From positions 186,001 through 250,000 of the forward strand of contig JAZKBK010000002.1 in the NCBI GenBank assembly GCA_040388625.1: a stretch of DNA of 64,000 nucleotides. Reading direction: 5' to 3'. Within the stretch, counting starts at the first letter, position 1. Every line of letters begins with the position of its first letter. Origin of the DNA: Gemmatimonadota bacterium (GTDB lineage Bacteria; Gemmatimonadota; Gemmatimonadetes; Gemmatimonadales; Gemmatimonadaceae). Below, piece after piece: positions 1-64,000 of the stretch. The notes below the pieces were generated by a model, which saw nothing but the letters and a program-made list of their open reading frames with translations, was not told where the DNA came from and made no database searches. A program made the position numbers and the translations under genes.

Positions 1-693
1 CTCGTACGAAGCGGTTCGCATCATTCCGGCTGGTTCGAATATGTGCTGCTGAACGTAAGTGTAGTAATCTTGCCCCGATAGCCGCTCGATCAGCAGGCCG
101 AGTACGACGTACCCAGCATTGGAGTATGCGGTGCGCGTGCCAGGTTCGAACTGCATCGGTGCGTCGACGAACAACGGGAGGTAACTCGCGAGCGTACGGA
201 TGTCATTTCGCTTTCCGCTCGCCGGTGCCGCGAAGATGTTGCCACCGATTCCCGATGTGTGTCGCAACAGCTGCCGGATCGTCACCTTGCCGGCGACTTC
301 CTGATTCGGATAGTCCGGCCAGTACTTCACGAGATTGGAATCCAGATCGAGCTTGCCGTCGTCGCGAAGTTGCATGATCGCGATTTGGGTGAAGATCTTG
401 TTGATCGAGCCAATGTTGAACGCGGTTTCCAGATTGTTCGGTCGCCCGGCTTCGCGGTCGGCCATGCCGTATGCGCGCTGGAACACCGGAACGCCGTTCC
501 TGGCAAGCAGCGCCACACCAGAGAATTCGCCAAGTCCCGCCAGGCTGTCGAGTGAATGGGACAGGCGGCTGATCAGCGCTGGCTGCGATACGGCTGGTTG
601 TCGGAGTCGCCCTGGTGAGGGCTGCTGAGCACCGAGGAGTTGTGACCCGGCGACGAGCATCGCCGCGATGATGGCACGAGATGAATCACGCAT
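1..693 (-). CDS. Serine hydrolase, beta-lactamase/PBP-like (3' end outside window)
   Basis: The reading frame is open from an ATG at 693 to the left edge, so the C-terminal part is missing. The product starts with a short hydrophobic export signal ending near LLGAQ, so it probably acts in the periplasm or outside the cell. The class C beta-lactamase/D-alanyl-D-alanine carboxypeptidase signature is visible: SINK (SxxK nucleophile and general base) about 100 residues in, then YSNAGY (YxN) about 70 residues later. The HxG-type third motif would lie beyond the edge. Family members hydrolyse D-amino peptides, esters or beta-lactams, and the substrate cannot be told here. It ends the leftward gene series and is about 70 bases downstream of the TPR gene. 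Confidence 0.85.
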   Translation of the reverse strand, partial: MRDSSRAIIAAMLVAGSQLLGAQQPSPGRLRQPAVSQPALISRLSHSLDSLAGLGEFSGVALLARNGVPVFQRAYGMADREAGRPNNLETAFNIGSINKIFTQIAIMQLRDDGKLDLDSNLVKYWPDYPNQEVAGKVTIRQLLRHTSGIGGNIFAAPASGKRNDIRTLASYLPLFVDAPMQFEPGTRTAYSNAGYVVLGLLIERLSGQDYYTYVQQHIFEPAGMMRTASYE

Positions 694-765
694 GGAGAAT
701 CAGTACCTACCGCCTGCAGGAGTCTCCGATACCGGGCTGTGGCAGCAAGCCCTCGATCCCGCCCA

Positions 766-1278
766 CTACTCCCCCAGCACCGGTTCGTACTCCGTGATGA
801 CAGGCGGCTCCAGGTGGCTCTCGCGCGACAACACCCGTGCGCACGTATTCCAGCGCAGGATCGAGTCGTCGTTCTCCGGCGGACGAATCGCCTCCGCCTT
901 CTCGTACCACTCCATCGCCTCGCGGAACGCATTGTACGCCATGGTGCTGCTGCCCATTGCCACGCGACGCAGCAGCTCCTGGCCGTGTCGCTCCGATGCA
1001 ATGCCGGTGTAGTAGGCGCGCTGATATGGATCTGTGATGCGGGCCAGGGCAGCGCGCACTTCGTGCATCACGCGGCCGTGCCCTGCCGCAAGCTGGTCCG
1101 TGAGAGCCAGTACCAACATCACTATCACCTGTTGATTGTCGGGCTCTATCGCGAGAATATCCCGGCAGATGCTCTCGGCCGCCCATGACTCATTGAGCAG
1201 TCTGTAGCGTTCTGCCTTCTGAAGAGCACTGGGAATCGCCGCTCGCGAAATCGGCTTCAGTTGGAATTTCTCCGTCAT
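766..1278 (-). CDS. TPR-like protein coupled to sdhB
   Basis: A 170-residue protein begins at ATG 1278, which overlaps the sdhB stop as ATGA, so translation is probably coupled. The frame is open further upstream, but that extension lies inside sdhB. Helical pairs of tetratricopeptide character are visible: an N-terminal pair with AERYRLLNESWAAESICRDIL and EPDNQQ, and a later pair with NAFREAMEWYEKAEAIRP and SILRWNTCARVL. There is no signal peptide or membrane segment, so it is probably cytoplasmic. Its place as fourth gene of the succinate dehydrogenase operon suggests an assembly, stability or scaffolding role for the complex, but this is inference from position only. Confidence 0.75.
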   Translation of the reverse strand: MTEKFQLKPISRAAIPSALQKAERYRLLNESWAAESICRDILAIEPDNQQVIVMLVLALTDQLAAGHGRVMHEVRAALARITDPYQRAYYTGIASERHGQELLRRVAMGSSTMAYNAFREAMEWYEKAEAIRPPENDDSILRWNTCARVLSRESHLEPPVITEYEPVLGE

Positions 1279-2126
1279 GATGAGACCCTCGCTGGTTCCT
1301 TGTGACGAAACAGACTGACTAGTTTGTGCAGCGGATCGTAGTGCTGATCGACGACACGCTCCTTGAGCGGAATTATCGCGTTGTCGGTGATCGTGATGTT
1401 TTCGGGACAGACCTTGGTGCAGCACTTGGTAATGTTGCAGTAACCGATGTTGTGCTTGTCCTTGAGGTCCCCTGTGCGATCCAGCACATCGAGCGGATGC
1501 ATCTCGAGCTGCGCCGCGTGCACGAGCAATCGCGGTCCTACGAATTCATCATGCAGATGATGATCGCGTAACACATGACACACGTCCTGGCACAGGAAGC
1601 ACTCGATGCATTTCCGGAATTCCTGAATCCTGTCGACGTCGCCCTGCGCCATGCGCCACGTTCCGTCCGGTGCATCCGGCGCGCGCGGCGTGAATTGTCT
1701 GATGCGCTTCTTCTGGCGAAAGCTCGAGGAAACGTCGGTAACCAGATCACGCACGAGCGGAAATGCACGCATCGGCTCGACGGTTATCGGCTTGTCGAGA
1801 TCGAGCTGATTCAAGCGAGTCATGCACATGAGTCGCGGCATGCCGTTGATCTCGGCAGAGCACGAGCCGCACTTGCCGGCCTTGCAATTCCAGCGGACCG
1901 CCAGATCGTTGGCGCTCTCCGACTGAATCTGATGGATCGCGTCCAGCACGACCATCCCGTCGGATACTGCGGTCCGGTATTCCTCGAAGTGCCCTGACGT
2001 GCCGTCGCCACGCCACACCTGAAATGTGATCGTCTGAGCGATAGTTCCGGCGCTCTCGTTGCTCCTCGCAGCAGCACGGGCTCCGCTCTCGGCGACATCC
2101 CGCATCTGTGATTCCGTAGCAGTCAT
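1275..2126 (-). CDS. sdhB: Succinate dehydrogenase iron-sulfur subunit SdhB
   Basis: A 283-residue electron-transfer subunit of complex II. It passes electrons from SdhA flavin to the quinone site. All three cluster motifs are present. The [2Fe-2S] site has C81, C86 and C89 (CKAGKCGSC) plus C101. The [4Fe-4S] site has C173, C176 and C179 with C183 (CIECFLCQDVC). The [3Fe-4S] region has C230, C235/C236 and C240 (CNITKCCTKVC). The roughly 30-residue Ala/Ser-rich N-terminal extension is longer than in the E. coli protein. Its start overlaps the sdhA stop by ATGA and its stop overlaps the TPR gene in the same way, so the four genes form one tightly coupled operon. Confidence 0.96.
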   Translation of the reverse strand: MTATESQMRDVAESGARAAARSNESAGTIAQTITFQVWRGDGTSGHFEEYRTAVSDGMVVLDAIHQIQSESANDLAVRWNCKAGKCGSCSAEINGMPRLMCMTRLNQLDLDKPITVEPMRAFPLVRDLVTDVSSSFRQKKRIRQFTPRAPDAPDGTWRMAQGDVDRIQEFRKCIECFLCQDVCHVLRDHHLHDEFVGPRLLVHAAQLEMHPLDVLDRTGDLKDKHNIGYCNITKCCTKVCPENITITDNAIIPLKERVVDQHYDPLHKLVSLFRHKEPARVSS

Positions 2127-3940
2127 TTCTGCTCCTCGATTATCTGCTTCAGATCATCGCGCATCTCCGGCAAGGGAACGCGTGAGACCTGCATCCTGCC
2201 GTCGGGCCCGCGAGTCACAACCGTGTTGAAATGCGCGAATGCGGGGTCTTTCTCCGGATAATCATCTCTGAAGTGGCCACCGCGACTCTCCTTACGCTCG
2301 AGCGCGGAGCGTGTTATCGCCTCGGAGATCGTGAGCAGATTCGCGAGATCGAGCGCGGTATGCCATCCCGGATTGTACTCCCGATTCCCCGGCACGGACA
2401 CCTGCGAGGCCCGAGCGCGCAGAACAGCGAGCCCGCTCAACGCCTTCTGCATGTCTTCTTCCCGGCGAACGATGCCGACGAGATCCTGCATCATCGCCTG
2501 GAGATCGTGCTGCACCTGATAGGGCCCCTCGACGCTGTCGCCCTCCCGCTCGAACGGCTCGAGTGCGTAACTGGCCAGCACGTCTATCGCATCCTGATGC
2601 GGCGGGACGGCGGGATTCTGACTCGCGAACAGTGCCGCATGTTCCCCCGCGCGCTTCCCGAAGACAAGCAGATCGGACAGCGAGTTTCCACCCAGACGAT
2701 TCGCTCCGTGCAACCCCGCGGCGCACTCGCCTGCCGCGAACAGACCGGGCACGGTCGACATCTGCGTATCGCCGTCGACGCGAATGCCACCCATCACATA
2801 GTGCGTCGTAGGGCCGACTTCCATCGGCTCCTTTGTAATGTCGATGTCGGCGAGCTGCTTGAATTGATGATACATGCTCGGCAGCTTGCGCTTGATGTGC
2901 TCTTCCGCATTCGGCAGCTTCGATCCGATCCACGAGATGTCGAGAAAGACTCCGCCGTGCGGACTGCCTCTCCCCTCGCGCACCTCGCGCATAATGCAAC
3001 GCGCAACGTGATCGCGCGTGAGCAGCTCGGGCGGACGACGTGCACTCTTGTCGCCCTGCGTGTAACGCCAGCCTTCCTCTTCGTTATCCGCGGTCTGGCT
3101 GCGATAGTTCTCCGGAATGTCGTCGAACATGAAGCGACGCCCTTCGTTGTTCACAAGAACGCCGCCCTCGCCACGAACGCCCTCCGTCACGAGAATTCCG
3201 CGCACACTCGGCGGCCACACCATCCCCGTGGGATGAAACTGCACGAACTCCATGTCCTGAAGCGCAGCGCCTGCATTGTACGCGAGCGACTGGCCGTCGC
3301 CAGTGTACTCCCAGCTGTTGCTCGTTATGCGGTAGGCGCGGCCGATTCCACCCGTAGCCAACACTACCGCTCCGGCGACGAACACCTTGAAGCGCCCGCG
3401 CTCCCTGTCGTACGCGAGCGCTCCCGTGACGCGATTACCGTCACGCAGAAGCGAGATCACGGTGCATTCCATGTTCACTTCGACAGGCTGGTGGATCACG
3501 TAATCCTGCAGCGTGCGAATGATCTCGAGTCCAGTGCGATCGCCAACGTGCGCAAGACGCGGGTACTTGTGACCGCCGAAGTTACGCTGAAGAATCCGTC
3601 CGTCGGGAGTTCTGTCGAAAACGGCGCCCCACGCTTCCAGCTCCCGCACGCGGTCCGGTGCCTCGCGCGCGTGCAGCTCTGCCATGCGCCAGTTGTTGAG
3701 ATACTGCCCGCCGCGCATGGTATCGGCAAAGTGAACCTGCCAGTTGTCTCGCTCGTCGGTGTTGGCGAGTGCGGCTGCAACGCCACCCTCCGCCATTACC
3801 GTGTGAGCCTTTCCCAGCAGCGATTTACAGACGAGCCCGACAGATGCGCCGGAATGTGCAGCCTCGATCGCGGCGCGAAGTCCGGCGCCGCCCGCTCCGA
3901 TCACCAGCACATCGTATGTATGGGTCTCGTACACGGTCAT
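2123..3940 (-). CDS. sdhA: Succinate dehydrogenase flavoprotein subunit SdhA
   Basis: A 605-residue catalytic subunit that oxidises succinate to fumarate with covalently bound FAD. The Rossmann motif GAGGAGLRAA is near residue 16. A histidine in the AHTVMAEGG segment (around residue 45) sits where the flavin-linking His is found in this family. The substrate-loop motif HPTGM (near 235), the GGI/TEGVRGEGG segment and the C-terminal HxxGANRLGGNSL segment are all intact. Length is normal for the family. The gene starts one base after the sdhC stop. A 771-codon open frame on the other strand across this gene is a codon-bias shadow. Confidence 0.97.
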   Translation of the reverse strand: MTVYETHTYDVLVIGAGGAGLRAAIEAAHSGASVGLVCKSLLGKAHTVMAEGGVAAALANTDERDNWQVHFADTMRGGQYLNNWRMAELHAREAPDRVRELEAWGAVFDRTPDGRILQRNFGGHKYPRLAHVGDRTGLEIIRTLQDYVIHQPVEVNMECTVISLLRDGNRVTGALAYDRERGRFKVFVAGAVVLATGGIGRAYRITSNSWEYTGDGQSLAYNAGAALQDMEFVQFHPTGMVWPPSVRGILVTEGVRGEGGVLVNNEGRRFMFDDIPENYRSQTADNEEEGWRYTQGDKSARRPPELLTRDHVARCIMREVREGRGSPHGGVFLDISWIGSKLPNAEEHIKRKLPSMYHQFKQLADIDITKEPMEVGPTTHYVMGGIRVDGDTQMSTVPGLFAAGECAAGLHGANRLGGNSLSDLLVFGKRAGEHAALFASQNPAVPPHQDAIDVLASYALEPFEREGDSVEGPYQVQHDLQAMMQDLVGIVRREEDMQKALSGLAVLRARASQVSVPGNREYNPGWHTALDLANLLTISEAITRSALERKESRGGHFRDDYPEKDPAFAHFNTVVTRGPDGRMQVSRVPLPEMRDDLKQIIEEQK

Positions 3941-4747
3941 CTAGAAGAGCCTCACGTCGTGCAGGATTCCCATCGAGCAGAGTCTCACGTAGAGATCTGT
4001 GAACGCTACCCAGAAAAGACTGAGCCATGCCCAACGCATGTGACCGCGATTGAGACAGCTCACGCAGTCGTAGCACTGTTTGCGCACGGGCGCGCCAGCC
4101 AGTCGGTCTCGATAACCGCCTACAAGATGGCGCAACGAGTGACAGCCGAACGTGTAGCCGCCGAGCAGGATCACGTTGAGGGTGAGGACCAGCGTGCCGA
4201 CTCCGATGCCGAAGTGGGTTGCGCCAGTCGCTGGATCGGGAAACCACATAGCGACGTATGCGTCGTGCGCAAGAATGACGATGAACACGAGCGCGACGTA
4301 CATGAAGTAGCGATGCACGTTCTGCAGAATGAGCGGGAACTTCCGCTCGCCGCGATAGCTCGTGCGCGGTTCTCCGACCGTGCAGTTGGACGGATCCGCC
4401 CAGAACGCCTTGTAGTACGCGCCACGGTAGTAGTAGCATGTGAGCCTGAATCCAGCCGGCAACGGCAGGATCAGCAGCGCGGGCGTAAACGGAAGGAAGC
4501 TCGGGATCCATCCCGGCCGGCTGCCCTGAATCCACGCATGCGGTGAATTCGCGAACAACAGCGGCGAGTAGAACGGCGACAGGTACGGACCGTATTCGTA
4601 GTGCGCGTTCTGAAACGCGGCCCACGTCGCGTACACCAGGAATGCGCTCAGGATCACGAAGACCACGAGCGGTTGCAGCCACCACGTGTCGCGCCGCATG
4701 GTCTCACCCCAGCCGCGGCGCGTCAACTGAACCACTTCAGACGCCAT
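3941..4747 (-). CDS. sdhC: Succinate dehydrogenase membrane anchor, long single-subunit type with Cys/His cluster
   Basis: The 268-residue first gene of the sdh operon. About five hydrophobic helices are visible: residues 24-45, 85-100, 145-168, 180-205 and 238-258. This one long anchor replaces the usual pair of short SdhC and SdhD proteins, as in the mycobacterial Sdh1 (Rv0249c-type) complex. Besides candidate haem histidines (H145, H161) it holds an unusual set of C104, C122, C202, H203, H207, C225, C228, C231 and H236, including GCHSLRH and CYDCVSC. From memory, mycobacterial Sdh1 has a membrane-embedded Rieske-type [2Fe-2S] centre in this subunit, and these residues could be its ligands (inference). 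No separate SdhD gene is nearby. Confidence 0.88.
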   Translation of the reverse strand: MASEVVQLTRRGWGETMRRDTWWLQPLVVFVILSAFLVYATWAAFQNAHYEYGPYLSPFYSPLLFANSPHAWIQGSRPGWIPSFLPFTPALLILPLPAGFRLTCYYYRGAYYKAFWADPSNCTVGEPRTSYRGERKFPLILQNVHRYFMYVALVFIVILAHDAYVAMWFPDPATGATHFGIGVGTLVLTLNVILLGGYTFGCHSLRHLVGGYRDRLAGAPVRKQCYDCVSCLNRGHMRWAWLSLFWVAFTDLYVRLCSMGILHDVRLF

Positions 4748-4865
4748 GAAGTGCTCTCTCTTGAGGGGCTCTATTTCAGGACAAAGTACTCCGCAGGGTC
4801 AACGGTGGATAGAGGATTGCGAGCGTCAGACCCGCCGCCTGCCGGTCAGTCCTACAGGTCTTCCG

Positions 4866-5501
4866 TCAGCCGGCGTCCTCTGATATGACCGAAAACGCCC
4901 CCTCGCCACGCGTCGCATCCGCGACGGCCGCCCGCAACGGTTCGGCGTTCGCGCGTGGTACTCGCAACCGATACCGAACATTCACTCCGTACTCCTGTTC
5001 CAGAACCTCGGCGCCAAGCGAAGCGATTGCCTGTTGCACAACGGAAATGGTCGGATATCCGATCGACAGCATCACCTCGGCGTAATCCACCCGCTCAGCG
5101 AGCGGGAGAGACTCGAGCGCAAGCAGCACGATTCCGCCATACGCCTTGACGAGACCGCCGGTACCGAGCTTTGTCCCGCCGAAATAGCGCGTTACGACGG
5201 CTGCAATCTCGCCGACTCCGCTGTGCAGAAGAACCGTGAGCATCGGTCGCCCTGCGGTTCCGTGCGGCTCGCCGGCATCGCTCATTCCTATCACGTTGGT
5301 GTTTCCCGGCGGTCCGGCGACGTAGGCCCAGCAATTGTGACTCGCATCCGCGAACTCCGCACTCATTTCCCGAATGAAAGATTGGGCTGCACCGGGACTG
5401 TCCACACGACGCACCGTGCATATGAACCGACTCCGGTCGATCCTCTGCTCGACTCGATGATCGGCGGCTGGCACCGGGTAACGCGCAACCTCGTGCATCA
5501 T
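4866..5501 (-). CDS. YigZ/IMPACT family protein
   Basis: A 211-residue protein beginning at the ATGATG at 5501/5498. The frame continues 100 codons upstream, but that part is low-complexity and lacks a family match. The IMPACT N-terminal domain spans residues 1-130. Typical features are AGPPGNTNVIGMSDAGEPHGTAG (the SDDGEP-like signature) and the glycine-rich TRYFGGTKLGTGGLVKAY. A DUF1949-like C-terminal half follows. Bacterial members such as E. coli YigZ are small cytoplasmic proteins of uncertain role, and eukaryotic IMPACT modulates GCN2. The start region is divergent from the DUF305 gene across 202 bases that should hold both promoters. Confidence 0.88.
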   Translation of the reverse strand: MMHEVARYPVPAADHRVEQRIDRSRFICTVRRVDSPGAAQSFIREMSAEFADASHNCWAYVAGPPGNTNVIGMSDAGEPHGTAGRPMLTVLLHSGVGEIAAVVTRYFGGTKLGTGGLVKAYGGIVLLALESLPLAERVDYAEVMLSIGYPTISVVQQAIASLGAEVLEQEYGVNVRYRLRVPRANAEPLRAAVADATRGEGAFSVISEDAG

Positions 5502-5703
5502 ACAATCGTAGCCACGCGTGCAACCGTTGCACGACTGGATTTGTCCAATGTCCTGGTTCCGGCCAGCTGCCCCGGTCCTGCGGTGAGGAGTCCCCCTTCC
5601 GCACGACTTCACCCCTCCGTTCCCAGGTGATAGTATTGGTATCTTCCAGAGCAGGTTGTCACAGTGGGGCGATCCCAACCCCGCCCCCAGGAGAGTGCTC
5701 AAA

Positions 5704-6405
5704 ATGACCTCACCGCGAAGCGTCGGGATCACCACCTTGCTGGCCGTCATGGCGGTGGCTGCCTCCGCCACCGCGAGCCCCGCGGCAGCCCAAGCCACCA
5801 CCGTCGCTGCTGCCGCTGCACCCGGCGAGGCGGCAGCAATCGCCAGGGCAAGAGCCGACAGTGCCCGCCTGCCCTACACCAAGGCGGACATCGACTTCAT
5901 GACCGGCATGATCGGCCACCATGCCCAGGCCATCGTCATCTCCAGGTGGGCCCCTACCCACGGCGCCAATTCGTCGGTGCAAACGCTTGCCTCACGAATC
6001 ATCAACGCACAGCAGGATGAGATCCGGACCATGCAGCAATGGCTCCGCGATCGCCAACTGCCCGTCCCGGATGGCCATGCCGGAATGATGATGAGCGGCT
6101 CCGACATGTCGATGGGCGACATGAAAGCCGGGCCATTGATGCCGGGCATGCTCTCCGACGCTCAGCTCAAGGAGCTCGACGCTGCACGAGGCCGAAACTT
6201 CGACCTCCTGTTTCTCAGAGATATGATCCAGCATCATGAAGGGGCGATCACGATGGTGAAGCAACTGTTCGATTCGTACGGCGCGGGCCAGGACGAAATT
6301 GTGTTCAAGCTCGCCACCGATGCGAACGTCGATCAGGCTACGGAAATCGCACGAATGCAGAAGATGCTCGTTGCAGAGATGTTTGGAGCAGACACAGAGC
6401 AGTAA
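5704..6405 (+). CDS. DUF305 exported protein, Met/His-rich
   Basis: A 233-residue secreted protein. ATG 5704 is preceded by AGGAGA at a good distance and starts a signal peptide that ends near ATASPAAAQA. The DUF305 fold is a ferritin-like four-helix bundle with two similar HH motifs, both visible: FMTGMIGHHAQAI (near residue 63) and FLRDMIQHHEGAI (near 180). Between them is a methionine-rich stretch (MMMSGSDMSMGDM) of the type that binds copper. A metal-binding or metal-tolerance role in the periplasm is therefore plausible but not shown. The LVIVD gene follows 62 bases later on the same strand and probably shares its transcript. Confidence 0.88.
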   Translation: MTSPRSVGITTLLAVMAVAASATASPAAAQATTVAAAAAPGEAAAIARARADSARLPYTKADIDFMTGMIGHHAQAIVISRWAPTHGANSSVQTLASRIINAQQDEIRTMQQWLRDRQLPVPDGHAGMMMSGSDMSMGDMKAGPLMPGMLSDAQLKELDAARGRNFDLLFLRDMIQHHEGAITMVKQLFDSYGAGQDEIVFKLATDANVDQATEIARMQKMLVAEMFGADTEQ

Positions 6406-6467
6406 CCGCAGAAGTCCCAGCAGTCAGCGCCATCATGCCCCACCCAACATCACTAGAGGAATCAGCT

Positions 6468-8471
6468 ATGTCGTTCGTGCACCAGTCGCTCCGCTCGAGA
6501 GCGCGATCAAGTCTGGCAGCAGTTCTCAATTTGTCGGTAGCAATCGCCATGGCCGCTGCCGTTTCCGCTCAGGCTCCCGCAGCAGCTGCACAGGAAGTAT
6601 CGCCGGCCGCCAACATGGCCGCAGGTGAACCGATGCCGGATCCGCGCGTCGGCCTCAAGGCTGGCGCGGCAGACGCCGGCCAGGCTTCGTGGAACCTCAA
6701 GCTCATGTCTTCCAATGCGCCGCCACCCAAGTTCGTCGGCAGTACCAATTCTGATCTGGCCTTCATCGGGCCGTACGCGATCCAGGGCAACTACAACGGC
6801 TTCCAGATATGGAACGTTGAGAATCCGGCCCAGGTGTCGCTCAAGACGTCGTACTACTGCCCTGCATCACAGAGCGACGTCTCCGTCTACAGGAATCTCC
6901 TCTTCGTTTCGAGCGAAGCAACCAGCGGGCGCCTCGATTGTGGTGGAGAAGGCGTAAAGGATACGGTCAGCAAGGAGCGCTTGCGCGGCATCCGCATCTT
7001 CGACATCAGCGACATCAACAATCCGAAGTACATCTCCAACGTGCAGACGTGCCGAGGCTCGCACACGCACACCCTGCTCGTCGATCCGAAAGACAAGGAC
7101 AACGTCTACGTCTATGTCTCCGGCTCCGCCGGTGTCCGCTCGCCGAACGAAATGGCCGGCTGCTCCAAAGTCACGCCGGACAAGGATCCCAATTCGGCGC
7201 TCTTCCGCATCGAAGTGATCAAGGTCCCGCTCGCGCATCCGGAAAAGGCCGCTATCGTCAGCTCACCGCGCATCTTCAATGACCTGGTTGCGCCACCGGA
7301 GCACGGCGCTGCATCAGCAGACATCAGCGAGATCGCCGCTGCCCGCGCCAAGGGAGCGTTCATCGCGAACATCCTGGGCAATGACATGGTGCTGCCGACA
7401 GGGTTCGCCAACCACATGCTGGACAGCATCGTAACTGCGCGCGGCGGCACTGGAGCGCCAACCGCTGCGGACAGCGCAACACTTCGCACCGCGCTTCCCG
7501 ACATGATCGCCAAGATGATCGGGCCGCGCGGCAAGACTGGCCCCACGCAGTGCCACGACATCACCGTCTATCCCGGCATCGGTTACGCCGGTGGTGCATG
7601 CGAAGGCTACGGAATGCTGCTGAACATCAAGGATCCGGCACACCCGGTACGCCTCGACGCGGCATCCGATTCCAATTTCTCGTACTGGCACTCCGCGACG
7701 TTCAACAACGACGGCACCAAGGTGCTGTTCTCCGATGAGTGGGGCGGCGGTGGCCAGCCCAAGTGCCGCGCAACCGATCCTCGCGATTGGGGCGCCGACG
7801 CGATCTTCACGATCGCGGATAACAAGATGCACTTCCAGAGCTACTACAAGCTCCCCGCACCACAGACGTCACTCGAGAACTGCGTCGCCCACAACGGCTC
7901 GCTCATACCGATTCCCGGACGTGATGTGATGGTGCAGGCGTGGTATCAGGGCGGTGTCTCCGTGTTCGACTGGACCGACGCGACGCACCCGGTCGAGATC
8001 GCATACTTCGATCGTGGCCCGATGGACTCCACCCGCATGGTCACCGGCGGCTTCTGGTCTGCCTACTGGTACAACGGCAAGATCGTCGGCTCGGAGATCG
8101 AGCGCGGTCTCGACGTGTTCGAGCTGCAGCCAAGCGAGTACCTCTCGCAGAATGAAATCGACGCTGCGAAGACCATTCACTTCGATTATCTGAACGTTCA
8201 GGGACAGCCGAAGATCGTCTGGCCGGCAAGCTTCGCGCTTGCACGCGCCTACGTCGATCAGCTCGAGCGCTCCAAGGGCCTGGCTTCCGACAAGATCGCA
8301 TCTGTCCGCCAGGGACTCACCAGTGCTGAGAGCGCATCAGGCGCTGCGCGACGCGCGTCGCTCACCAAGCTGGCCGCACAGCTCAAGGGTGATGAAAACG
8401 GATCGTCCGACGCATCCAAGGTGAAGATGCTCACAGGCGCCGTTACACAGCTGGCATCAGCATCGCGCTGA
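6468..8471 (+). CDS. LVIVD-repeat secreted beta-propeller protein
   Basis: A 667-residue exported protein. ATG 6468 has a GAGGAAT site upstream and begins a signal peptide ending near AAAVSAQA. The body holds repeated blade-like segments such as YNGFQIWNVENPAQVSL, IRIFDISDINNPKYISNV and GGVSVFDWTDATHPVEIAY, the pattern of LVIVD repeats that fold as a beta-propeller. A helical tail follows after residue 560. No catalytic motif was seen. It probably binds ligands or proteins at the cell surface. It is placed as the second gene of a pair with the DUF305 gene, and a perfect hairpin follows 21 bases after the stop. Confidence 0.82.
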   Translation: MSFVHQSLRSRARSSLAAVLNLSVAIAMAAAVSAQAPAAAAQEVSPAANMAAGEPMPDPRVGLKAGAADAGQASWNLKLMSSNAPPPKFVGSTNSDLAFIGPYAIQGNYNGFQIWNVENPAQVSLKTSYYCPASQSDVSVYRNLLFVSSEATSGRLDCGGEGVKDTVSKERLRGIRIFDISDINNPKYISNVQTCRGSHTHTLLVDPKDKDNVYVYVSGSAGVRSPNEMAGCSKVTPDKDPNSALFRIEVIKVPLAHPEKAAIVSSPRIFNDLVAPPEHGAASADISEIAAARAKGAFIANILGNDMVLPTGFANHMLDSIVTARGGTGAPTAADSATLRTALPDMIAKMIGPRGKTGPTQCHDITVYPGIGYAGGACEGYGMLLNIKDPAHPVRLDAASDSNFSYWHSATFNNDGTKVLFSDEWGGGGQPKCRATDPRDWGADAIFTIADNKMHFQSYYKLPAPQTSLENCVAHNGSLIPIPGRDVMVQAWYQGGVSVFDWTDATHPVEIAYFDRGPMDSTRMVTGGFWSAYWYNGKIVGSEIERGLDVFELQPSEYLSQNEIDAAKTIHFDYLNVQGQPKIVWPASFALARAYVDQLERSKGLASDKIASVRQGLTSAESASGAARRASLTKLAAQLKGDENGSSDASKVKMLTGAVTQLASASR

Positions 8472-8492
8472 TCGTCATCTGATTCAGGAAGT

Positions 8493-8534
8493 AGAAAGCC
8501 TGCACCAGCGTCGACACGCTGGTGCAGGCTTTCT
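8493..8534. terminator. Perfect 18-bp hairpin between convergent genes
   Basis: An 18-base arm (8493-8510, starting AGAAAGCCTGCACC) is followed by a six-base loop and its exact reverse complement (8517-8534). The A-rich and T-rich ends make it a bidirectional rho-independent terminator for the LVIVD gene on the plus strand and the membrane-protein gene on the minus strand, whose stop codon overlaps the distal arm. Confidence 0.92.
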
Positions 8535-9081
8535 ATTTGGGTTCGCTGTCGTTCCCAGGCAGCTCCACCACGATGTACGTGATCGTGTCCCACGCATTGT
8601 GGATGCCGATGAAGAGCAGAAGGAGCGCCGCTGCACCCATCAGGAACAGCGCCGCGTTTTCATCCCTGAGCAGCAGCATCGCTGCAACCAACAACGCTAC
8701 ATACGAGATGAACGGAAGCGCCACGTGCCAGATCCAGTCCTCCAGCACAGGCACATAGTCGGGCTGCCGTTTCGTTCGCCTCGCGACCAGCAGCGCGTAC
8801 ACCGCGCCGGCAATTCCGCACGCGCCGATCAACAGCGCCACGTACGACAGGACGTGCCATGGCGCACTCATCGCAGCCGACACGAGCAATACAGCGCAGA
8901 AGTGCACGATGTTTGGAGTTCCGAATGCGTCGATCGTCTCCGTGCTGCTACGTCTGCTCGTGTCGTTCACGAGCGCCATTACGACGAACTGGAGCCCAGT
9001 CAGCGCAGCCGCCGCCGATCCGGTGATCACATAGAAGCTTCCCCAATCACTGAGCGAGGCCTCTGCCAGATTCTGAAACAT
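8533..9081 (-). CDS. Integral membrane protein, unknown function
   Basis: A 182-residue protein from ATG 9081, preceded on the minus strand by GAGGGA. The longer frame upstream lacks a ribosome-binding site. Five hydrophobic segments are visible: SFYVITGSAAAALTGLQFVV, NIVHFCAVLLVSAAM, VLSYVALLIGACGIAGAVYALL, WHVALPFISYVALLVAAML and AALFLMGAAALLLLFIGI. It ends with a short charged tail. I do not recognise a family. It stands alone, convergent with the LVIVD gene and divergent from the secreted protein at 9326. Confidence 0.72.
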   Translation of the reverse strand: MFQNLAEASLSDWGSFYVITGSAAAALTGLQFVVMALVNDTSRRSSTETIDAFGTPNIVHFCAVLLVSAAMSAPWHVLSYVALLIGACGIAGAVYALLVARRTKRQPDYVPVLEDWIWHVALPFISYVALLVAAMLLLRDENAALFLMGAAALLLLFIGIHNAWDTITYIVVELPGNDSEPK

Positions 9082-9325
9082 GGTCCCTCGTGCGGATGCG
9101 CATTCTTCGCGGCACTGAACGCCGCGCCGCCACCCCGAAGCTGCGCCAGATCGGCCCAAAGATCAATCCGCGGCGAGCCGCTGGCAGGCCCGGCTGTCAC
9201 TCGATGGAGGCTGGCCCTCGAGCCCGTAACTTCCTGTAGATTTCCCCGATTCGGCACTGGTAAATCAGCCTCTGGGCCTACAGCGGCCCGGTTCGGTAAA
9301 CCACCCTCAGTAGAGGTAGTTCTCC

Positions 9326-10030
9326 ATGCATCGCATTTACAGCTATGCGTTGGCCGCTGCCGCGGTCGCGCTCTCACCCTTGACGACCACCGTCCAGGGA
9401 CAGCAGGAAGCATCCCGCAGCATTGCAGGCGGGGGCATCTCCATTCCAGGCTGGACCGGGAAGATCGACGCCAGTGCCGCCAAGCGGGGCTCGACCCTGA
9501 AGGACGCCAAGCTCTCCAAGGACGGCGACGCCCTGCACGTGACGACCGGACCTGCGGTTGCATACTGGAATCCGTCGGACAAGGCAAGCGGCGACTACAC
9601 CGTCAGCGCGACGTTCCGCGAGCCCAAATACATGTCGCTCAACGACCACCCGCATCCGTACGGTGTGTTCATCGCCGGAAACGACATGGGCACCGATAAC
9701 CAGACCTATCTCTACTGCGCCGCGTACGGCAACGGCAATTTCATCGTTCGTGGCTTCGGTCCGGCTCCTTTCCAGATGAACGGCCGGGAAGGCGCCGCCA
9801 GCCCCGCAGTGCACAAGGCTGCCGGCAAGGATCAGCCAGTCGAGCAGTTGATCGCACTTTCGGTGAAGGGTGATAAGGTGTCATGCTCGATCAACGGCAC
9901 CGAAGTCGCCAGCTACACCAGGGCCGAGCTGGTCGCGCCAGGCAAGCTCAAGTCGACCGACGGCGTGTACGGCATCCGCTTCGCGCACAACACCGAAGGC
10001 CTCGTCACAGGCCTGGCCGTCAAGAAGTAG
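9326..10030 (+). CDS. Secreted lectin/LamG-like protein
   Basis: A 234-residue protein with a clear signal peptide (MHRIYSYALAAAAVALSPLT, cleavage near VQG/QQ) and an AGAGGTAG ribosome-binding region before the ATG. The body alternates beta-strand-like segments such as DALHVTTGPAVAYWNPS, GDYTVSATFREP, NQTYLYCAAYGNGNFIVRGFG and VSCSINGTEVASY, which resembles the concanavalin-like DUF1080/LamG sandwich fold. No catalytic residues are evident. It may bind carbohydrate outside the cell. That assignment is by overall look only and would need a profile search. Confidence 0.72.
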   Translation: MHRIYSYALAAAAVALSPLTTTVQGQQEASRSIAGGGISIPGWTGKIDASAAKRGSTLKDAKLSKDGDALHVTTGPAVAYWNPSDKASGDYTVSATFREPKYMSLNDHPHPYGVFIAGNDMGTDNQTYLYCAAYGNGNFIVRGFGPAPFQMNGREGAASPAVHKAAGKDQPVEQLIALSVKGDKVSCSINGTEVASYTRAELVAPGKLKSTDGVYGIRFAHNTEGLVTGLAVKK

Positions 10031-10043
10031 AAGCGCAGTAACG

Positions 10044-10088
10044 CTGTTCGTATGGTGTCATATCGCTGTCGTGACACTATGCGAACAG
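10044..10088. terminator. Inverted repeat between two plus-strand genes
   Basis: Arms of 17 bases (10044-10060 and 10072-10088, outer part CTGTTCG/CGAACAG) pair with two mismatches around an 11-base loop. It begins 14 bases after the stop of the secreted protein and ends 43 bases before the BNR gene start. No strong T-run follows, so it may be a weak terminator or an operator for the next gene. Confidence 0.6.
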
Positions 10089-10131
10089 TCCGGAACCCCG
10101 TTTGATTTGCGACATCGCCACGGAGACTACC

Positions 10132-11313
10132 ATGACTTTCGCTGAATCTCTCGCTGAATCTCGCGCTGACACGCATCCCGAAACAAAATCTGGAACGAAG
10201 GCGAAGCCTCACGGTGAAGTAGTGCTGATGGTCGGAACGGTCAAAGGCGCATTCTTCATCTGGTCCGACGCCGCGCGCACCAGTTGGCGCATCGACGGAC
10301 CGCACTTCCCCGGTGAATCCGTGTACGCGCTCGCTCTCGATCAACGCAACGGCCGCCACCGCCTTCTTGCTGGGACACGTAGCTTTCACTGGGGCAGTGT
10401 CGTGCGCTGGAGCGACGACTTCGGGCAGAGCTGGACCGCACCCGATCGTCAGAACGTCAAGTTTCCAGCCGGCCTGGGCGTATCGCTCGTTCAGGTCTGG
10501 CAGATCCTGCCGGGCCGTGCATCTCAACCTGACGTCATCTACGCCGGCGTCGAGCCCGCTGCGCTCTTCGAGTCGCGCGACGCTGGCGAGACGTGGGACA
10601 TGGTCCGCGGCCTGCACGACAATGAGGACCGCCCCAAGTGGCAACCCGGGGGCGGTGGATTGTGCCTCCACACCATAGTCGTCGACCCCAACGATGCCAG
10701 ACGCATGGCGATCGCCGTTTCCAGCGGCGGATTTTACAGAACCGACGACGGCGGCAATAACTGGCAGGCGCGAAACGTCGGTGTCCGCGCTGAGTTTCTA
10801 CCCGACAAGTACCCGAAGTTTGGACAGTGCGTTCACAAGGTCGTGAATCACCCGGCGCGTCCGGAGCGTCTCTTCCTGCAGAATCACTGGGGCCTGTACC
10901 GCAGCGACAACTGGGGCGATTCGTGGACAGATATCGCGAACGGCGTTCCGTCCGACTTCGGCTTCTCCATGCAGATGCACCCGCACGATCCGGACACGGT
11001 GTACATCGTTCCCATCCAGTCGGATCAGTTTCGTTGCGTGCCCGAAGCAAAGCTGCGCGTCTATCGTACGACCGATGCCGGCGCATCGTGGAAGCCGCTG
11101 GCGAACGGTCTCCCGCAAAAGGACGCATACGAAACCATCCTCCGCGATGCACTGAGCGCCGACTCGCTCCCATCAGCTGGCATCTACTTCGGCACACGCA
11201 GCGGCAAGCTCTTCGGCTCGGCCAACGACGGTGAAAACTGGAACGAGATCGCCGGCGGACTGCCATCGATCGTCTGCGTCAAGGCGGCTGTGGTCGGCGC
11301 TCCAGTCAGCTGA
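10132..11313 (+). CDS. BNR/sortilin-like beta-propeller (exo-alpha-sialidase-like)
   Basis: A 393-residue protein. ATG 10132 follows a CGGAGACTACC region, and the ten codons upstream are dispensable. At least four Asp-box/BNR repeats (SxDxGxTW) are visible: WSDDFGQSWT, ESRDAGETWD, RTDDGGNNWQ, RSDNWGDSWT and RTTDAGASWK, all typical of a seven-bladed propeller. There is no signal peptide, so it should be cytoplasmic, unlike the exported propeller at 39628. True sialidases need an arginine triad, which was not identified, so enzymatic activity is uncertain. The stop is two bases before the GTG of a MoaD/ThiS-like gene, which implies co-translation. Confidence 0.85.
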   Translation: MTFAESLAESRADTHPETKSGTKAKPHGEVVLMVGTVKGAFFIWSDAARTSWRIDGPHFPGESVYALALDQRNGRHRLLAGTRSFHWGSVVRWSDDFGQSWTAPDRQNVKFPAGLGVSLVQVWQILPGRASQPDVIYAGVEPAALFESRDAGETWDMVRGLHDNEDRPKWQPGGGGLCLHTIVVDPNDARRMAIAVSSGGFYRTDDGGNNWQARNVGVRAEFLPDKYPKFGQCVHKVVNHPARPERLFLQNHWGLYRSDNWGDSWTDIANGVPSDFGFSMQMHPHDPDTVYIVPIQSDQFRCVPEAKLRVYRTTDAGASWKPLANGLPQKDAYETILRDALSADSLPSAGIYFGTRSGKLFGSANDGENWNEIAGGLPSIVCVKAAVVGAPVS

Positions 11314-11315
11314 TC

Positions 11316-11606
11316 GTGGCGATCACCATCGAGATCCCCTCGGCGCTCCGATTACACTCGCGCGGGAGCGCCGTCGTCACCATCGATACGCACGAACAAT
11401 CGTGCGATTCCGTCGGCGCCGCCCTAGGCGCGCTGGAGTCGCGATATCCGGGCGTACTCGACCGCGTGATGACCGAAGAAGGCGATCTTCGCCCGCACGT
11501 CAATGTATTCGTCGACGGCGAGAACAGTCGTTTCGCGGATGGCCTGTCCACTCCTATTCGCGACCCCGCAACAATAACGATTCTCGCCGCTATAAGCGGG
11601 GGATAG
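11316..11606 (+). CDS. MoaD/ThiS-family ubiquitin-like protein
   Basis: A 96-residue protein translated from GTG 11316. It has the beta-grasp pattern of sulfur-carrier proteins and ends exactly in a Gly-Gly pair (LAAISGG), the residue pair that is adenylated and thiocarboxylated in MoaD and ThiS. The middle DLRPHVNVFVDGENSRF matches the conserved INVYVNGEDIR-type strand. Because no moaE, thiG, thiF or cysO-partner gene lies nearby, its sulfur acceptor is unknown. It is joined to the BNR gene with a two-base gap, so a partnership with that propeller is suggested. Confidence 0.87.
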   Translation: MAITIEIPSALRLHSRGSAVVTIDTHEQSCDSVGAALGALESRYPGVLDRVMTEEGDLRPHVNVFVDGENSRFADGLSTPIRDPATITILAAISGG

Positions 11607-11653
11607 CGCCGGCCCGTGGCAGCGAGCGTTCTTGCGCGCGTCGTATTTGTATT

Positions 11654-11666
11654 GGATATTTTATCC
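11654..11666. promoter_or_regulatory. GGATA-N3-TATCC palindrome ahead of M1 peptidase
   Basis: A 13-base perfect dyad, GGATA-TTT-TATCC, lies 22 bases before the peptidase ATG. The same arms with a TAA spacer occur 17 bases ahead of the GH127-like gene at 17636, and similar half-sites flank the HTH gene at 58664. It could be an operator. Since it contains TATTTT, a promoter -10 element is the alternative. Confidence 0.5.
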
Positions 11667-11688
11667 GAAATCTGACAGCGAGGCGGCG

Positions 11689-13311
11689 ATGCGCAAATTC
11701 ATGCTGGTGGCACTCGGTATTTCACTCGGCGCAGCTCCACTAGCCGCCACTGACACCTATCCGCGACAACCAGGCGTCGACGTCCAGCACTACAGGTTCG
11801 CGCTCGCCCTCAATGATTCCACCAACGAAATCAGCGGCGACGCCACCATCACGGTCCGATTCACGAAAGGCGGCCTCACCGGCTTCTTCCTCGACCTCGC
11901 CACGCCCGCCGATGGCAAGGGCATGACCGTCACCAGTGTCACCCGCGACAGCAGCTCACTGCGCTACACCCACACCGGCGATCATCTCACCATCAGCCTC
12001 GCCACACCGACAATCGCCGGCGAGCTGCGCAAATTCACCGTCGCGTATCACGGGATTCCGGCGAGTGGACTCTACATCGGCAAGAACAGCCATGGCGAGC
12101 GTGCGTTCTTCTCGTGGAACTGGCCCGACAAGGCGCGCCAGTGGCTTCCGATGATCGATCATCCATCAGACAAGGCAACCAGCGAATTCATCATCACCGC
12201 ACCGGCAAAGTACGCAGTGGTGTCCAATGGCCTTCTGCAGGATGAGATACTGCTCGGCGACGGTCGCAAGGTCACCCACTGGAAACAATCGGTCCCGATC
12301 GCATCGTGGCTCAACGCGATCGGCGTCGAGCAGTTCGCCGTGCATCACGCGGGCATGGTGAAGGGCGTCGAGCTGCAGACCTGGGTCGCGCATCAGGACC
12401 GTGACAATGGAATCACAAGCTTCGAAGAGCCGGCACGACAGGCCCTCGAGTTCTACAGCGAGCACATCGGCCCATACTCGTACGAAAAGCTCGCCAACGT
12501 AGCAGCGGCATTCGGTGGAGGCGGTACCGAGCACGCGAGCGCGATCTTCTACGGCGAAAAGGTGGTCACGGACAGACCTGCAACCGCAATCGTCGCGCAC
12601 GAAGTCGCACATCAGTGGTTCGGCGACTCCATCACCGAGAGCGACTGGGACGATGCATGGCTCAGTGAAGGTTTTGCAACGTACTTCACGCTGCTGTTCA
12701 CGGAGCACTACTCCGGCCGCGATGCATTCGTGTCCGGACTCGTGCGCGCGCGCACGACTGCGCTGGCCGCCGAGCAGAAGTACAACGAGCCCGTGGTCCA
12801 CAGAAATATTTCGGATCTTCGCGGCGTCATCCCGCCGCTCGTTTATCAGAAGGGCGGATGGGTGCTTCACATGTTGCGCGCGCAGCTCGGCACGGACACG
12901 TTCTGGAAGGGCATCCGCGAATACTACGCCCGCTATCGCAACTCCAACGCATCCACCGACGACCTGCGTCGCGTGATGGAAGAGGTATCCGGCCAGAAAC
13001 TGGGCTGGTTCTTCGATCAGTGGCTCAATCGTGATTACTCGCCGGCGCTCACCGGAACGTGGAGCTACGATCCAGCTGCACGGAAAGTCTCGATCGACCT
13101 CACGCAGACGCAGTCAGGCGGCGTATATCGGCTGCCACTCGACATCGGACTCGTCGGTGACAGTGCGGGCGTCGCACCCCGAATTGCAAGGATCGAAATG
13201 ACGGGAGCATCTCAGCACTTCGAGATTCCGGCTGCTTCGCCACCACGGGATGTCGTCCTGGATCCCAATACCTGGGTTCTGATGCAACCACCCAAGTTCA
13301 CCAAGCGGTAG
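11689..13311 (+). CDS. M1-family metallo-aminopeptidase, exported
   Basis: A 540-residue zinc peptidase. ATG 11689 begins a signal peptide (MRKFMLVALGISLGAAPLA). The zinc site is complete: HEVAHQWFGD near residue 304 and, 18 residues on, the third ligand Glu in LSEGFATYF. The exopeptidase motif GxMEN is replaced by GGTEHAS, which keeps the glutamate that binds the substrate N-terminus. A C-terminal beta domain follows, but the long helical C-terminal domain of PepN is absent, so this is the short class. It probably trims N-terminal residues of peptides in the periplasm or outside. The gene stands alone with a GGATA palindrome in its leader. Confidence 0.9.
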   Translation: MRKFMLVALGISLGAAPLAATDTYPRQPGVDVQHYRFALALNDSTNEISGDATITVRFTKGGLTGFFLDLATPADGKGMTVTSVTRDSSSLRYTHTGDHLTISLATPTIAGELRKFTVAYHGIPASGLYIGKNSHGERAFFSWNWPDKARQWLPMIDHPSDKATSEFIITAPAKYAVVSNGLLQDEILLGDGRKVTHWKQSVPIASWLNAIGVEQFAVHHAGMVKGVELQTWVAHQDRDNGITSFEEPARQALEFYSEHIGPYSYEKLANVAAAFGGGGTEHASAIFYGEKVVTDRPATAIVAHEVAHQWFGDSITESDWDDAWLSEGFATYFTLLFTEHYSGRDAFVSGLVRARTTALAAEQKYNEPVVHRNISDLRGVIPPLVYQKGGWVLHMLRAQLGTDTFWKGIREYYARYRNSNASTDDLRRVMEEVSGQKLGWFFDQWLNRDYSPALTGTWSYDPAARKVSIDLTQTQSGGVYRLPLDIGLVGDSAGVAPRIARIEMTGASQHFEIPAASPPRDVVLDPNTWVLMQPPKFTKR

Positions 13312-13335
13312 CGCAACCGCTGGCGCGCACAGCTC

Positions 13336-14526
13336 CTACAGCAGAATCTCGGATGATGGAGCCACCGCGCTCGCTTGCTCATTCGTGAATGGTGCCATGC
13401 GTCCGCGCGCTGCCACGGGCCAGACTCCTGTCACACGATCGCCGTCCACCGCGTACAGCGCATCGTTCAGATGCACCACGATGCAGACGTGATTCGGCAC
13501 GATGCGAACGGTGTCGCCCACGCGCGGCCGCCAGTCTGTCCTGGACAGGTCGAGTATTCCGTGCTCCTCCGACATTGCCGACACGAGAACGTCCTCGTGT
13601 CCCATCAGCGCGCCGAACCCCTCACCGTTCACACCGCGCATTGGCTCGCGGCCGAGTGCCTTGGATCCTGCATCGACCACAGCCTGTCCCGGGACAGCCG
13701 TGCTCACTACGGTCGCGAGCACCGTGAATGCGCAATCGTCCCACTTGCACGCGCCGACCGCCGCCGTCGTACGATCATTGAACACATAAGTACCTGGCCG
13801 AAACTCCGTTACCAGTGGCATCTCATGCGTGCGCCACGCAGTCGGCGTCGATCCACCGCTCACCGTCGGCGGCTTGAGCCGAGCCTGCTCGAGAGCTGAA
13901 ACCACTTCTCCCAGAACCTCGTTGAGAGCGGAGATCTTCGCACTCTGCTCATCCACCGTTTCGCGAATGTGGCCTGGATAGAAGCAGATCCCCGCATACT
14001 CGAGCGAGCTTTCAGCAGCAACACGCTCCGCGAGCTCCACGACCTGTTTCGCCGTCGTGACGCCCACCCGATGCATCCCGACATCCATCTCGATGTACAC
14101 TCTGACTGTACGATTCGCACCAGACGCGGCGTCTGCGATCCAGTCGATCGCCGCCGCCGAATCCAGCGCCGTCACGATGCTCACGGACCTCGGCAACATC
14201 AGCAACCGATCGATCTTGAGACCGAGCGGTGGATGCGCGAGCAGCAGGTCCGAGGCGACCGAACTCATGATCTCCATCTCGCGCGGCGTCGCGCAGGTCA
14301 GTCCCGCGGCGCCACAACGCATCTGCGCGGCACCGATCACAGTCGTCTTGTGAGTCTTTACGTGCGGCCGGAGCTGCAGCTTGTGCAACCGCGCATAATC
14401 AGCCATGCGGTCGAGGTTGCGCTTGAGGCGTGACACCTCGACCAGTGGAGCAGGGGTCTCGATCTGCGCGATCTGTTGCGGTAACAATCCAGAAGGGCTG
14501 CTCGCATCATCGTTGAGCTGATTCAT
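13336..14526 (-). CDS. D-threonine aldolase / D-serine dehydratase-like PLP enzyme
   Basis: A 396-residue fold-type III (alanine-racemase-like) enzyme. The PLP lysine is in RPHVKTHK (near residue 59) inside the TIM-barrel domain. SGGSTPTAW is the phosphate-binding segment. The C-terminal beta domain has the PNHVCI motif whose His and Cys bind the metal ion in D-threonine aldolase and D-serine dehydratase. The likely reaction is cleavage of D-threonine to glycine and acetaldehyde, or a related D-hydroxyamino acid reaction. The sequence does not settle which. No amino-acid transporter is adjacent. Confidence 0.87.
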   Translation of the reverse strand: MNQLNDDASSPSGLLPQQIAQIETPAPLVEVSRLKRNLDRMADYARLHKLQLRPHVKTHKTTVIGAAQMRCGAAGLTCATPREMEIMSSVASDLLLAHPPLGLKIDRLLMLPRSVSIVTALDSAAAIDWIADAASGANRTVRVYIEMDVGMHRVGVTTAKQVVELAERVAAESSLEYAGICFYPGHIRETVDEQSAKISALNEVLGEVVSALEQARLKPPTVSGGSTPTAWRTHEMPLVTEFRPGTYVFNDRTTAAVGACKWDDCAFTVLATVVSTAVPGQAVVDAGSKALGREPMRGVNGEGFGALMGHEDVLVSAMSEEHGILDLSRTDWRPRVGDTVRIVPNHVCIVVHLNDALYAVDGDRVTGVWPVAARGRMAPFTNEQASAVAPSSEILL

Positions 14527-14610
14527 TTATTATTTGTCCCGGGCCATGCAGCACGACGTAGCTGACTACATCAAACTAGGCCGAACCGACTGGCGGTCAA
14601 CCGGAAGCGA

Positions 14611-15033
14611 TCAATCAGCCGGAAGCATCTGGGGATTCCACGCAATCTCCCACAGATGCCGATCGGGATCCAGAAAGTATCCCGCATAGCCCCCGTAGAA
14701 CGTATCCTGTGCCGGCTTTACGATTTCCGCTCCGGCGTCGCGTGCCTGCTGCATGACGACATCGACCTCTCCCTTTGACATTACGTTGTGCGCCAGCGTG
14801 AAGTCGGTCGAATTCGGAGTCCCCTGCGAGAGTCCTGAGTCATTCGCCATGCTCCTGTGCGGCCAGAGCGCGAGTTTCAGTCCGTACTGAAGATCGAAGA
14901 ACGCCACGGCTCCATTCTCGAATTCTTCGCCGACGATTCCTGGAGTTTCGAGACCCAGACCGTCACGATAGAAAGCGACGGCGCGCTGCAGGTCATCCAC
15001 GCCCAGCGTGATGAGAGTAATGCGAGCTTTCAT
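14611..15033 (-). CDS. VOC-superfamily (glyoxalase-like) protein
   Basis: A 140-residue protein of one glyoxalase/bleomycin-resistance domain. The N-terminal strand-helix ITLITLGVDDLQRAVAFYRDGLGL and the C-terminal YAGYFLDPDRHLWEIAWNP are the paired beta-alpha-beta-beta-beta modules of this fold. The final Glu (LWEI) is a usual metal ligand. Substrate is unknown. Members include isomerases, dioxygenases and antibiotic-binding proteins. It is followed by a DinB-like gene, and the two may be transcribed together leftward. Confidence 0.85.
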   Translation of the reverse strand: MKARITLITLGVDDLQRAVAFYRDGLGLETPGIVGEEFENGAVAFFDLQYGLKLALWPHRSMANDSGLSQGTPNSTDFTLAHNVMSKGEVDVVMQQARDAGAEIVKPAQDTFYGGYAGYFLDPDRHLWEIAWNPQMLPAD

Positions 15034-15075
15034 TCGGGTTGGCCACTTGATGATTGAAGTGCCTGCAAGTCGCCG

Positions 15076-15615
15076 TTACACACGCTTCTGCGCGAACATC
15101 TCCGCATTGAAAGCCTGCGACGCGCGGCGTGGTATCGTCAGCGTCTGCCATGTGCCGGAAGCAAAGTGCTTCGCAAGAAATACGATCTGTCCGACGTGAT
15201 ACGCACCGTGCGTGAGCTGCCTGTTTATCGCCTTGACTACAGAGTGAGGCTCGGCTCGTATGTATATCGTGTTTTCCAGATCTTCCGGAGTGAGCGCGTT
15301 CAACGTATCGAACGCACATTTCCATCCGTAATCCCACGCTTCTTGTAATTCGGCTCGAGTCATCGAGTCGCTCATCTCGAATTCGGAGTCGCGATCGCGG
15401 TTGGCCTTTTCACCGTCAGATGTGAGAAAATCGGTCCAGCGGGAACGCAGATTCCCCGCCACGTGCTTTACAATCACCGCCATGCTGTTGGACTCGGCGT
15501 CCAGCGACATGAAGAACTGTTCATCCGTTACCTGCGCCATCGCGCGGTCCGCGAGATCCTTGTACGTGCTGAATGTCTTGATGGCGCTCTGCAGATATTC
15601 CGATTCGATGCTCAT
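15076..15615 (-). CDS. DinB/DUF1572-like protein
   Basis: A 179-residue protein from ATG 15615, chosen because GGAGAA lies eight bases upstream on the minus strand. An in-frame GTG at 15621 is too close to that site. The sequence is a four-helix bundle with the DinB-type metal histidines: VIVKHVAGNLRSRW near residue 50 and LTHGAYHVGQIVFLAKH near residue 142. DUF1572 members are cytoplasmic, and some DinB relatives are thiol transferases. A specific function cannot be given. Confidence 0.82.
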   Translation of the reverse strand: MSIESEYLQSAIKTFSTYKDLADRAMAQVTDEQFFMSLDAESNSMAVIVKHVAGNLRSRWTDFLTSDGEKANRDRDSEFEMSDSMTRAELQEAWDYGWKCAFDTLNALTPEDLENTIYIRAEPHSVVKAINRQLTHGAYHVGQIVFLAKHFASGTWQTLTIPRRASQAFNAEMFAQKRV

Positions 15616-15740
15616 GTGCACTTCTCCGCGCTGACGATGCCGACGGCTCGCCGGCTGTCGTGTTCGATACCTAAGCTATACCGGCGCCACAGGCGGTTAC
15701 AACACCGGTGGCCGGCCCACGGACGATTAAACTGCTCCCC

Positions 15741-17636
15741 CTACCAGAGCGTCGCCACCGGCACATTCCGATCGAAGTACATCTTGTACGGATAGTTCTC
15801 AGCCACCGCGTAGAACGGCTGGAATTTCGGCATCACCCGCTTGCCGCCCGGCGGATGAACGTGAAACACACCGGGCACCTTGGGATCGGCGACCAGCCAT
15901 CTGTCCAGCTCGTCGTTGTGCATCGGCAGATTGAAGTTCGGGTCCTGCCAGTCACCGTCCAGAACCAGAACCACCGGCCCGCGCACAGCCGCAACACGAT
16001 CGGGATGAAACGAGTCCACCGGCTCCAGTCGCATGACGAGTGGAATGTCGAGCTCCACCCTGTCACCATCGCGCCATTCTCGTGTGATCGTACCCCAGCT
16101 GCCGGGCGTGAACGTTGCGTCCACACGCTGTCCGTTCACCGCCGCCGTTGCGCCGCGAGTCCATGCCGGCACGCGGAACTTGAGTGCAAAGCTCGCCGGC
16201 TTCTGCATTGCAATCGACAGTTTCACCGAGCTGTCCTCGGGATAGTTGGTCTCCTGCACTACCCGTACGTCGCCGTCGCCACGCGACCAGGTTACCGTCG
16301 AAGGAACGTAGAGATTCACGTACAGCGCGCCGGCGTCCTTGTAGTAGATGATGTTGTGATAGTCCGCGACGTCCTGGATGTAGGTACCCGAGCAACAGGG
16401 AAACCCTTCCCAGTAGCGCGTCTTCATTCCGCCGGCAACGCGATAGTCTGCGTAGTAGAAAGCCTCGCCGCGCCCGCGCGGAACCGGTGACGCACCGATA
16501 CCGTTGTACAGCATCCGCTCCATCCAGTCACCGTACCGCGACTCACCCGTGAACCGGGTGAGATAGCGCGACAACTTGAATGCCGCCCATGTTCCGCATG
16601 GCGTCTCGGCGGTATCGGGACGCGATTCCAGCGACCGGCCAAGACTTCCGTCGGGCGTCATCAGCCGTTCCGTTGGACCGTAACCGCCGGTTGCGAAGCA
16701 CTGCGTGTTCTGGAAGTAATCGTAAGCATTCCTGATGATCCGCAGGTAAGCCGGATCACCGGTCACCTCATACGCCATCGCCGCGCTGCTGAACGTGTTG
16801 CAGTGACTGTATGCATGCGCCCCCTGCGCATCCGGGGGGCTCGCCGTGTTCGCGAACTTGTTCCAGTACGCAGGATACAGCCACACTTCCGCGAACTGCT
16901 TGAACAATGGATCGCCGCTCGCCTGGTACGCGCGGTAGAGATTCTCCGACAGCGTGTACCACTCGTGCGGAAGACCGTAGTATGTAGTCGGATCCGTTCG
17001 ATCACGCAGCGACCGCTCGCGGCTGAACGTTCTGTCGGCCCAGCGCGTGATGCTCTGCAGCAACGGCATCGCTTCCGGTACATCGGCGTACACGTGCAAA
17101 TCGACCAGGCCGCACACCATCTTGTCGTAACCGTATGTCTCCATGCGGCAGTTGCCATCGGGCCCGAACGTCTTGGCCCACTCGCGCACGAGCCCTACGG
17201 CTTTCGTCCGCGCTGTCTCGTCTCCGGTCGCCCGGTACATGCGTGCGAATCCGCTCAGCCACTGCCCGAAGATCTCGTCGGTGTTCACCTTCGCCCAGCC
17301 ACCCAGAGTTTCGCCGGGCGCGGGCAGTCCCGCCGCGACGCGATATCCCTTCAGGATGTCGTCGTCCGGAACGTTCAGATAGAACTCGCGCGCGGCCAGA
17401 TACTGCGTTCGCCACCGGCTCTCGTTCAGCGTCACACCGCGATAGTCGAACGGCTCGAGTGCAGTCTTCGCGGAGGGCGCATCCGCTACTCCGGCCGCGC
17501 TTGCAGCCGCGCTTGCAGCTGCACCCGCGCCGGTTTCCTGCGCGCCAAGCCGCGATCCGATCACTATCAGCCCCGACACGACGGGTACGGCGCTGATACC
17601 CTGAGCCAGAAACTCGCGCCTGGTAATGTCTTCCAT
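15741..17636 (-). CDS. GH127-like (DUF1680) glycoside hydrolase, Tat-exported
   Basis: A 631-residue enzyme. ATG 17636 starts a twin-arginine signal (TRREFLAQG followed by a hydrophobic stretch ending near LGAQ). The (alpha/alpha)6 barrel of the DUF1680/beta-L-arabinofuranosidase family is followed by a beta-sandwich. The double-cysteine motif FPCCSGTY (near residue 425), which supplies the nucleophilic and zinc-binding cysteines in GH127, is present, with an ETPCGTW segment upstream that would supply the other Glu and Cys ligands. The likely substrate is a plant-type arabinose or rhamnose polymer. A GGATATAATATCC dyad is 17 bases upstream of the ATG. It stands alone without a transporter. 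Confidence 0.84.
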   Translation of the reverse strand: MEDITRREFLAQGISAVPVVSGLIVIGSRLGAQETGAGAAASAAASAAGVADAPSAKTALEPFDYRGVTLNESRWRTQYLAAREFYLNVPDDDILKGYRVAAGLPAPGETLGGWAKVNTDEIFGQWLSGFARMYRATGDETARTKAVGLVREWAKTFGPDGNCRMETYGYDKMVCGLVDLHVYADVPEAMPLLQSITRWADRTFSRERSLRDRTDPTTYYGLPHEWYTLSENLYRAYQASGDPLFKQFAEVWLYPAYWNKFANTASPPDAQGAHAYSHCNTFSSAAMAYEVTGDPAYLRIIRNAYDYFQNTQCFATGGYGPTERLMTPDGSLGRSLESRPDTAETPCGTWAAFKLSRYLTRFTGESRYGDWMERMLYNGIGASPVPRGRGEAFYYADYRVAGGMKTRYWEGFPCCSGTYIQDVADYHNIIYYKDAGALYVNLYVPSTVTWSRGDGDVRVVQETNYPEDSSVKLSIAMQKPASFALKFRVPAWTRGATAAVNGQRVDATFTPGSWGTITREWRDGDRVELDIPLVMRLEPVDSFHPDRVAAVRGPVVLVLDGDWQDPNFNLPMHNDELDRWLVADPKVPGVFHVHPPGGKRVMPKFQPFYAVAENYPYKMYFDRNVPVATLW

Positions 17637-17653
17637 TGGGCTTCCATGAAATT

Positions 17654-17666
17654 GGATATAATATCC
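17654..17666. promoter_or_regulatory. GGATA-N3-TATCC palindrome ahead of GH127-like gene
   Basis: A perfect 13-base dyad, GGATATAATATCC, ends 17 bases upstream of the Tat-exported hydrolase ATG. It shares both arms and the three-base spacing with the palindrome at 11654. On the minus strand it contains TATTAT, so a -10 promoter element is an alternative reading. Confidence 0.5.
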
Positions 17667-17747
17667 CCAAATCACGGATATAGCGGTCGGCTGGACTTCC
17701 GCAAGTGGCCGGCCCCGGCCGCTCGACCTGCCACCAGTCGCTGAGCT

Positions 17748-18473
17748 CTACAGCACTCGCAAGGAATCCGTCTCCGCCGCGAGCTCATCCAGATACCGCT
17801 GCATCTCCGCCACCCGCTTCGCACCTTCCCGCTTGGCCGCCGCACTCTGCAACCGGCCTGGCATCTGAAGCATGTTCTGCCTTATCGCTTCCACCGCATG
17901 CGGCAGGTCCGGCGTGAACTTCTCGCGCGTAGTCAGCGACAGTATGCGCGCGACGTCCACCGCGCCAAGAAAGTCCAGTATGTCGGCATCGCGGAACAAC
18001 ACGGCGACGGCGAGAGTATCGGGCGGACGATAGTACTGATGATGATCGATGATCTCCTTCACCAGCGCGGACTTCTCCATCGGAAAACCGGCATCGCGCA
18101 ACACGCTATCTACCAGCTGAATAGAGCGATCGCCATGATCCACGCCAGCCTTCGCGTACGGAGGAATCCCTCCCATGTCATGCAGATAGGCAGCCGCGTA
18201 TAACGCGTCGTCATCCACTACGACGCCTTCGGCACGGGCAAGCGAAAGCGTCATCTCGTAATCACGTCGTCCGTGCGCAGGTCCCCACGCGGTATGCTGT
18301 AGATGCGCTTCGGCAAATGCCCGAATGTTCGCGCGCCAGTCGGGCGAAGCCGACTCTGCCGCAGTCGCTCCCCACGATTGTGCAGATGACGAGAGAACGA
18401 GCGTCGCGATTATGACTAAAGGCAGACACCAGGCAATGACGCTGGCACGACGCGGTCTTGGAAACCCAAACAT
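17748..18473 (-). CDS. HD-domain phosphohydrolase-like protein, exported or membrane-anchored
   Basis: A 241-residue protein with an N-terminal hydrophobic signal/anchor (residues 10-30) and an HD domain. H around residue 67 (GPAHGRRDYEMTL), the HD pair in YLHDMGGIPP and DHHQYYR are the usual metal ligands. FRDADILDFLGAVDVARIL supplies the last Asp. A GGTGAG ribosome-binding site precedes the ATG. HD proteins hydrolyse nucleotides or cyclic nucleotides in the cytoplasm. A signal-bearing version is less common and its substrate is unknown. Confidence 0.83.
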   Translation of the reverse strand: MFGFPRPRRASVIAWCLPLVIIATLVLSSSAQSWGATAAESASPDWRANIRAFAEAHLQHTAWGPAHGRRDYEMTLSLARAEGVVVDDDALYAAAYLHDMGGIPPYAKAGVDHGDRSIQLVDSVLRDAGFPMEKSALVKEIIDHHQYYRPPDTLAVAVLFRDADILDFLGAVDVARILSLTTREKFTPDLPHAVEAIRQNMLQMPGRLQSAAAKREGAKRVAEMQRYLDELAAETDSLRVL

Positions 18474-18692
18474 GCAATACTCACCGCTGAGCGTTCGAAG
18501 AAGAGGACAGTCCGGCGTGAGTGAACCTTACTTTCAACTCGCCATGAATGTATCTCCAAACACGTGAATGGTAAGCAGCAGAACATCAACGGCTATTTTC
18601 ATTGCCTGAACGCTCCTGTTCTGCGCCAGACGGTCAGCCTGACCGCATCACAGATCGCACCGGCGTAATGACCGATGCGCACGACGCGCAGT

Positions 18693-18710
18693 TGTTGCGT
18701 TCGAGCAACA
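18693..18710 (-). terminator. Short hairpin after serine hydrolase gene
   Basis: TGTTGC and GCAACA arms around a six-base loop lie two bases past the minus-strand stop at 18713. A second 7-bp dyad (CGGTCAG-C-CTGACCG) is at 18631-18645. Both fit weak termination. The rest of 18474-18712 shows no gene. Confidence 0.45.
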
Positions 18711-18712
18711 GA

Positions 18713-20122
18713 TCACCCCATCGGAGCAACCTGATACTGCTCCAGCTTGCCATCCGGCATCTCATACGTCCACACACGTAGCGTACGCGTTGGAAACTTC
18801 ACGCGATAAACACGTTCGACCATACCGCCGCGATTGGCCTCCGATATCTGCGCGAACTCCGTCGGTGCGCCAAGTGGCGCCAGGCCGGAGGTGAAATCGA
18901 GGATGGCCTGCGTGCTGAAGTACGCGTTCGCGTCCTCCGTAAACAGCGAACGGTTGATAGTACCGCGTTGCAACCCTTCGAGAATGTCGCGTGCGAGAGC
19001 CGTGTGCTTCGCCTCCGTAGCATCCTGCGTCGTGAACAATACTCGCGCAATCTGATCGGCGATCACGCCATCAGCCCGTGAAGCGTCCTGGTTCGTGAGC
19101 ACCACTACCGCGACGCTGTCATCCGGAAAGACGAGATTCTCACCCGTGAATCCCGCTACTTCACCGTTGTGCTCGATCAGCCGATGGCCGCCCATCGTGC
19201 CAACGTCGACACCAAGACCATAACCACTGCTGACCCCATCGCTGAGCAGCACCGTCGCTTCCATCGCCTTGTACGATTGCGGTGCGAGCAGCGATTGCCT
19301 GATCATCGCTATGTCCCAGCGCGCCAGATCGCTGGCTGTCATCGCAAGCTCACCCGCGCCGTGCATCCACCCGGGGCCAGTCGACGTCGCTGGACGCAAC
19401 GGGCCGAGCGCGTAACGCATGTAACCGATCGGCTGAACGGAAGATGGCCCCTTCGCGTCGAAATCGATCGCGCTCTTCATCCCGAGCGGATCGAGAACTC
19501 TGCTCTGCAGAAACTGGAAGAACGGTTCACCACTCGCCTTCTCCACGATCAGCGCCGCGATTACGAAGTTGGTGTTGCTGTACTGCCATTTGGTACCCGG
19601 GTCGAAATCCAGTGGCTGCTTCGCCCACCGATCCAGAATCCCCTGTGGCGAGATCGGCTTCTGCATCAACGGTGGCACGTAGTCCTGGGGCCAGAAATCC
19701 TGGTAGCCGGACGTGTGCGACAGCAGCTCGCGAATCGTCACCTCGTCTCCACGCGTGAGCCCGGGCACGAACCGCGACACGTGATCGTCCAGCGACAGCT
19801 TGCCGTCCTGCTGCAACAGGAGTATGGTCGCCGCAGTCAGTTGCTTGCTGATCGAGCCGATGCCGTAGCGCATGTCGGGAGTCGCAGCGACCGCCGGATC
19901 CAGCTTCGCCGACCCGTACGCGTGCGCGTACACGATCTCGCCGTGTCGCACCACCGCGACCGATGCACTTGGCACACCGGTGCTCTTGAGTACCGAGGAC
20001 GCTATCGAATCGATTCGCCCTGCGAGTTGCGGATCGGCGGGGGCGGCCTGTGCGCTGAGGGACAACGGTCCCAGAGCAACGCTACCGAACAGTACGGTGG
20101 CGAAGGCGTGAGGAATACGCAT
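18713..20122 (-). CDS. Serine hydrolase, beta-lactamase/PBP-like, with C-terminal extension
   Basis: A 469-residue exported protein. ATG 20122 begins a signal peptide (MRIPHAFATVLFGSVALGPL). The catalytic motifs of the class C beta-lactamase family are present: SISK (SxxK) near residue 87, YSNTNF (YxN) near 172, and HNGEVAG (HxG) near 320. The last 110 residues form a separate domain often found with these hydrolases, probably a lipocalin-like cap. It may act on D-Ala peptides, esters or beta-lactams in the periplasm. The frame is open 41 codons further upstream, but that part is basic and lacks an export signal. It is a distant paralogue of the gene at the left edge. Confidence 0.87.
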   Translation of the reverse strand: MRIPHAFATVLFGSVALGPLSLSAQAAPADPQLAGRIDSIASSVLKSTGVPSASVAVVRHGEIVYAHAYGSAKLDPAVAATPDMRYGIGSISKQLTAATILLLQQDGKLSLDDHVSRFVPGLTRGDEVTIRELLSHTSGYQDFWPQDYVPPLMQKPISPQGILDRWAKQPLDFDPGTKWQYSNTNFVIAALIVEKASGEPFFQFLQSRVLDPLGMKSAIDFDAKGPSSVQPIGYMRYALGPLRPATSTGPGWMHGAGELAMTASDLARWDIAMIRQSLLAPQSYKAMEATVLLSDGVSSGYGLGVDVGTMGGHRLIEHNGEVAGFTGENLVFPDDSVAVVVLTNQDASRADGVIADQIARVLFTTQDATEAKHTALARDILEGLQRGTINRSLFTEDANAYFSTQAILDFTSGLAPLGAPTEFAQISEANRGGMVERVYRVKFPTRTLRVWTYEMPDGKLEQYQVAPMG

Positions 20123-20496
20123 ATGGAGGTTGATGAGGGTCGGAGCTCTCCTGCGACTCACAAGCATGCCAAAGATATGGCCGCAACGCCAGATGGCCGT
20201 TGGCCCGCCGACGTCCAACACGCACCGAATGGTTGCCACGCGCATGGCCTACGGATGACGATCGGATTCAACACCGTCGCGTTGCAGGAGTAAGCGATGG
20301 CAGGCGAATGTGGGGCACGGATGCATCCGTGCCTCACACTCTAAATGCTATCGAGAGCAGATTGCGGCTCTCCGCCCCCTACACACTCTAAATGCCATCG
20401 AGAGCAGATTGCCGCCGACCACCTTGCTGCTGTCATCGCATCTCAAGATCGATAACATGGCTTCCCGCTTTCGCGGGAATGACGGCTCTCTAGACC
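20123..20496. repeat. Gene-free 374-base gap with dispersed and direct repeats
   Basis: No gene is seen. The gap contains a 20-base perfect palindrome (GGCACGGATGCATCCGTGCC, 20314-20333), a 31-base direct repeat with one mismatch (20335-20365 and 20382-20412, core ATCGAGAGCAGATTGC), and a REP-like hairpin element (20448-20485, core CCCGCTTTCGCGGG). Relatives occur at 24820, 39384-39529 and 44831-44936. The left part upstream of the hydrolase should hold its promoter, but no strong promoter is evident. Confidence 0.85.
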
Positions 20497-20841
20497 CTAC
20501 CGCCCTTCCGGCTTGAACACTTCCACAGCCAGCGTGAAAGTCCGCGTCTCCGACGCCACCAACGCGCCCACGCCGACGATTTGCCGAGCGACTTCCTCGC
20601 CGCGCTCGTTGCGGATCGACACCACCATGGAATACTCCCACACCTGATCCGCCGCCGGCGGCTTGATGGTGCCGTCCACTTTCAACGCCGTGAAACTCGG
20701 AAAAACACTCTCGGTGGATGATGCACCGGAGCGCACGTGGTGCCGGCAGCCGGGACAGACGTTGGCGCTTTCGAGGATCGTCGCCCTGCAGTGCGGGCAA
20801 CTGCGCGTCTTTCCCGGCGTCCGTTGATTCACCGTACTCAC
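20497..20841 (-). CDS. Zinc-ribbon protein
   Basis: A 114-residue protein with an N-terminal zinc ribbon: CPHC near residue 15 and CPGC near residue 29. It is followed by a basic linker and a beta-rich domain (VWEYSMVVSIRNERGEEVARQIVGVGALV ... RTFTLAVEVFKPEGR). Function is unknown. It starts ten bases after the stop of the bactofilin gene, so the two are co-transcribed and may act together in envelope or cytoskeletal organisation. Confidence 0.8.
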   Translation of the reverse strand: MSTVNQRTPGKTRSCPHCRATILESANVCPGCRHHVRSGASSTESVFPSFTALKVDGTIKPPAADQVWEYSMVVSIRNERGEEVARQIVGVGALVASETRTFTLAVEVFKPEGR

Positions 20842-20851
20842 CTGCGTCTAC

Positions 20852-21370
20852 TCACGCGATGCTGCGCCCCGCCGTCGCATCCGAGCGCTGTGGACCATCC
20901 TTGGCCCACCCGAACTCCACCTGCCCACGCATGCGCGATCCCGCCGCGACAGTGAGCGAGCCGGTGTTGAGATTGCCGTTCAGCACGCCCGTAGAACGCA
21001 GCTCCACGCGTGTCGCACCTTCGATGTTGCCCTCGAGCTCACCATCGATCACGACGTTGCTCGCGCGCACGCCGCCAACCAGCTTCGCGCCCGCTTCGAT
21101 CGTGAGACTCCCCTGCACGTTCACGTCGCCTTTGAACTGGCCGGCGATGCGCACGTCTCCGTTACCCGTAATCGTCCCCTCGATCGAGAGTCCTGCCGAG
21201 ATTACCGACTCGGCATTCTTCCGCTCCGGAGTCGCACTCGGGCTGCGGCGCACGGGCTCGTTCGCCGGCGGAAGATCGGCGGACGTCTGAGGCTGGACCT
21301 CGGGGTCTGGCGTCAACGACAGCGGTGAAGAATCCTTTTTGACCGAGGTCTGTTCCTTCCAGATTGCCAT
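20852..21370 (-). CDS. Bactofilin (polymer-forming cytoskeletal protein)
   Basis: A 172-residue protein with a proline-rich disordered N-terminus (residues 1-55) and a central beta-helix of the bactofilin/DUF583 type: repeats ISAGLSIEGTITGNGDVRI, AGQFKGDVNVQGSLTIEAGA, KLVGGVRASNVVIDGELEGN and ATRVELRSTGVLNGNLNTGS. These polymerise without nucleotide and act in cell shape, stalk formation or protein localisation. The zinc-ribbon gene follows. The usual M23 peptidase partner is absent from the window. Confidence 0.92.
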   Translation of the reverse strand: MAIWKEQTSVKKDSSPLSLTPDPEVQPQTSADLPPANEPVRRSPSATPERKNAESVISAGLSIEGTITGNGDVRIAGQFKGDVNVQGSLTIEAGAKLVGGVRASNVVIDGELEGNIEGATRVELRSTGVLNGNLNTGSLTVAAGSRMRGQVEFGWAKDGPQRSDATAGRSIA

Positions 21371-21544
21371 GGTGCGATGCTCCTGATTGATGTATACGTG
21401 CTTCGACTACTGACTACCGTGGACGACGGCGCCAGCACACGGTCACTGCCGCGGTGCGTCCTGCCTGCACAGAATGCACCACTATTTCTACCCCCCTGCG
21501 CAGCATCCGGGAATAGCCCGTCCAAATTTCGCCTGTCCCCCCAT

Positions 21545-22465
21545 CTACCGAGTCCTCACCAGGTTCGCGGCGACAGCGCTCGCTCCCAGCTTCTTTCGCA
21601 CGAACGGTCGTACAAAAGCGGCAGGCGGATTGTGCCCCGTCGCCATGTCATAAGCCGTTCTGTACATGGCGTTCGCCTCACTCTGGCGGCCCATCCGCTC
21701 GTACGTCATCGCCAACAGGCAGTGCATGAACGGATCGCGCTCGTTCCCCTTCATCGCGACCGCCTTGCCGAACTGCGCCTCGGCGGTGGGCAAGTCATTC
21801 GTGTACAGCGCGACATAACCGATCAGATACGGAAAGAAACGCTCCTGCTGTGCCGCCATTGCCGTGTCACTGTCGAGTAACTGGCGCGCCTTGGTGATCT
21901 GCTGCTCCGCCTCGGCCTTCTCCCCCTTCCGGGCCGCCAGACGGCCCAGTGCGTGCGCGAGCCGGTAATCCCAGAGACTGCGAGGATGAGTCTGTGGCGC
22001 CGGCTCCTTCACGCCGAGCTCGTAACCCTTTCGATACCACTGGTCGGCAGCGGCCAGATCGCCGGCGTCGATACAGACTCGAGCCGCCTCGTTCGCCATC
22101 TCCCCCTCCTGGTAGAAGGCGTTCTGCGGCTCCGCCTGTTCCCGCGTCTTCCAGTAGTCGATCACCATCGACTCGTACTTCACCGTATTCACGCAATCGC
22201 CATCAAAAGCATACGACATCGCCATCGCCCGCTGCGCCGCTGCCTTCGCGGCCGGAACGGTCGCAGTATCGATGATCTTCTGGAAGATGACGCGCGCCTG
22301 GGCCGTCTCGCCCATCAGATCCAGCTGGTTCGCCTCCCGCATTGCGGGCGCCATCCCGCCGCCCGGAGGAACGCCTTGCGACACCATGACGCCCGGGGCG
22401 ACCGATGATGCTGCGATGATTAATCCCGCTGACGCAATGCCACGGAGATGAGATGCTGCGGTCAT
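21545..22465 (-). CDS. Exported TPR protein
   Basis: A 306-residue protein. ATG 22465 has AAGGAGAACTGTC directly before it, a near-ideal ribosome-binding site, and begins a signal peptide. Longer in-frame starts are rejected. Five or so helix pairs follow, including QLDLMGETAQARVIFQKII, EAARVCIDAGDLAAADQWYR, LGRLAARKGEKAEAEQQITK and LYTNDLPTAEAQFGKAVAM, with the TPR residues Gly8/Ala20/Pro32 in register. It is probably a periplasmic scaffold. No operon partner is evident. Confidence 0.85.
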   Translation of the reverse strand: MTAASHLRGIASAGLIIAASSVAPGVMVSQGVPPGGGMAPAMREANQLDLMGETAQARVIFQKIIDTATVPAAKAAAQRAMAMSYAFDGDCVNTVKYESMVIDYWKTREQAEPQNAFYQEGEMANEAARVCIDAGDLAAADQWYRKGYELGVKEPAPQTHPRSLWDYRLAHALGRLAARKGEKAEAEQQITKARQLLDSDTAMAAQQERFFPYLIGYVALYTNDLPTAEAQFGKAVAMKGNERDPFMHCLLAMTYERMGRQSEANAMYRTAYDMATGHNPPAAFVRPFVRKKLGASAVAANLVRTR

Positions 22466-22663
22466 GACAGTTCTCCTTCGCTGATGGGGTGCACCGAATC
22501 CTCCGGTGCTCGACAGTAGGCTACTACTCTCCTTCCGGATATATGTTCGCCTCCGTACCATGTTCTTGGCTAGTGTCGAGCCACGATTAGTCGTGCCCGA
22601 CCCTTTTCATCGCGATCAAACCGCCCGCGCGGTGATGCCTTTCCCCCCCCCGTCAGATGCGCA

Positions 22664-22699
22664 AATCGGGCGAGGATGCATATGCACCCTCGCCCGATT
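22664..22699 (-). terminator. Hairpin after CocE-like gene
   Basis: A 12-base arm (AATCGGGCGAGG, 22664-22675) pairs exactly with 22688-22699, and an inner TGCA/TGCA extends the stem past one mismatch. It lies 22 bases beyond the minus-strand stop at 22722. No clear T-run follows. Confidence 0.75.
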
Positions 22700-22721
22700 C
22701 ATCGATCTCCTTCCTGTTGAG

Positions 22722-24680
22722 CTACTTCTTCGGCTGCTTCACCACAGTGATCGTCAACGACGACGGATACTGCTTTGAATGGTGGACGCTGTTGTGCGCC
22801 ACCAACGGCTGCGTTTCGTCGTAGTTGTTCCCGCCAGTGTTCAGATTGCGATCGAAACGCGGGAAGTTGCTGCTCGATACTTCGATGCGAATGCGATGGC
22901 CCGCCTCGAAATAATTGCTCGTCGTCATCGGCTGCAGCGCGACCTTGTACACCTTGCCAGGCTGCATCCACTCCACCGGCTTGTCGTAACCGTTCCGATA
23001 ACGCAGCCGCTGAATCGTCTCGTCCAGGTTGTACGCTCGCCCGTCAGGATACACGTCGATCAACTTCACCGTTATGTCCGTATCCTTTCTGTCCGACGAC
23101 ACGTACGTCGTGAACTGCACCGGTCCACTCACTTCCATCCCTTCCTTGAGGGGCTCCGTCGTGTAAACCAGTATCCCGTCGTTCTCCTCGGCCTTCCTCT
23201 GATCCAGTGCGCCACCAGTCAACGCATTCGCCTGACAGCACACGTTGCCGCCGTTCGACATCACCGGATGCATCGGATCGTACGTGAAGTTGTCCGGCGT
23301 ATCCTTCGACGGTGCAGCCATCGTCAGCATGCCGTCACCGTTCAGCGTGTTGGCCTTGCCGTTGCTCGACAGATAGAACGTCATCGGTGACGCACCCTTC
23401 GGCGGCCATGAATCCGACGTCTGCCACTTGTTGATCCCCATCACGTAGTAGCGCACCTTGGGCAGCGTGTCGAGCAGGCCCGTCTTCTCGCCCTTGAGGA
23501 ACGTGTCGAACCAGCCGTACGTCAGCGCGTTGTAGTCAAGACGGGCATCGCCAACGCTCCGCTCCCCAACGATCGTGTTCTCCGTCGCACGCGTGTACGA
23601 GCAGTGCAAGGTCGGCGCGATCACCGCGTACTGCTCGTTCGCGATCGCCGGATCCGCTGTCTTCCGCACGTAGTTGTACGTCGCGAGGTTCGGCCCGATC
23701 GACACGTCGTACCACGACATGAACCACAGTCCCGGCACGTTGATCTTCATGCTGTCGTTGAAGAGGCCGCCACGATACCACGCTGGATCGTTCGGCGTGC
23801 GCTTGATCATTGCACCACCGGTCGCGACCGGCATCGAGTCGGCGAATATTCCGTGCGGTCCGCCGTGCGCCTCGATCATGTCCTGCTCCGGCAGATACCA
23901 AAACGCTTCCTTCCAGTCCACTGGTGGCAACTGATCCGCGAGATCGAACCCGCGCGCAGCGCGAATGAGATCCGCCTGCGACGTGTTGGACGGGAACATC
24001 GGCCGCACCTGGTTCTGCTCACCCTCGAGCCAGTCGATGAACAGCATCTGCACCGCACCACCACGATACCAGTTGCCCTGCTCGAAGTAAGGCTTGACGC
24101 GGCCCACACCCGCACCGAATCCCTGCGGATTGATGGCGGCAAGACCCTTCGGTGCCTGTGCGGCAACACCCATCTGCCATTCTGCAGTCGACGAACAGCC
24201 CACCAGGCCGACCTTCCCGTTCGACCACGGCTGCGACGATATCCACTGGATCTCATCCACACCGTCTGTCAACGGCGGTCCCAGAATGTCGTAGTTGCCT
24301 TCCGAGAAGAAGTGACCGCGCTCGTTCGCCATCACGTAGGCGTAGCCACGCTTCACCGCTTCGAGCTGCGCGCTCATGTCCGCCGGTGCGCCAAGCTTGA
24401 CGTCCCAGTAATTCATGTTGTATGGGGTACGACTGAAGATCGCCGGCGCCTTGGCCACGTTCCTTGGCCTGTAAACGTCGAACTGCATCTTCTTGCCGTC
24501 ACGCATCGGTATCATCAGCTTGCGATCGATGATCGCGATGGCCTCGAGCGCCTTCTCGAGCGAGTCGCGATGTGCTACCAGTACGGTGTCACGCGGCGGA
24601 CGGCGTTGCGCAGGTAGCGCCGGTACCACCGCGAGCAAGCTCACCGCGGTGCAGAGGAATTGGCGAGCAGCCTTGATCAT
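22722..24680 (-). CDS. CocE/NonD family hydrolase (X-Pro dipeptidyl-peptidase-like)
   Basis: A 652-residue exported hydrolase. ATG 24680 is preferred over an in-frame GTG six bases upstream. The signal peptide is [19 protein letters not shown] with cleavage near LPAQ. The alpha/beta-hydrolase domain has the nucleophile in [12 protein letters not shown] (GxSxx with Ser in GCSST). An all-helical insert follows, then the C-terminal jelly-roll typical of the S15/CocE class ([31 protein letters not shown] and [19 protein letters not shown]). Members act as acyl esterases or X-Pro dipeptidases. The substrate is unknown. Confidence 0.9.
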
Positions 24681-24819
24681 GGGCACGTTCCGTGAACTTG
24701 AGTGCGAATGGAATGCATCTACGACGGCGCGCGGAGCGCCACGGCCGCCGTAGATAATACTATGACATCATTCCACTACGCGCCGGAAGGACCGTTCGTT
24801 CACCGCGTGGTTCTCCCCC

Positions 24820-24850
24820 GTCGTAATTCCCGCGAACGCGGGAAGCCATC
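24820..24850. repeat. REP-like dispersed palindrome
   Basis: A short hairpin element with arms TTCCCGCG/CGCGGGAA around AA, preceded by CGTCGTAA and followed by GCCATCG. It is the same family as 20448, 39424, 44831 and 44909. It lies between the CocE-like and carbonic anhydrase genes, where no other feature is seen. Confidence 0.75.
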
Positions 24851-24897
24851 GTTCACCAGCCGCGGCGAACATCTTCCTCCCGATCCTTGGACGGGCG

Positions 24898-25524
24898 CTA
24901 CTCCGCGCCCGCCGTATCGAAGAAGTCCACCGCCCCAGTCTCGAGCGAGTACTCCGCACCCACGACCGCGAGCTTGCCATCCTGAATCAGCTGCTCGATG
25001 AGCGCCGACGCATGTCGTAGATGATTTACCGATACAGCGACGTTCGCCCGCACGGCATGGCGAACCAGCGAATCCAGATCGTTCCGCAAGTCAGTCTTTA
25101 GCAATGGCGCTACAGACGGCCGTACACGATCCACGATCGACTTGAGACCGGGTGACAGCTTTTCGCCCGGCTGCTGAAGCGCTTCCAGTGTCGCCAGAAT
25201 GCCGCCGCACTGGGTGTGCCCCAGCACCACCACCAACGCCGTGTCGTAGCGCGCGGCAGCAAACTCCACGCTCCCCACCTGCGATGGCGCCACGATGTTT
25301 CCGGCAACGCGAATCACGAAGAGATCGCCGAGTCCCTGATTGAAGACGATCTCGGCAGGCACTCGCGAATCGGAGCAGCCGAGTATGATCGCGAATGGGT
25401 TCTGATCCTGTGGCAATTCAGATCGGCGTGAATCGCTGAGCGCCACGTCGCCGCCCTGCATGCGCGCGACGAAGTCTCGATTCCCGTTCCTCAGACGGTC
25501 CAGTGCTTCATGTGCTGACATCAT
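24898..25524 (-). CDS. Beta-class carbonic anhydrase
   Basis: A 208-residue cytoplasmic zinc enzyme interconverting CO2 and bicarbonate. The zinc and catalytic residues of the beta class are visible: CSDSRVP (Cys, Asp-Arg dyad) near residue 50 and HTQCGG (His, Cys) near residue 102. Length is normal. The gene stands alone, with no bicarbonate transporter beside it, so a general role in supplying bicarbonate is assumed. The start ATG is doubled (25524 or 25521). Confidence 0.95.
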   Translation of the reverse strand: MMSAHEALDRLRNGNRDFVARMQGGDVALSDSRRSELPQDQNPFAIILGCSDSRVPAEIVFNQGLGDLFVIRVAGNIVAPSQVGSVEFAAARYDTALVVVLGHTQCGGILATLEALQQPGEKLSPGLKSIVDRVRPSVAPLLKTDLRNDLDSLVRHAVRANVAVSVNHLRHASALIEQLIQDGKLAVVGAEYSLETGAVDFFDTAGAE

Positions 25525-25558
25525 ATGTGTTCATATCCTCATGCTCGTAGTTCCCGAT

Positions 25559-26257
25559 TCACGGCGCGCCCGGGTATCCGGCGGCCGGCAGGAGATCGCA
25601 GAACATGAAACGATTATCCCGCAGCACACTTTCACCACGCGTCACACCGAGTGCTTGAGTGAAAATAGGGCCTTCCGACACGAAAGTGTGAAATTCGCCC
25701 CGCTCGCCACATGGATCCACGCTCGCCGGCAGATCCGCGATCAGAGCTGCGTCGAACTCACGACCCGCGAACTCGGCGGATAACTGAGTAGTGTCTACGC
25801 AAACGAGATGCGCGCGAAATCCCGCTGCGATGAATTCGTGCGCCAGCGCACGTGTATCGCGTCCCCATAGCGGAAACAGCGCGCCGAAGCCGGCCGCACC
25901 AACCAGCCGCTCGCGATACTCGCGAACATCGGCAAGAAAGAGGTCACCGAACGCGATCCGCCGCACTTCCGGATATTCGCCCCGCACACGTCCGAGCGAC
26001 TCCTTGAACGCGGTTTCGTATGCATCGTTCGACGATTGCTGCTCGAGCGTAATCTCGATCAACGGCAATCCCGCGGCAGCAGCTTGTGCCTCCACCAGTG
26101 CGCGCCGGACACCATGGATGCTCACACGATCGTAACCGCGTGTCATGCTCGTCTGGAGAGCCAGCACCTCATAACGCGGGTCGCCGCGCAACGCAGCGAG
26201 CGCGAGACTGCTGTCCTTGCCGCCGCTCCAGCTCAGTACAAGTGGCTCAGGAATCAT
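25559..26257 (-). CDS. Diphthine-ammonia-ligase-like ATP pyrophosphatase (DUF71)
   Basis: A 232-residue N-type ATP pyrophosphatase. The PP-loop is SGGKDSS near residue 11. The family signature DPCGERGEFHTFV, near residue 193, is complete. In eukaryotes and archaea relatives amidate diphthine. Bacteria lack diphthamide, so the substrate here is unknown and may relate to B12 or amide chemistry. Its ATG overlaps the stop of the NTF2-fold gene by ATGA, which links the two translationally. Confidence 0.9.
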   Translation of the reverse strand: MIPEPLVLSWSGGKDSSLALAALRGDPRYEVLALQTSMTRGYDRVSIHGVRRALVEAQAAAAGLPLIEITLEQQSSNDAYETAFKESLGRVRGEYPEVRRIAFGDLFLADVREYRERLVGAAGFGALFPLWGRDTRALAHEFIAAGFRAHLVCVDTTQLSAEFAGREFDAALIADLPASVDPCGERGEFHTFVSEGPIFTQALGVTRGESVLRDNRFMFCDLLPAAGYPGAP

Positions 26258-27441
26258 TTGGCCGGCGTCGCGGGTGGTGGCGCTGTCGATTCATGCACCT
26301 GCACAGCACGCCACCCCTCCGGACGTTTCTGCATCATCATCGTGACGGCAAGCTCGCCGGTCGTGGTCTGGCCGTTCGCCAGGGTTCTGCGCGCGCTCAT
26401 CCTCTCGGTCACGACCGCCGCATCGGAGCTCAGCACCGTGAACTCCGGCTCGCCAACGTAGCTGTACACGACATCGGATTTTCCATTGTTCCACCACTTG
26501 AGCTGCTGTGCGCGCACCGCGTCCCAACCGTTCATCACAGTCCCGTTGATCACGAAGACGAACGATGGATCGCGCATGTAAGCCCCCATGAAACGATCTG
26601 TGTCGTGCGCATTCGCCGCTGTCATCATCTCGGCGAGCAACGGCTCGATCTCCCGCTTCACCCTCGACGCGATGGACGTCGAATCCGATTGTACCATGCC
26701 CAGCTTCGGCGCGCGAATCACACGACCATCCGGATATCCCTGCACGTATCCGAGCACGCGTCCACTCGCATCACGCTGGAACGAGATGAGCGCGCCATCG
26801 CCGTCCGGACTGAACACATTGGCAGCGACCGGTACGAGGCGCGCGCCCGTCCTCTGCCCCGATGCAGTTGCGACGAGATTCGCCCCTTCCCAGTGCACAT
26901 CATCGACGTAGCCAGGCCCGATCTCATAGCGTCCCACGAACGCGCCCATCGACGCGGAGTCGAGCGATATCGGAGTGACGGGTGAAACCAGCCATACCTG
27001 TGTGTGCCGCTCCAGCAGCCACCGTCCCTTGTGCAGCGCGAACACGTCCAGCGCCTTCCACGATGTTGCAAACTCGCCGGTGCCCTGTGGCCAGTGATCC
27101 GTGCGACGGTACTCGACGGTCGCGACATTGCCAAAGCGCTCGGCGCGCACACTGTCGACGGTGAATCGAGGTGCGGGAGCGTGGAATCGTGCAGCCGCAT
27201 TCAGCAATTGTGTCTTTGTCATCTCGCTGCCGTTCGCGCCAACGATCCATACCAGATCGTCAGCCAGCATGGCACCGAGTGCGGCGGTGTCACCCCGCAC
27301 TGTCGCACTGTATTCCGCGTCCAGCAGCGGGCGAAATGTGCCACTCGATGCAACGGGCGTACCCTGTCCGCCGGCAGGGTTCGGCACCGCGCCGAGCGCT
27401 ATTATTACGCTCCAGGCCAGACCTTCGAATAGACGACGCAT
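26254..27441 (-). CDS. Exported protein with two NTF2-like (SnoaL/DUF4440) domains
   Basis: A 395-residue protein with a signal peptide (MRRLFEGLAWSVIIALGAVP, cleavage near AGGQ). Residues 36-150 form a DUF4440/NTF2 domain (LLDAEYSATVRGDTAALGAM and WKALDVFALHKGRWLLERH). Residues 165-260 resemble a DUF3471-type linker domain (GAFVGRYEIGPGYVDDV). Residues 270-385 form a second NTF2-like domain (IEPLLAEMMTAANAHDTDRF ... WRAVQVHES). The cone-shaped folds bind small hydrophobic ligands or act as isomerases. No catalytic set is obvious. It is coupled to the DUF71 gene downstream. Confidence 0.8.
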   Translation of the reverse strand: MRRLFEGLAWSVIIALGAVPNPAGGQGTPVASSGTFRPLLDAEYSATVRGDTAALGAMLADDLVWIVGANGSEMTKTQLLNAAARFHAPAPRFTVDSVRAERFGNVATVEYRRTDHWPQGTGEFATSWKALDVFALHKGRWLLERHTQVWLVSPVTPISLDSASMGAFVGRYEIGPGYVDDVHWEGANLVATASGQRTGARLVPVAANVFSPDGDGALISFQRDASGRVLGYVQGYPDGRVIRAPKLGMVQSDSTSIASRVKREIEPLLAEMMTAANAHDTDRFMGAYMRDPSFVFVINGTVMNGWDAVRAQQLKWWNNGKSDVVYSYVGEPEFTVLSSDAAVVTERMSARRTLANGQTTTGELAVTMMMQKRPEGWRAVQVHESTAPPPATPAK

Positions 27442-27541
27442 CTGCCGATCCGTGTTTGGGGAATGCGCAACACGACTGTCGGTTTAACTTACACCGCTTA
27501 TCGCGCGGCGCCGTCGCTCGCAATCATGGATCCAGCCATTC

Positions 27542-28066
27542 ATGCACATCCTCGCCATTTCCGGCAGCCTCCGCGCAGGCGCCTCCAACACGGCTGTCCT
27601 CCAGGCCGCGGTGCTTCTCTCGCCGCCGGGCGTGACCATCACACTTTACGACGGCCTCGGTGCGCTGCCGCATTTCAATCCCGATCTGGATTCGCCGGAC
27701 GGACGTGCGCTACCGGCAATCGTTGCGGACCTGAGAAGGCAGGTCGGGCAGGCTGACGCGCTGCTCATTTCCTGCCCCGAATACGCGCACGGGATTCCCG
27801 GATCGTTCAAGAACCTGCTCGACTGGCTGGTGGGCAGCACCGAATTTCCTGATAAACCTGTCGCGCTTCTCAACACGTCGCCCCTGTCGGTGCACGCTCC
27901 GGCTCAGCTCGCCGAAGTTCTCACGACGATGAACGCGCGACTGATTCCGGAAGCGTGTGTCACCGTGCAACCTCGGCGCCGCGGTGACAGCGCCGCCACC
28001 ATCGCAGCCGATCCGGAGCTATCGTCCACGCTGCGCGGCGCCATCGCTGCCGTGCTTCGCAACTAA
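27542..28066 (+). CDS. NAD(P)H-dependent FMN reductase-like flavoprotein
   Basis: A 174-residue flavodoxin-fold protein. The FMN phosphate loop is GSLRAGASNTAVLQA at residue 8. The second loop is CPEYAHGIPGSFKNLLDWLVGS near residue 78, which is the signature of NADPH:FMN reductases such as SsuE, YieF and ChrR. It should be a cytoplasmic reductase of quinones, chromate or azo compounds. Divergent from the NTF2-domain gene and convergent with the M20 gene, 15 bases away. Confidence 0.9.
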   Translation: MHILAISGSLRAGASNTAVLQAAVLLSPPGVTITLYDGLGALPHFNPDLDSPDGRALPAIVADLRRQVGQADALLISCPEYAHGIPGSFKNLLDWLVGSTEFPDKPVALLNTSPLSVHAPAQLAEVLTTMNARLIPEACVTVQPRRRGDSAATIAADPELSSTLRGAIAAVLRN

Positions 28067-28081
28067 TTCCCGCGCATCTGC

Positions 28082-29587
28082 CTAGTTGTCGGTGCCACGT
28101 CCGTTGTCCTTGCCATCACTCACGCCCGCGTACGTTGCAGTGAACAGCAGGCCGTGCTTGGCGGCGGCCCACAGGGTCACAATCTGCTGACTCTGCGTGG
28201 CGTGATGCCCGCTGGTCCTCAACCTTACGGGTGATTCAAGGCCGCCGTACTGCGCGTATTTCGCGGTGCGCTCGAACTTCCCCTTCCCATAATCCACGAC
28301 GTCGCCACGGAAGGACATCGACGGCAATCCTTCCATGTAGGTGCCCTGGCAATCACCGCATCCCCGCGTGGGATCGATCAGGCCGGGATTTCCGTACAGC
28401 ACCTGCGATGTCGCAGAGGCCATGCGCGCGCCGCGATTGTTGACCTTGTCCCAGCCCGGGATTTCCGTCTCGAGTCCGAGCCGGCTCATCACTTCCAGCT
28501 GGTAGCGGCAGCCCTCGATGTCCTTGCACGCTTCCTTCGCTACGCGCATGATTTCAGAGTGCGCCCGCTCCATTCCCACCTTCGTCTCGGACCGCAGATC
28601 GAGTCGAACCCACGCTTCTGATCCAGGCGTGTTCCGGACCGGCATTCCCTGGACCATTGCCATGTTGACGTAGAACTGTGCCCGCTCGCCGCCATCCGAG
28701 CATCGCAGACAATCGCGCGTCGGATCGGTGAGTTGTTCGCGAATCCCGATGATCGCTTTCGCAAGTGCATCGATACCATGCGAGCGCCACCGTCGGTCCG
28801 ATCCCGCCTGGCCCTTGATCTCACGCTCGAACGGCGTGAAGAACCAAAGCTTTGCATCGTCGATCAGTGGCGTGCTCCCGGTTGTGGCACCGCCGCCGCC
28901 CTGCCCGTGGAATTGCATCACCACATCGCCTTTAGACCAGTCGATGTGGTGCGGGTAGTTGGACCTGGCAAAGTGTCGCCCACCGCGGAAATCAGTTTCC
29001 TCGCCTGTGAACGTAACAAACCAGACATCACCCTTGGTTTGCATGTTCGAAGCGTTCATCGCTTCGAGAATGGTGATCATCTGAACGATGCCGATGAGAT
29101 CGTCACCTGCGCCAGGGCACCACACGCGGCCATCGGCAACGAACGCTTCGATCGGCTGGTCTTTGGAGAAGATCGAGATCTGATCTTCATGCGCATTCAG
29201 CACAACCTTGGGCCCGCCACCCGTCCCCGGACGTACGCCAATCACGTTGAGCGCGCCATCAATGTGTACATCCTCCAGCCCGTAGATCTGGAAGAGCTTC
29301 TTGATATGCGTCGAGCGATAGATCTCGTCACCGGACGGGCCAGCCGCATTGCACAACCCGATCCATGTGTCGATCAGTTCCTTGGGATCGGCTTGTTTCC
29401 CCTCGACATACTTCATCGCCCGCTGCACCACCGGCATCGCCAACGTCGCCTTTGCCTCCGCAACCTCTCTGGAAATGTCGGGCATGGGCGTCTTGTTCTG
29501 CGCGAGCAGTTGCGTTGGCTGCGCGACCATGCAACCGAGCGCCAGCGCCGCAGCTGATACGAGATGGAACCTGGATGAATGCGTCAT
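28082..29587 (-). CDS. M20-family metallopeptidase, exported
   Basis: A 501-residue exported peptidase. ATG 29587 is chosen because CGGAGG lies seven bases before it and a signal peptide (MTHSSRFHLVSAAALALG, cleavage near LLAQ) follows. An upstream in-frame ATG at 29632 overlaps the S9 stop as ATGA and is the alternative. M20 zinc motifs are visible: NAHEDQ near residue 150, PGAGDDL near 177, and FTGEETD near 210 with the bridging Asp and catalytic Glu. A late GHHATQ supplies a final histidine. It is probably a peptide carboxy- or aminopeptidase. It is last in the S9/SusD/SusC run and so probably digests imported peptides. Confidence 0.88.
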   Translation of the reverse strand: MTHSSRFHLVSAAALALGCMVAQPTQLLAQNKTPMPDISREVAEAKATLAMPVVQRAMKYVEGKQADPKELIDTWIGLCNAAGPSGDEIYRSTHIKKLFQIYGLEDVHIDGALNVIGVRPGTGGGPKVVLNAHEDQISIFSKDQPIEAFVADGRVWCPGAGDDLIGIVQMITILEAMNASNMQTKGDVWFVTFTGEETDFRGGRHFARSNYPHHIDWSKGDVVMQFHGQGGGGATTGSTPLIDDAKLWFFTPFEREIKGQAGSDRRWRSHGIDALAKAIIGIREQLTDPTRDCLRCSDGGERAQFYVNMAMVQGMPVRNTPGSEAWVRLDLRSETKVGMERAHSEIMRVAKEACKDIEGCRYQLEVMSRLGLETEIPGWDKVNNRGARMASATSQVLYGNPGLIDPTRGCGDCQGTYMEGLPSMSFRGDVVDYGKGKFERTAKYAQYGGLESPVRLRTSGHHATQSQQIVTLWAAAKHGLLFTATYAGVSDGKDNGRGTDN

Positions 29588-29628
29588 TGGGGCCTCCGTC
29601 GATGTGAGCCGGTTCGAATGCGTCGTCG

Positions 29629-31635
29629 TCATTTCGCCTTCAGGCGTGAGAGCATGTCCGGCATTTCCAGTTGTGTCGCGAGAAAGAATGGAATGCGCTC
29701 CATCTGGTCGCGCAGCGTGGTGCGATAACGCAGGAGGGAATGCTCCTCGTCGGGATATTCCACGTACGTGATCAGATCGCCCTTCTCGAGCTCGCGCATC
29801 TTCGCCACCCACCGGCGCGATTCGTTCGGCGGCACGGAACCGTCACGCATGCCGTGCATGAGCAACTGCGGCACCTTGACGTTTTCGACAAAGTTCAGCG
29901 GTGACCGTTCGTCATACCGCTCCGGAATGTCCGTGTAGGCCCCTCCGAATTCCTCCCGTGCGCGCTGCGGGTCGCGATTTGCAGTCGCGAAACGGCCTGG
30001 TGATACGTATCGCTCCATCGCCAGCCACTTCCACGATGACACGGGAGCGCGAATGACCTGGGCGCGGAACGTGTCGGGGACCTGGGTTGCGAGAACCAGG
30101 CTCATGTAGCCGCCGCCGCTTCCGCCCCAGGTTGCCTTGCGCGTCATGTCGACGTACGGCAGCGTCCGCAGGAATTCGACCGAGCGCATGATGTCCTCGA
30201 ACTCGGTGCCGCCGTAATCACCAACGTGAAGTTCATGGAACCCGTGCCCCATTCCCACGGATCCGCGCGGGTTGGGCGCAATCAGCACGAAGCCCTTGTC
30301 GATCACCGATTGCCACAGCAGGTTCATCGAGTGATCCCAGTGCGTCGGATGTCCGTGCAGTGCGATGATGACAGGATATTTCTTCTTGGGATCGAATCCG
30401 GGCGGCTTGAACAGCAGCGCACGCAGCGGAAGATTGTCGACAGCGTTGAACGTCACCTCTTCAGGTGTGCTCAGACGAGCTGGATCCACGCGTCCCATGG
30501 AACTGGTCACGCTTCGCGGTGTGCCGCCGGCTGCTGGTATCGTCCAGACGTCGGACGTGCGCGTCGCAGTCGACTCCACGTATCCGATGCTGCGTCCGTC
30601 GGGTGAGAATTGAGGGCTGGAGCGAACCCCCCTGCCTGTCGTCAGCAGCTTTGGCTCATCTGTTCCGGCGCTCGACGCAATCGCGAGCTGAGTGCTCAGA
30701 CCCAGTCCATCACTCACGATGAAAGCGAGAGTGCGTCCGTCTGGCGACCATGACGGCGATGTGTTCTCGCGCGGCGCGTACGTAATCGGCGTCACTGCAC
30801 CGGTTGCCACATCTACAACGGCAATTTGCGAGAAGCCGCTCTGACTCGACACGACTGCCACGCGCGTTCCGTCCGGTGACCACACCGGTGACGATACAGA
30901 CGGATTACCTGTCGCGACCAGTCGCCTGGCCGTTCCGCCGGACACCGGCTGAATCCAAATGTCGCCAGACCGTGTAAATGCGAGAGTCTTTCCGTCCGGC
31001 GACCAGACCGGATCCCGCTCCTGTTCCTTATCGCCAACAAAGTAACGCGGCCACGCTCGCGGAGACTGCAGGTCAAGAAGCTGTATCTTCGTTCCGCGCG
31101 CGTTGCGACTGAAGTACGCCAGCGTCTTGCCGTCGGGCGAAGGCGCCGGAGACGTTTCGATGATCGCATCGTCGAACGTATGCTGAACAACTGCGCCTCC
31201 CGATGCTGGCATCGAGAAGATGTTGTCGATCGCCTGAAAGTATCTCGAGCTCGTAAAGAACAGGCGTGATCCGTCAGCGCTCAACGCCAGATTCGCCTTT
31301 GGCTCGGCGCGATTCGCCACGGGCGTCGTCCCCAGCTCCGGCACGAACGTGCGCGTGAGCTGTACCGGCACACCACCGGTGACATTGGCCCGAAACACCT
31401 CCGCCGTTCCCGTTTCGATGGAGGAGTTGATGAAATAGATGGTGCGACCGTCAGGCGCCCAGAGGAAATCCTTTACGCCCGTCACAGTCATGAAATCATC
31501 CACGCTGTATCGCTGCTGCGCGCCAACGGTTCGCGTAGACGTAATCAGCGCCGCAGCACCCAACGCGGTGAGACAGGTGGCACGCGTGTAACCCATTGCC
31601 ACGCATGAGCGCATCAGGAGACGTCTCATTCTCAT
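29629..31635 (-). CDS. S9-family prolyl-oligopeptidase-like peptidase, exported
   Basis: A 668-residue serine peptidase. ATG 31635 overlaps the SusD stop by ATGA. An N-terminal signal ends near VGAQ. Residues 40-380 form a WD/TolB-type beta-propeller with repeated SPDGKTLA/SPDGRTLAF blades. Residues 400-660 are the alpha/beta hydrolase domain with Ser in WGGSGGGYMSL, Asp in MRDGSVPP and His in YPDEEHSLLRY. It cleaves short proline-containing or other peptides outside the inner membrane. It belongs to the SusC/SusD/FecR operon, and its products would feed the uptake pair. Confidence 0.92.
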   Translation of the reverse strand: MRMRRLLMRSCVAMGYTRATCLTALGAAALITSTRTVGAQQRYSVDDFMTVTGVKDFLWAPDGRTIYFINSSIETGTAEVFRANVTGGVPVQLTRTFVPELGTTPVANRAEPKANLALSADGSRLFFTSSRYFQAIDNIFSMPASGGAVVQHTFDDAIIETSPAPSPDGKTLAYFSRNARGTKIQLLDLQSPRAWPRYFVGDKEQERDPVWSPDGKTLAFTRSGDIWIQPVSGGTARRLVATGNPSVSSPVWSPDGTRVAVVSSQSGFSQIAVVDVATGAVTPITYAPRENTSPSWSPDGRTLAFIVSDGLGLSTQLAIASSAGTDEPKLLTTGRGVRSSPQFSPDGRSIGYVESTATRTSDVWTIPAAGGTPRSVTSSMGRVDPARLSTPEEVTFNAVDNLPLRALLFKPPGFDPKKKYPVIIALHGHPTHWDHSMNLLWQSVIDKGFVLIAPNPRGSVGMGHGFHELHVGDYGGTEFEDIMRSVEFLRTLPYVDMTRKATWGGSGGGYMSLVLATQVPDTFRAQVIRAPVSSWKWLAMERYVSPGRFATANRDPQRAREEFGGAYTDIPERYDERSPLNFVENVKVPQLLMHGMRDGSVPPNESRRWVAKMRELEKGDLITYVEYPDEEHSLLRYRTTLRDQMERIPFFLATQLEMPDMLSRLKAK

Positions 31636-32873
31636 CGGAAGTTTGAGTTCGCTGATGTTTCGGCGAGCGGGACAGGGAAACACATCCCGTTGCCCACGGG
31701 TCCTGCTGCAGGCTTGTAAAACACTTCACCGGGCTGTGCGACATTCGGCACCAGAGCGCCATGACGCCGGAAATCACCCATGCGCCTTCCTTCGAGCCAG
31801 AAGTCGAGCGACTTCTGAGCCAGGAATTCAGTTAGCAACGCGTCGCCCGTGAGCCCGCTGACCGCAGCAAGATTCCCTGCAGCGCGCCGCTCGTTCACGA
31901 AGTTCAGCATGGCGCCCTGATCGCCGGCGGCCTCGACGGCTATGTAACGCGCTTCGAGCCCCGTCGCGAGTCGGTATGACGCCGCCCAGCTGGGATACTT
32001 GCGCTGGGCGTACATCGGCAGGAATCCGTCGTACGCGCGAAGCCCGGTGTTCTGATAGCGAATTCGCGGGTCGCCTGCGTCAGCAGCAGCGCGATACACT
32101 GGAGGAACAACCAGTGACGGACGATCCACGGTCGCCTCCCACATGCGATTTCCCAGCCGCGCGCGGTTTGCAGGATCGTCCTGCGTGTACAGCAGGTACT
32201 CGAAGTTCGCAGGAACGTTGCGCACCGCGGCGGCTGCCTCGGCTGCCTTTCCAGCCTGTAGCAGCGCGCGTCCCAGCCCGACTGAAGCTGCGTTTACGAT
32301 CAGCGTACCAGGTGCGCCACCCGCCGCAAGCCCGATGTCTCGCGCACTCGTGAGTCGCTCGGTCGCGAGATTCAGCATCTCGGCGGTGGTCAGCACAGGA
32401 CCTCCGCGCGCCGTCCCTCGACAGAACGTCTCGGCCATCAGAAGGTAGGAATATCCGGCAGCGAGATTCACCCGTGCGTGATGAATGTTCTTCGTGGCGT
32501 CGCTCGCAGTGAGCAATATGTCACGCGTGTTTTCAGTCGTGGCGAGTCCACGGGAAAACCGAATCCACACGTCGGTGTTCAAACGCGGATTCGCCGGATC
32601 TATCGCGCGCCGGCCAACCTCGCTTCGATCCTCCGATGAATCCCCCGTCCATGCCTCGGTCGTAAACCACGCAGTGTACAGTGCGATGTCACCAAAGCCC
32701 GCGACGAAATCCTGGAACGCAGAGTAGGCGATGAGTGCGCCGTCAACATCGGGATTGATGCCGCCGGCCTCCACGATATTCGGATTCTGCACCGTGACAA
32801 AGTCGCTGCAACCGCCCATTGAGAGTGCGGCAGCTAGACAGATCCCGCCACGCCTCAGTCTTGATATTCTCAT
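31632..32873 (-). CDS. SusD/RagB-family outer-membrane lipoprotein
   Basis: A 413-residue lipoprotein from ATG 32873, with TGCGGAGGCGATACAGCA as leader giving a GGAGG site. The lipobox is LSMGGC near residue 20, so it should be anchored by Cys at the outer membrane. The SusD-like helical TPR-rich body (RLTSARDIGLAAGGAPGTLIV, LGRALLQAGKAAEAAAAVRNVP) and C-terminal FLAQKSLDFWLEGRRMGDFRRHG match RagB/SusD. It caps the SusC barrel and captures the substrate. The nearby S9 and M20 enzymes suggest that this is a peptide rather than a glycan. Confidence 0.88.
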   Translation of the reverse strand: MRISRLRRGGICLAAALSMGGCSDFVTVQNPNIVEAGGINPDVDGALIAYSAFQDFVAGFGDIALYTAWFTTEAWTGDSSEDRSEVGRRAIDPANPRLNTDVWIRFSRGLATTENTRDILLTASDATKNIHHARVNLAAGYSYLLMAETFCRGTARGGPVLTTAEMLNLATERLTSARDIGLAAGGAPGTLIVNAASVGLGRALLQAGKAAEAAAAVRNVPANFEYLLYTQDDPANRARLGNRMWEATVDRPSLVVPPVYRAAADAGDPRIRYQNTGLRAYDGFLPMYAQRKYPSWAASYRLATGLEARYIAVEAAGDQGAMLNFVNERRAAGNLAAVSGLTGDALLTEFLAQKSLDFWLEGRRMGDFRRHGALVPNVAQPGEVFYKPAAGPVGNGMCFPVPLAETSANSNFR

Positions 32874-32901
32874 TGCTGTATCGCCTCCGCAGCGAGCTGG
32901 A

Positions 32902-35900
32902 TTAGAAAGTGAGATCGAGTCGCACGCCGAGCCTGCGCGGCGGCGGTAGCGTGAAGAAATCGGCACGTCCAGCGAGAGCGTCCATTTCGTTCTGCACGTC
33001 CGGGTTGAACCCCGAGTACGGGCTCCACAGAGCGACATTTCGCCCTGACAACGCCAGCGAAGCCGAATGCGCTCCCATCACCTTCCGTGCTATCCTCTCC
33101 GGGAGTTGATAGCTGAGCGTGACCTCATTCAGTCGAACGAAGTCCGCACGCTCGAGGTACGGGCCGAGCACCGTGCCTGTACCCATCGACGCCCCGCTCT
33201 CGGTCACGTACGGACCGAATCGGCTGAGCCGCTGCTCCGCTGTCAGCACTTCGTTCCGCCGCACCGCATTCTCGGCGATACCGAAGTTGCGCTCGCGGTA
33301 TGCAGCCGTCGCATTGTAGATGTAGAAGTTCCGCTTGGTATCGAACTGCGTGTACAGACGAAGCTTGCGGAAGAAGGTGAACGTGGAAGCAGCGTTTGCT
33401 TCGAACGTCGGGAGAAGGTTCCCTACGTACTCGAGCGAATCCGAGACGACTGCCACACCGGCATTAGTGTCGATGCGTTGAATGCGATTCGTGTAGAATG
33501 CTCCGACCTGACGGCCCTGACGTACGCTGTTTACCGTGCCGAAACGAATCGATGAGAATGCCGGCACCCCGCCAAGGTCGAGGATCTCGTTGCGCAGCGT
33601 GTTGGCACCGACGTCGACTCCCCAGCTGAAGTTCTCGCCCGTGATTACCTTGGTGCGCGCAGTGAGCTCCAGGCCTCTGTTGAGCACCTTTCCGATGTTC
33701 CGATAACCGTCTTCCTGAAATCCGAGCGACGGTGGCTGCGGAACTCTGAGCAGCAGGTTCTTCGTGTTCTTGTCGAAGAAAGTCAGCTCGAGGCCCAGAC
33801 GTTCGTTGAACAGCGATGCGTCAATGCCGGCTTCGAATTCCTGGCCACGTTCTGCCTGCAACTTGGGATTGCCCGGATTCAATGGGATGATGCCGGATGC
33901 GACCTGGTTCGGACCGGTCAGATACGGCGCCGCCAGGAACGTCCTCAGTGACGCGCCAGCTGTCGGCGCTCTACCCGTTGTACCGAAGGCCGCGCGAAGA
34001 CGAAGCGACTTGACCCAGTCAACCGAGAAGAACGGCTCGTCGGACAGTACGTACGACACACGCGCCGATGGACTGTAGAACCACGGAGCCGATGCACCGA
34101 ACGCAGCGAAACGATCGGCTCTGAGCCCGAACTGCAGATAGACGCGCTCTTCGTAATTGGGTTCCCACTGCCCATAGAATCCCACGCGGCGGTCACGTAC
34201 AACCGTCTGACCGCCCGATACCTGTGCGGCCGCGCTGACCGATCGCGCGGAATTGGTCGTCAGCTGATTTCCAAGCGCATAGGTGAGATCTTCAATGTCT
34301 GCCTGCACCTCGGACCCGAATGACAGGGTCGAATTCCAACCTCTGCCCATCGTGAGATCCAGCGTTCCCAGATAATTCGCCGTTCCGCGCTGGAGATCGC
34401 GACGGTCTTCGCGAATGATCCCGAGATTCTGTGATGCCGAGTACCACCCGTTGCTGTTCTTGGGGAAGAACTCATTGCTTTTCACCGACGACAGATCCGC
34501 GCCGAGCGTGAGGCGGTTTCGGAAGTGCGCACCCGGATTCCAGCTCAACTTCACATCGGGTATGAGGCGTACCGAGTTGATTTCATGACGAATCGAAGCG
34601 ATTGCGTCGGGCGTCCGGTTTGCGCCGAACCAGCCATCGGTTGGAGTCCCAATCGTCAGAGGCGATCCCGCCATTCCACCAGTCGTCCACCCCGCGCTGC
34701 TGCCCGCCGTCACAGGTAGATCACCAGTAACCCGCAACGCTGGCAGGTTCAGCTCGATACGCGTCTTCTCGGTCGGCTGAATGTTGTAATTGAGACGTGC
34801 CGACATCCTGTCGTACGTATTGTTCGGGAACAGTCCCTTTTCCTGATCGACGCCGACGGATGAGAAGAAACCGTAACTCGTCCCGCCACCGCGAACCGAG
34901 CCGTTGATGGATGTCTGGTGACCAGTATTCGGGAGTCCGTACCGGACCATCGGTTGATCGGAAACGATGTCGCCGACACTGCGCCCCTTGCACAACGTCG
35001 CCGTATTCAGATCCTGAGCGCGACACGCCGCAAAGTTGGTGTACGGGGTGAACGTCGGATCCAGCTGCGCGTGAGTCACCGAGAGAGTCTTGCGGAATGG
35101 CGTCCCGGCTGCGCCGCGTTTGGTGATGATCTGGATTACGCCCGCTGATGCATCTGCGCCGTAAAGCGTCGCCGCCGCCGGCCCCTTCACGATTTCCACA
35201 GATTCGATTTCATTCGGATCCATGTCGTTCAGCGGATTGACCACGGCACCAGCCGCTACCGCCGTTTGCTTGGTATCGATGCGAATTCCATCCACGTACA
35301 CCAGCGGCTCGTTCGACAGCGAGATCGAGGACGCGCCGCGAATGCGTATCTGCTGGCTCGACCCGCTCACCCCCGAACCCTGCGTGACAGACACACCCGC
35401 AACGCGCCCGGAGATGATGTCCGTAACACTCTTCACGGGCGTGAGCTCGGTCACCCGTCCAACGTTCACGCTCGCGACCGTAGCACCCTGTGCACGCATT
35501 TCCTGGCGTCCAGCCGTGCCAGTTACCAGTACCTGGCTCAGCGAAATTGCCTGTCTTACAAGTACGAAATTCGCTTCGAGATCGCCGTCCTCCGGCGCTG
35601 TCACTGTCGTCTGCTGCGCTGCATAGCCAATCAGGCGCACATTGATCTTCTGCGGGCCGGCCGGCACTCCGACGATCCGGTACCGGCCGTCGTCGCCCGT
35701 AATCGCACCAAGACGCGTTCCCTCGATCGACACCTGCGCCGACGCAAGCGGGCGGCCAGAGCCCTCTTCAGATACGCGACCCGAGACTACCGCTGCGACC
35801 ACACTTCGCGATCCCTTCGATATTCCAACGACAGATGCCCCGCGACGTTCGTCGTTGACAGGCTCCGATCGACCGTCAGAATGTGCTGCCTGTGCCGCTG

Positions 35901-36312
35901 ATCTCGAGGAGTTGGTTTCCAGCTCGGAGCCGATGGGTTCGACAGTAACCAGCTCGCCCATCTCGCTGTACGTGAACGGAAGCCCACGGAGAAGCTGAGC
36001 AAGTGCGTCACCGACGGTGGCCTTCGTACAGCGGCACGTGACACGCACGGTCGCCGGCACGCGCGTCGGACTGAATGCGACGAACACTCCCGACGTCCGG
36101 CGTAACCGCACCAGTACGTCGCGCAACGGCTCACTCTCGGCATCGAGGTTGGCTGCACGGTTGAGCAACGATTCCGTGACTCGTGCACCGGCCTTCGTCG
36201 CTGATGCAACCTGAGCCAGGGGAGTAATTCCCTGTGCACCGGCAGACACGGTTGGCGGCAGAGACGCCGCAAGACACACACCTGCCATCAATCCAATTCG
36301 CGGTACTCGCAT
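32902..36312 (-). CDS. SusC/RagA TonB-dependent receptor with N-terminal STN domain
   Basis: A 1136-residue outer-membrane receptor from ATG 36312 with GGGAGAGGC before it. In order: signal peptide (1-25), an STN (secretin/TonB short N-terminal) domain at about 60-125 (LRDVLVRLRRTSGVFVAFSP ... FTYSEMGELVTVEP), a carboxypeptidase-D regulatory-like domain at about 175-260, a plug at about 265-375 (GATVASVNVGRVTELTPVKSV, QIRIRGASSISLSNEPLVYVDG), and the barrel. The STN domain is the part that signals to FecR-type anti-sigma factors, and a fecR gene is directly upstream. It imports with SusD, driven by TonB and ExbBD, which are not in the window. Confidence 0.94.
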   Translation of the reverse strand: MRVPRIGLMAGVCLAASLPPTVSAGAQGITPLAQVASATKAGARVTESLLNRAANLDAESEPLRDVLVRLRRTSGVFVAFSPTRVPATVRVTCRCTKATVGDALAQLLRGLPFTYSEMGELVTVEPIGSELETNSSRSAAQAAHSDGRSEPVNDERRGASVVGISKGSRSVVAAVVSGRVSEEGSGRPLASAQVSIEGTRLGAITGDDGRYRIVGVPAGPQKINVRLIGYAAQQTTVTAPEDGDLEANFVLVRQAISLSQVLVTGTAGRQEMRAQGATVASVNVGRVTELTPVKSVTDIISGRVAGVSVTQGSGVSGSSQQIRIRGASSISLSNEPLVYVDGIRIDTKQTAVAAGAVVNPLNDMDPNEIESVEIVKGPAAATLYGADASAGVIQIITKRGAAGTPFRKTLSVTHAQLDPTFTPYTNFAACRAQDLNTATLCKGRSVGDIVSDQPMVRYGLPNTGHQTSINGSVRGGGTSYGFFSSVGVDQEKGLFPNNTYDRMSARLNYNIQPTEKTRIELNLPALRVTGDLPVTAGSSAGWTTGGMAGSPLTIGTPTDGWFGANRTPDAIASIRHEINSVRLIPDVKLSWNPGAHFRNRLTLGADLSSVKSNEFFPKNSNGWYSASQNLGIIREDRRDLQRGTANYLGTLDLTMGRGWNSTLSFGSEVQADIEDLTYALGNQLTTNSARSVSAAAQVSGGQTVVRDRRVGFYGQWEPNYEERVYLQFGLRADRFAAFGASAPWFYSPSARVSYVLSDEPFFSVDWVKSLRLRAAFGTTGRAPTAGASLRTFLAAPYLTGPNQVASGIIPLNPGNPKLQAERGQEFEAGIDASLFNERLGLELTFFDKNTKNLLLRVPQPPSLGFQEDGYRNIGKVLNRGLELTARTKVITGENFSWGVDVGANTLRNEILDLGGVPAFSSIRFGTVNSVRQGRQVGAFYTNRIQRIDTNAGVAVVSDSLEYVGNLLPTFEANAASTFTFFRKLRLYTQFDTKRNFYIYNATAAYRERNFGIAENAVRRNEVLTAEQRLSRFGPYVTESGASMGTGTVLGPYLERADFVRLNEVTLSYQLPERIARKVMGAHSASLALSGRNVALWSPYSGFNPDVQNEMDALAGRADFFTLPPPRRLGVRLDLTF

Positions 36313-36436
36313 TGCCTCTCCCGTGGGGGGACTGGTGGTTACGTCATCAGCGCTGTCACACGCATCTGTGCCGACAGCCGTTCCGGGGTCGTACTGCAGA
36401 CTTCTTCGCGCTACCGCGAGCGCGAAGGTGCAATGC

Positions 36437-37435
36437 CTACATAGGGGCCGTATACGCCGAGATACGTACGATCTCGCTGTCGGACGCAATACTGCACTTG
36501 GCATCGATGATCCGGCACACAACATCGAGCACGTCGGGAAGTGGCCGATTGTTGAACACGGCTGTTACCGTATGCTCGTCGAGCGATGAATCGACCTGCA
36601 CGCGGACTCCGAATCGATGTGCTATCTCGTCTGCGACTCTGGGAAGCGGGGTCGCATTGAATAGCATGGTGCTGCTCATCCACCCGAGCCGCGAATACAC
36701 ATCCGGAACCGCAACGGCAGGCGCAACGTCGCCATGCTCCGCGCGACTGATTTCCCCGCCCACTACCTGCACTCGATGTGCTCCAGTCGAGAGCTCCACG
36801 CGCCCATCCACCACAACCAGGTCCGTGCGCGCGTTGTCGGAGTTCACGTTGAATCGCGTCCCGAGAACCTTGATATCGCCCGATGATGTGTGCACACGGA
36901 ACGGGCGACCCGCTTGATGGGTAACAGCAAAGAACGCCTGGCCCGTCAGGCGCACGTCGCGACCACCAGAACCATGGGTCACGTCGAGCCTGCTGCCCGG
37001 CGCCAAATGCACTACCGTGCCGTCATCCAGGCGAATATCCGAAGCTTGCCCGTCCACCGCCGCGTAATGCTGCACGCTTTCACGCTCGGTAGGCCGAGTC
37101 GAGCGGTTGATTGCAAAAACGAGTAATGCGGCCGCGAGGCCGGCAGCAACCCAGGCAGGTCGCCGCCAATCACCGATCCGCCCTATTACCGACGCACTCC
37201 GTCGCGGGGGAGGCGCCATGACATCGATCGCTCGGAACTCCGGCAAGGCAAGCGAGCGCTGGCCCAGCAAGTTCCACGTGGCACGCATCTGTTCCAGCCG
37301 TACACGGTTGTCCACCGACGCAGCCTGCCAGGCTTCGAGCACCATGGATTGCTGCGCTGTAAGTACATCGCCGCTGATCAGCGCGACGAGAAGCTCATCG
37401 ATATTCTCTGATTTGTCAGGAATGGAATTGTGCAC
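36437..37435 (-). CDS. FecR-family anti-sigma factor with DUF4974 C-terminus
   Basis: A 332-residue inner-membrane anti-sigma factor. The likely start is GTG 37435, because no ATG is near and the frame upstream to 37678 is basic and unlike the family. Domains: short cytoplasmic helical region (about 1-95; SENIDELLVALISGDVLTAQQ), one transmembrane helix near residue 105 (WVAAGLAAALLVFAINR), the FecR beta domain (about 130-225; DIRLDDGTVVHLAPGSRLDV, FFAVTHQAGRPFRVHTSSG), and a C-terminal DUF4974 (NATPLPRVADEIAHRFGVRV). It probably holds FecI (37691, divergent) until the SusC STN domain relays binding. Confidence 0.9.
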   Translation of the reverse strand: MHNSIPDKSENIDELLVALISGDVLTAQQSMVLEAWQAASVDNRVRLEQMRATWNLLGQRSLALPEFRAIDVMAPPPRRSASVIGRIGDWRRPAWVAAGLAAALLVFAINRSTRPTERESVQHYAAVDGQASDIRLDDGTVVHLAPGSRLDVTHGSGGRDVRLTGQAFFAVTHQAGRPFRVHTSSGDIKVLGTRFNVNSDNARTDLVVVDGRVELSTGAHRVQVVGGEISRAEHGDVAPAVAVPDVYSRLGWMSSTMLFNATPLPRVADEIAHRFGVRVQVDSSLDEHTVTAVFNNRPLPDVLDVVCRIIDAKCSIASDSEIVRISAYTAPM

Positions 37436-37690
37436 TGCGTCACCCCGCAACAGAGAGAGAATCGTCCCGCGAACACCGCTCTCTCCACGCGCAGAGCAGT
37501 GATGTGCTTGGGGGTAAGACACACGAGAGTCGCGTTTATACCATTCCGAATTTCGTGTCTTGCAACCCGAGTGATTTGCACCTTGACGTTCGTACGTTCG
37601 TGGAGCTATGTCGCAGAGTCGGCTTCCTGCTCGCAATCGCCCCGCACTTCGCAATTGGTCATTTCGCGTTCTCGCCAATGGAGGTAGTGT

Positions 37691-38281
37691 TTGTCAGAAT
37701 CAGTGCCGCCAGCGGGAACCCGCACAGATGCCATCGATGAAGCGGAATGGCTTCGGCGACTTGGTGACGACGACCACGATGTGCTCAACCACATCGCGCG
37801 CAAGCACTGGTCGGCGCTCGTGGGATTTGCGTACGATTTGCTTGGCTCTGTCGACAACGCGGAGGATGTTGCACAGGAAGCGTTGATCCGTCTGTGGAAT
37901 CACCGCCACAACATCGGACAGCCCGGAGCGCTGCGCGCATATCTCATGCAGTCGGTTCGCAGACTTTCGCTGAATGAATTCCGGGATCGGAAGCTGCACG
38001 CCCGGCCGGATGTGCTGGAACGCGTGCGGGCTGCTCACACGGAGCCGTCGATGCCGGACACCAATCTCCACGAACAGGATCTCTCCGCCGCGATCGAGAC
38101 TGCCCTGCGCAAGCTCCCTGCCCGGCGGCGCGAAGCACTCGTGCTGGTCCGATACCACGGACTCAGCTATCGGGAGGCCGCGGAGGTCATGGGAGTCTCG
38201 GCGCAGACCCTCGCGAACCACGTGTCCACCGCACTTAAGGAGCTGCGAGTATCGCTGGCGGCGCACACGGGCCCCGACTAG
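37691..38281 (+). CDS. FecI-like ECF sigma-70 factor, TTG start
   Basis: A 196-residue extracytoplasmic-function sigma factor. The TTG at 37691 is preceded by ATGGAGGTAGTGT, a strong GGAGGT site six bases away, and no ATG fits. Region 2 is visible as DLLGSVDNAEDVAQEALIRLW (near residue 52), and region 4 as ALRKLPARRREALVLVRYHG LSYREAAEVMGVSAQTLANH (near 140). It is divergent from fecR across 255 bases containing both promoters. The expected targets are the SusC/SusD/peptidase genes and itself. Confidence 0.92.
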   Translation: MSESVPPAGTRTDAIDEAEWLRRLGDDDHDVLNHIARKHWSALVGFAYDLLGSVDNAEDVAQEALIRLWNHRHNIGQPGALRAYLMQSVRRLSLNEFRDRKLHARPDVLERVRAAHTEPSMPDTNLHEQDLSAAIETALRKLPARRREALVLVRYHGLSYREAAEVMGVSAQTLANHVSTALKELRVSLAAHTGPD

Positions 38282-38360
38282 ACGCCAGCTCGGTTCGTGG
38301 CGGTGATCCACCCGGCAACGATCCGCTTGACGTCCACGTTCTGTAGTCGTAAGATCGCGA

Positions 38361-38984
38361 ATGATCGAAATTGCGGAGGCGTTGCCCCGCCTGGAAGGCG
38401 ATGATTCTGGTCGATCCGGCCCACCACGCACGGCCGACTTTCAGATCGTCCCGCGAAAGGGACTCCCGATAGTCGGTGTGGTATTCGCCGCCCTTGTTGC
38501 AGCGATCGTAGCCAATAAACTCTGGCCCCTCGTCTTTCTGCACGTCGCCTTCGGCGCTGCATGGACGATCGTCGATCTCTTCATGGGATTCGTGATCGGG
38601 CCCACCATGGGAAAACTCCCGCCCTCAGCACGCGTTGAGATGGCCACCCGCCTGATGCCCAAGATGGTGCTGATCATGCCGACAGTCGTGACAGTCACTC
38701 TCGCGGCCGGCTGGCAGCTCGGCATGCTCATGGGCACCGTCAACAGCTCGTACTACAATCACGGGTGGATCGTCGCCAGCTACATCGTCGTCGGATTCAT
38801 GGCTGTCATCGCGCTCGGCCTTCTCTCTCCCGCCAACATCGCGGTCCTCACCGAACTCAAGAAGCCCAAACCAAATCCAGCGGTGATTCAGAAGCTGATG
38901 AAACGCTTCATCTTCGCTGCCGGCTTCACCGGAACGCTTCAGGTTGCGATCCTCGTGATCATGACCAGAATCAGAGTCGGATGA
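38361..38984 (+). CDS. Integral membrane protein, unknown
   Basis: A 207-residue protein with about four or five hydrophobic segments: PIVGVVFAALVAAIVANKLW, LVFLHVAFGAAWTIVDLFMG, MVLIMPTVVTVTLAAGWQLG, IVASYIVVGFMAVIALGLL and a C-terminal FIFAAGFTGTLQVAILVI. The first 30 residues are hydrophilic. A His in FLHVAFG and charged helix ends are the only notable residues. No family is recognised. Its last four bases form ATGA with the next gene, so the two products probably form one complex. Confidence 0.72.
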   Translation: MIEIAEALPRLEGDDSGRSGPPRTADFQIVPRKGLPIVGVVFAALVAAIVANKLWPLVFLHVAFGAAWTIVDLFMGFVIGPTMGKLPPSARVEMATRLMPKMVLIMPTVVTVTLAAGWQLGMLMGTVNSSYYNHGWIVASYIVVGFMAVIALGLLSPANIAVLTELKKPKPNPAVIQKLMKRFIFAAGFTGTLQVAILVIMTRIRVG

Positions 38985-39367
38985 GCGAGCGCACTCTTCC
39001 GCCAGTTACTCAGCTCGCGATGACTTCGCTCGCGCTGATCCTCATCGGTGGCATCTATCTCGCCTCACACCTGCCACAACAGGTGCCCCTCACGCCGGCG
39101 TGGATTCTTCTCGGCGCGTCGACATTGCTGCTGGCGGTAAATCTCATCGCGCTCAGCCGCGCGAAGGATTTCGCGTGGAAGAAATTCTTCGCCGTAGGCA
39201 AGTGGGCTCTGCTGGCGTATGCGATAACGGCGGGATTGATCGAGTTCGCATTCCTGCGCGACGGAATGAGCGGCGGACCACTCGTCGTGCTCACCCTCTC
39301 GATCATCGTCTACGCCATTCACGTCCCGGTGCTCATAGCATTCACGGTGGCACAGTACGAACAGTAG
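38981..39367 (+). CDS. Small integral membrane protein, unknown, coupled to upstream gene
   Basis: A 128-residue protein beginning at ATG 38981, overlapping the preceding stop as ATGA. Four hydrophobic segments are seen: MTSLALILIGGIYLASHL, PAWILLGASTLLLAVNLIAL, WALLAYAITAGLIEFAFL and LVVLTLSIIVYAIHVPVLIAF. No motif or family is recognised. A longer frame from 38765 in this phase lies within the previous gene and is rejected. Followed by a 260-base gap filled with repeats. Confidence 0.72.
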   Translation: MSERTLPPVTQLAMTSLALILIGGIYLASHLPQQVPLTPAWILLGASTLLLAVNLIALSRAKDFAWKKFFAVGKWALLAYAITAGLIEFAFLRDGMSGGPLVVLTLSIIVYAIHVPVLIAFTVAQYEQ

Positions 39368-39383
39368 AGCCGGATGCCCGAAG

Positions 39384-39529
39384 TCGTCACTCCCGCTTTT
39401 TTTCGTCATTCCCGCCTTTTCTTCGTCATTCCCGCGAACGCGGGAATCCATGTTATCGATCTCCACGATGACGACGTCCACCCACCAGCAACGACGGACG
39501 CGACTGTGGGGCACGGATGCATCCGTGCC
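39384..39529. repeat. Three REP-like copies plus the 20-base palindrome
   Basis: Two truncated CGTCACTCCCGC/CGTCATTCCCGC copies with T-runs (39384-39422) precede a full copy (39424-39464; hairpin ATTCCCGCG/CGCGGGAAT, tail CCATGTTATCGATCTCC). The perfect palindrome GGCACGGATGCATCCGTGCC follows at 39510-39529. The same palindrome and flanking TCGAGA sequence occur near 20314. T-runs could also act as terminators for the membrane-protein pair. Confidence 0.8.
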
Positions 39530-39561
39530 TTTCACTTATAATGCAATCGAGATCGGGTAAG

Positions 39562-39621
39562 CTTCCCGGCTTCCAACCAGACTTCCTGGTTTCGAATCAG
39601 ACTTCCCGGCTTCCAATCAGA
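39562..39621. repeat. Three tandem 20-base units in the leader of the propeller gene
   Basis: Units at 39562, 39582 and 39602 each follow the pattern CTTCCYGGYTTCNAAYCAGA with a few changes. The 20-base period is not a multiple of three, so the region is not coding. This supports the GTG start at 39628, six bases after the array. Confidence 0.85.
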
Positions 39622-39627
39622 CATACC

Positions 39628-42600
39628 GTGCGCCTTTCAATCCTGGCTTCCCTCATCGCTTCTGCAGCGATCACCGCTCTCCCACTCGCTGCGCAATCCC
39701 AGAGCATCGATCCGGCGATGTACTCCAGCCTTCGCTATCGGCTCATAGGCCCCTTTCGCGGCGGCCGAACCGTCGGAGCCGCCGGAATCCCCGATCAGCC
39801 CAACACTTTCTACGTCGGCGTCAACAACGGCGGCGTCTGGAAAACCACCGATGCCGGCCGCACCTGGAATCCGATCTTCGACTCCGAATCGACTGGTTCC
39901 ATCGGTACCATTGCACTCGCGCCATCGGATCCCAACGTCATCTACGTCGGTTCCGGCGAAGGCCTTCGCCGCCCCGATCTCTCCACCGGCAACGGGATCT
40001 ACAAGTCCACCGATGCGGGCAGGACCTGGCGCCATCTCGGCCTCCGCGACGGTCAACAAATCGCATCAATAATTGTTGATCCATCTAATCCCAACCGCGT
40101 ATTGGCAGCAGTGCTCGGCCACCCGTACGGGCCCAATACCGAGCGCGGAATCTTTCGCTCCACCGACGGCGGAGAAAACTGGACCAGGGTTCTCTACAAG
40201 GACGAGAACACCGGCGGCGTCGATCTCGCATTCGATCCCACCAATCCGCAGATCATCTACGCCAGCATGTGGGCATCACGACGTCCACCGTGGACATCGA
40301 GCGATTCGTACAACGGTACCGGCAGCGGATTGTTCAAGTCTGTAGATGGCGGCACCAGCTGGCATCAGTTGACACGTGGGCTTCCAACCGACGCGCAGGG
40401 TCTTGGACGCATCGGCTTCACCGTTGCGCCAAGCAATCACAATCGCATGTACGCACTCGTCGAAGCAAAACGTGACGCCGGCGGCCTGTTCCGATCCGAC
40501 GACGCTGGCGAGAGCTGGACACGCGTAAACAACGAGCAGCGCGTCTGGGGTCGCGGATCCGATTTCGCCTGGGTCCGCGCCGATCCGCGCAACCCGGACG
40601 AGATCTACGTCTGCAATACTTCGACATATCGCTCGATGGACGGCGGCGCAACCTTCACCGCGATCAAGGGCGCGCCAGGCGGCGATGATTACCACGCAAT
40701 CTGGATCAACCCGCTGCATCCCGAGATCCTGCTTCTTGCCGTCGATCAGGGCGCAACCATAAGCGTCAACGGCGGAAAGACCTGGAGCTCATGGTACAAC
40801 CAGCCTACAGCTGCGTTCTACCACGTCGCCACCGACAATCGTTTTCCGTATCAGGTTTACGGCGGTCAACAGGAAAGCGGATCCGCCGCCATCGCGAGCC
40901 GCGGCAACGACGGCGCAATCACATTCCGTGAATTCCATCCGGTCGGTACCGAAGAATACGGCTACGTAGCCCCCGATCCGCTCGACTCCAACATCGTGTT
41001 CGGTGGCAAGGCAACGCGCTACGACCGCGTCACGGGCCAGAACCAGAATGTCGCCCCCGAAGCAATCAGGGACGGCAAGTATCGCTTCAACCGCACTGCT
41101 CCGCTCATCTTCTCCTACGCCGATCCGCACACACTTTTTCTCGCGAGCAACGTTCTCTTCAGAACGCGCAACGGCGGTCAGAGCTGGGACGTCATAAGCC
41201 CCGATCTAACGCGTGAAGATCCCGGCATCCCCGCAACACTCGGCTCATTCGTCAGTGCCGATCCTGCGCACGGCCATCATCGCGGTGTCATCTACAGCAT
41301 CGCTCCGTCGTACCGCGACGCCAACGTCATCTGGGTCGGCACCGACGATGGCTTGATTCATGTAACACGCGACGGCGGAAAGACGTGGAGCAACGTGACA
41401 CCGTCCGGCATCACGCCGTGGAGCAAGATCGCGCAGCTCGATGCGTCTCATTTTGATGATCAGACAGTGTACGCTGCAGTGAATCGTTTCCGGCTCGATG
41501 ACCTTCATCCTCACATCTACCGCACACACGACGGCGGAAAGACGTGGGAGGAGATCGACACCGGACTTCCCGACGATGCTCCAGTCAACACGGTGCGAGA
41601 GGATCCCGTTCGCAAGGGACTGCTCTACGCCGGAACCGAGACCACCGTCTACGTCTCCTTCGACGACGGCGACCACTGGCAGTCACTGCGCCAGAATCTT
41701 CCCGCAACGTCGATCCGCGACCTCGTCGTCAAGGACAGCGACCTCGTCGTCGCAAGCCACGGCCGCTCGTTCTGGATTCTCGACGACGTAACCCCTCTCC
41801 GCCAGCTCTCGGCGCAGACTTCACACGAAACCGCTCATCTATTTACCCCGGCAGCTGCGTTCCGCGTTCATCGCGACACGTACACCGACACACCACTGCC
41901 GCCCGAGGAACCTGTCGGCCAGAATCCACCCGACGGAGCAATCATCGATTACTACCTCGGCGGCACGCCGAAGAGCACGGTTACACTGGAAATTCTCGAC
42001 GCGAGTGGCAAGCTCGTACGTCGCTACGCCAGTAACGATCGCCCGGAAGTAACCGAGAAGCAGATCGATGCGCTGAACGTACCGGCATACTGGATCCGCC
42101 GTCCGCGCATTCTATCCGCTGCGCCCGGAATGCACCGCTGGATATGGAACCTGCACTATTCCGATCCGAGTGTGCTCATGCACCAGTATCCCATCTCGGC
42201 GATCTACATGGATACGCCGCGACTGCCACTTGGACCGGCCGCGCTCCCTGGCACCTACACCGTTCGCCTCACCGTCGACGGAAAGAGCTACACACAGCCA
42301 CTCGTGGTGAAGATGGATCCGCGTGTGCACACGCCGGCCGCCGATCTGCAACAGCAATTCACGCTCGCTACGCATATCGCATCGATGATCGAGCGTGACT
42401 TCGATGCAGTGGTCGAAGGTCGCGCGTTGTTGAATCAGCTACAGGAAGCCAGAACGCATAATCCCGGTGCATCGGCGAGCGTGCGTGCAGCAATCGATAC
42501 ACTGCACGCGCACGTCGAAGCACTCCGGATCACGCGTCTCAACAGTACGCTTGGTGGGTTGCTCGAAACCATAGATGGCGTCGATGCGCGCCCAACGACG

Positions 42601-42810
42601 CAGGCGACAGCTGCCGTCTCCGCATTGCAACAGCAGCTCGACGCCGCAGTCGTCGACTGGAACAGGGTCAGGGGTTCGGAGCTCAATTCGCTGAACGCGA
42701 AACTCAAAACGGCAGGAATTCCCGCCATTTCGATTCCCGCAGACCTCACGCCGTATCGCAATTCACTCCAGCAGGGAGAGACCGCCGACAAGGATGACAA
42801 TGAGCCCTGA
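39628..42810 (+). CDS. Exported sortilin/VPS10-like BNR propeller protein
   Basis: A 1060-residue secreted protein. GTG 39628 starts a signal peptide (VRLSILASLIASAAITALPLAAQ). An ATG at 39541 in the same frame would place the tandem 20-base repeats inside the protein and is rejected. Residues 30-730 contain many Asp-box repeats such as KTTDAGRTWN, KSTDAGRTWR, RSTDGGENWT, RSDDAGESWT and RTHDGGKTWE, giving at least two propellers. A FlgD-like beta domain (STVTLEILDASGKLVRRY) and a helical C-terminus follow. No peptidase motif is seen. It may bind peptides or glycans at the surface. Confidence 0.88.
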   Translation: MRLSILASLIASAAITALPLAAQSQSIDPAMYSSLRYRLIGPFRGGRTVGAAGIPDQPNTFYVGVNNGGVWKTTDAGRTWNPIFDSESTGSIGTIALAPSDPNVIYVGSGEGLRRPDLSTGNGIYKSTDAGRTWRHLGLRDGQQIASIIVDPSNPNRVLAAVLGHPYGPNTERGIFRSTDGGENWTRVLYKDENTGGVDLAFDPTNPQIIYASMWASRRPPWTSSDSYNGTGSGLFKSVDGGTSWHQLTRGLPTDAQGLGRIGFTVAPSNHNRMYALVEAKRDAGGLFRSDDAGESWTRVNNEQRVWGRGSDFAWVRADPRNPDEIYVCNTSTYRSMDGGATFTAIKGAPGGDDYHAIWINPLHPEILLLAVDQGATISVNGGKTWSSWYNQPTAAFYHVATDNRFPYQVYGGQQESGSAAIASRGNDGAITFREFHPVGTEEYGYVAPDPLDSNIVFGGKATRYDRVTGQNQNVAPEAIRDGKYRFNRTAPLIFSYADPHTLFLASNVLFRTRNGGQSWDVISPDLTREDPGIPATLGSFVSADPAHGHHRGVIYSIAPSYRDANVIWVGTDDGLIHVTRDGGKTWSNVTPSGITPWSKIAQLDASHFDDQTVYAAVNRFRLDDLHPHIYRTHDGGKTWEEIDTGLPDDAPVNTVREDPVRKGLLYAGTETTVYVSFDDGDHWQSLRQNLPATSIRDLVVKDSDLVVASHGRSFWILDDVTPLRQLSAQTSHETAHLFTPAAAFRVHRDTYTDTPLPPEEPVGQNPPDGAIIDYYLGGTPKSTVTLEILDASGKLVRRYASNDRPEVTEKQIDALNVPAYWIRRPRILSAAPGMHRWIWNLHYSDPSVLMHQYPISAIYMDTPRLPLGPAALPGTYTVRLTVDGKSYTQPLVVKMDPRVHTPAADLQQQFTLATHIASMIERDFDAVVEGRALLNQLQEARTHNPGASASVRAAIDTLHAHVEALRITRLNSTLGGLLETIDGVDARPTTQATAAVSALQQQLDAAVVDWNRVRGSELNSLNAKLKTAGIPAISIPADLTPYRNSLQQGETADKDDNEP

Positions 42811-42867
42811 TCTGCCATTGCTCACCCCTTCGGAAGAGGCAGAATTGGCCAACTCCTGAAAAACCAG

Positions 42868-42896
42868 TTGACAATCTCGGGGAAAGGGCGTAATCT
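42868..42896 (+). promoter_or_regulatory. Consensus sigma-70 promoter for blaI-M56 operon
   Basis: TTGACA (42868-42873) is followed after exactly 17 bases by TAATCT (42891-42896). This is the best match to a housekeeping promoter in the window and is correctly placed about 40 bases before the BlaI start. Confidence 0.85.
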
Positions 42897-42930
42897 CCTG
42901 AAAAGTCAGGAGTTAACCCCTTTCCCCGAG
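42876..42930. promoter_or_regulatory. Nested dyads overlapping the promoter (probable BlaI operator)
   Basis: An inner dyad CTCCTGA-AAAG-TCAGGAG (42895-42912) overlaps the -10 and start site. It is enclosed by a 13-base outer inverted repeat (42876-42888, CTCGGGGAAAGGG, pairing with 42918-42930). A further AACTCCTGAAAA half-site is at 42851. The left outer arm is upstream of the transcript, so these act as DNA sites. Confidence 0.78.
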
Positions 42931-42935
42931 TGGTT

Positions 42936-43301
42936 ATGTACTTTCCGCCGCGTGAACTGGAAGTAATGAGCATCCTCTGGCGCCTTGGATCCGCGAACGT
43001 GGCGGAAGTCCGCGCCGAGCTGAAGGACTCTCTCGCGTACAACTCCGTGCTCTCTGCGCTGCGGACGCTCGAGGAAAAGAACTGCGTGCGGCATGAGCCG
43101 GAAGGTCGTGCGCACAGATACTTCCCCACCATCGACGCGCGGCGCGCTGGAAAGAGCGCGCTCGCGAGAATCAGGGAATCGATATTCGAAGGTTCCGCCG
43201 AGCGCATGTTCGCCCAGCTTGTCTCCGACCGGCGCATCAGTAACGCCGAGCTCGAGCGCATGCAGCGTCTCATAGCGGAGCGCCTGGAGCGCGAGCCGTG
43301 A
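42936..43301 (+). CDS. BlaI/MecI-family transcriptional repressor
   Basis: A 121-residue winged-helix repressor. The ATG at 42936 or the in-frame GTG at 42930 may be used. Family features: PPRELEVMSILWRLGSANVA (helix 1), the recognition region YNSVLSALRTLEEKNCVRHE, and RAHRYFPTI (wing), with a C-terminal dimerisation helix region. Members are cleaved by a membrane M56 peptidase upon signal, which releases expression of resistance or stress genes. Here the M56 gene overlaps the stop by GTGA, and a symmetric dyad lies at the promoter, so autoregulation is likely. Confidence 0.92.
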   Translation: MYFPPRELEVMSILWRLGSANVAEVRAELKDSLAYNSVLSALRTLEEKNCVRHEPEGRAHRYFPTIDARRAGKSALARIRESIFEGSAERMFAQLVSDRRISNAELERMQRLIAERLEREP

Positions 43302-44815
43302 CCGCGGCGTTCGTAGTCTACATCCTGATCGTGACACTGCCGCTCATTTGGGCGGCTATGTTGACTGAGAAGATCCTTCGGCTCTGGAAGTGGCCGGTAC
43401 GCGGTGCATGGGCAGCTACCGCGATCGCCATTCTCCTCATCGGTGGACGGACTGCGGTGCAGCAGATGACACCGTCGCCCGCGCAGCTGGTGATTGCACC
43501 GACAACTCAAGCGCCACCAATCCATCACGCCGATGCCGGCGCCATGGCCAACCTTGCACGCGTCGCGAGCAACGTGATCTCCTTCCCGCGCTCTGCCGCA
43601 GCATTCGCAGCGCATGCTGCTGGACCGGCACAGAGTCGCGTGCTCACGACACTGTGGTGCGTTGCAAGTGCAGTCATGTTGATCTTTGTCTGTATCGTCT
43701 ACGCTCGCGTATGGTACATCGCGCGGCGCTGGAAGCTGACCGAGTTCGCGGGCCGGACCGTGCGCGTCGCTCCGCACGCCGGTCCCGCTGTCATCGGTCT
43801 CTTCCGCCCGGAGGTTGTCGTACCGCGCTGGATGCTCGAGTACGGTGCAGATGACAGCAATCTCGTAATGATGCATGAGACGGAGCATCAGCGAGCACGA
43901 GACCCGCTGCTGCTTGCAGCCATGTGGACACTTGTCGCGCTGATCCCGTGGCATCCCGGCGCATGGTATTGCCTCGCCCGCACTCGTCTCGCGATCGAGC
44001 TCGACTGCGACGCACGCGTGGTACGGCGCGGTGCTTCGCTCAGAACATATGCGGAGTTGTTGTTGAACCAGGCGAGAGTGCGACTCGGCGCACCCGCGCA
44101 GTTGTGGCTCGGAGCGACGTCGCTGCTGGAGCCGTCTTCACACCTCGAACGGAGATTGAACGCCATGATACCGCACAACGATCCCTCTCTCGCACCGCGG
44201 CCCGTCGCGCGCTATCTACGGACTCTGTCGTATCTCGCGATCGTATCGACGATTGCCATCGCCGCGTGTGAATCGCACGTTCCGACTGCAGCGGACATAA
44301 GCGGGCTCGATGCTGCATCGGCAGAAACCAACGCGCGCAAGGCATCCATCATCAGCGATCAGCCAGTAACGTTCTACGTCGACAACGTTAAAGTCTCCGC
44401 GGACAGCGCCCATGCGATCGACGCAAGAAACATCTCCTCGATCCGGGTCATGAAGGGGAGCAAGCTCGCAAGCGGAAACGAGATCTGGATTACCGTACCG
44501 GACTCCGTATACCACGTTCGGGCGATGGACTCCGTCACGGCCGATGGAAGCCATGAGAAAACGTTTTCCGTCCGAATGTCCATGGCGCCACCGTCTGGCC
44601 CAGTACCGGATCAGTCCATCATGACCACCAGACAGAAGCGGCCGTTCACCGGCGCAGTCACGATCGACGGTGTAGCATCCGACCTCGCCGCGATGAAAGC
44701 GATCGATCCGAGCCGGATCGCGAGTGTCGACGTCTTCAAGGGCGCAGCCGCGCTGGCGCAGTCGTCAGATCCGCGCGCGAAGGACGGACTCATTCGGATC
44801 ACACTGAAGCACTGA
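43298..44815 (+). CDS. BlaR1/MecR1-like M56 membrane peptidase with plug-like tail
   Basis: A 505-residue protein translated from GTG 43298, which overlaps the BlaI stop. It has membrane helices near residues 3-22, 38-50, 120-140 and 308-325. The M56 zinc motif HETEH is near residue 190 (MMHETEHQRARDP) with the ERRLNAMI segment downstream. Unlike BlaR1, no penicillin-binding domain follows. Instead the tail holds two similar segments ending in SSIRVMKGSKLASGNEIWIT and ASVDVFKGAAALAQ ... LIRITLKH, which resemble parts of TonB plug domains. It is probably the sensor that inactivates BlaI. The signal is unknown. Confidence 0.88.
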   Translation: MTAAFVVYILIVTLPLIWAAMLTEKILRLWKWPVRGAWAATAIAILLIGGRTAVQQMTPSPAQLVIAPTTQAPPIHHADAGAMANLARVASNVISFPRSAAAFAAHAAGPAQSRVLTTLWCVASAVMLIFVCIVYARVWYIARRWKLTEFAGRTVRVAPHAGPAVIGLFRPEVVVPRWMLEYGADDSNLVMMHETEHQRARDPLLLAAMWTLVALIPWHPGAWYCLARTRLAIELDCDARVVRRGASLRTYAELLLNQARVRLGAPAQLWLGATSLLEPSSHLERRLNAMIPHNDPSLAPRPVARYLRTLSYLAIVSTIAIAACESHVPTAADISGLDAASAETNARKASIISDQPVTFYVDNVKVSADSAHAIDARNISSIRVMKGSKLASGNEIWITVPDSVYHVRAMDSVTADGSHEKTFSVRMSMAPPSGPVPDQSIMTTRQKRPFTGAVTIDGVASDLAAMKAIDPSRIASVDVFKGAAALAQSSDPRAKDGLIRITLKH

Positions 44816-44830
44816 GTCACACAGGTCGTA

Positions 44831-44936
44831 TCGTCATTCCCGCGAAAGCGGGAATCCATGTTATCGATCTCCGAGTGCCATCGCAGCACCGCGCGGATCG
44901 GCAGCAAATGGGTTCCCGCTTTCGCGGGAATGGCGG
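44831..44936. repeat. Two inverted REP-like copies
   Basis: A full copy (44831-44871, ATTCCCGCG-AAA-CGCGGGAAT type hairpin, tail CCATGTTATCGATCTCC) and an inverted partial copy (44909-44936). They lie between convergent M56 and argR genes and could terminate both. Confidence 0.8.
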
Positions 44937-44945
44937 GTGTCTCTA

Positions 44946-45407
44946 CTACCCCGGCTCTCCCGCCAGCCCCTTGATCTTCCGTACAGTACGCTCGCGCGCC
45001 TGCACCGACCTGCAGATGATCAGAATCGTATCATCGCCGCCAACAGTGCCGAGTATGTCCGGCCACCCCTCACCGTCCAGCGCGCTCGCAATCGGTTGCG
45101 CGCCACCCGGAACCGTGCGCAGCACCGCCATCTCGCTCACCCCGTCGATCCGCATGAACAGCTGCGGCAGCAACGTATCCAGCGCGACCCGCGCCTCCTC
45201 GATGTTGCCGTCGGTCACCGCGTAGCGCGCGCCCTCCGCCGTCGGGACTCGGGCTATCCGGAGCTCGCGCAGGTCCCGCGAGAGCGTAGCCTGCGTAACG
45301 TCCCAGTCCCGTCTCAGAAGCAGTTTTCTGAGATCTTCCTGGCTCACCACCGGATGATTCTCTATGGTCTCCAGGATGGCGTTCTGCCGCTCGCGCTTGT
45401 TGGCCAT
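44946..45407 (-). CDS. argR: Arginine repressor ArgR
   Basis: A 153-residue repressor from ATG 45407; the upstream frame is not conserved. The N-terminal winged helix is ANKRERQNAILETIENHPVV with DVTQATLSRDLRELRIARV as recognition helix. The C-terminal oligomerisation domain contains GTVGGDDTILIICRS, the GTIAGDDTI-like arginine-binding signature. The hexamer binds arginine and represses arg genes. It is divergent from argG across 119 bases, the region expected to hold ARG boxes. Confidence 0.96.
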   Translation of the reverse strand: MANKRERQNAILETIENHPVVSQEDLRKLLLRRDWDVTQATLSRDLRELRIARVPTAEGARYAVTDGNIEEARVALDTLLPQLFMRIDGVSEMAVLRTVPGGAQPIASALDGEGWPDILGTVGGDDTILIICRSVQARERTVRKIKGLAGEPG

Positions 45408-45526
45408 TTCGAGAAGATAGCTCTCTCTGGCTCCGCCCGGGACGGATAGTTGCCATTCCGGACATGTCCGACTATTTATACATGTTGACCGCATAAAATT
45501 TCATTCACAAATAGAAGAGCGCCGCC
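45408..45526. promoter_or_regulatory. argR-argG divergent control region
   Basis: An AT-rich core (45472-45516) contains two imperfect inverted half-sites (CTATTTATACATG and CATTCACAAATAG, 10 of 13 bases pairing), one of which reads TGAATGAAATTTTATG on the minus strand and resembles an ARG box. A 12-base perfect palindrome CGGACATGTCCG is at 45459-45470. Exact boxes are uncertain. Confidence 0.5.
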
Positions 45527-46773
<1,247 letters not shown>

Positions 46774-46774
<1 letters not shown>

Positions 46775-46872
46775 TAGGGGCAGGCCCCCGTGCCTGCCCC
46801 GGTCTCGTAGGGGCAGGCCCCCATGCCTGCCCCGGTCTCGTAAGGGCGGGCCCCCGTGCCCGCCCCCCGTGA
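46774..46872. repeat. Three tandem 33-base GC-rich units
   Basis: Units at 46774, 46807 and 46840 each follow GTAGGGGCAGGCCCCC-TGCCTGCCCC-GGTCTC (with the third diverged) and each can fold on itself. A further degenerate piece lies at 46911-46931. The third unit and its flank match 53413-53454 in about 37 of 42 to 43 positions. The array may act as the argG terminator. Confidence 0.85.
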
Positions 46873-46929
46873 CGCCAATCACCTCACCACCGTTCGTTCG
46901 CGTGGTCGCCGGATGCCCCGTGCCCGCCC

Positions 46930-47469
46930 CTAGGATGTAATAGTCAGGATGTCGGTCGTAGCGTCGAATGTTGCCGCAAGGCTGGTGAGGTTGCCGGTCG
47001 GTTGGCCACCTGTCCAGTGGCCATTTGCTGCGAAGCGAGCGCCATGACAGGGGCATGCAAAGCTTCCACTCGCGATCCCCACCGTGCATCCGAAATGCGG
47101 ACAGATGAGCGAGAACGCTGAGAATGTGCTCGCGCTCGTCCTGACCGCTGCGACGGGCGTTCCCTGACCGGAATCCACGCGCGCGATGCCACCAATATTC
47201 GCGAGTGCCGGAAAGTTTGAAATCGTCACGTTGAGCGGACCGTTATTCCCACCATTGCCACCGGGCCCCGTGGTGGAACCTGCACCTCCACACGCCGTGA
47301 CAAGAAGCGTCCCGATCGCCGCTACGGCACTCCTTACAACGAACTCTCGACGGTCAACAGCTGTGGAGTCGACCACATCTGCCTGCGCCCTTCCGGCCTT
47401 GCACTCTTCGCAAGAAGATACGCGCAGTTTCAGCGTACCTGCATCTGCCAGCTCGTTGTCATGTGACAT
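46930..47469 (-). CDS. Tat-exported Rieske protein with high-potential-type disulfide cysteines
   Basis: A 179-residue Rieske protein. The twin-arginine region is DRREFVVRSAVAAIGTLLV with TACGG, a possible lipoprotein Cys. The cluster motif is CPHFGC ... CPCHGARF, giving Cys-x-His and Cys-x-x-His ligands plus the extra two cysteines of the disulfide found in bc1/b6f-type proteins, so a fairly high potential is predicted. A CEEC motif lies before the Tat arginines. A leader with GAGG precedes the ATG. It is six bases downstream of a second Rieske gene. Confidence 0.9.
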   Translation of the reverse strand: MSHDNELADAGTLKLRVSSCEECKAGRAQADVVDSTAVDRREFVVRSAVAAIGTLLVTACGGAGSTTGPGGNGGNNGPLNVTISNFPALANIGGIARVDSGQGTPVAAVRTSASTFSAFSLICPHFGCTVGIASGSFACPCHGARFAANGHWTGGQPTGNLTSLAATFDATTDILTITS

Positions 47470-47475
47470 GAGGCC

Positions 47476-48015
47476 TCACACCTTGAGAGTCGCCGCCGTC
47501 CAGGCAGCCAGATCTTGATCGCTTCGCAGCATGTTGTCGACGTCAACGATGATCATGTTGGTCGCATCGCGCTTGATCGTGAATCGATCCATGTTGCGCG
47601 TCGCGCGGCCGCTGATGAATTCGCCGTCCGGTTGGTACTTGGAGTGATGCTTGGGACATTGGAAACGGTGATCTGCGTCGTCCCACCGAAGTGCGGTACG
47701 CTGATGCGGGCACGATAGATTGAAGGCGAAAATCGCATTCTGCCACCTGACGAGAATCACCTCGTTGCCGTGATCGATTTGTGCTCCGTCGGTTGTCGGT
47801 AGCGGATAGCTGACGGTCTGCGTCCCACCTGCCGCGCTTCGTCTTCCGGTCACGAAATCAACATTCATTGCGGCCGCCTTTCGCGCGGAAACCCCAATCG
47901 CGCCCATCGAAACCACAAGGGCTGCTATTGCACTGTCCCGCAGGAATGTCCGCCGACTTTGCTCGACTCCACACGCCTGGCAGGGTGTGGCGCTTTCGTC
48001 ATTGTTCCTCATCAT
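47476..48015 (-). CDS. Tat-exported Rieske protein lacking the disulfide
   Basis: A 179-residue Rieske protein. The Tat signal is SRRTFLRDSAIAALVVSMG. The cluster motif is CPHQRTALRW ... QCPKHHSKY, the four ligands (C, H, C, H) without the extra cysteine pair, so a lower potential than its neighbour is predicted. A CQAC motif precedes the arginines. The start sits in a 13-base tandem duplication that repeats the ribosome-binding site and ATG. It leads the second Rieske gene by six bases and follows the membrane-protein gene by 88. Confidence 0.88.
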   Translation of the reverse strand: MMRNNDESATPCQACGVEQSRRTFLRDSAIAALVVSMGAIGVSARKAAAMNVDFVTGRRSAAGGTQTVSYPLPTTDGAQIDHGNEVILVRWQNAIFAFNLSCPHQRTALRWDDADHRFQCPKHHSKYQPDGEFISGRATRNMDRFTIKRDATNMIIVDVDNMLRSDQDLAAWTAATLKV

Positions 48016-48025
48016 TGTTCCTCAT
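48000..48025. repeat. 13-base tandem duplication at the Rieske start
   Basis: Two identical units (48000-48012 and 48013-48025) read CATTGTTCCTCAT. On the minus strand each carries a GAGGAACA site and an ATG. Thirteen is not a multiple of three, so the copies put ATGs in different frames, and only the one at 48015 (or the following 48012) opens the Rieske protein. Confidence 0.9.
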
Positions 48026-48103
48026 TCGAATTCATCCGGTTTCAGGTCCAGGAATATTCAGTGCAAGAGTCGCTACCGTCGGGCCGTTGGCGGGTTCGAT
48101 TAT

Positions 48104-48634
48104 CTAACTGTTCACAAGAATCGTCCCCGCAAGAACGATGGACGTCCAGAGCACAATGCTCGCTATGGCGGTATGGCGCAGCTTGCCCCAGAGCAGTTGC
48201 TCATTCGCGACATTGACATGCAACTGGGAACGGTTGCGGAGTGCTGTCTCTGTACGCTCGAGCATTACCCCGTTGGCGAGGAGCAGCACGACAAGCGTCA
48301 TCTTGATCAGAAACACTGGTGAAGTTCCGAATGTCTCTACATCCGACGTAGCAAGCAGAACTCCGCTTCCGAATAGCACGCCCAGACCAATCAGGACTGG
48401 CTGGTGAACGTCCTTGATCTCGCGAAGTAGCATGGCACGCTCGTCGGACGTGCCTCGCAGCGCCCTGAACGTTGCGCGGTCGGCTGCGATCGCGAATCCA
48501 CCCGCGAACAGAACCCCAGCGAGATGGAGGAACGTAACTCCGTCCGAAATGACCTTCGAATTGCTGAAGAGCGACTGCCACGGCTTGAGAACACCGGCGA
48601 GAGTGTGGAGTCCGGTCGTGTAACTGAGAATCAT
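48104..48634 (-). CDS. Small integral membrane protein with helix-borne histidines
   Basis: A 176-residue protein from ATG 48634 (an in-frame GTG at 48679 is the alternative and overlaps the upstream stop). About four helices are visible: VTFLHLAGVLFAGGFAIAAD, VHQPVLIGLGVLFGSGVLLA, FLIKMTLVVLLLANGVML and LRHTAIASIVLWTSIVLAGT. Histidines sit at the starts of three of these helices, which could bind haem (inference). No database family was recognised. It is in the four-gene leftward operon with two Rieske proteins. Confidence 0.75.
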   Translation of the reverse strand: MILSYTTGLHTLAGVLKPWQSLFSNSKVISDGVTFLHLAGVLFAGGFAIAADRATFRALRGTSDERAMLLREIKDVHQPVLIGLGVLFGSGVLLATSDVETFGTSPVFLIKMTLVVLLLANGVMLERTETALRNRSQLHVNVANEQLLWGKLRHTAIASIVLWTSIVLAGTILVNS

Positions 48635-48660
48635 CGGGGATTTCGTTTGCTGGAGACTGG

Positions 48661-49323
48661 TTATTTGTCGAACAGCCACATGATGGCTGTCCCTGCAGTG
48701 GCAAGCGCCATCGATCCGACCGACACAGCCCGATGCCGCTGAGCATCGTGGATGCTGTTCTTCGCGTTACCACCGATAGCGCCCGCCCATGCAAACCCGG
48801 CATCGGCGCCAAGCATCGCAACGGAATGAACTATTCTCAGAGTACGGTTCGACGGATCCTTGCGCGAATCCCAGAGATTCCAAGCCCCGGTTACGGTATT
48901 CACGCCGAAAAGCACGGCAAGACCGCCTGCGACGCCGACGTGGGCCGCCTTGAGCGATGATGGTGGAAATCCGGTTCGCTCATCACGAAGAAGTCTCTCA
49001 CCCAACACGTACTCGGCGCCAAACAGCGGCAGCTCCGCATAACTGGCGACCCGGTGAACAGTGAGTCGCGTGTAGTACGCATCGCTGTATTCGATCGCGC
49101 GCGGGCGGTGCGTCGTGTCACCGGGTAAGGACTCCATCGTATCCTGCTCGATACGGGGAGAAAATCCAAATGGAATCAGACGTGGCCCGACAGACACCGC
49201 GGACGTCGTACTACCCGAATCAGGCACGGCCAGGGAACCCGGGGTGCGGCTGCCGAAATACCTGGCCTCTGGCATTGATGGCGGAGTTGCTGCCAGAATC
49301 ATAGCGATCAGTGCGGTGATCAT
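48661..49323 (-). CDS. Exported/membrane protein with four histidine-bearing helices
   Basis: A 220-residue protein. A signal sequence (MITALIAMILAATPP) precedes a hydrophilic region of about 70 residues, then four hydrophobic helices near residues 89-110, 123-148, 162-190 and 197-218. Each helix begins or carries one His: VHRVASYAEL, AAHVGVAGGL, RIVHSVAMLG and HRAVSVGSMA. Regular one-per-helix histidines suggest a bis-haem b-type four-helix bundle, but this is inference. No family was recognised. It is first in the leftward operon and divergent from the TonB receptor. Confidence 0.75.
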   Translation of the reverse strand: MITALIAMILAATPPSMPEARYFGSRTPGSLAVPDSGSTTSAVSVGPRLIPFGFSPRIEQDTMESLPGDTTHRPRAIEYSDAYYTRLTVHRVASYAELPLFGAEYVLGERLLRDERTGFPPSSLKAAHVGVAGGLAVLFGVNTVTGAWNLWDSRKDPSNRTLRIVHSVAMLGADAGFAWAGAIGGNAKNSIHDAQRHRAVSVGSMALATAGTAIMWLFDK

Positions 49324-49443
49324 TGGAGATTGTGAAAGTGGCCGTGTTAGTTTTTAGACAGTGGACGCGAGAGACACGGTGCCGATGGTCAAAGGAAGAA
49401 CGTCCGAGCAGGCAGTATTGTGACGCAAGGCAACGGAAGCGGC

Positions 49444-51900
49444 ATGCCATCACGGATGCGCGCGCGCGGCCCGTCGGTGCGCCGCGCTCTGGTCAGGCGC
49501 GGACGGCTGCTGTGCGTCGTGGCCTGTTGTGCATTATCGAGCCAAGTCCTCGCGGCGCAAGCGCTCTCCGACACGCTTCATGCGCCAAGTCCGTCGACCG
49601 GAGCCGTGTACGGTACGGTCAGCCTGGCGACAGGTACGCCAGTGGTGCATGCCCGGATTGAAGCGGTCGGGACCCATGACACGACATTCTCTGACAGTCT
49701 CGGTTCGTACACTATTGCCCACCTTCCTGCAGGAACACGCACGCTCCAGATTACCCGCGCCGACCTCGATCCGCTGACGATTCAAGTAATTGTGCCAGGC
49801 ACAGGGAAGCTGCACGTCGACGTCATTCTCTCGCAGTCCGTGGTGGTTGCGCCAGCGCGTCTGTCGCCAGTACACGTGAAGTCCTCACAGGCGACCGCGC
49901 TCGATACGGATGTCAGAGCCCCCGTCCGGATACCAGGAACCTGGGAGTGGACGGGCAATATCCAGGACGCATCCGAGACAAGTGGCGAGCCGGACGCTTT
50001 ACGATTGTTGGCGGGCGACCCACGGGAGATGATGCGCCCAGACGGCTACGACGGTACCGCCGTGAATGCAGCGACAGGTTCGCTGGCAGATCGTGTGTTC
50101 GTCGATGGGTTGCCCATGTGGAACGCGGTACATGGCCTCGGCGCGCTGACCGCGATCGATCCCGATGTCGTGAGCGGTATCAAAATATCCGACGGCTCGG
50201 CCTCTGCACGCTCTGACGATGCACTTTTCGAGACAGCCGATCTGCAAACTCGCGAAACCACTCTTACCAAGCCGTCTTTCGGCACCGGCTTCGGCCCGAC
50301 TACCATGCGTGCATGGTGGGCTGATCCAATTCGCGTCGGTACGATCGACGGACAGCTGCTGGTCGCGGCCCGTCGCAATTCTGATGCTATGACATCCGCC
50401 CGAAGCAATGCGAACTCGGTAACCGATCGTTGGGGCGATGGTCTTACAGTGCTGTCAATACATCACGGACGCAGCAATGTGCGGCTTGTGGCGGTTGGCA
50501 GTGGAGATCGCCTCGTCGCCGACATGGATGAGGCAGCGGTCGGCGCGAAGAGTGATGCAACGTTGGTAACGAGTTCAGACCACGCGCTCAGGGTACCGTG
50601 GCAATCGATGACTGTTGGCGGTGTGTGGACAGAGCAGTTGTCGCCATCATACAAACTCCTGACGCGTGCGTGGAATGCGGAATTCACGGCTGGCACGAAT
50701 GCTGGCGCTGCACCCGGCGTTGCAACGATGTCCAATCGCGCTCGCGATGTAGGCTTTGCGAGTGAGCTCGACTTGGCATCGTTTGCGATCGGAGCGTCGA
50801 TCGAAAAGATTCACACGTCGTATGCTGCTGAGGTATCTTCGGATGATAGCCTTCCGATCCGCGATATCGAGCACGCTGGCACTGGCAGTATGTTCGCCAG
50901 GACCACGCATTACGGGGCAACTGCAGATCCTGCAGTCATTGCTGCTTACGCCGAGCGACGTTGGGGTGACGTTGGTGGACATTGGTTCGCAATGTCCGGG
51001 GTGCATCTAACTTCGCTGTCAGGCCGCACACCAAACATCGAGCCTCGGTTATCCGTATCGGTCGACCTCGGAAAGCGTATGTGGATGACCGCAGGCTACG
51101 CGGATACGCATCAGTTTGTTCAGGCGCTCAGAGACATCAGACTCACCCCCGGTGCGCTCGTGCCCGTGGGCCTGCCGATAGCGGCTGGCTCCTCGGGGGT
51201 CCCCGTTGCTGCAGCTCGAACTCTCACCGCGGACGTCAGCAAGAACCTCGGCTTCGACACGCGGGTTACCGTCGACGCATACGATCGGAAGTTCGATGGC
51301 TTGATCTTGCCGACGTCAACAACGACGCCGCGCGCTTTTGGAGATGCATTCGATGCCATGGACGGTCAGATCTTCGGCTACGGGGGTGCTGTACGATCGA
51401 CGATACAGAACCTCAGCCTCCAGGTGACGTATGGTTTTCAGCACGCGATCTTGACGCGAACTTCTGCGCCGTACCCACTGCCTCGCGAAACCGCACAGAC
51501 TACCTCGGCCATCGTCGAATTGCGAGCACGACCGACAACCACTTTGAAGATACTGGGGTCGTTCGGATCCTCATTCCTCGGTATCCAGAGCCCAGCGAAT
51601 GCGGACGCTGACGGGGCCGGGGCAAACGTCCGAGAGGAAGACGGAATACCCGAAGCGCGAACGTTGAGCGCAGTTGGGTTGACGTCGGATCCCCTTCCGA
51701 CATATATGCGAGTCGACATGGGCGTCAGCCATGAATGGCGTGCCACCAGAGCAGGCAGAATTATTCTCACCACAACCCTGGCAAATATCTTCGACCGATC
51801 GAACGTGGTTGCCCTTCCGCCGCGTAATGAGCGAGACGGACAGCGTTTCTTCGGTCTGACACCCAGATCTCTGATGGTCGGAATTACCTGGCGCCGGTGA
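49444..51900 (+). CDS. TonB-dependent receptor-like outer-membrane protein
   Basis: An 818-residue protein. ATG 49444 is preferred (a GTG at 49420 in the same frame is possible). A basic export signal ends near VLAAQ. Next comes a carboxypeptidase-regulatory-like domain at about 33-110 (GAVYGTVSLATGTPVVHARIE), a plug-like region at about 130-270 (ADRVFVDGLPMWNAVHGLGA), and a C-terminal barrel ending TPRSLMVGITWRR, an aromatic-poor but barrel-like end. It lacks an STN domain. It is divergent from the Rieske operon and followed by an ECF sigma and anti-sigma pair, so it may serve as their surface signal or target. Confidence 0.82.
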   Translation: MPSRMRARGPSVRRALVRRGRLLCVVACCALSSQVLAAQALSDTLHAPSPSTGAVYGTVSLATGTPVVHARIEAVGTHDTTFSDSLGSYTIAHLPAGTRTLQITRADLDPLTIQVIVPGTGKLHVDVILSQSVVVAPARLSPVHVKSSQATALDTDVRAPVRIPGTWEWTGNIQDASETSGEPDALRLLAGDPREMMRPDGYDGTAVNAATGSLADRVFVDGLPMWNAVHGLGALTAIDPDVVSGIKISDGSASARSDDALFETADLQTRETTLTKPSFGTGFGPTTMRAWWADPIRVGTIDGQLLVAARRNSDAMTSARSNANSVTDRWGDGLTVLSIHHGRSNVRLVAVGSGDRLVADMDEAAVGAKSDATLVTSSDHALRVPWQSMTVGGVWTEQLSPSYKLLTRAWNAEFTAGTNAGAAPGVATMSNRARDVGFASELDLASFAIGASIEKIHTSYAAEVSSDDSLPIRDIEHAGTGSMFARTTHYGATADPAVIAAYAERRWGDVGGHWFAMSGVHLTSLSGRTPNIEPRLSVSVDLGKRMWMTAGYADTHQFVQALRDIRLTPGALVPVGLPIAAGSSGVPVAAARTLTADVSKNLGFDTRVTVDAYDRKFDGLILPTSTTTPRAFGDAFDAMDGQIFGYGGAVRSTIQNLSLQVTYGFQHAILTRTSAPYPLPRETAQTTSAIVELRARPTTTLKILGSFGSSFLGIQSPANADADGAGANVREEDGIPEARTLSAVGLTSDPLPTYMRVDMGVSHEWRATRAGRIILTTTLANIFDRSNVVALPPRNERDGQRFFGLTPRSLMVGITWRR

Positions 51901-51951
51901 TTTGATTCACGTGCGAACTGTCACAAATGCCTCCGTACGCACGTTCTATTC

Positions 51952-52491
51952 GTGAAACCCGCGCCGGAACTCATGGGTCCTGACCTGGCATTCGAGGACG
52001 CGGTTACTCAGCTCTTTCGTCAGAAATTCGCGTCACTGTTTCGCTATCTCTATCGTTTGTGCGGAGACTCTGATCTGGCGTCGGACCTCGCGCAGGAGGC
52101 GTTCGTGAGACTGTACGAGCGTGGACGCGTTCCACATGAGCCGGCCGGGTGGCTCATTACTGTGGCGACTAACCTGTATCGCGACGCGGAGCGTACAGGA
52201 AAGCGACGCACGCGTATAAACACCAGTCAGCAAGCCGATCCATCGAATCATATCGACTCAACAACCCCGGATAACCAGCTTATCGCTGGCGAGACCCGGG
52301 ACCGTGTACGAGCTGTACTCGCAATGCTTCCGTTACGCGACCGTCAGCTTCTTCTGCTACGTCATGAGGGATACAGCTACCGCGAATTGGGACACATCCT
52401 TGGAATCCAGGAGACGAGCGTGGGCACGCTATTACTGCGCGCGACTCGCGCGTTCCAGAGTGCGTTCATGGCAGCGGGGTCACGCGAATGA
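51952..52491 (+). CDS. ECF sigma-70 factor
   Basis: A 179-residue sigma factor from GTG 51952 (ATG 51973 is the alternative). Region 2: LFRYLYRLCGDSDLASDLAQ EAFVRLYERG near residue 28. Region 4: LAMLPLRDRQLLLLRHEGYS YRELGHILGIQETSVGTLLL near residue 122. The DNA-binding helix-turn-helix is intact. It follows the TonB receptor by 51 bases and overlaps the anti-sigma gene by ATGA, so all three are probably one transcription unit. Confidence 0.91.
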   Translation: MKPAPELMGPDLAFEDAVTQLFRQKFASLFRYLYRLCGDSDLASDLAQEAFVRLYERGRVPHEPAGWLITVATNLYRDAERTGKRRTRINTSQQADPSNHIDSTTPDNQLIAGETRDRVRAVLAMLPLRDRQLLLLRHEGYSYRELGHILGIQETSVGTLLLRATRAFQSAFMAAGSRE

Positions 52492-53282
52492 CATCACATC
52501 TGACGGATGCCAGCCTGGCCGCGATGCTGGAACGCGACGATTCCGTCGCTGATGACGTGCGTTTGCATCTCGCGGAATGTGACCAGTGTCGCGCCGCTCT
52601 CACCGCGGCCAGGACTCAGATCATAGAAGTGAACCGCCTGCTGGAGCTACTGACGGTAACGCAACCAGAGATAGATCCAGTCGAGTTTGTTAGACAGGTC
52701 GCATCGGGTACCGGCCTTACAAGAGAGCACGCGCGCACGCGTCGTCTACGATCTCGTCGATTTGCACACAACGCGATTGCCGCAGCCATCCTCTTGAGCA
52801 GCGTCGCAGCGGCCGCGCTTGTAACACCCGCTACCATGCGTCGATTACTTCACGTGGCCGCCGTCGCATCCCGAATCACCTCAGACCAGCCATCCGCCGC
52901 TCCCGGAAAGTCGGATCGATCGCAACCATTACCGCGTGGCGTCGAGATATCTCCGCATGGACGAGTCGACGTTCTCTTTCGCTCCAGCCAGTTGGCTGGC
53001 TCCGTCCGCGTTGTTTCGGCTTCAATCGCGGAGCTCAGCGTCACAGGCACTGACGCGGGACCAACCTATACGGTGGGGAGCAACTCCATCATTGTCACGA
53101 ACCACCCCTCGGATTCGCTCAGCTTCGTCGTCGGGGTACCCGCACTTTCGGACACTGATACGGTGTACATCCATGTTGCGGGACAAATCGTATACTCGAA
53201 CATTGGCAATCGCGTAATCGCACCGCTATCAGCTGACCAGAGCGGTCAGATAGTATTGCCTTTCCAGAACTTGCGGCGCTGA
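52488..53282 (+). CDS. Zinc-finger anti-sigma factor, single-pass membrane protein
   Basis: A 264-residue protein starting inside the sigma stop (ATGA). The N-terminal zinc-binding anti-sigma motif is HLAECDQC near residue 26 (H-x3-C-x2-C) within a ZAS-like helical domain. One transmembrane helix is at about residue 95-115 (AIAAAILLSSVAAAALVTP). The last 140 residues are beta-rich and should face the periplasm. It is expected to sequester the sigma factor and release it on an envelope signal. Confidence 0.87.
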   Translation: MTSHLTDASLAAMLERDDSVADDVRLHLAECDQCRAALTAARTQIIEVNRLLELLTVTQPEIDPVEFVRQVASGTGLTREHARTRRLRSRRFAHNAIAAAILLSSVAAAALVTPATMRRLLHVAAVASRITSDQPSAAPGKSDRSQPLPRGVEISPHGRVDVLFRSSQLAGSVRVVSASIAELSVTGTDAGPTYTVGSNSIIVTNHPSDSLSFVVGVPALSDTDTVYIHVAGQIVYSNIGNRVIAPLSADQSGQIVLPFQNLRR

Positions 53283-53412
53283 CGGCGCGATCACAGGGCG
53301 TCCTGGACCTGTCGTGAAGGCCCTAAGGCATTGGTCTTATTGCGTTTACCTTTATATATGACATGGCAAGCGGCATCCACGCAGACTGCGGACGACGCAT
53401 CCGCTTGCCCGG

Positions 53413-53454
53413 GCCTGCCTCGATCTCGTACGGACGGCCTCCCGGTACCCGCCC
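53413..53454. repeat. Copy of the argG-flanking GC-rich repeat
   Basis: A 42-base stretch beginning GCCTGCCTCGATCTCGTACG matches the third unit of the array after argG (46825-46866) at most positions. It ends 29 bases before argH. The remaining intergenic part (53283-53412) is otherwise featureless apart from an AT-rich patch at 53337-53360. Confidence 0.8.
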
Positions 53455-53483
53455 CTGCAGAATCCACGCGATACCTTACGTAA

Positions 53484-54893
53484 ATGACCGCCGACTCCCA
53501 CAAACTCTGGGGTGGCCGCTTCGCCGCGCCCACCGCGCACGCACTCGACGCACTCAATCGCTCGATCGCCACCGACTTCCGTCTCTGGCCGTTCGACATC
53601 CGACTCTCCCAGGCGTGGGCCTCCGCGCTCGCTGAAGCTGGCGTCCTCACGGAAGAAGAGCGCGATCAGATCCGCGGCGGCCTCGACGTCGTCGCGGAAA
53701 AGCTCGCCAGAGGCGCGCAACCGGAAGAGTCCGACGAAGATGTGCATACGATGATCGATCGCATGCTCCACATCGAGGTCGGCGAACCCGCATCACGCCT
53801 GCACACCGGCCGCTCGCGCAACGATCAGGTAGCAACCGCCACACGCATGTGGACGATGGACGCATCAGCCAGAGTCGATACGGCCATTCAGGGTCTCCAG
53901 CGCGTAATGCTCGAGCACGCAGAGCGATTACGCACGACGCTGATCCCCGCGTACACACACATGCAGCGCGCCCAGCCGGTCTCCGCCGCACACTGGATGC
54001 TCAACCACTTCTGGCAGCTCGAGCGCGATCGCATTCGTGTGGCAAATGCCGCGGCCTCCGCATCGACCCTCCCGCTCGGCTCCGGTGCAATCGCCGGATG
54101 TGCGTTCCCCGTACCGCGCGACCAGATTCGCAAGGAGCTTGGCTTCGCGAGCATCTCCCGGAATTCGATTGACGCCACCGGCGATCGTGACTTCGTTGCC
54201 GACATGCTGTACGCCATGACGATGCTCGGCGTACACCTGTCCCGTCTCAGCGAAGATTTGATCCTGTACGGCTCCAGTGAATTCGGATTCGTAACCTTCG
54301 GCGATACGTTCAGCACCGGATCGAGCATGATGCCGCAGAAACGCAACCCTGATGCGCTCGAGATCGCACGCGGCTCCGCCGGAAGAATGCTCGGCAACCT
54401 CACGTCCATCGTAGCAACGATAAAGAGCCTGCCGAGTGGCTACAACAAGGACCTGCAGGACGACAAGCGCCCCATGTTCGATTCGGTAGATACCATGCTG
54501 CTCGTGCTCCCCGCCGTCGCCGGAACACTCGGCGAGCTCCGCTTCAACGCGCAGCGCATGCGCGCCGCTCTCTCATCCAGCATGATGGCAACGGACCTGG
54601 CCGACTATCTCGTCGCCAAGGGCACCAGTTTCCGCGAAGCGCACGGCGTCGTGGGTACTCTCATTCGCACCAGCGAAACAAACGGTGTCGAGCTGGACAA
54701 GATGCCGTTCAAGACATTTGCGGCCGCACATCCGTCGTTCGACCACGACGTATTCGACTGGCTCTCGCCTGATGCCTCGGTCGCTCGCCGCAACGTCCCT
54801 GGCGGAACAGGCCCCGATGCAGTAGATGATCAGATCACCGCGGCGCACTCGGCACTAGGCGCGGCTGTCCGCAGGTTGCAGCTCATTCCTTGA
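53484..54893 (+). CDS. argH: Argininosuccinate lyase
   Basis: A 469-residue cytoplasmic enzyme splitting argininosuccinate to arginine and fumarate. The fumarase/aspartase signature GSSMMPQKRNPD near residue 278 is complete. LHTGRSRNDQVAT near residue 107 and YTHMQRAQPVSAAHW near 155 are the substrate loops. Length is normal. Its usual neighbour argG is 6.7 kb upstream; the intervening block is on both strands and flanked by repeats. Confidence 0.98.
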   Translation: MTADSHKLWGGRFAAPTAHALDALNRSIATDFRLWPFDIRLSQAWASALAEAGVLTEEERDQIRGGLDVVAEKLARGAQPEESDEDVHTMIDRMLHIEVGEPASRLHTGRSRNDQVATATRMWTMDASARVDTAIQGLQRVMLEHAERLRTTLIPAYTHMQRAQPVSAAHWMLNHFWQLERDRIRVANAAASASTLPLGSGAIAGCAFPVPRDQIRKELGFASISRNSIDATGDRDFVADMLYAMTMLGVHLSRLSEDLILYGSSEFGFVTFGDTFSTGSSMMPQKRNPDALEIARGSAGRMLGNLTSIVATIKSLPSGYNKDLQDDKRPMFDSVDTMLLVLPAVAGTLGELRFNAQRMRAALSSSMMATDLADYLVAKGTSFREAHGVVGTLIRTSETNGVELDKMPFKTFAAAHPSFDHDVFDWLSPDASVARRNVPGGTGPDAVDDQITAAHSALGAAVRRLQLIP

Positions 54894-54907
54894 ACTGAGG
54901 CGGTACG

Positions 54908-56449
54908 ATGTCCGGCACGCCCGACGAAACACCCACAGGTCCCGATCTATCCGCGGGAATTCCAGCATCATCGGTCGCAGACGGCGCCATGCTGCTTGGT
55001 CATGTAGGTAACGATCCTGTTCTCGTCGCGCGCACCGGCGGGTCGCTGTACGCAATTGGTGCAACCTGTACGCACTACGGCGGACCACTCGCCGAAGGAA
55101 TAATCGTCGATGACACCGTTCGTTGTCCGTGGCATCATGCGTGCTTCAGCCTCAAGACAGGTGAGCCGTTGCGTGCGCCCGCACTGGATCGCGTCGCATG
55201 TTACCGCGTCGAGGAAAGTGCCGGCACCGTGTTCGTGCGCGACGCCATTGAGCCGCCATCGGCGTACCTGCGCAAGCTTTCCAGTCCTCCGACATCAATC
55301 GTCATAATCGGCGCCGGCGCCGCCGGCGTTGCCGCCGCGGAAATGCTGCGCAGATGCGGCTACACCAATTCGATCAAGCTCTTCGACCAGCTTGAGACGC
55401 CACCGGTGGATCGCCCCAATCTTTCCAAGGATTATCTCGCGGGCACGGCAGAAGAGGAATGGGTCAATCTCCGGCCCGATGATTTCTACACGTCACACGA
55501 TATCGAGCTGATTCGCGGCCGCCGCGTGAGTCGCATCGACACCAGGGCACACACCGTCCTCACGGATGACGGCGCGACCACGAAGTTCAGCGCGCTGCTT
55601 CTGGCGACCGGCAGCTCACCCGTGCGTCTTCCCGTGCCGGGCGCCGACCTGCCCACAGTGCACTATCTGCGCACACTCGACGACAGCAAGGCTATCATCG
55701 CAGCTGCACAAACCGGTAAGCGTGCTGTCGTTATCGGTGCAAGCTTTATTGGTCTCGAAGTCGCTGCATCACTTCGCGCGCGCAATGTGCAAGTCACCGT
55801 AGTTGCGCCGGAATCCTTGCCGCTCGAACGGATCCTCGGTTCCGAGCTTGGCAGAATGGTGAAGGCCTTGCACGAGAGCAAGGGTGTCACTTTCAAACTG
55901 GGTGCGAACGTCAAGTCCATCACGCCGGATGCGGTTCAGCTCGCCGATGGCACATCGCTTCCGGCAGACTTCGTTGTCGTCGGCGTGGGAGTTCGTCCCG
56001 ACGTTGCAATTGCGCAGGATGCCGGCATCAAGGTCGATAACGGCGTCGTGGTCAGCGCGACACTCGAAACGTCCGCCCCTGGAATTTTTGCCGCCGGTGA
56101 TATCGCATCGTGGCCCGATCCGCGCTCTGGCCAGATTCGGGTCGAGCACTGGGTCGTTGCGCAACGCCAGGGACAGACCGCCGCGCGCAACATGCTGGGT
56201 GCGAATGAGGCGTTTACACTCACTCCGTTCTTCTGGAGCCGTCACTACGATCTGCAGATCAACTATGTCGGCCGGTCGTCCCGCGACGACAAGCGTAAGG
56301 TCGATGGTGATCCGATGAAGCACGACTGCACTGTGACATTCGCGCCGTCGGGAGATGTTGTCAGCGCGCAGGCCGACGTCGGCCGCGATCGATCCAATCT
56401 ACTGGCCGAAGCGCGGCTGGACGGCGAAATTACGCAGCGTGATTCCTGA
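54908..56449 (+). CDS. Rieske-ferredoxin reductase fusion (AIF3-like FAD oxidoreductase)
   Basis: A 513-residue protein. Residues 18-118 are a Rieske domain with CTHYGGPLAEG ... CPWHHACF (C, H, C, H). Residues 128-420 are a FAD/NAD(P) pyridine-nucleotide disulfide oxidoreductase fold with GAGAAGVAAAEMLR near residue 135, LLATGSSPVRLPVPGAD near residue 232 and GIFAAGDIASWPD near residue 396. A small C-terminal domain follows. Family members move electrons between NAD(P)H and an iron-sulfur partner. No signal peptide is seen, so it is cytoplasmic. It lies 14 bases after argH and 12 before crcB. Confidence 0.91.
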   Translation: MSGTPDETPTGPDLSAGIPASSVADGAMLLGHVGNDPVLVARTGGSLYAIGATCTHYGGPLAEGIIVDDTVRCPWHHACFSLKTGEPLRAPALDRVACYRVEESAGTVFVRDAIEPPSAYLRKLSSPPTSIVIIGAGAAGVAAAEMLRRCGYTNSIKLFDQLETPPVDRPNLSKDYLAGTAEEEWVNLRPDDFYTSHDIELIRGRRVSRIDTRAHTVLTDDGATTKFSALLLATGSSPVRLPVPGADLPTVHYLRTLDDSKAIIAAAQTGKRAVVIGASFIGLEVAASLRARNVQVTVVAPESLPLERILGSELGRMVKALHESKGVTFKLGANVKSITPDAVQLADGTSLPADFVVVGVGVRPDVAIAQDAGIKVDNGVVVSATLETSAPGIFAAGDIASWPDPRSGQIRVEHWVVAQRQGQTAARNMLGANEAFTLTPFFWSRHYDLQINYVGRSSRDDKRKVDGDPMKHDCTVTFAPSGDVVSAQADVGRDRSNLLAEARLDGEITQRDS

Positions 56450-56461
56450 CGCCCTGCCCCA

Positions 56462-56857
56462 ATGTTGACGATCTGGTACATCGCTGCCGGCAGCGCCCTC
56501 GGCGGCGCAGGCCGGTACGTGATAGGCACCGCGCTGCAACAACGCTTCGGCCTCGCCTTTCCGGTTGGTACGCTCATCGTCAACATCACCGGGAGTCTGC
56601 TGCTTGGCTTTCTTCTCCGCCTGGCACTTGGCGGAAGCCAGATCTCGCCCGAGACGCGCATCTTTCTTACCACCGGATTCTGCGGCGGCTACACCACGTT
56701 CTCGACGTTCACCTACGAAACGGCGGTCATGGTCGAGAGTGGCCAGTATCGTCGCGCTGCAGTGTACATCACGCTGAGCGTCGTTCTGTCGCTGGTCGCG
56801 ACGTTCGGCGGCTTTGCGCTTGCACAATCTGCTCTCACCTTCCGCGGCAGAGCCTGA
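56462..56857 (+). CDS. crcB: Fluoride channel CrcB/FluC
   Basis: A 131-residue membrane protein exporting fluoride. Signature segments GGAGRYVIGT near residue 15, GTLIVNITGSLLLGF near residue 37 and FCGGYTTFSTFTYE near residue 75 are all present, including the Asn and Phe residues lining the pore. It forms an antiparallel dimer with four helices each. It follows the oxidoreductase by 12 bases and the DUF190 gene follows 2 bases later, so no fluoride riboswitch can lie directly ahead of it. Confidence 0.95.
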   Translation: MLTIWYIAAGSALGGAGRYVIGTALQQRFGLAFPVGTLIVNITGSLLLGFLLRLALGGSQISPETRIFLTTGFCGGYTTFSTFTYETAVMVESGQYRRAAVYITLSVVLSLVATFGGFALAQSALTFRGRA

Positions 56858-56859
56858 CG

Positions 56860-57276
56860 ATGACGATGCGTGGCCTCAAGGGCGAGCGCGTGCTGATGCG
56901 CATTCACATCGGCGAGCGCGACAGGTACGAGGGAAAGCCGTTGTACGAAGCGCTCGTCAATCTGCTTCGCACTCGCGGATATGCAGGCGCTACGGTTTTC
57001 CGCGGTGTCATGGGCTACGGCGCAAGCGGCCGGCTAGCAACCGATCACATGGAGCTGCTCGCATTCGATCTCCCACTCGTGATCGAGTGCGTGGATACGC
57101 AGGAAAAGATCGAAGCGATTCTGCCCGAGATCGACATGATGATCGACGCCGGCCTCATCACACTCGAGCGTGCGAAGGTGATTCTCTACCGAGGCAAACG
57201 CAACGACTCGCCGCCGCACACGCTTCCCGAGGAAGACAGAATAGACATCACGGGAGACTGGCAGCAGCAGAAATGA
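56860..57276 (+). CDS. DUF190 (PII-like) protein linked to crcB
   Basis: A 138-residue protein with the DUF190 pattern: GERVLMRIHIGERDRYEGKPLYEAL near residue 8 and YAGATVFRGVMGYGASGRL near residue 43. The fold is PII-like and trimeric. It is often found next to CrcB and may regulate it. The role is not established. It starts two bases after the crcB stop and is followed by a strong hairpin. Confidence 0.92.
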   Translation: MTMRGLKGERVLMRIHIGERDRYEGKPLYEALVNLLRTRGYAGATVFRGVMGYGASGRLATDHMELLAFDLPLVIECVDTQEKIEAILPEIDMMIDAGLITLERAKVILYRGKRNDSPPHTLPEEDRIDITGDWQQQK

Positions 57277-57278
57277 AA

Positions 57279-57309
57279 ACAGCCCCTGGTCAGAGTGACC
57301 AGGGGCTGT
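57279..57309. terminator. Perfect 14-bp hairpin between convergent genes
   Basis: ACAGCCCCTGGTCA (57279-57292), loop GAG, exact complement 57296-57309. It closes the crcB/DUF190 operon and the outer-membrane gene on the minus strand. Confidence 0.92.
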
Positions 57310-57331
57310 GTCGTCGTGCATTACGGCGCTA

Positions 57332-57898
57332 CTAGAACATCACACCGAACGTGATTGGGACGAAGCTGGTGCTTCCGCCACCATCATTGTTGAAGTGGTT
57401 GTAGCGTGCTTCCACGAAGGCGTTGAAGCCGGACAACGGAATCGTCAGACCACCGCCGAGGTCGAAGCCGAACTTCGTGCCGCTGCTTGCTGAATACGTG
57501 CTGCCGCCCGACGAGGTGCTGACGCCTGGCTTGAAGCCACCAATGCCTCCGATGACGTACGGGCGAATTCCAGTCATGGTCGAAATGTCGTAGACCGCGT
57601 TGGCCGTGTACGACCATACGTGCGCGTTGGCGTTGCCGGATCCCTTCGCGCCGAAGTTGTCGTAGTTCACATCACCGCGAAAACCGATTGGAATCGCCGG
57701 CGATCCAAGTCCCACGTGGCCGCCGATGTTGTAGCCGGTGTTTACACTGTTCGACAAATCACCCGTGGGGATCGATGCGCCACCAGAGAGGCCCAGCGAG
57801 AACGGCTTCGTCGCACTCGTTACACTCTGCGCGCCTGCAACAGTTGCACTCGAGATCACTATCGCTGCAACCGCTGCAAACTTTGAAAGACTTACCAT
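57332..57898 (-). CDS. Outer-membrane beta-barrel protein
   Basis: A 188-residue protein with a signal peptide (MVSLSKFAAVAAIVISSATVAGAQ) and amphipathic strands such as FSLGLSGGASIPTGD, YNIGGHVGLGSPAIPIGFRG and FNAFVEARYNHFNN, ending SFVPITFGVMF, the C-terminal Phe signature of outer-membrane barrels. It is an OmpX/OmpW-size barrel of unknown function. The next gene upstream encodes a related barrel. Confidence 0.88.
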   Translation of the reverse strand: MVSLSKFAAVAAIVISSATVAGAQSVTSATKPFSLGLSGGASIPTGDLSNSVNTGYNIGGHVGLGSPAIPIGFRGDVNYDNFGAKGSGNANAHVWSYTANAVYDISTMTGIRPYVIGGIGGFKPGVSTSSGGSTYSASSGTKFGFDLGGGLTIPLSGFNAFVEARYNHFNNDGGGSTSFVPITFGVMF

Positions 57899-57928
57899 GA
57901 ATTGCTCCCCTGAGAGGTTCTAATCAAA

Positions 57929-57959
57929 CGCGCCTCGGATTTTGAAAATCCGCGGCGCG
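57929..57959. promoter_or_regulatory. 15-bp dyad ahead of the outer-membrane gene
   Basis: Arms 57929-57943 and 57945-57959 are complementary with one mismatch around a single G (inner core CGGATTTT-G-AAAATCCG). It lies 30-60 bases upstream of the ATG and may be an operator or a leader hairpin. Confidence 0.6.
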
Positions 57960-58061
57960 ACAGTAACACTTTACTTCTATGCTAGGACGATTCAGGGGTT
58001 CCGCGGGAACAGCAAGAACATTCGTTTATTCGTTCATTTGCCATGTTCGCGCATCAAATGT

Positions 58062-58607
58062 TTAGAACATCACTCCAAATGTCACTGGGATGTAGTGGAT
58101 GGATGTGTACGGTGTCGTCTCCGAGCGGTTCACATCGTGGTATCGAGCCTCTATGAATGCGCCAATGCTGGTGTAGGGGAGCGGGAAGGCAACGCCGGCA
58201 CCCCCGTTCGCACCGAAGTCATTTTCGCGTTTCGCAGCACCGGGCAAACGAAGTGGATACCAGCCAGCGCCGCCTATGAGATACGGCTTTACGTAGCCAA
58301 CTCTGAACGCCACCACGAGATTCGCAGTCAACGAGTTTATGTGGATGTCCTGGACGCGCGCGCCCGCGACAGTCTTGCCGTTGAAGCCGGCGTATCCATA
58401 GTCGATCCGCATGCCGAGCGGAGATTCCCGGGGCCCTATCGAAAGAGTCGCGAGCCCAGCTGCACCCGCTGAATAGTTGCCGTCGAGCCGTCCCACGGGG
58501 ATCGCGGCCCCCCCAGCCAGGCCCAGGTGAAGCGAACTTTGGGCCCGTGCCGAAGGTGCCAGACTCATTCCGATTATGGCTGCTATAGCCACGGCCGAGT
58601 GCTTCAT
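58062..58607 (-). CDS. Outer-membrane beta-barrel protein, paralogue of previous
   Basis: A 181-residue protein with a signal peptide (MKHSAVAIAAIIGMSLAPSARAQ) and strands such as LHLGLAGGAAIPVGRLDGNY and YTSIGAFIEARYHDVNR, ending IHYIPVTFGVMF. It shares the final ITFGVMF/VTFGVMF and the AFVEARY/AFIEARY block with the gene at 57332, so they are tandem paralogues. The two are separated by 163 bases with the dyad. Its ATG is next to the left arm of the inverted repeat at 58610. Confidence 0.86.
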   Translation of the reverse strand: MKHSAVAIAAIIGMSLAPSARAQSSLHLGLAGGAAIPVGRLDGNYSAGAAGLATLSIGPRESPLGMRIDYGYAGFNGKTVAGARVQDIHINSLTANLVVAFRVGYVKPYLIGGAGWYPLRLPGAAKRENDFGANGGAGVAFPLPYTSIGAFIEARYHDVNRSETTPYTSIHYIPVTFGVMF

Positions 58608-58609
58608 GT

Positions 58610-58665
58610 ATAATATCCTAATATGCTAGGTTAATTTTAAATATCCTCTGATCTTAGGATATTAT
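58610..58665. promoter_or_regulatory. 12-bp inverted repeat between divergent genes
   Basis: Arms ATAATATCCTAA (58610-58621) and TTAGGATATTAT (58654-58665) are exact complements 32 bases apart, with another ATATCC in the middle (58641). The left arm abuts the barrel gene, and the right arm overlaps the first ATG base of the HTH gene. The half-site GGATAT(A/T)AT resembles those at 11654 and 17654. Confidence 0.72.
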
Positions 58666-59038
58666 GCCGCTCTACAACACCGCTACAGCCGCAACTGCCA
58701 TCGGAGTCACCAACAAGTGGCTCGATAACCTGCTGTCCCACAACCACATACCCGGAGTCCAGAGCGAGTCGCGGGGCGTATCCCGCCGCCTTTCACTCGC
58801 AGCCGTCACTCAGATAGCGCTGACCAGGGAACTCGTCCATCTCCTGAATGTTCCCGTGCCCACGGCCGTGCAAGTCGCCTCCACCATGCTGGCTGACCCG
58901 GATGGCAAGAGCCTGGCCGATTCACCCATACGCATGACCATCGACCTGCACGAGTTCCAGGCTGACGTGCTGCAGTGCCTCGCCCGCGCCGTAGAGCTCG
59001 CCCCCACCCGCCGGCGAGGACGCCCGCCCAAAAGATAA
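58664..59038 (+). CDS. Small HTH protein with C-terminal AT-hook
   Basis: A 124-residue protein. Residues 1-55 look like a MerR-like winged helix-turn-helix (NTATAATAIGVTNKWLDNLL and SRGVSRRLSLAAVTQIALTR). A helical middle follows, and the end RRRGRPPKR carries the RGRP core of an AT-hook. The ATG lies within the right arm of a 12-bp inverted repeat shared with the divergent barrel gene, so it is likely to regulate itself and that gene. No effector domain is visible. Confidence 0.72.
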   Translation: MPLYNTATAATAIGVTNKWLDNLLSHNHIPGVQSESRGVSRRLSLAAVTQIALTRELVHLLNVPVPTAVQVASTMLADPDGKSLADSPIRMTIDLHEFQADVLQCLARAVELAPTRRRGRPPKR

Positions 59039-59090
59039 GCTGATCCGCCTTCGGGCGCGTGCCCGACGCACGTGGGAACAGCGCCCGCAA

Positions 59091-59128
59091 CGAAAGAGGG
59101 GCGTCCCTTTCGAGACGCCCCTCTTTCG
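59091..59128. terminator. 15-bp hairpin between convergent genes
   Basis: CGAAAGAGGGGCGTC (59091-59105) and its exact complement (59114-59128) flank an eight-base loop, with CTCTTTCG and CGAAAGAG ends. It serves the HTH gene and cspA. Confidence 0.92.
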
Positions 59129-59147
59129 CCATTGCTTCAGGATCGCG

Positions 59148-59360
59148 TTACCCGTTCATCCGGGTGACATTCTCCGCCGCAGGCCCCTTTTGCCCCTGGA
59201 CGATGTCGAACTCCACCGCTTCACCCTCTTGCAGCGACTTGAAGCCGTTGCCGGAGATGGCGCTGTAGTGAACGAAGCAGTCCTTCTGACCGTTGTCGGG
59301 TGTGATGAAACCAAACCCTTTCGCGTCATTGAACCACTTCACCTTTCCGGTCGTGCGCAT
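59148..59360 (-). CDS. cspA: Cold-shock protein CspA family
   Basis: A 70-residue OB-fold protein that binds single-stranded RNA and DNA. RNP1 (KGFGFIT) is near residue 13 and RNP2 (DCFVHYSAI) near residue 28, with [20 protein letters not shown] following. A CAGGAGTTAGTTGGA leader gives a clear ribosome-binding site. Length is normal for the family. A structured leader is upstream. Confidence 0.97.
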
Positions 59361-59505
59361 TCCAACTAACTCCTGAATAGAAACTTGTCCGGAAGCAGGA
59401 AACGCCTACCCTGACAATACTGCGGGTAGTTCAGATCCCCCGCACAGATCCATAGGACGATCCTATGCTGGGCCACAAAATATTGGCGGCCGGAATTTTA
59501 GGCAA
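59361..59505 (-). promoter_or_regulatory. cspA promoter and structured leader
   Basis: On the minus strand TTGCCT (59505-59500) and TATTTT (59482-59477) are 17 bases apart, giving a leader of about 110 bases. It contains a 7-bp dyad CATAGGA-CGA-TCCTATG (59451-59467) just after the -10 and a CTACCC/GGGTAG pair closer to the start. Such leaders can control cold-shock translation. Confidence 0.6.
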
Positions 59506-59545
59506 TAGACAAGTTTTCCCTTCAAATTGATCCTGCGGCCAACGG

Positions 59546-59992
59546 TTACTGCACGACCCTGAATGCCTGCACGAAGTATCTGGTCTCGCCAAAACAGGTT
59601 GTGGGCACGCCCCTGTGCTCCCCGTATGACAGGGTCACTTGCTTCCCACCCGCCAGTTGGAGTGCCCTCGCCACCGAATCGTTCCGGACCGTGAAATCGA
59701 ACACGGCCGCGCCCTTCCCGGTCGTGTCGCCAGGCGCCGCCGCCGCCGCCCCCGGTATGGGCGCCACCGCAAGCTCGCCTTCCCACGTCTTACAGAGCCA
59801 TCCGCGCTGAGTCAGGTTCTTCACGTAACCAGTTCGCTCCCCGGAGGAATACACGAAGCCCAGCGTCCCCCAGGTCCAGAGTCCCGCGCCAAGTATCAGC
59901 ACCAGCACTACCGGTACGCCAACCCTGAGCCACAGCCGGCGTTTCTTCTTCGGCGTTGTCGCTGCTTGCGGTATCGGTTCGCTCGACGTCAT
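59546..59992 (-). CDS. Single-pass membrane protein, unknown
   Basis: A 148-residue protein with a basic cytoplasmic N-terminus (KKKRRLWLR), one membrane helix at about residues 25-45 and an exported domain containing [20 protein letters not shown] and [19 protein letters not shown], with two cysteines that could form a disulfide. This is a widespread conserved pattern with no role known to me. It is divergent from ispG across only 30 bases. Confidence 0.78.
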
Positions 59993-60022
59993 CCCTTTTC
60001 TCTCCGCGGTTACTTTTCGAGT

Positions 60023-61273
60023 ATGCCCTTCGGACCGCGCAGAAGAACGGTGACGACCCTCGTCGGCGACGTCGCCGTCGGGTCAGACCATCCGGTCGTG
60101 GTGCAGTCCATGACCAACACAGATACCGCTGACGTCGGTGGCACCGTCGCCCAGGTTGCGGCACTCGCCGCCGCTGGATCTCAGCTCGTACGTGTCACTG
60201 TCAATAATGAGCCTTCAGCAGCCGCCGTGCCGGAAATCGTCAAACGGCTTGCTGATCTTGGAATCGATGTCCCCATCGTCGGCGACTTCCATTACAACGG
60301 CCACATCCTGCTCGCAAAGTACCCCGACGCAGCACGTGCTCTCGCGAAATATCGCATCAATCCTGGAAACGTGGGCGGTAAGCGACGCGACGAACACTTC
60401 CGCACCATCGTCCGGATCGCCATCGACAACTCCAAGCCGGTCCGCATCGGCGTAAACTGGGGCTCGCTCGATCAGGACCTTCTCACTTCCATGATGGACG
60501 AGAACGCGATCCGCCCCGATCCCCTCGGCGCACGCGACGTCTACATCGAAGCAATGCTCGAAAGCGCACTTCGTTCGGCAATACTCGCCGAAGAGACTGG
60601 CTTGGGACACGATCGGATCATCATCTCCGCCAAGGTCTCCGGTGTCAACGATCTCGTCGACGTCTACCGCCTCCTCGCCGCACGTTGCGATTATCCGCTT
60701 CATCTCGGTCTGACCGAGGCGGGACTCGGCATGAAGGGGATCGTCGCCAGTACCGCCGGTCTCTCGATTCTGCTGAGCGAAGGGATCGGCGACACCATTC
60801 GCGTCTCGCTCACCCCAAAGCCGGGCGGCGACAGAACCGAGGAAGTACTGGTCGCGCAGCAGATCCTCCAGTCACTCGGTTTGCGATCGTTCACACCGCA
60901 GGTGACGTCATGTCCCGGCTGTGGCCGGACGACGTCGACATTCTTCCAGCACATGGCGGAAGACATCCAGACCTACCTGCGCGAGCAGATGCCTGCATGG
61001 CGCGCACAGTACCCTGGCGTCGTCGAGATGAAGGTTGCAGTGATGGGGTGCATAGTGAACGGACCCGGCGAGAGCAAGCATGCCAATATCGGCATCTCCC
61101 TTCCAGGCACATTCGAAGACCCCAAGGCTCCCGTGTACGTCGACGGCAAGCTTGCCGTGACGCTCAAAGGTGATAACATCGTTCCCGAGTTCCTGAAAAT
61201 TCTCGACGACTATGTGGAACGAACCTATGGCGCCACCAGCGGCGCGGGAAGCAACATCACAGCTGGAGTCTGA
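60023..61273 (+). CDS. ispG: 4-hydroxy-3-methylbut-2-enyl diphosphate synthase
   Basis: A 416-residue [4Fe-4S] enzyme of the MEP isoprenoid pathway, making HMBPP from MEcPP. ATG 60023 gives the usual short N-terminus before [20 protein letters not shown]. The SMTNTDT motif is near residue 30. The cluster ligands are in SCPGCGRT near residue 298 and [12 protein letters not shown] near residue 338. An extension upstream in the same frame lies over the divergent membrane gene and is rejected. The DUF3667 gene overlaps its end by 62 bases. Confidence 0.96.
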
Positions 61274-62228
61274 TCCGCCGATAGCAGCGACGCAGGGCGG
61301 CGCCTGCCTCAACTGCGGTACGAGTCTCACCGACGCATTCTGCGCCCACTGCGGTCAGCGCGCGGGCGATACGCGCCTGTCAGTGCGCGACATTGCGCAC
61401 GAAGCTGTCACGGAGCACTTGGGGTTGGACAGCAAGGTTGCGCGCACCCTCGTCACACTGCTGTGTCATCCCGGCCGCCTGACGATCGAATTCCTCTCGG
61501 GCCGCCGCGTTCGCTACGTTCCTCCGCTGCGCCTCTATCTATCTCTGAGCGTGTTGTTCTTCCTTTGCTCCGCGACCAGCGCCAGATTGAACGGCTCGAA
61601 TGCGACCGGGGTGGTTCGGTTCGACACATCCGGAGCTGCGAAAAGACCGGGACAGATCATCTCGTTCGACACAACCACTCCGGGGAAGAGCCCCGGAAAT
61701 GCAACGCTGAGCAAGTCTGTCGACTCGACTCACGTCACGTCGAATCCCATGCCCGGAATCACGATCGATACGATGCACGGGAATGCATTGACGCTGCTCC
61801 TTCGCCGCCGGATCGGGCGTCGCGCCGCATACATGCAGAACCACAGGGCTGAAGCTTCCGCTCGCATATCCGAAGCGTTTCAGCATGATCTTCCGGACGC
61901 TCTCTTCCTTCTCGTACCAGGGCTCGCGTTCGCGCTGTGGGTACTGTTCCACGGCGAACATCGTTACTTCGCCGAGCATCTGGTATTCGCGATGCACTTT
62001 CAGGGCTTCGCCTTCGCAGCGCTGACCATCGGACTGCTCCCGATACCGTTCATCGATGCGATTACGGGTTTCACGATTCTGGTGTATCTGTTCCTGGCGT
62101 TGCGGAGAGTCTATGGCCAGGGCGTCGCGTTGACTACGGCGAAGTTCGCCACAATAGTCGTCGGTTACGGTATCTCGCTGGCGGTGATCATGGGACTCGT
62201 AGCACTTACGGTGTTTCTCTTCGCCTAG
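61212..62228 (+). CDS. DUF3667-type membrane protein with zinc ribbon
   Basis: A 338-residue protein starting at ATG 61212 or 61227 inside ispG. Residues 31-52 hold a zinc ribbon, [20 protein letters not shown] (CxxC ... CxxC). Residues 60-110 have a conserved [20 protein letters not shown] segment followed by the first helix. Three or four membrane helices are at about 105-122, 220-240 and 255-335. DUF3667 proteins are membrane proteins of unknown function. The stop overlaps that of the methionine-sulfoxide reductase. Confidence 0.87.
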
Positions 62229-62710
62229 CGCGCGAACCGCGAAAGTATCTGGGCGAGGCCGCGTTCGTCTTCGGAGTCGAATGTGCCGGTGTGCTCCGAA
62301 TCGATGTCGAACACTGCTATCAGATCGCCGCTCGAGTCGATTACCGGAAGCACGATCTCGGAACGCGCGCTCGCATCACACGCGATGTGGCCGGGAAACG
62401 TATCCACGTCCTGCACCACGACCGCCCGACGCTCGGCCGCGGCGGTGCCACAGACGCCGCGTCCGAATGCGATTTCGAGGCAGCCCAGTGTGCCCTGGTA
62501 CGGACCGACCCGCATCAGCTTGCCTGGTGTCACGACGCGGTAGAAACCGGTCCACAGGAAACCAAATGCGTTGTGGACCAGCGCGCTCACCGTCGCCATC
62601 TCGGCGATGTCATCATCGATGCCGTCCAGCACGGCCTCGATATGACTTGCGAGCTCGCTATATGCCTGACTCTTTGGAATTCCGCGCAGGTCCAGGGTTA
62701 CTTCGGCCAT
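62225..62710 (-). CDS. msrC: Free methionine-R-sulfoxide reductase (GAF domain)
   Basis: A 161-residue GAF-domain protein. It reduces free methionine-(R)-sulfoxide. The catalytic cysteines are visible as GCLEIAFGRGVCG near residue 81-92 and HIACDASARSEIV near residue 115, with SELV-like DIDS at about 136. It is cytoplasmic. Its gene overlaps the DUF3667 stop by four bases tail to tail. Confidence 0.93.
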   Translation of the reverse strand: MAEVTLDLRGIPKSQAYSELASHIEAVLDGIDDDIAEMATVSALVHNAFGFLWTGFYRVVTPGKLMRVGPYQGTLGCLEIAFGRGVCGTAAAERRAVVVQDVDTFPGHIACDASARSEIVLPVIDSSGDLIAVFDIDSEHTGTFDSEDERGLAQILSRFAR

Positions 62711-62728
62711 GCACGAAAGCTAGCACGT

Positions 62729-62863
62729 TTACTTGAATATTCCGAAGTGTCCCAGCAGCCACCACAGAATGATGAAGATGAGAATCGTTCCGCAGCCGCA
62801 CCCACCGCCGCCCAGTTTCTTGGCGCCGTAGCCCGCCGCGATCCCGCGTAGAATCTTGCTCAT
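62729..62863 (-). CDS. 44-residue glycine-rich small membrane protein
   Basis: ATG 62863 has GGGAGGCCTC directly ahead, a strong ribosome-binding site. The protein is a basic N-terminus, a GGGGCGCG run, and a single hydrophobic helix ILIFIILWWLLGHFGIF. Function is unknown. It resembles small membrane proteins often annotated as hypothetical. A 19-residue longer frame upstream lacks such a site. Confidence 0.75.
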   Translation of the reverse strand: MSKILRGIAAGYGAKKLGGGGCGCGTILIFIILWWLLGHFGIFK

Positions 62864-63003
62864 GAGGCCTCCCCTTATGCACGGACCGTACCGGGCACTG
62901 TACCGGCTTTGTTTCACCAATGCCCGTCAAATCGTCTTTTTCGAGCATTTCTCCCACGAACGACAGACTCCGCCAGCCGCACAGCCACATCGTGATGTCG
63001 CCA

Positions 63004-63639
63004 ATGAAGACCTTATCGCTTATCGGAATAGCCGCTCTCGCATTGATCTCCAGCAGTTCCATCGGAGCCCAGACTTCGACCCAGTCTATCGTCGGTGCCT
63101 GGCGCGCAGATGCACCCCTCCCGAATGGAGTGGTCCAGACATTCCGATTCGATGCCGATGGCACGTTCGACCTGGCTCAGGCACTCGCAGTAGAAGGCCA
63201 GTACCGGATCGATGGTAACCAGCTGATCGAAACCGTAACTCTACCCAATGTCGGTGTGACACATACCGACACGGCAACGTTTACCATCGCCGGTGATTCT
63301 CTGGTCGTGAGCGAGCGGACGGGTACACCTCCGCGGGTATTGCGCCGTACGGGCGCTGCCGTCCCGTCTTCGCCAATCGTCGGTGATTGGGTGATTACGG
63401 TCGGCGCCGGAGTCGCTGCACACTACGTCTTCACCACCGACGGTGCGATGCACATGCACGCACAGGTCGGCGACGAAAAAGGGAAGTACGTGGTGCGCGG
63501 CGACACGCTGCATCTGTCCAATGATCAAACCTTCCAGCTGCCTGCCACGGCTCTCTTCACCGTCGCCGACAGCGTGCTCACGCTGACTCCGCAGAACGGA
63601 AAGCAGGCGCGTCAATTTCATAAAGTGGCGCCTCGCTAG
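63004..63639 (+). CDS. Exported lipocalin-like protein
   Basis: A 211-residue protein from ATG 63004 (or 62995) with a signal peptide (MKTLSLIGIAALALISSSS, cleavage near IGAQ). Two repeats of a beta-barrel pattern follow: SIVGAWRADAPLPNGVVQTF RFDADGTFDL and SPIVGDWVITVGAGVAAHYV FTTDGAMHMH. Each begins GxW and continues with short strands, as in lipocalin-like DUF families. No ligand is known. Confidence 0.77.
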   Translation: MKTLSLIGIAALALISSSSIGAQTSTQSIVGAWRADAPLPNGVVQTFRFDADGTFDLAQALAVEGQYRIDGNQLIETVTLPNVGVTHTDTATFTIAGDSLVVSERTGTPPRVLRRTGAAVPSSPIVGDWVITVGAGVAAHYVFTTDGAMHMHAQVGDEKGKYVVRGDTLHLSNDQTFQLPATALFTVADSVLTLTPQNGKQARQFHKVAPR

Positions 63640-63723
63640 CTGACACAGGGTGCGACGCTAGCCGCACCCACGATTCGCGAGATTCGTCATCCGCACGAAG
63701 TGGGAATGACAGATGGACCCCTT

Positions 63724-64000
63724 CTACAACCGCGGCGCCTCGTCATCCCATAGCACGATCCCATGCACCAGCTTCCCCGCTGCGCGCAGGTTCTTCACCG
63801 CCGCTCGAAGATCTGCGATCTGCGTCACACCCACCCGTGCGCACACGACCACATCTGCCGCCGGTATGATCGTGTTGGTCTTGAGCTGAGCGTAACTCGA
63901 TGGGGCAACTATCACGATGAAGTCATAGCGACGCTCCATCCTGGCAAGCGTATCGTGCAGCTTGCGGACTGCTTCCGGCGATGCTGTGCCGATGCGCCCG
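63724..64000 (-). CDS. Bacterial tyrosine kinase / CpsD-like ATPase, C-terminal end (5' part outside)
   Basis: The frame is open through the right edge, giving the last 91 residues. RRYDFIVIVAPSS corresponds to the Walker B-like segment of CpsD/Wzc proteins, and AADVVVCARVGVTQIADLRAAVKNLRAA to the following strand-helix region; GKLVHGIVLWDDE closes the domain. The P-loop would lie beyond the edge. It is expected to control exopolysaccharide chain length. The short final tail lacks a tyrosine cluster. Confidence 0.7.
   Translation of the reverse strand, partial: GRIGTASPEAVRKLHDTLARMERRYDFIVIVAPSSYAQLKTNTIIPAADVVVCARVGVTQIADLRAAVKNLRAAGKLVHGIVLWDDEAPRL

Follow-up and report, generated by a model that had tools for sequence, protein, structure and literature searches.

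Rieske proteins acting with quinol-linked membrane haems are familiar mainly from cytochrome b complexes. The stretch of Gemmatimonadota DNA analysed here (64,000 nucleotides; hereafter the window) encodes two Rieske proteins in one operon with two small membrane proteins, and a preliminary description took these for a small, possibly new periplasmic electron-transfer module. What is this operon, how are its membrane proteins matched to its Rieske proteins, and what might it do? The operon is a conserved electron-transfer module without a name in the databases, found in many Gemmatimonadota with its gene order kept, and it is probably an undescribed device that shuttles electrons between membrane and periplasm; our literature search found no published description of the four-gene module. 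The preliminary view of an electron-transfer unit is upheld, although the term periplasmic is too narrow, because half of the module is membrane-embedded. A conserved operon that combines Rieske proteins with small membrane proteins of another kind, one of them apparently dihaem, would broaden the picture of how Rieske proteins and haems work together, and concrete genes and residues are now named for testing.

Layout and conservation of the operon

Read along the minus strand from 49323 to 46930, four genes follow one another with short gaps:

48661..49323, minus strand: M220 (220 aa), membrane protein of four helices, predicted to be a b-type cytochrome with two bis-histidine haems; H90, H128, H166 and H197 invariant
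48104..48634, minus strand: M191 (176 aa), four-TM membrane protein, distant relative of the DUF2214/CopD/HemJ clan; invariant H37, H77, K111, D52 and R53 (176-aa numbering)
47476..48015, minus strand: R2 (179 aa), Tat-exported Rieske [2Fe-2S] protein without the disulfide cysteines and with the Ser/Tyr pair; Pfam Rieske 34.3 bits, motif counts
46930..47469, minus strand: R1 (179 aa), probable Tat lipoprotein, Rieske [2Fe-2S], with the disulfide cysteines here and Ala/Phe replacing Ser/Tyr; Pfam Rieske 34.4 bits, motif counts

The open reading frames thus lie where the preliminary description had placed them, and its further observations of two Tat-exported Rieske proteins, of helix histidines in both membrane proteins and of the absence of a standard cytochrome b were reproduced, with four histidines proving invariant in M220 and two in M191; PF00033 was found neither in the operon nor anywhere else in the genome to which the window belongs. 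M191 has an alternative GTG start at 48679, but the ATG at 48634 is the more likely one, because some close homologues begin there. Between R1 and the next gene (46770-46930), the window contains short G+C-rich direct and palindromic repeats, GGGGCAGGCACGGGGGCCTGCCCCTACGAGACC-like.

We surveyed M191, M220 and R2 in 298 Gemmatimonadota genomes. M191 was found in 87 of them and M220 in 90, and R2-type proteins were widespread; counting strong hits, all three were present in 77 of the 87 M191 genomes (Fisher p ~1e-47 to 1e-49 for co-occurrence of the module genes, uncorrected for relatedness). A search of gene neighbourhoods, as had been suggested in the preliminary description, places M220, M191 and R2 close together on the same strand at 69 loci in 68 genomes, R2 lying 3' of M191 in all of these loci and M220 5' of M191 in 68. 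The genomes that carry the module represent several families of the phylum. Plasmid searches for the module gave no match, and, for spread outside the phylum, a scan of one genome collection with strict peptide patterns returned close relatives only.

R1 is the next gene in order in many module loci; of 92 strong R1 loci, 68 have M220 no more than 3 kb away, and in 23 loci the two genes adjoin directly. M191, for its part, adjoins R2 in 77 of 95 loci. Seven genomes (G027, G128, G170, G172, G182, G248 and G290) carry the M220–R1 pair without detected M191, and two more (G080 and G105) the M191–R2 pair without detected M220, although absences are uncertain in draft genomes. In some loci (L114, L125) an unrelated gene stands between the two pairs. 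Since M220–R1 and M191–R2 can occur apart, each membrane protein apparently has its own Rieske partner, and the module appears to be made of two separable pairs.

The membrane proteins M220 and M191

The preliminary description treated the two membrane proteins as alike. Their relationships and the placement of their histidines separate them: M220 looks like a dihaem protein, whereas the histidines of M191 apparently lie near opposite membrane faces and its relatives share one histidine and one lysine with it. Neither protein of the window reached a Pfam cut-off or matched an NCBIfam model.

In M220, none of H90, H128, H166 and H197 varies among 37 homologues or among the 36 sequences of an alignment (A1) with a median core identity of 44%, in which histidine makes up less than 3% of residues. 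Four helices each have one of these histidines close to the N-terminal end, the helix limits being taken from a low-confidence model, and the median spacing of the histidines is 37/38/31. In an antiparallel bundle, the first and third would accordingly share a membrane face and the second and fourth the opposite one, although the topology of M220 is ambiguous. The human b561 protein Dcytb holds two haems in four central helices, with H50/H120 and H86/H159 as ligands (PMC6123691), and M220 resembles it in the order and spacing of its four histidines (37/38/31 against 36/34/39), which can be paired first with third and second with fourth. M220 differs from b561 proteins in passing no cut-off (best E 0.0041 for PF01292 and 0.2 for PF03188), in a negative profile comparison with Gemmatimonadota b561 proteins (E 0.41), in having seemingly four core helices in all, and in its pairing with Rieske proteins, as none of 30 checked b561 loci had a Rieske neighbour.

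The preliminary suggestion of a haem-bearing membrane protein holds up for M220, whose histidines do not vary and whose family matches are all sub-threshold, mostly to DUF4079 (22 of 36 members, best 4e-5), DUF420 (nine) and prokaryotic b561 (eight). Ten members were searched at E 0.1: one or more of these families (DUF4079, DUF420, Ni_hydr_CYTB) came up for six of them, and the same ten sequences reversed gave no match. The structure models were poor (pLDDT 57 and 39), because only 3-4 close sequences were used; the histidine pairing of M220 is not readable from the model, and fold searches with these models found only generic helical bundles. Designed haem bundles (4D2), which a profile search of the PDB with M220 hit, were discounted, as no stretch passed alone. 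Judging from its sequence, M220 is probably a dihaem cytochrome that works like b561 while standing outside the b561 family.

M191 has two invariant histidines, in 33 of 33 and 34 of 34 homologues. DUF2214 was weakly matched by 25 of 32 homologues (best E 1.2e-7, Pfam), although the protein of the window scores 20.3 bits, below the cut-off of 34.1, and a profile comparison aligned M191 with true DUF2214 proteins over nearly its whole length (E 1.1e-5). Weaker matches were to HemJ, DUF6644 and CopD; for HemJ, UPF0093 was weakly matched in 12 of 32 and TIGR00701 in three of 32, with no Pfam or NCBIfam cut-off reached. M191 has the overall length and helices of DUF2214, HemJ (UPF0093) and CopD proteins, and the histidine of helix 1 and the lysine of helix 3 are common to M191 and its DUF2214/HemJ relatives. 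These similarities support a distant kinship of M191 with this clan. The second invariant histidine, in contrast, is specific to M191, and none of nine true DUF2214 loci contained a Rieske gene; together with the b561 loci, this indicates that the Rieske link is specific to the module among the loci checked. The charge pattern of M191 apparently places its two histidines near opposite membrane faces. Therefore a bis-histidine haem between them is unlikely, and haem in M191 is doubtful.

The kinship of M191 with CopD, DUF2214 and HemJ, the DUF420 matches of M220 and the poorly supported b561 fold are what would be expected if the membrane proteins were not haem proteins at all, and either bound a metal (copper, as CopD may) or assembled or matured the Rieske proteins. 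We consider this improbable, as the layout of M220, with two histidine pairs in four helices, would more readily be that of a dihaem cytochrome than of a mononuclear metal site, and no other Rieske proteins are known to need such membrane partners.

The Rieske proteins and their predicted potentials

Both soluble partners are clear Rieske proteins: R1 and R2 score 34.4 and 34.3 bits with the Pfam Rieske model (cut-off 20.3), the CxH...CxxH ligands are invariant in their homologues, and twin-arginine motifs are found in both. A lipobox, VTAC in R1 and present in 24 of 29 homologues, makes R1 probably a Tat lipoprotein, while 34 of 39 R2 homologues have an AxA-type cleavage region. On the cytoplasmic side, immediately before the twin arginines, 37 of 38 R2 and 24 of 26 R1 signal peptides (A3, A4) have a CxxC-like cysteine pair, as do R1 and R2 of the window; none of six other candidate Tat signals in the loci, few of which are convincing, has it.

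From the disulfide cysteines, present in R1 and missing in R2, the preliminary description had called R1 bc1-type and R2 low-potential. The cysteines are as described, but the assignment is not supported. The disulfide is found in only seven of 29 R1 homologues, the two cysteines being present or absent together, and is missing from all 39 R2 homologues, whereas the second shell of R2 has Ser in 38 and Tyr in 35 of 39 and that of R1 has Ala and Phe in their place, each in 26 of 29. Ser raises the potential of a Rieske cluster by ~130 mV and Tyr by ~65 mV, although one natural exception to this rule advises caution (PMC12954380). The second shells thus appear oppositely tuned, and R2 is predicted to have the higher and R1 the lower potential, probably the reverse of the earlier assignment. 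The high-potential (bc1-type) set of disulfide plus Ser/Tyr is complete in neither protein.

Several known systems invite comparison. R1 and R2 match the Rieske chains of b6f and bc1 complexes in the PDB, and the module shares with these complexes a Rieske protein and, if M220 is as predicted, a membrane b-type protein; it differs in lacking PF00033, in having two Rieske proteins, one of them a lipoprotein, and in its other small membrane proteins. The best NCBIfam and PDB matches of R2 include AioB, the small subunit of arsenite oxidase and likewise a Tat-exported Rieske protein, but R2 scores 36 against an equivalog cut-off of 95.65, and no molybdenum large subunit is a conserved neighbour in ~40 module loci.

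Variants of the Rieske proteins were also seen. Some R1 homologues (L125, L126, L127, L148, L149) contain two Rieske domains in tandem in a single frame, and four loci of one genus (g4; L143, L144, L145, L146) encode lipoproteins of ~500-940 aa with a Rieske domain at either end and Ig-like-looking repeats between. The idea that an M220 domain is fused inside such long tandem proteins was rejected, as the middle resembles Ig-like repeats. The genome of the window has six Rieske domains, and it encodes a second R2-like Rieske protein (38% identical) directly after a DUF2231 membrane protein (L100:6817-7888; G000:C5:384828), possibly a variant of the same membrane–Rieske pairing.

A proposed electron route and its alternatives

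We propose that the two pairs of membrane and Rieske proteins transfer electrons from the membrane to the periplasm, with M220 as a b561-like dihaem cytochrome that is likely quinone-linked, a reading for and against which we find the evidence about evenly balanced. M220 would carry a b haem close to either face of the membrane, two in all, with H90/H166 and H128/H197 as ligands as in b561, and would link R1, the predicted lower-potential Rieske lipoprotein, by electron exchange to the membrane, most likely to its quinone pool. M191 would dock or serve R2, the Tat-exported protein of predicted higher potential. The most likely flow would run from quinol via M220, R1 and R2 to a periplasmic acceptor, of which the direction and the acceptor are guesses. 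For comparison, in MsrPQ a membrane haem protein supplies electrons from quinol to a periplasmic redox partner exported by Tat; that partner, MsrP, is a molybdenum enzyme, however, and the module differs in that no such enzyme is its constant neighbour.

A quinol oxidase in which a dihaem cytochrome and Rieske proteins, evolved apart from cytochrome b, feed a cytochrome c oxidase would be an analogue of complex III. The absence of PF00033 from the genome of the window fits this idea, as does a survey of the phylum, in which only 23% of Gemmatimonadota genomes had petB and whose authors suggested complex III modules that had gone unrecognised (PMC9426454), a suggestion on which the module bears given this scarcity of the bc1 cytochrome b gene. 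Against it, the same genome has an alternative complex III cluster, identified from an NrfD-type subunit gene with neighbouring genes for an iron-sulfur subunit and a cytochrome c, and therefore the module is no substitute for complex III in this genome. Nor did the co-occurrence test support a replacement of bc1: cytochrome b is present in 49 of 87 module genomes and missing from 38 (Fisher p 0.45). As the module is independent of cytochrome b and co-exists with an alternative complex III, it cannot be read simply as a replacement of complex III, and since in addition no cytochrome c is its constant neighbour (~40 loci), we think a complex III analogue quite unlikely. In its broadest form, our proposal would have a b-type cytochrome unrelated to cytochrome b working directly with Rieske proteins, as a second, independently evolved Rieske–dihaem complex that oxidises quinol through two separable pairs of different potential; this we offer tentatively and with more doubt than confidence.

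The genes beyond M220 raise a further alternative:

49324..49419, no strand: intergenic region from which M220 and the receptor gene diverge, searched for a sigma-70-type promoter
49420..51900, plus strand: TonB-dependent-receptor-like outer-membrane protein (CarboxypepD_reg plus Plug), adjoining or near the module in 9 of ~40 loci
51952..52491, plus strand: ECF sigma factor, recurrent neighbour (8 loci)
52488..53282, plus strand: probable anti-sigma factor with an N-terminal HxxxCxxC-like motif and without a family match, recurrent neighbour (8 loci)

The search of 49324..49419 gave no match to a sigma-70-type promoter. The recurrence of receptor, sigma and anti-sigma genes divergent from or upstream of the module, in 8-9 of ~40 loci, could mean that the module is the redox arm of metal or substrate acquisition, reducing a compound imported by the receptor, such as ferric iron, under ECF sigma/anti-sigma control; the b561 protein Dcytb reduces ferric iron (PMC6123691). 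These neighbours are missing from most loci, however, their conservation partly reflects shared descent within the genus, and no known iron-uptake gene is a constant neighbour. We therefore regard an acquisition arm as unlikely, and the receptor-like gene as probably accessory to the module. A terminal enzyme was likewise no constant neighbour in the ~40 loci, which counts against our own proposal too, but electron transfer by two membrane–Rieske pairs remains the reading that we prefer.

In the window, the module and the receptor, sigma and anti-sigma genes lie between likely argR–argG and likely argH (44946-54893; arg genes named by eye from the sequence), and the arrangement on the argG side is the same in another locus of the genus (L007). 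About 5.6 kb from the module, at 54908-56449, the window encodes a Rieske domain fused to a pyridine nucleotide-disulphide oxidoreductase.
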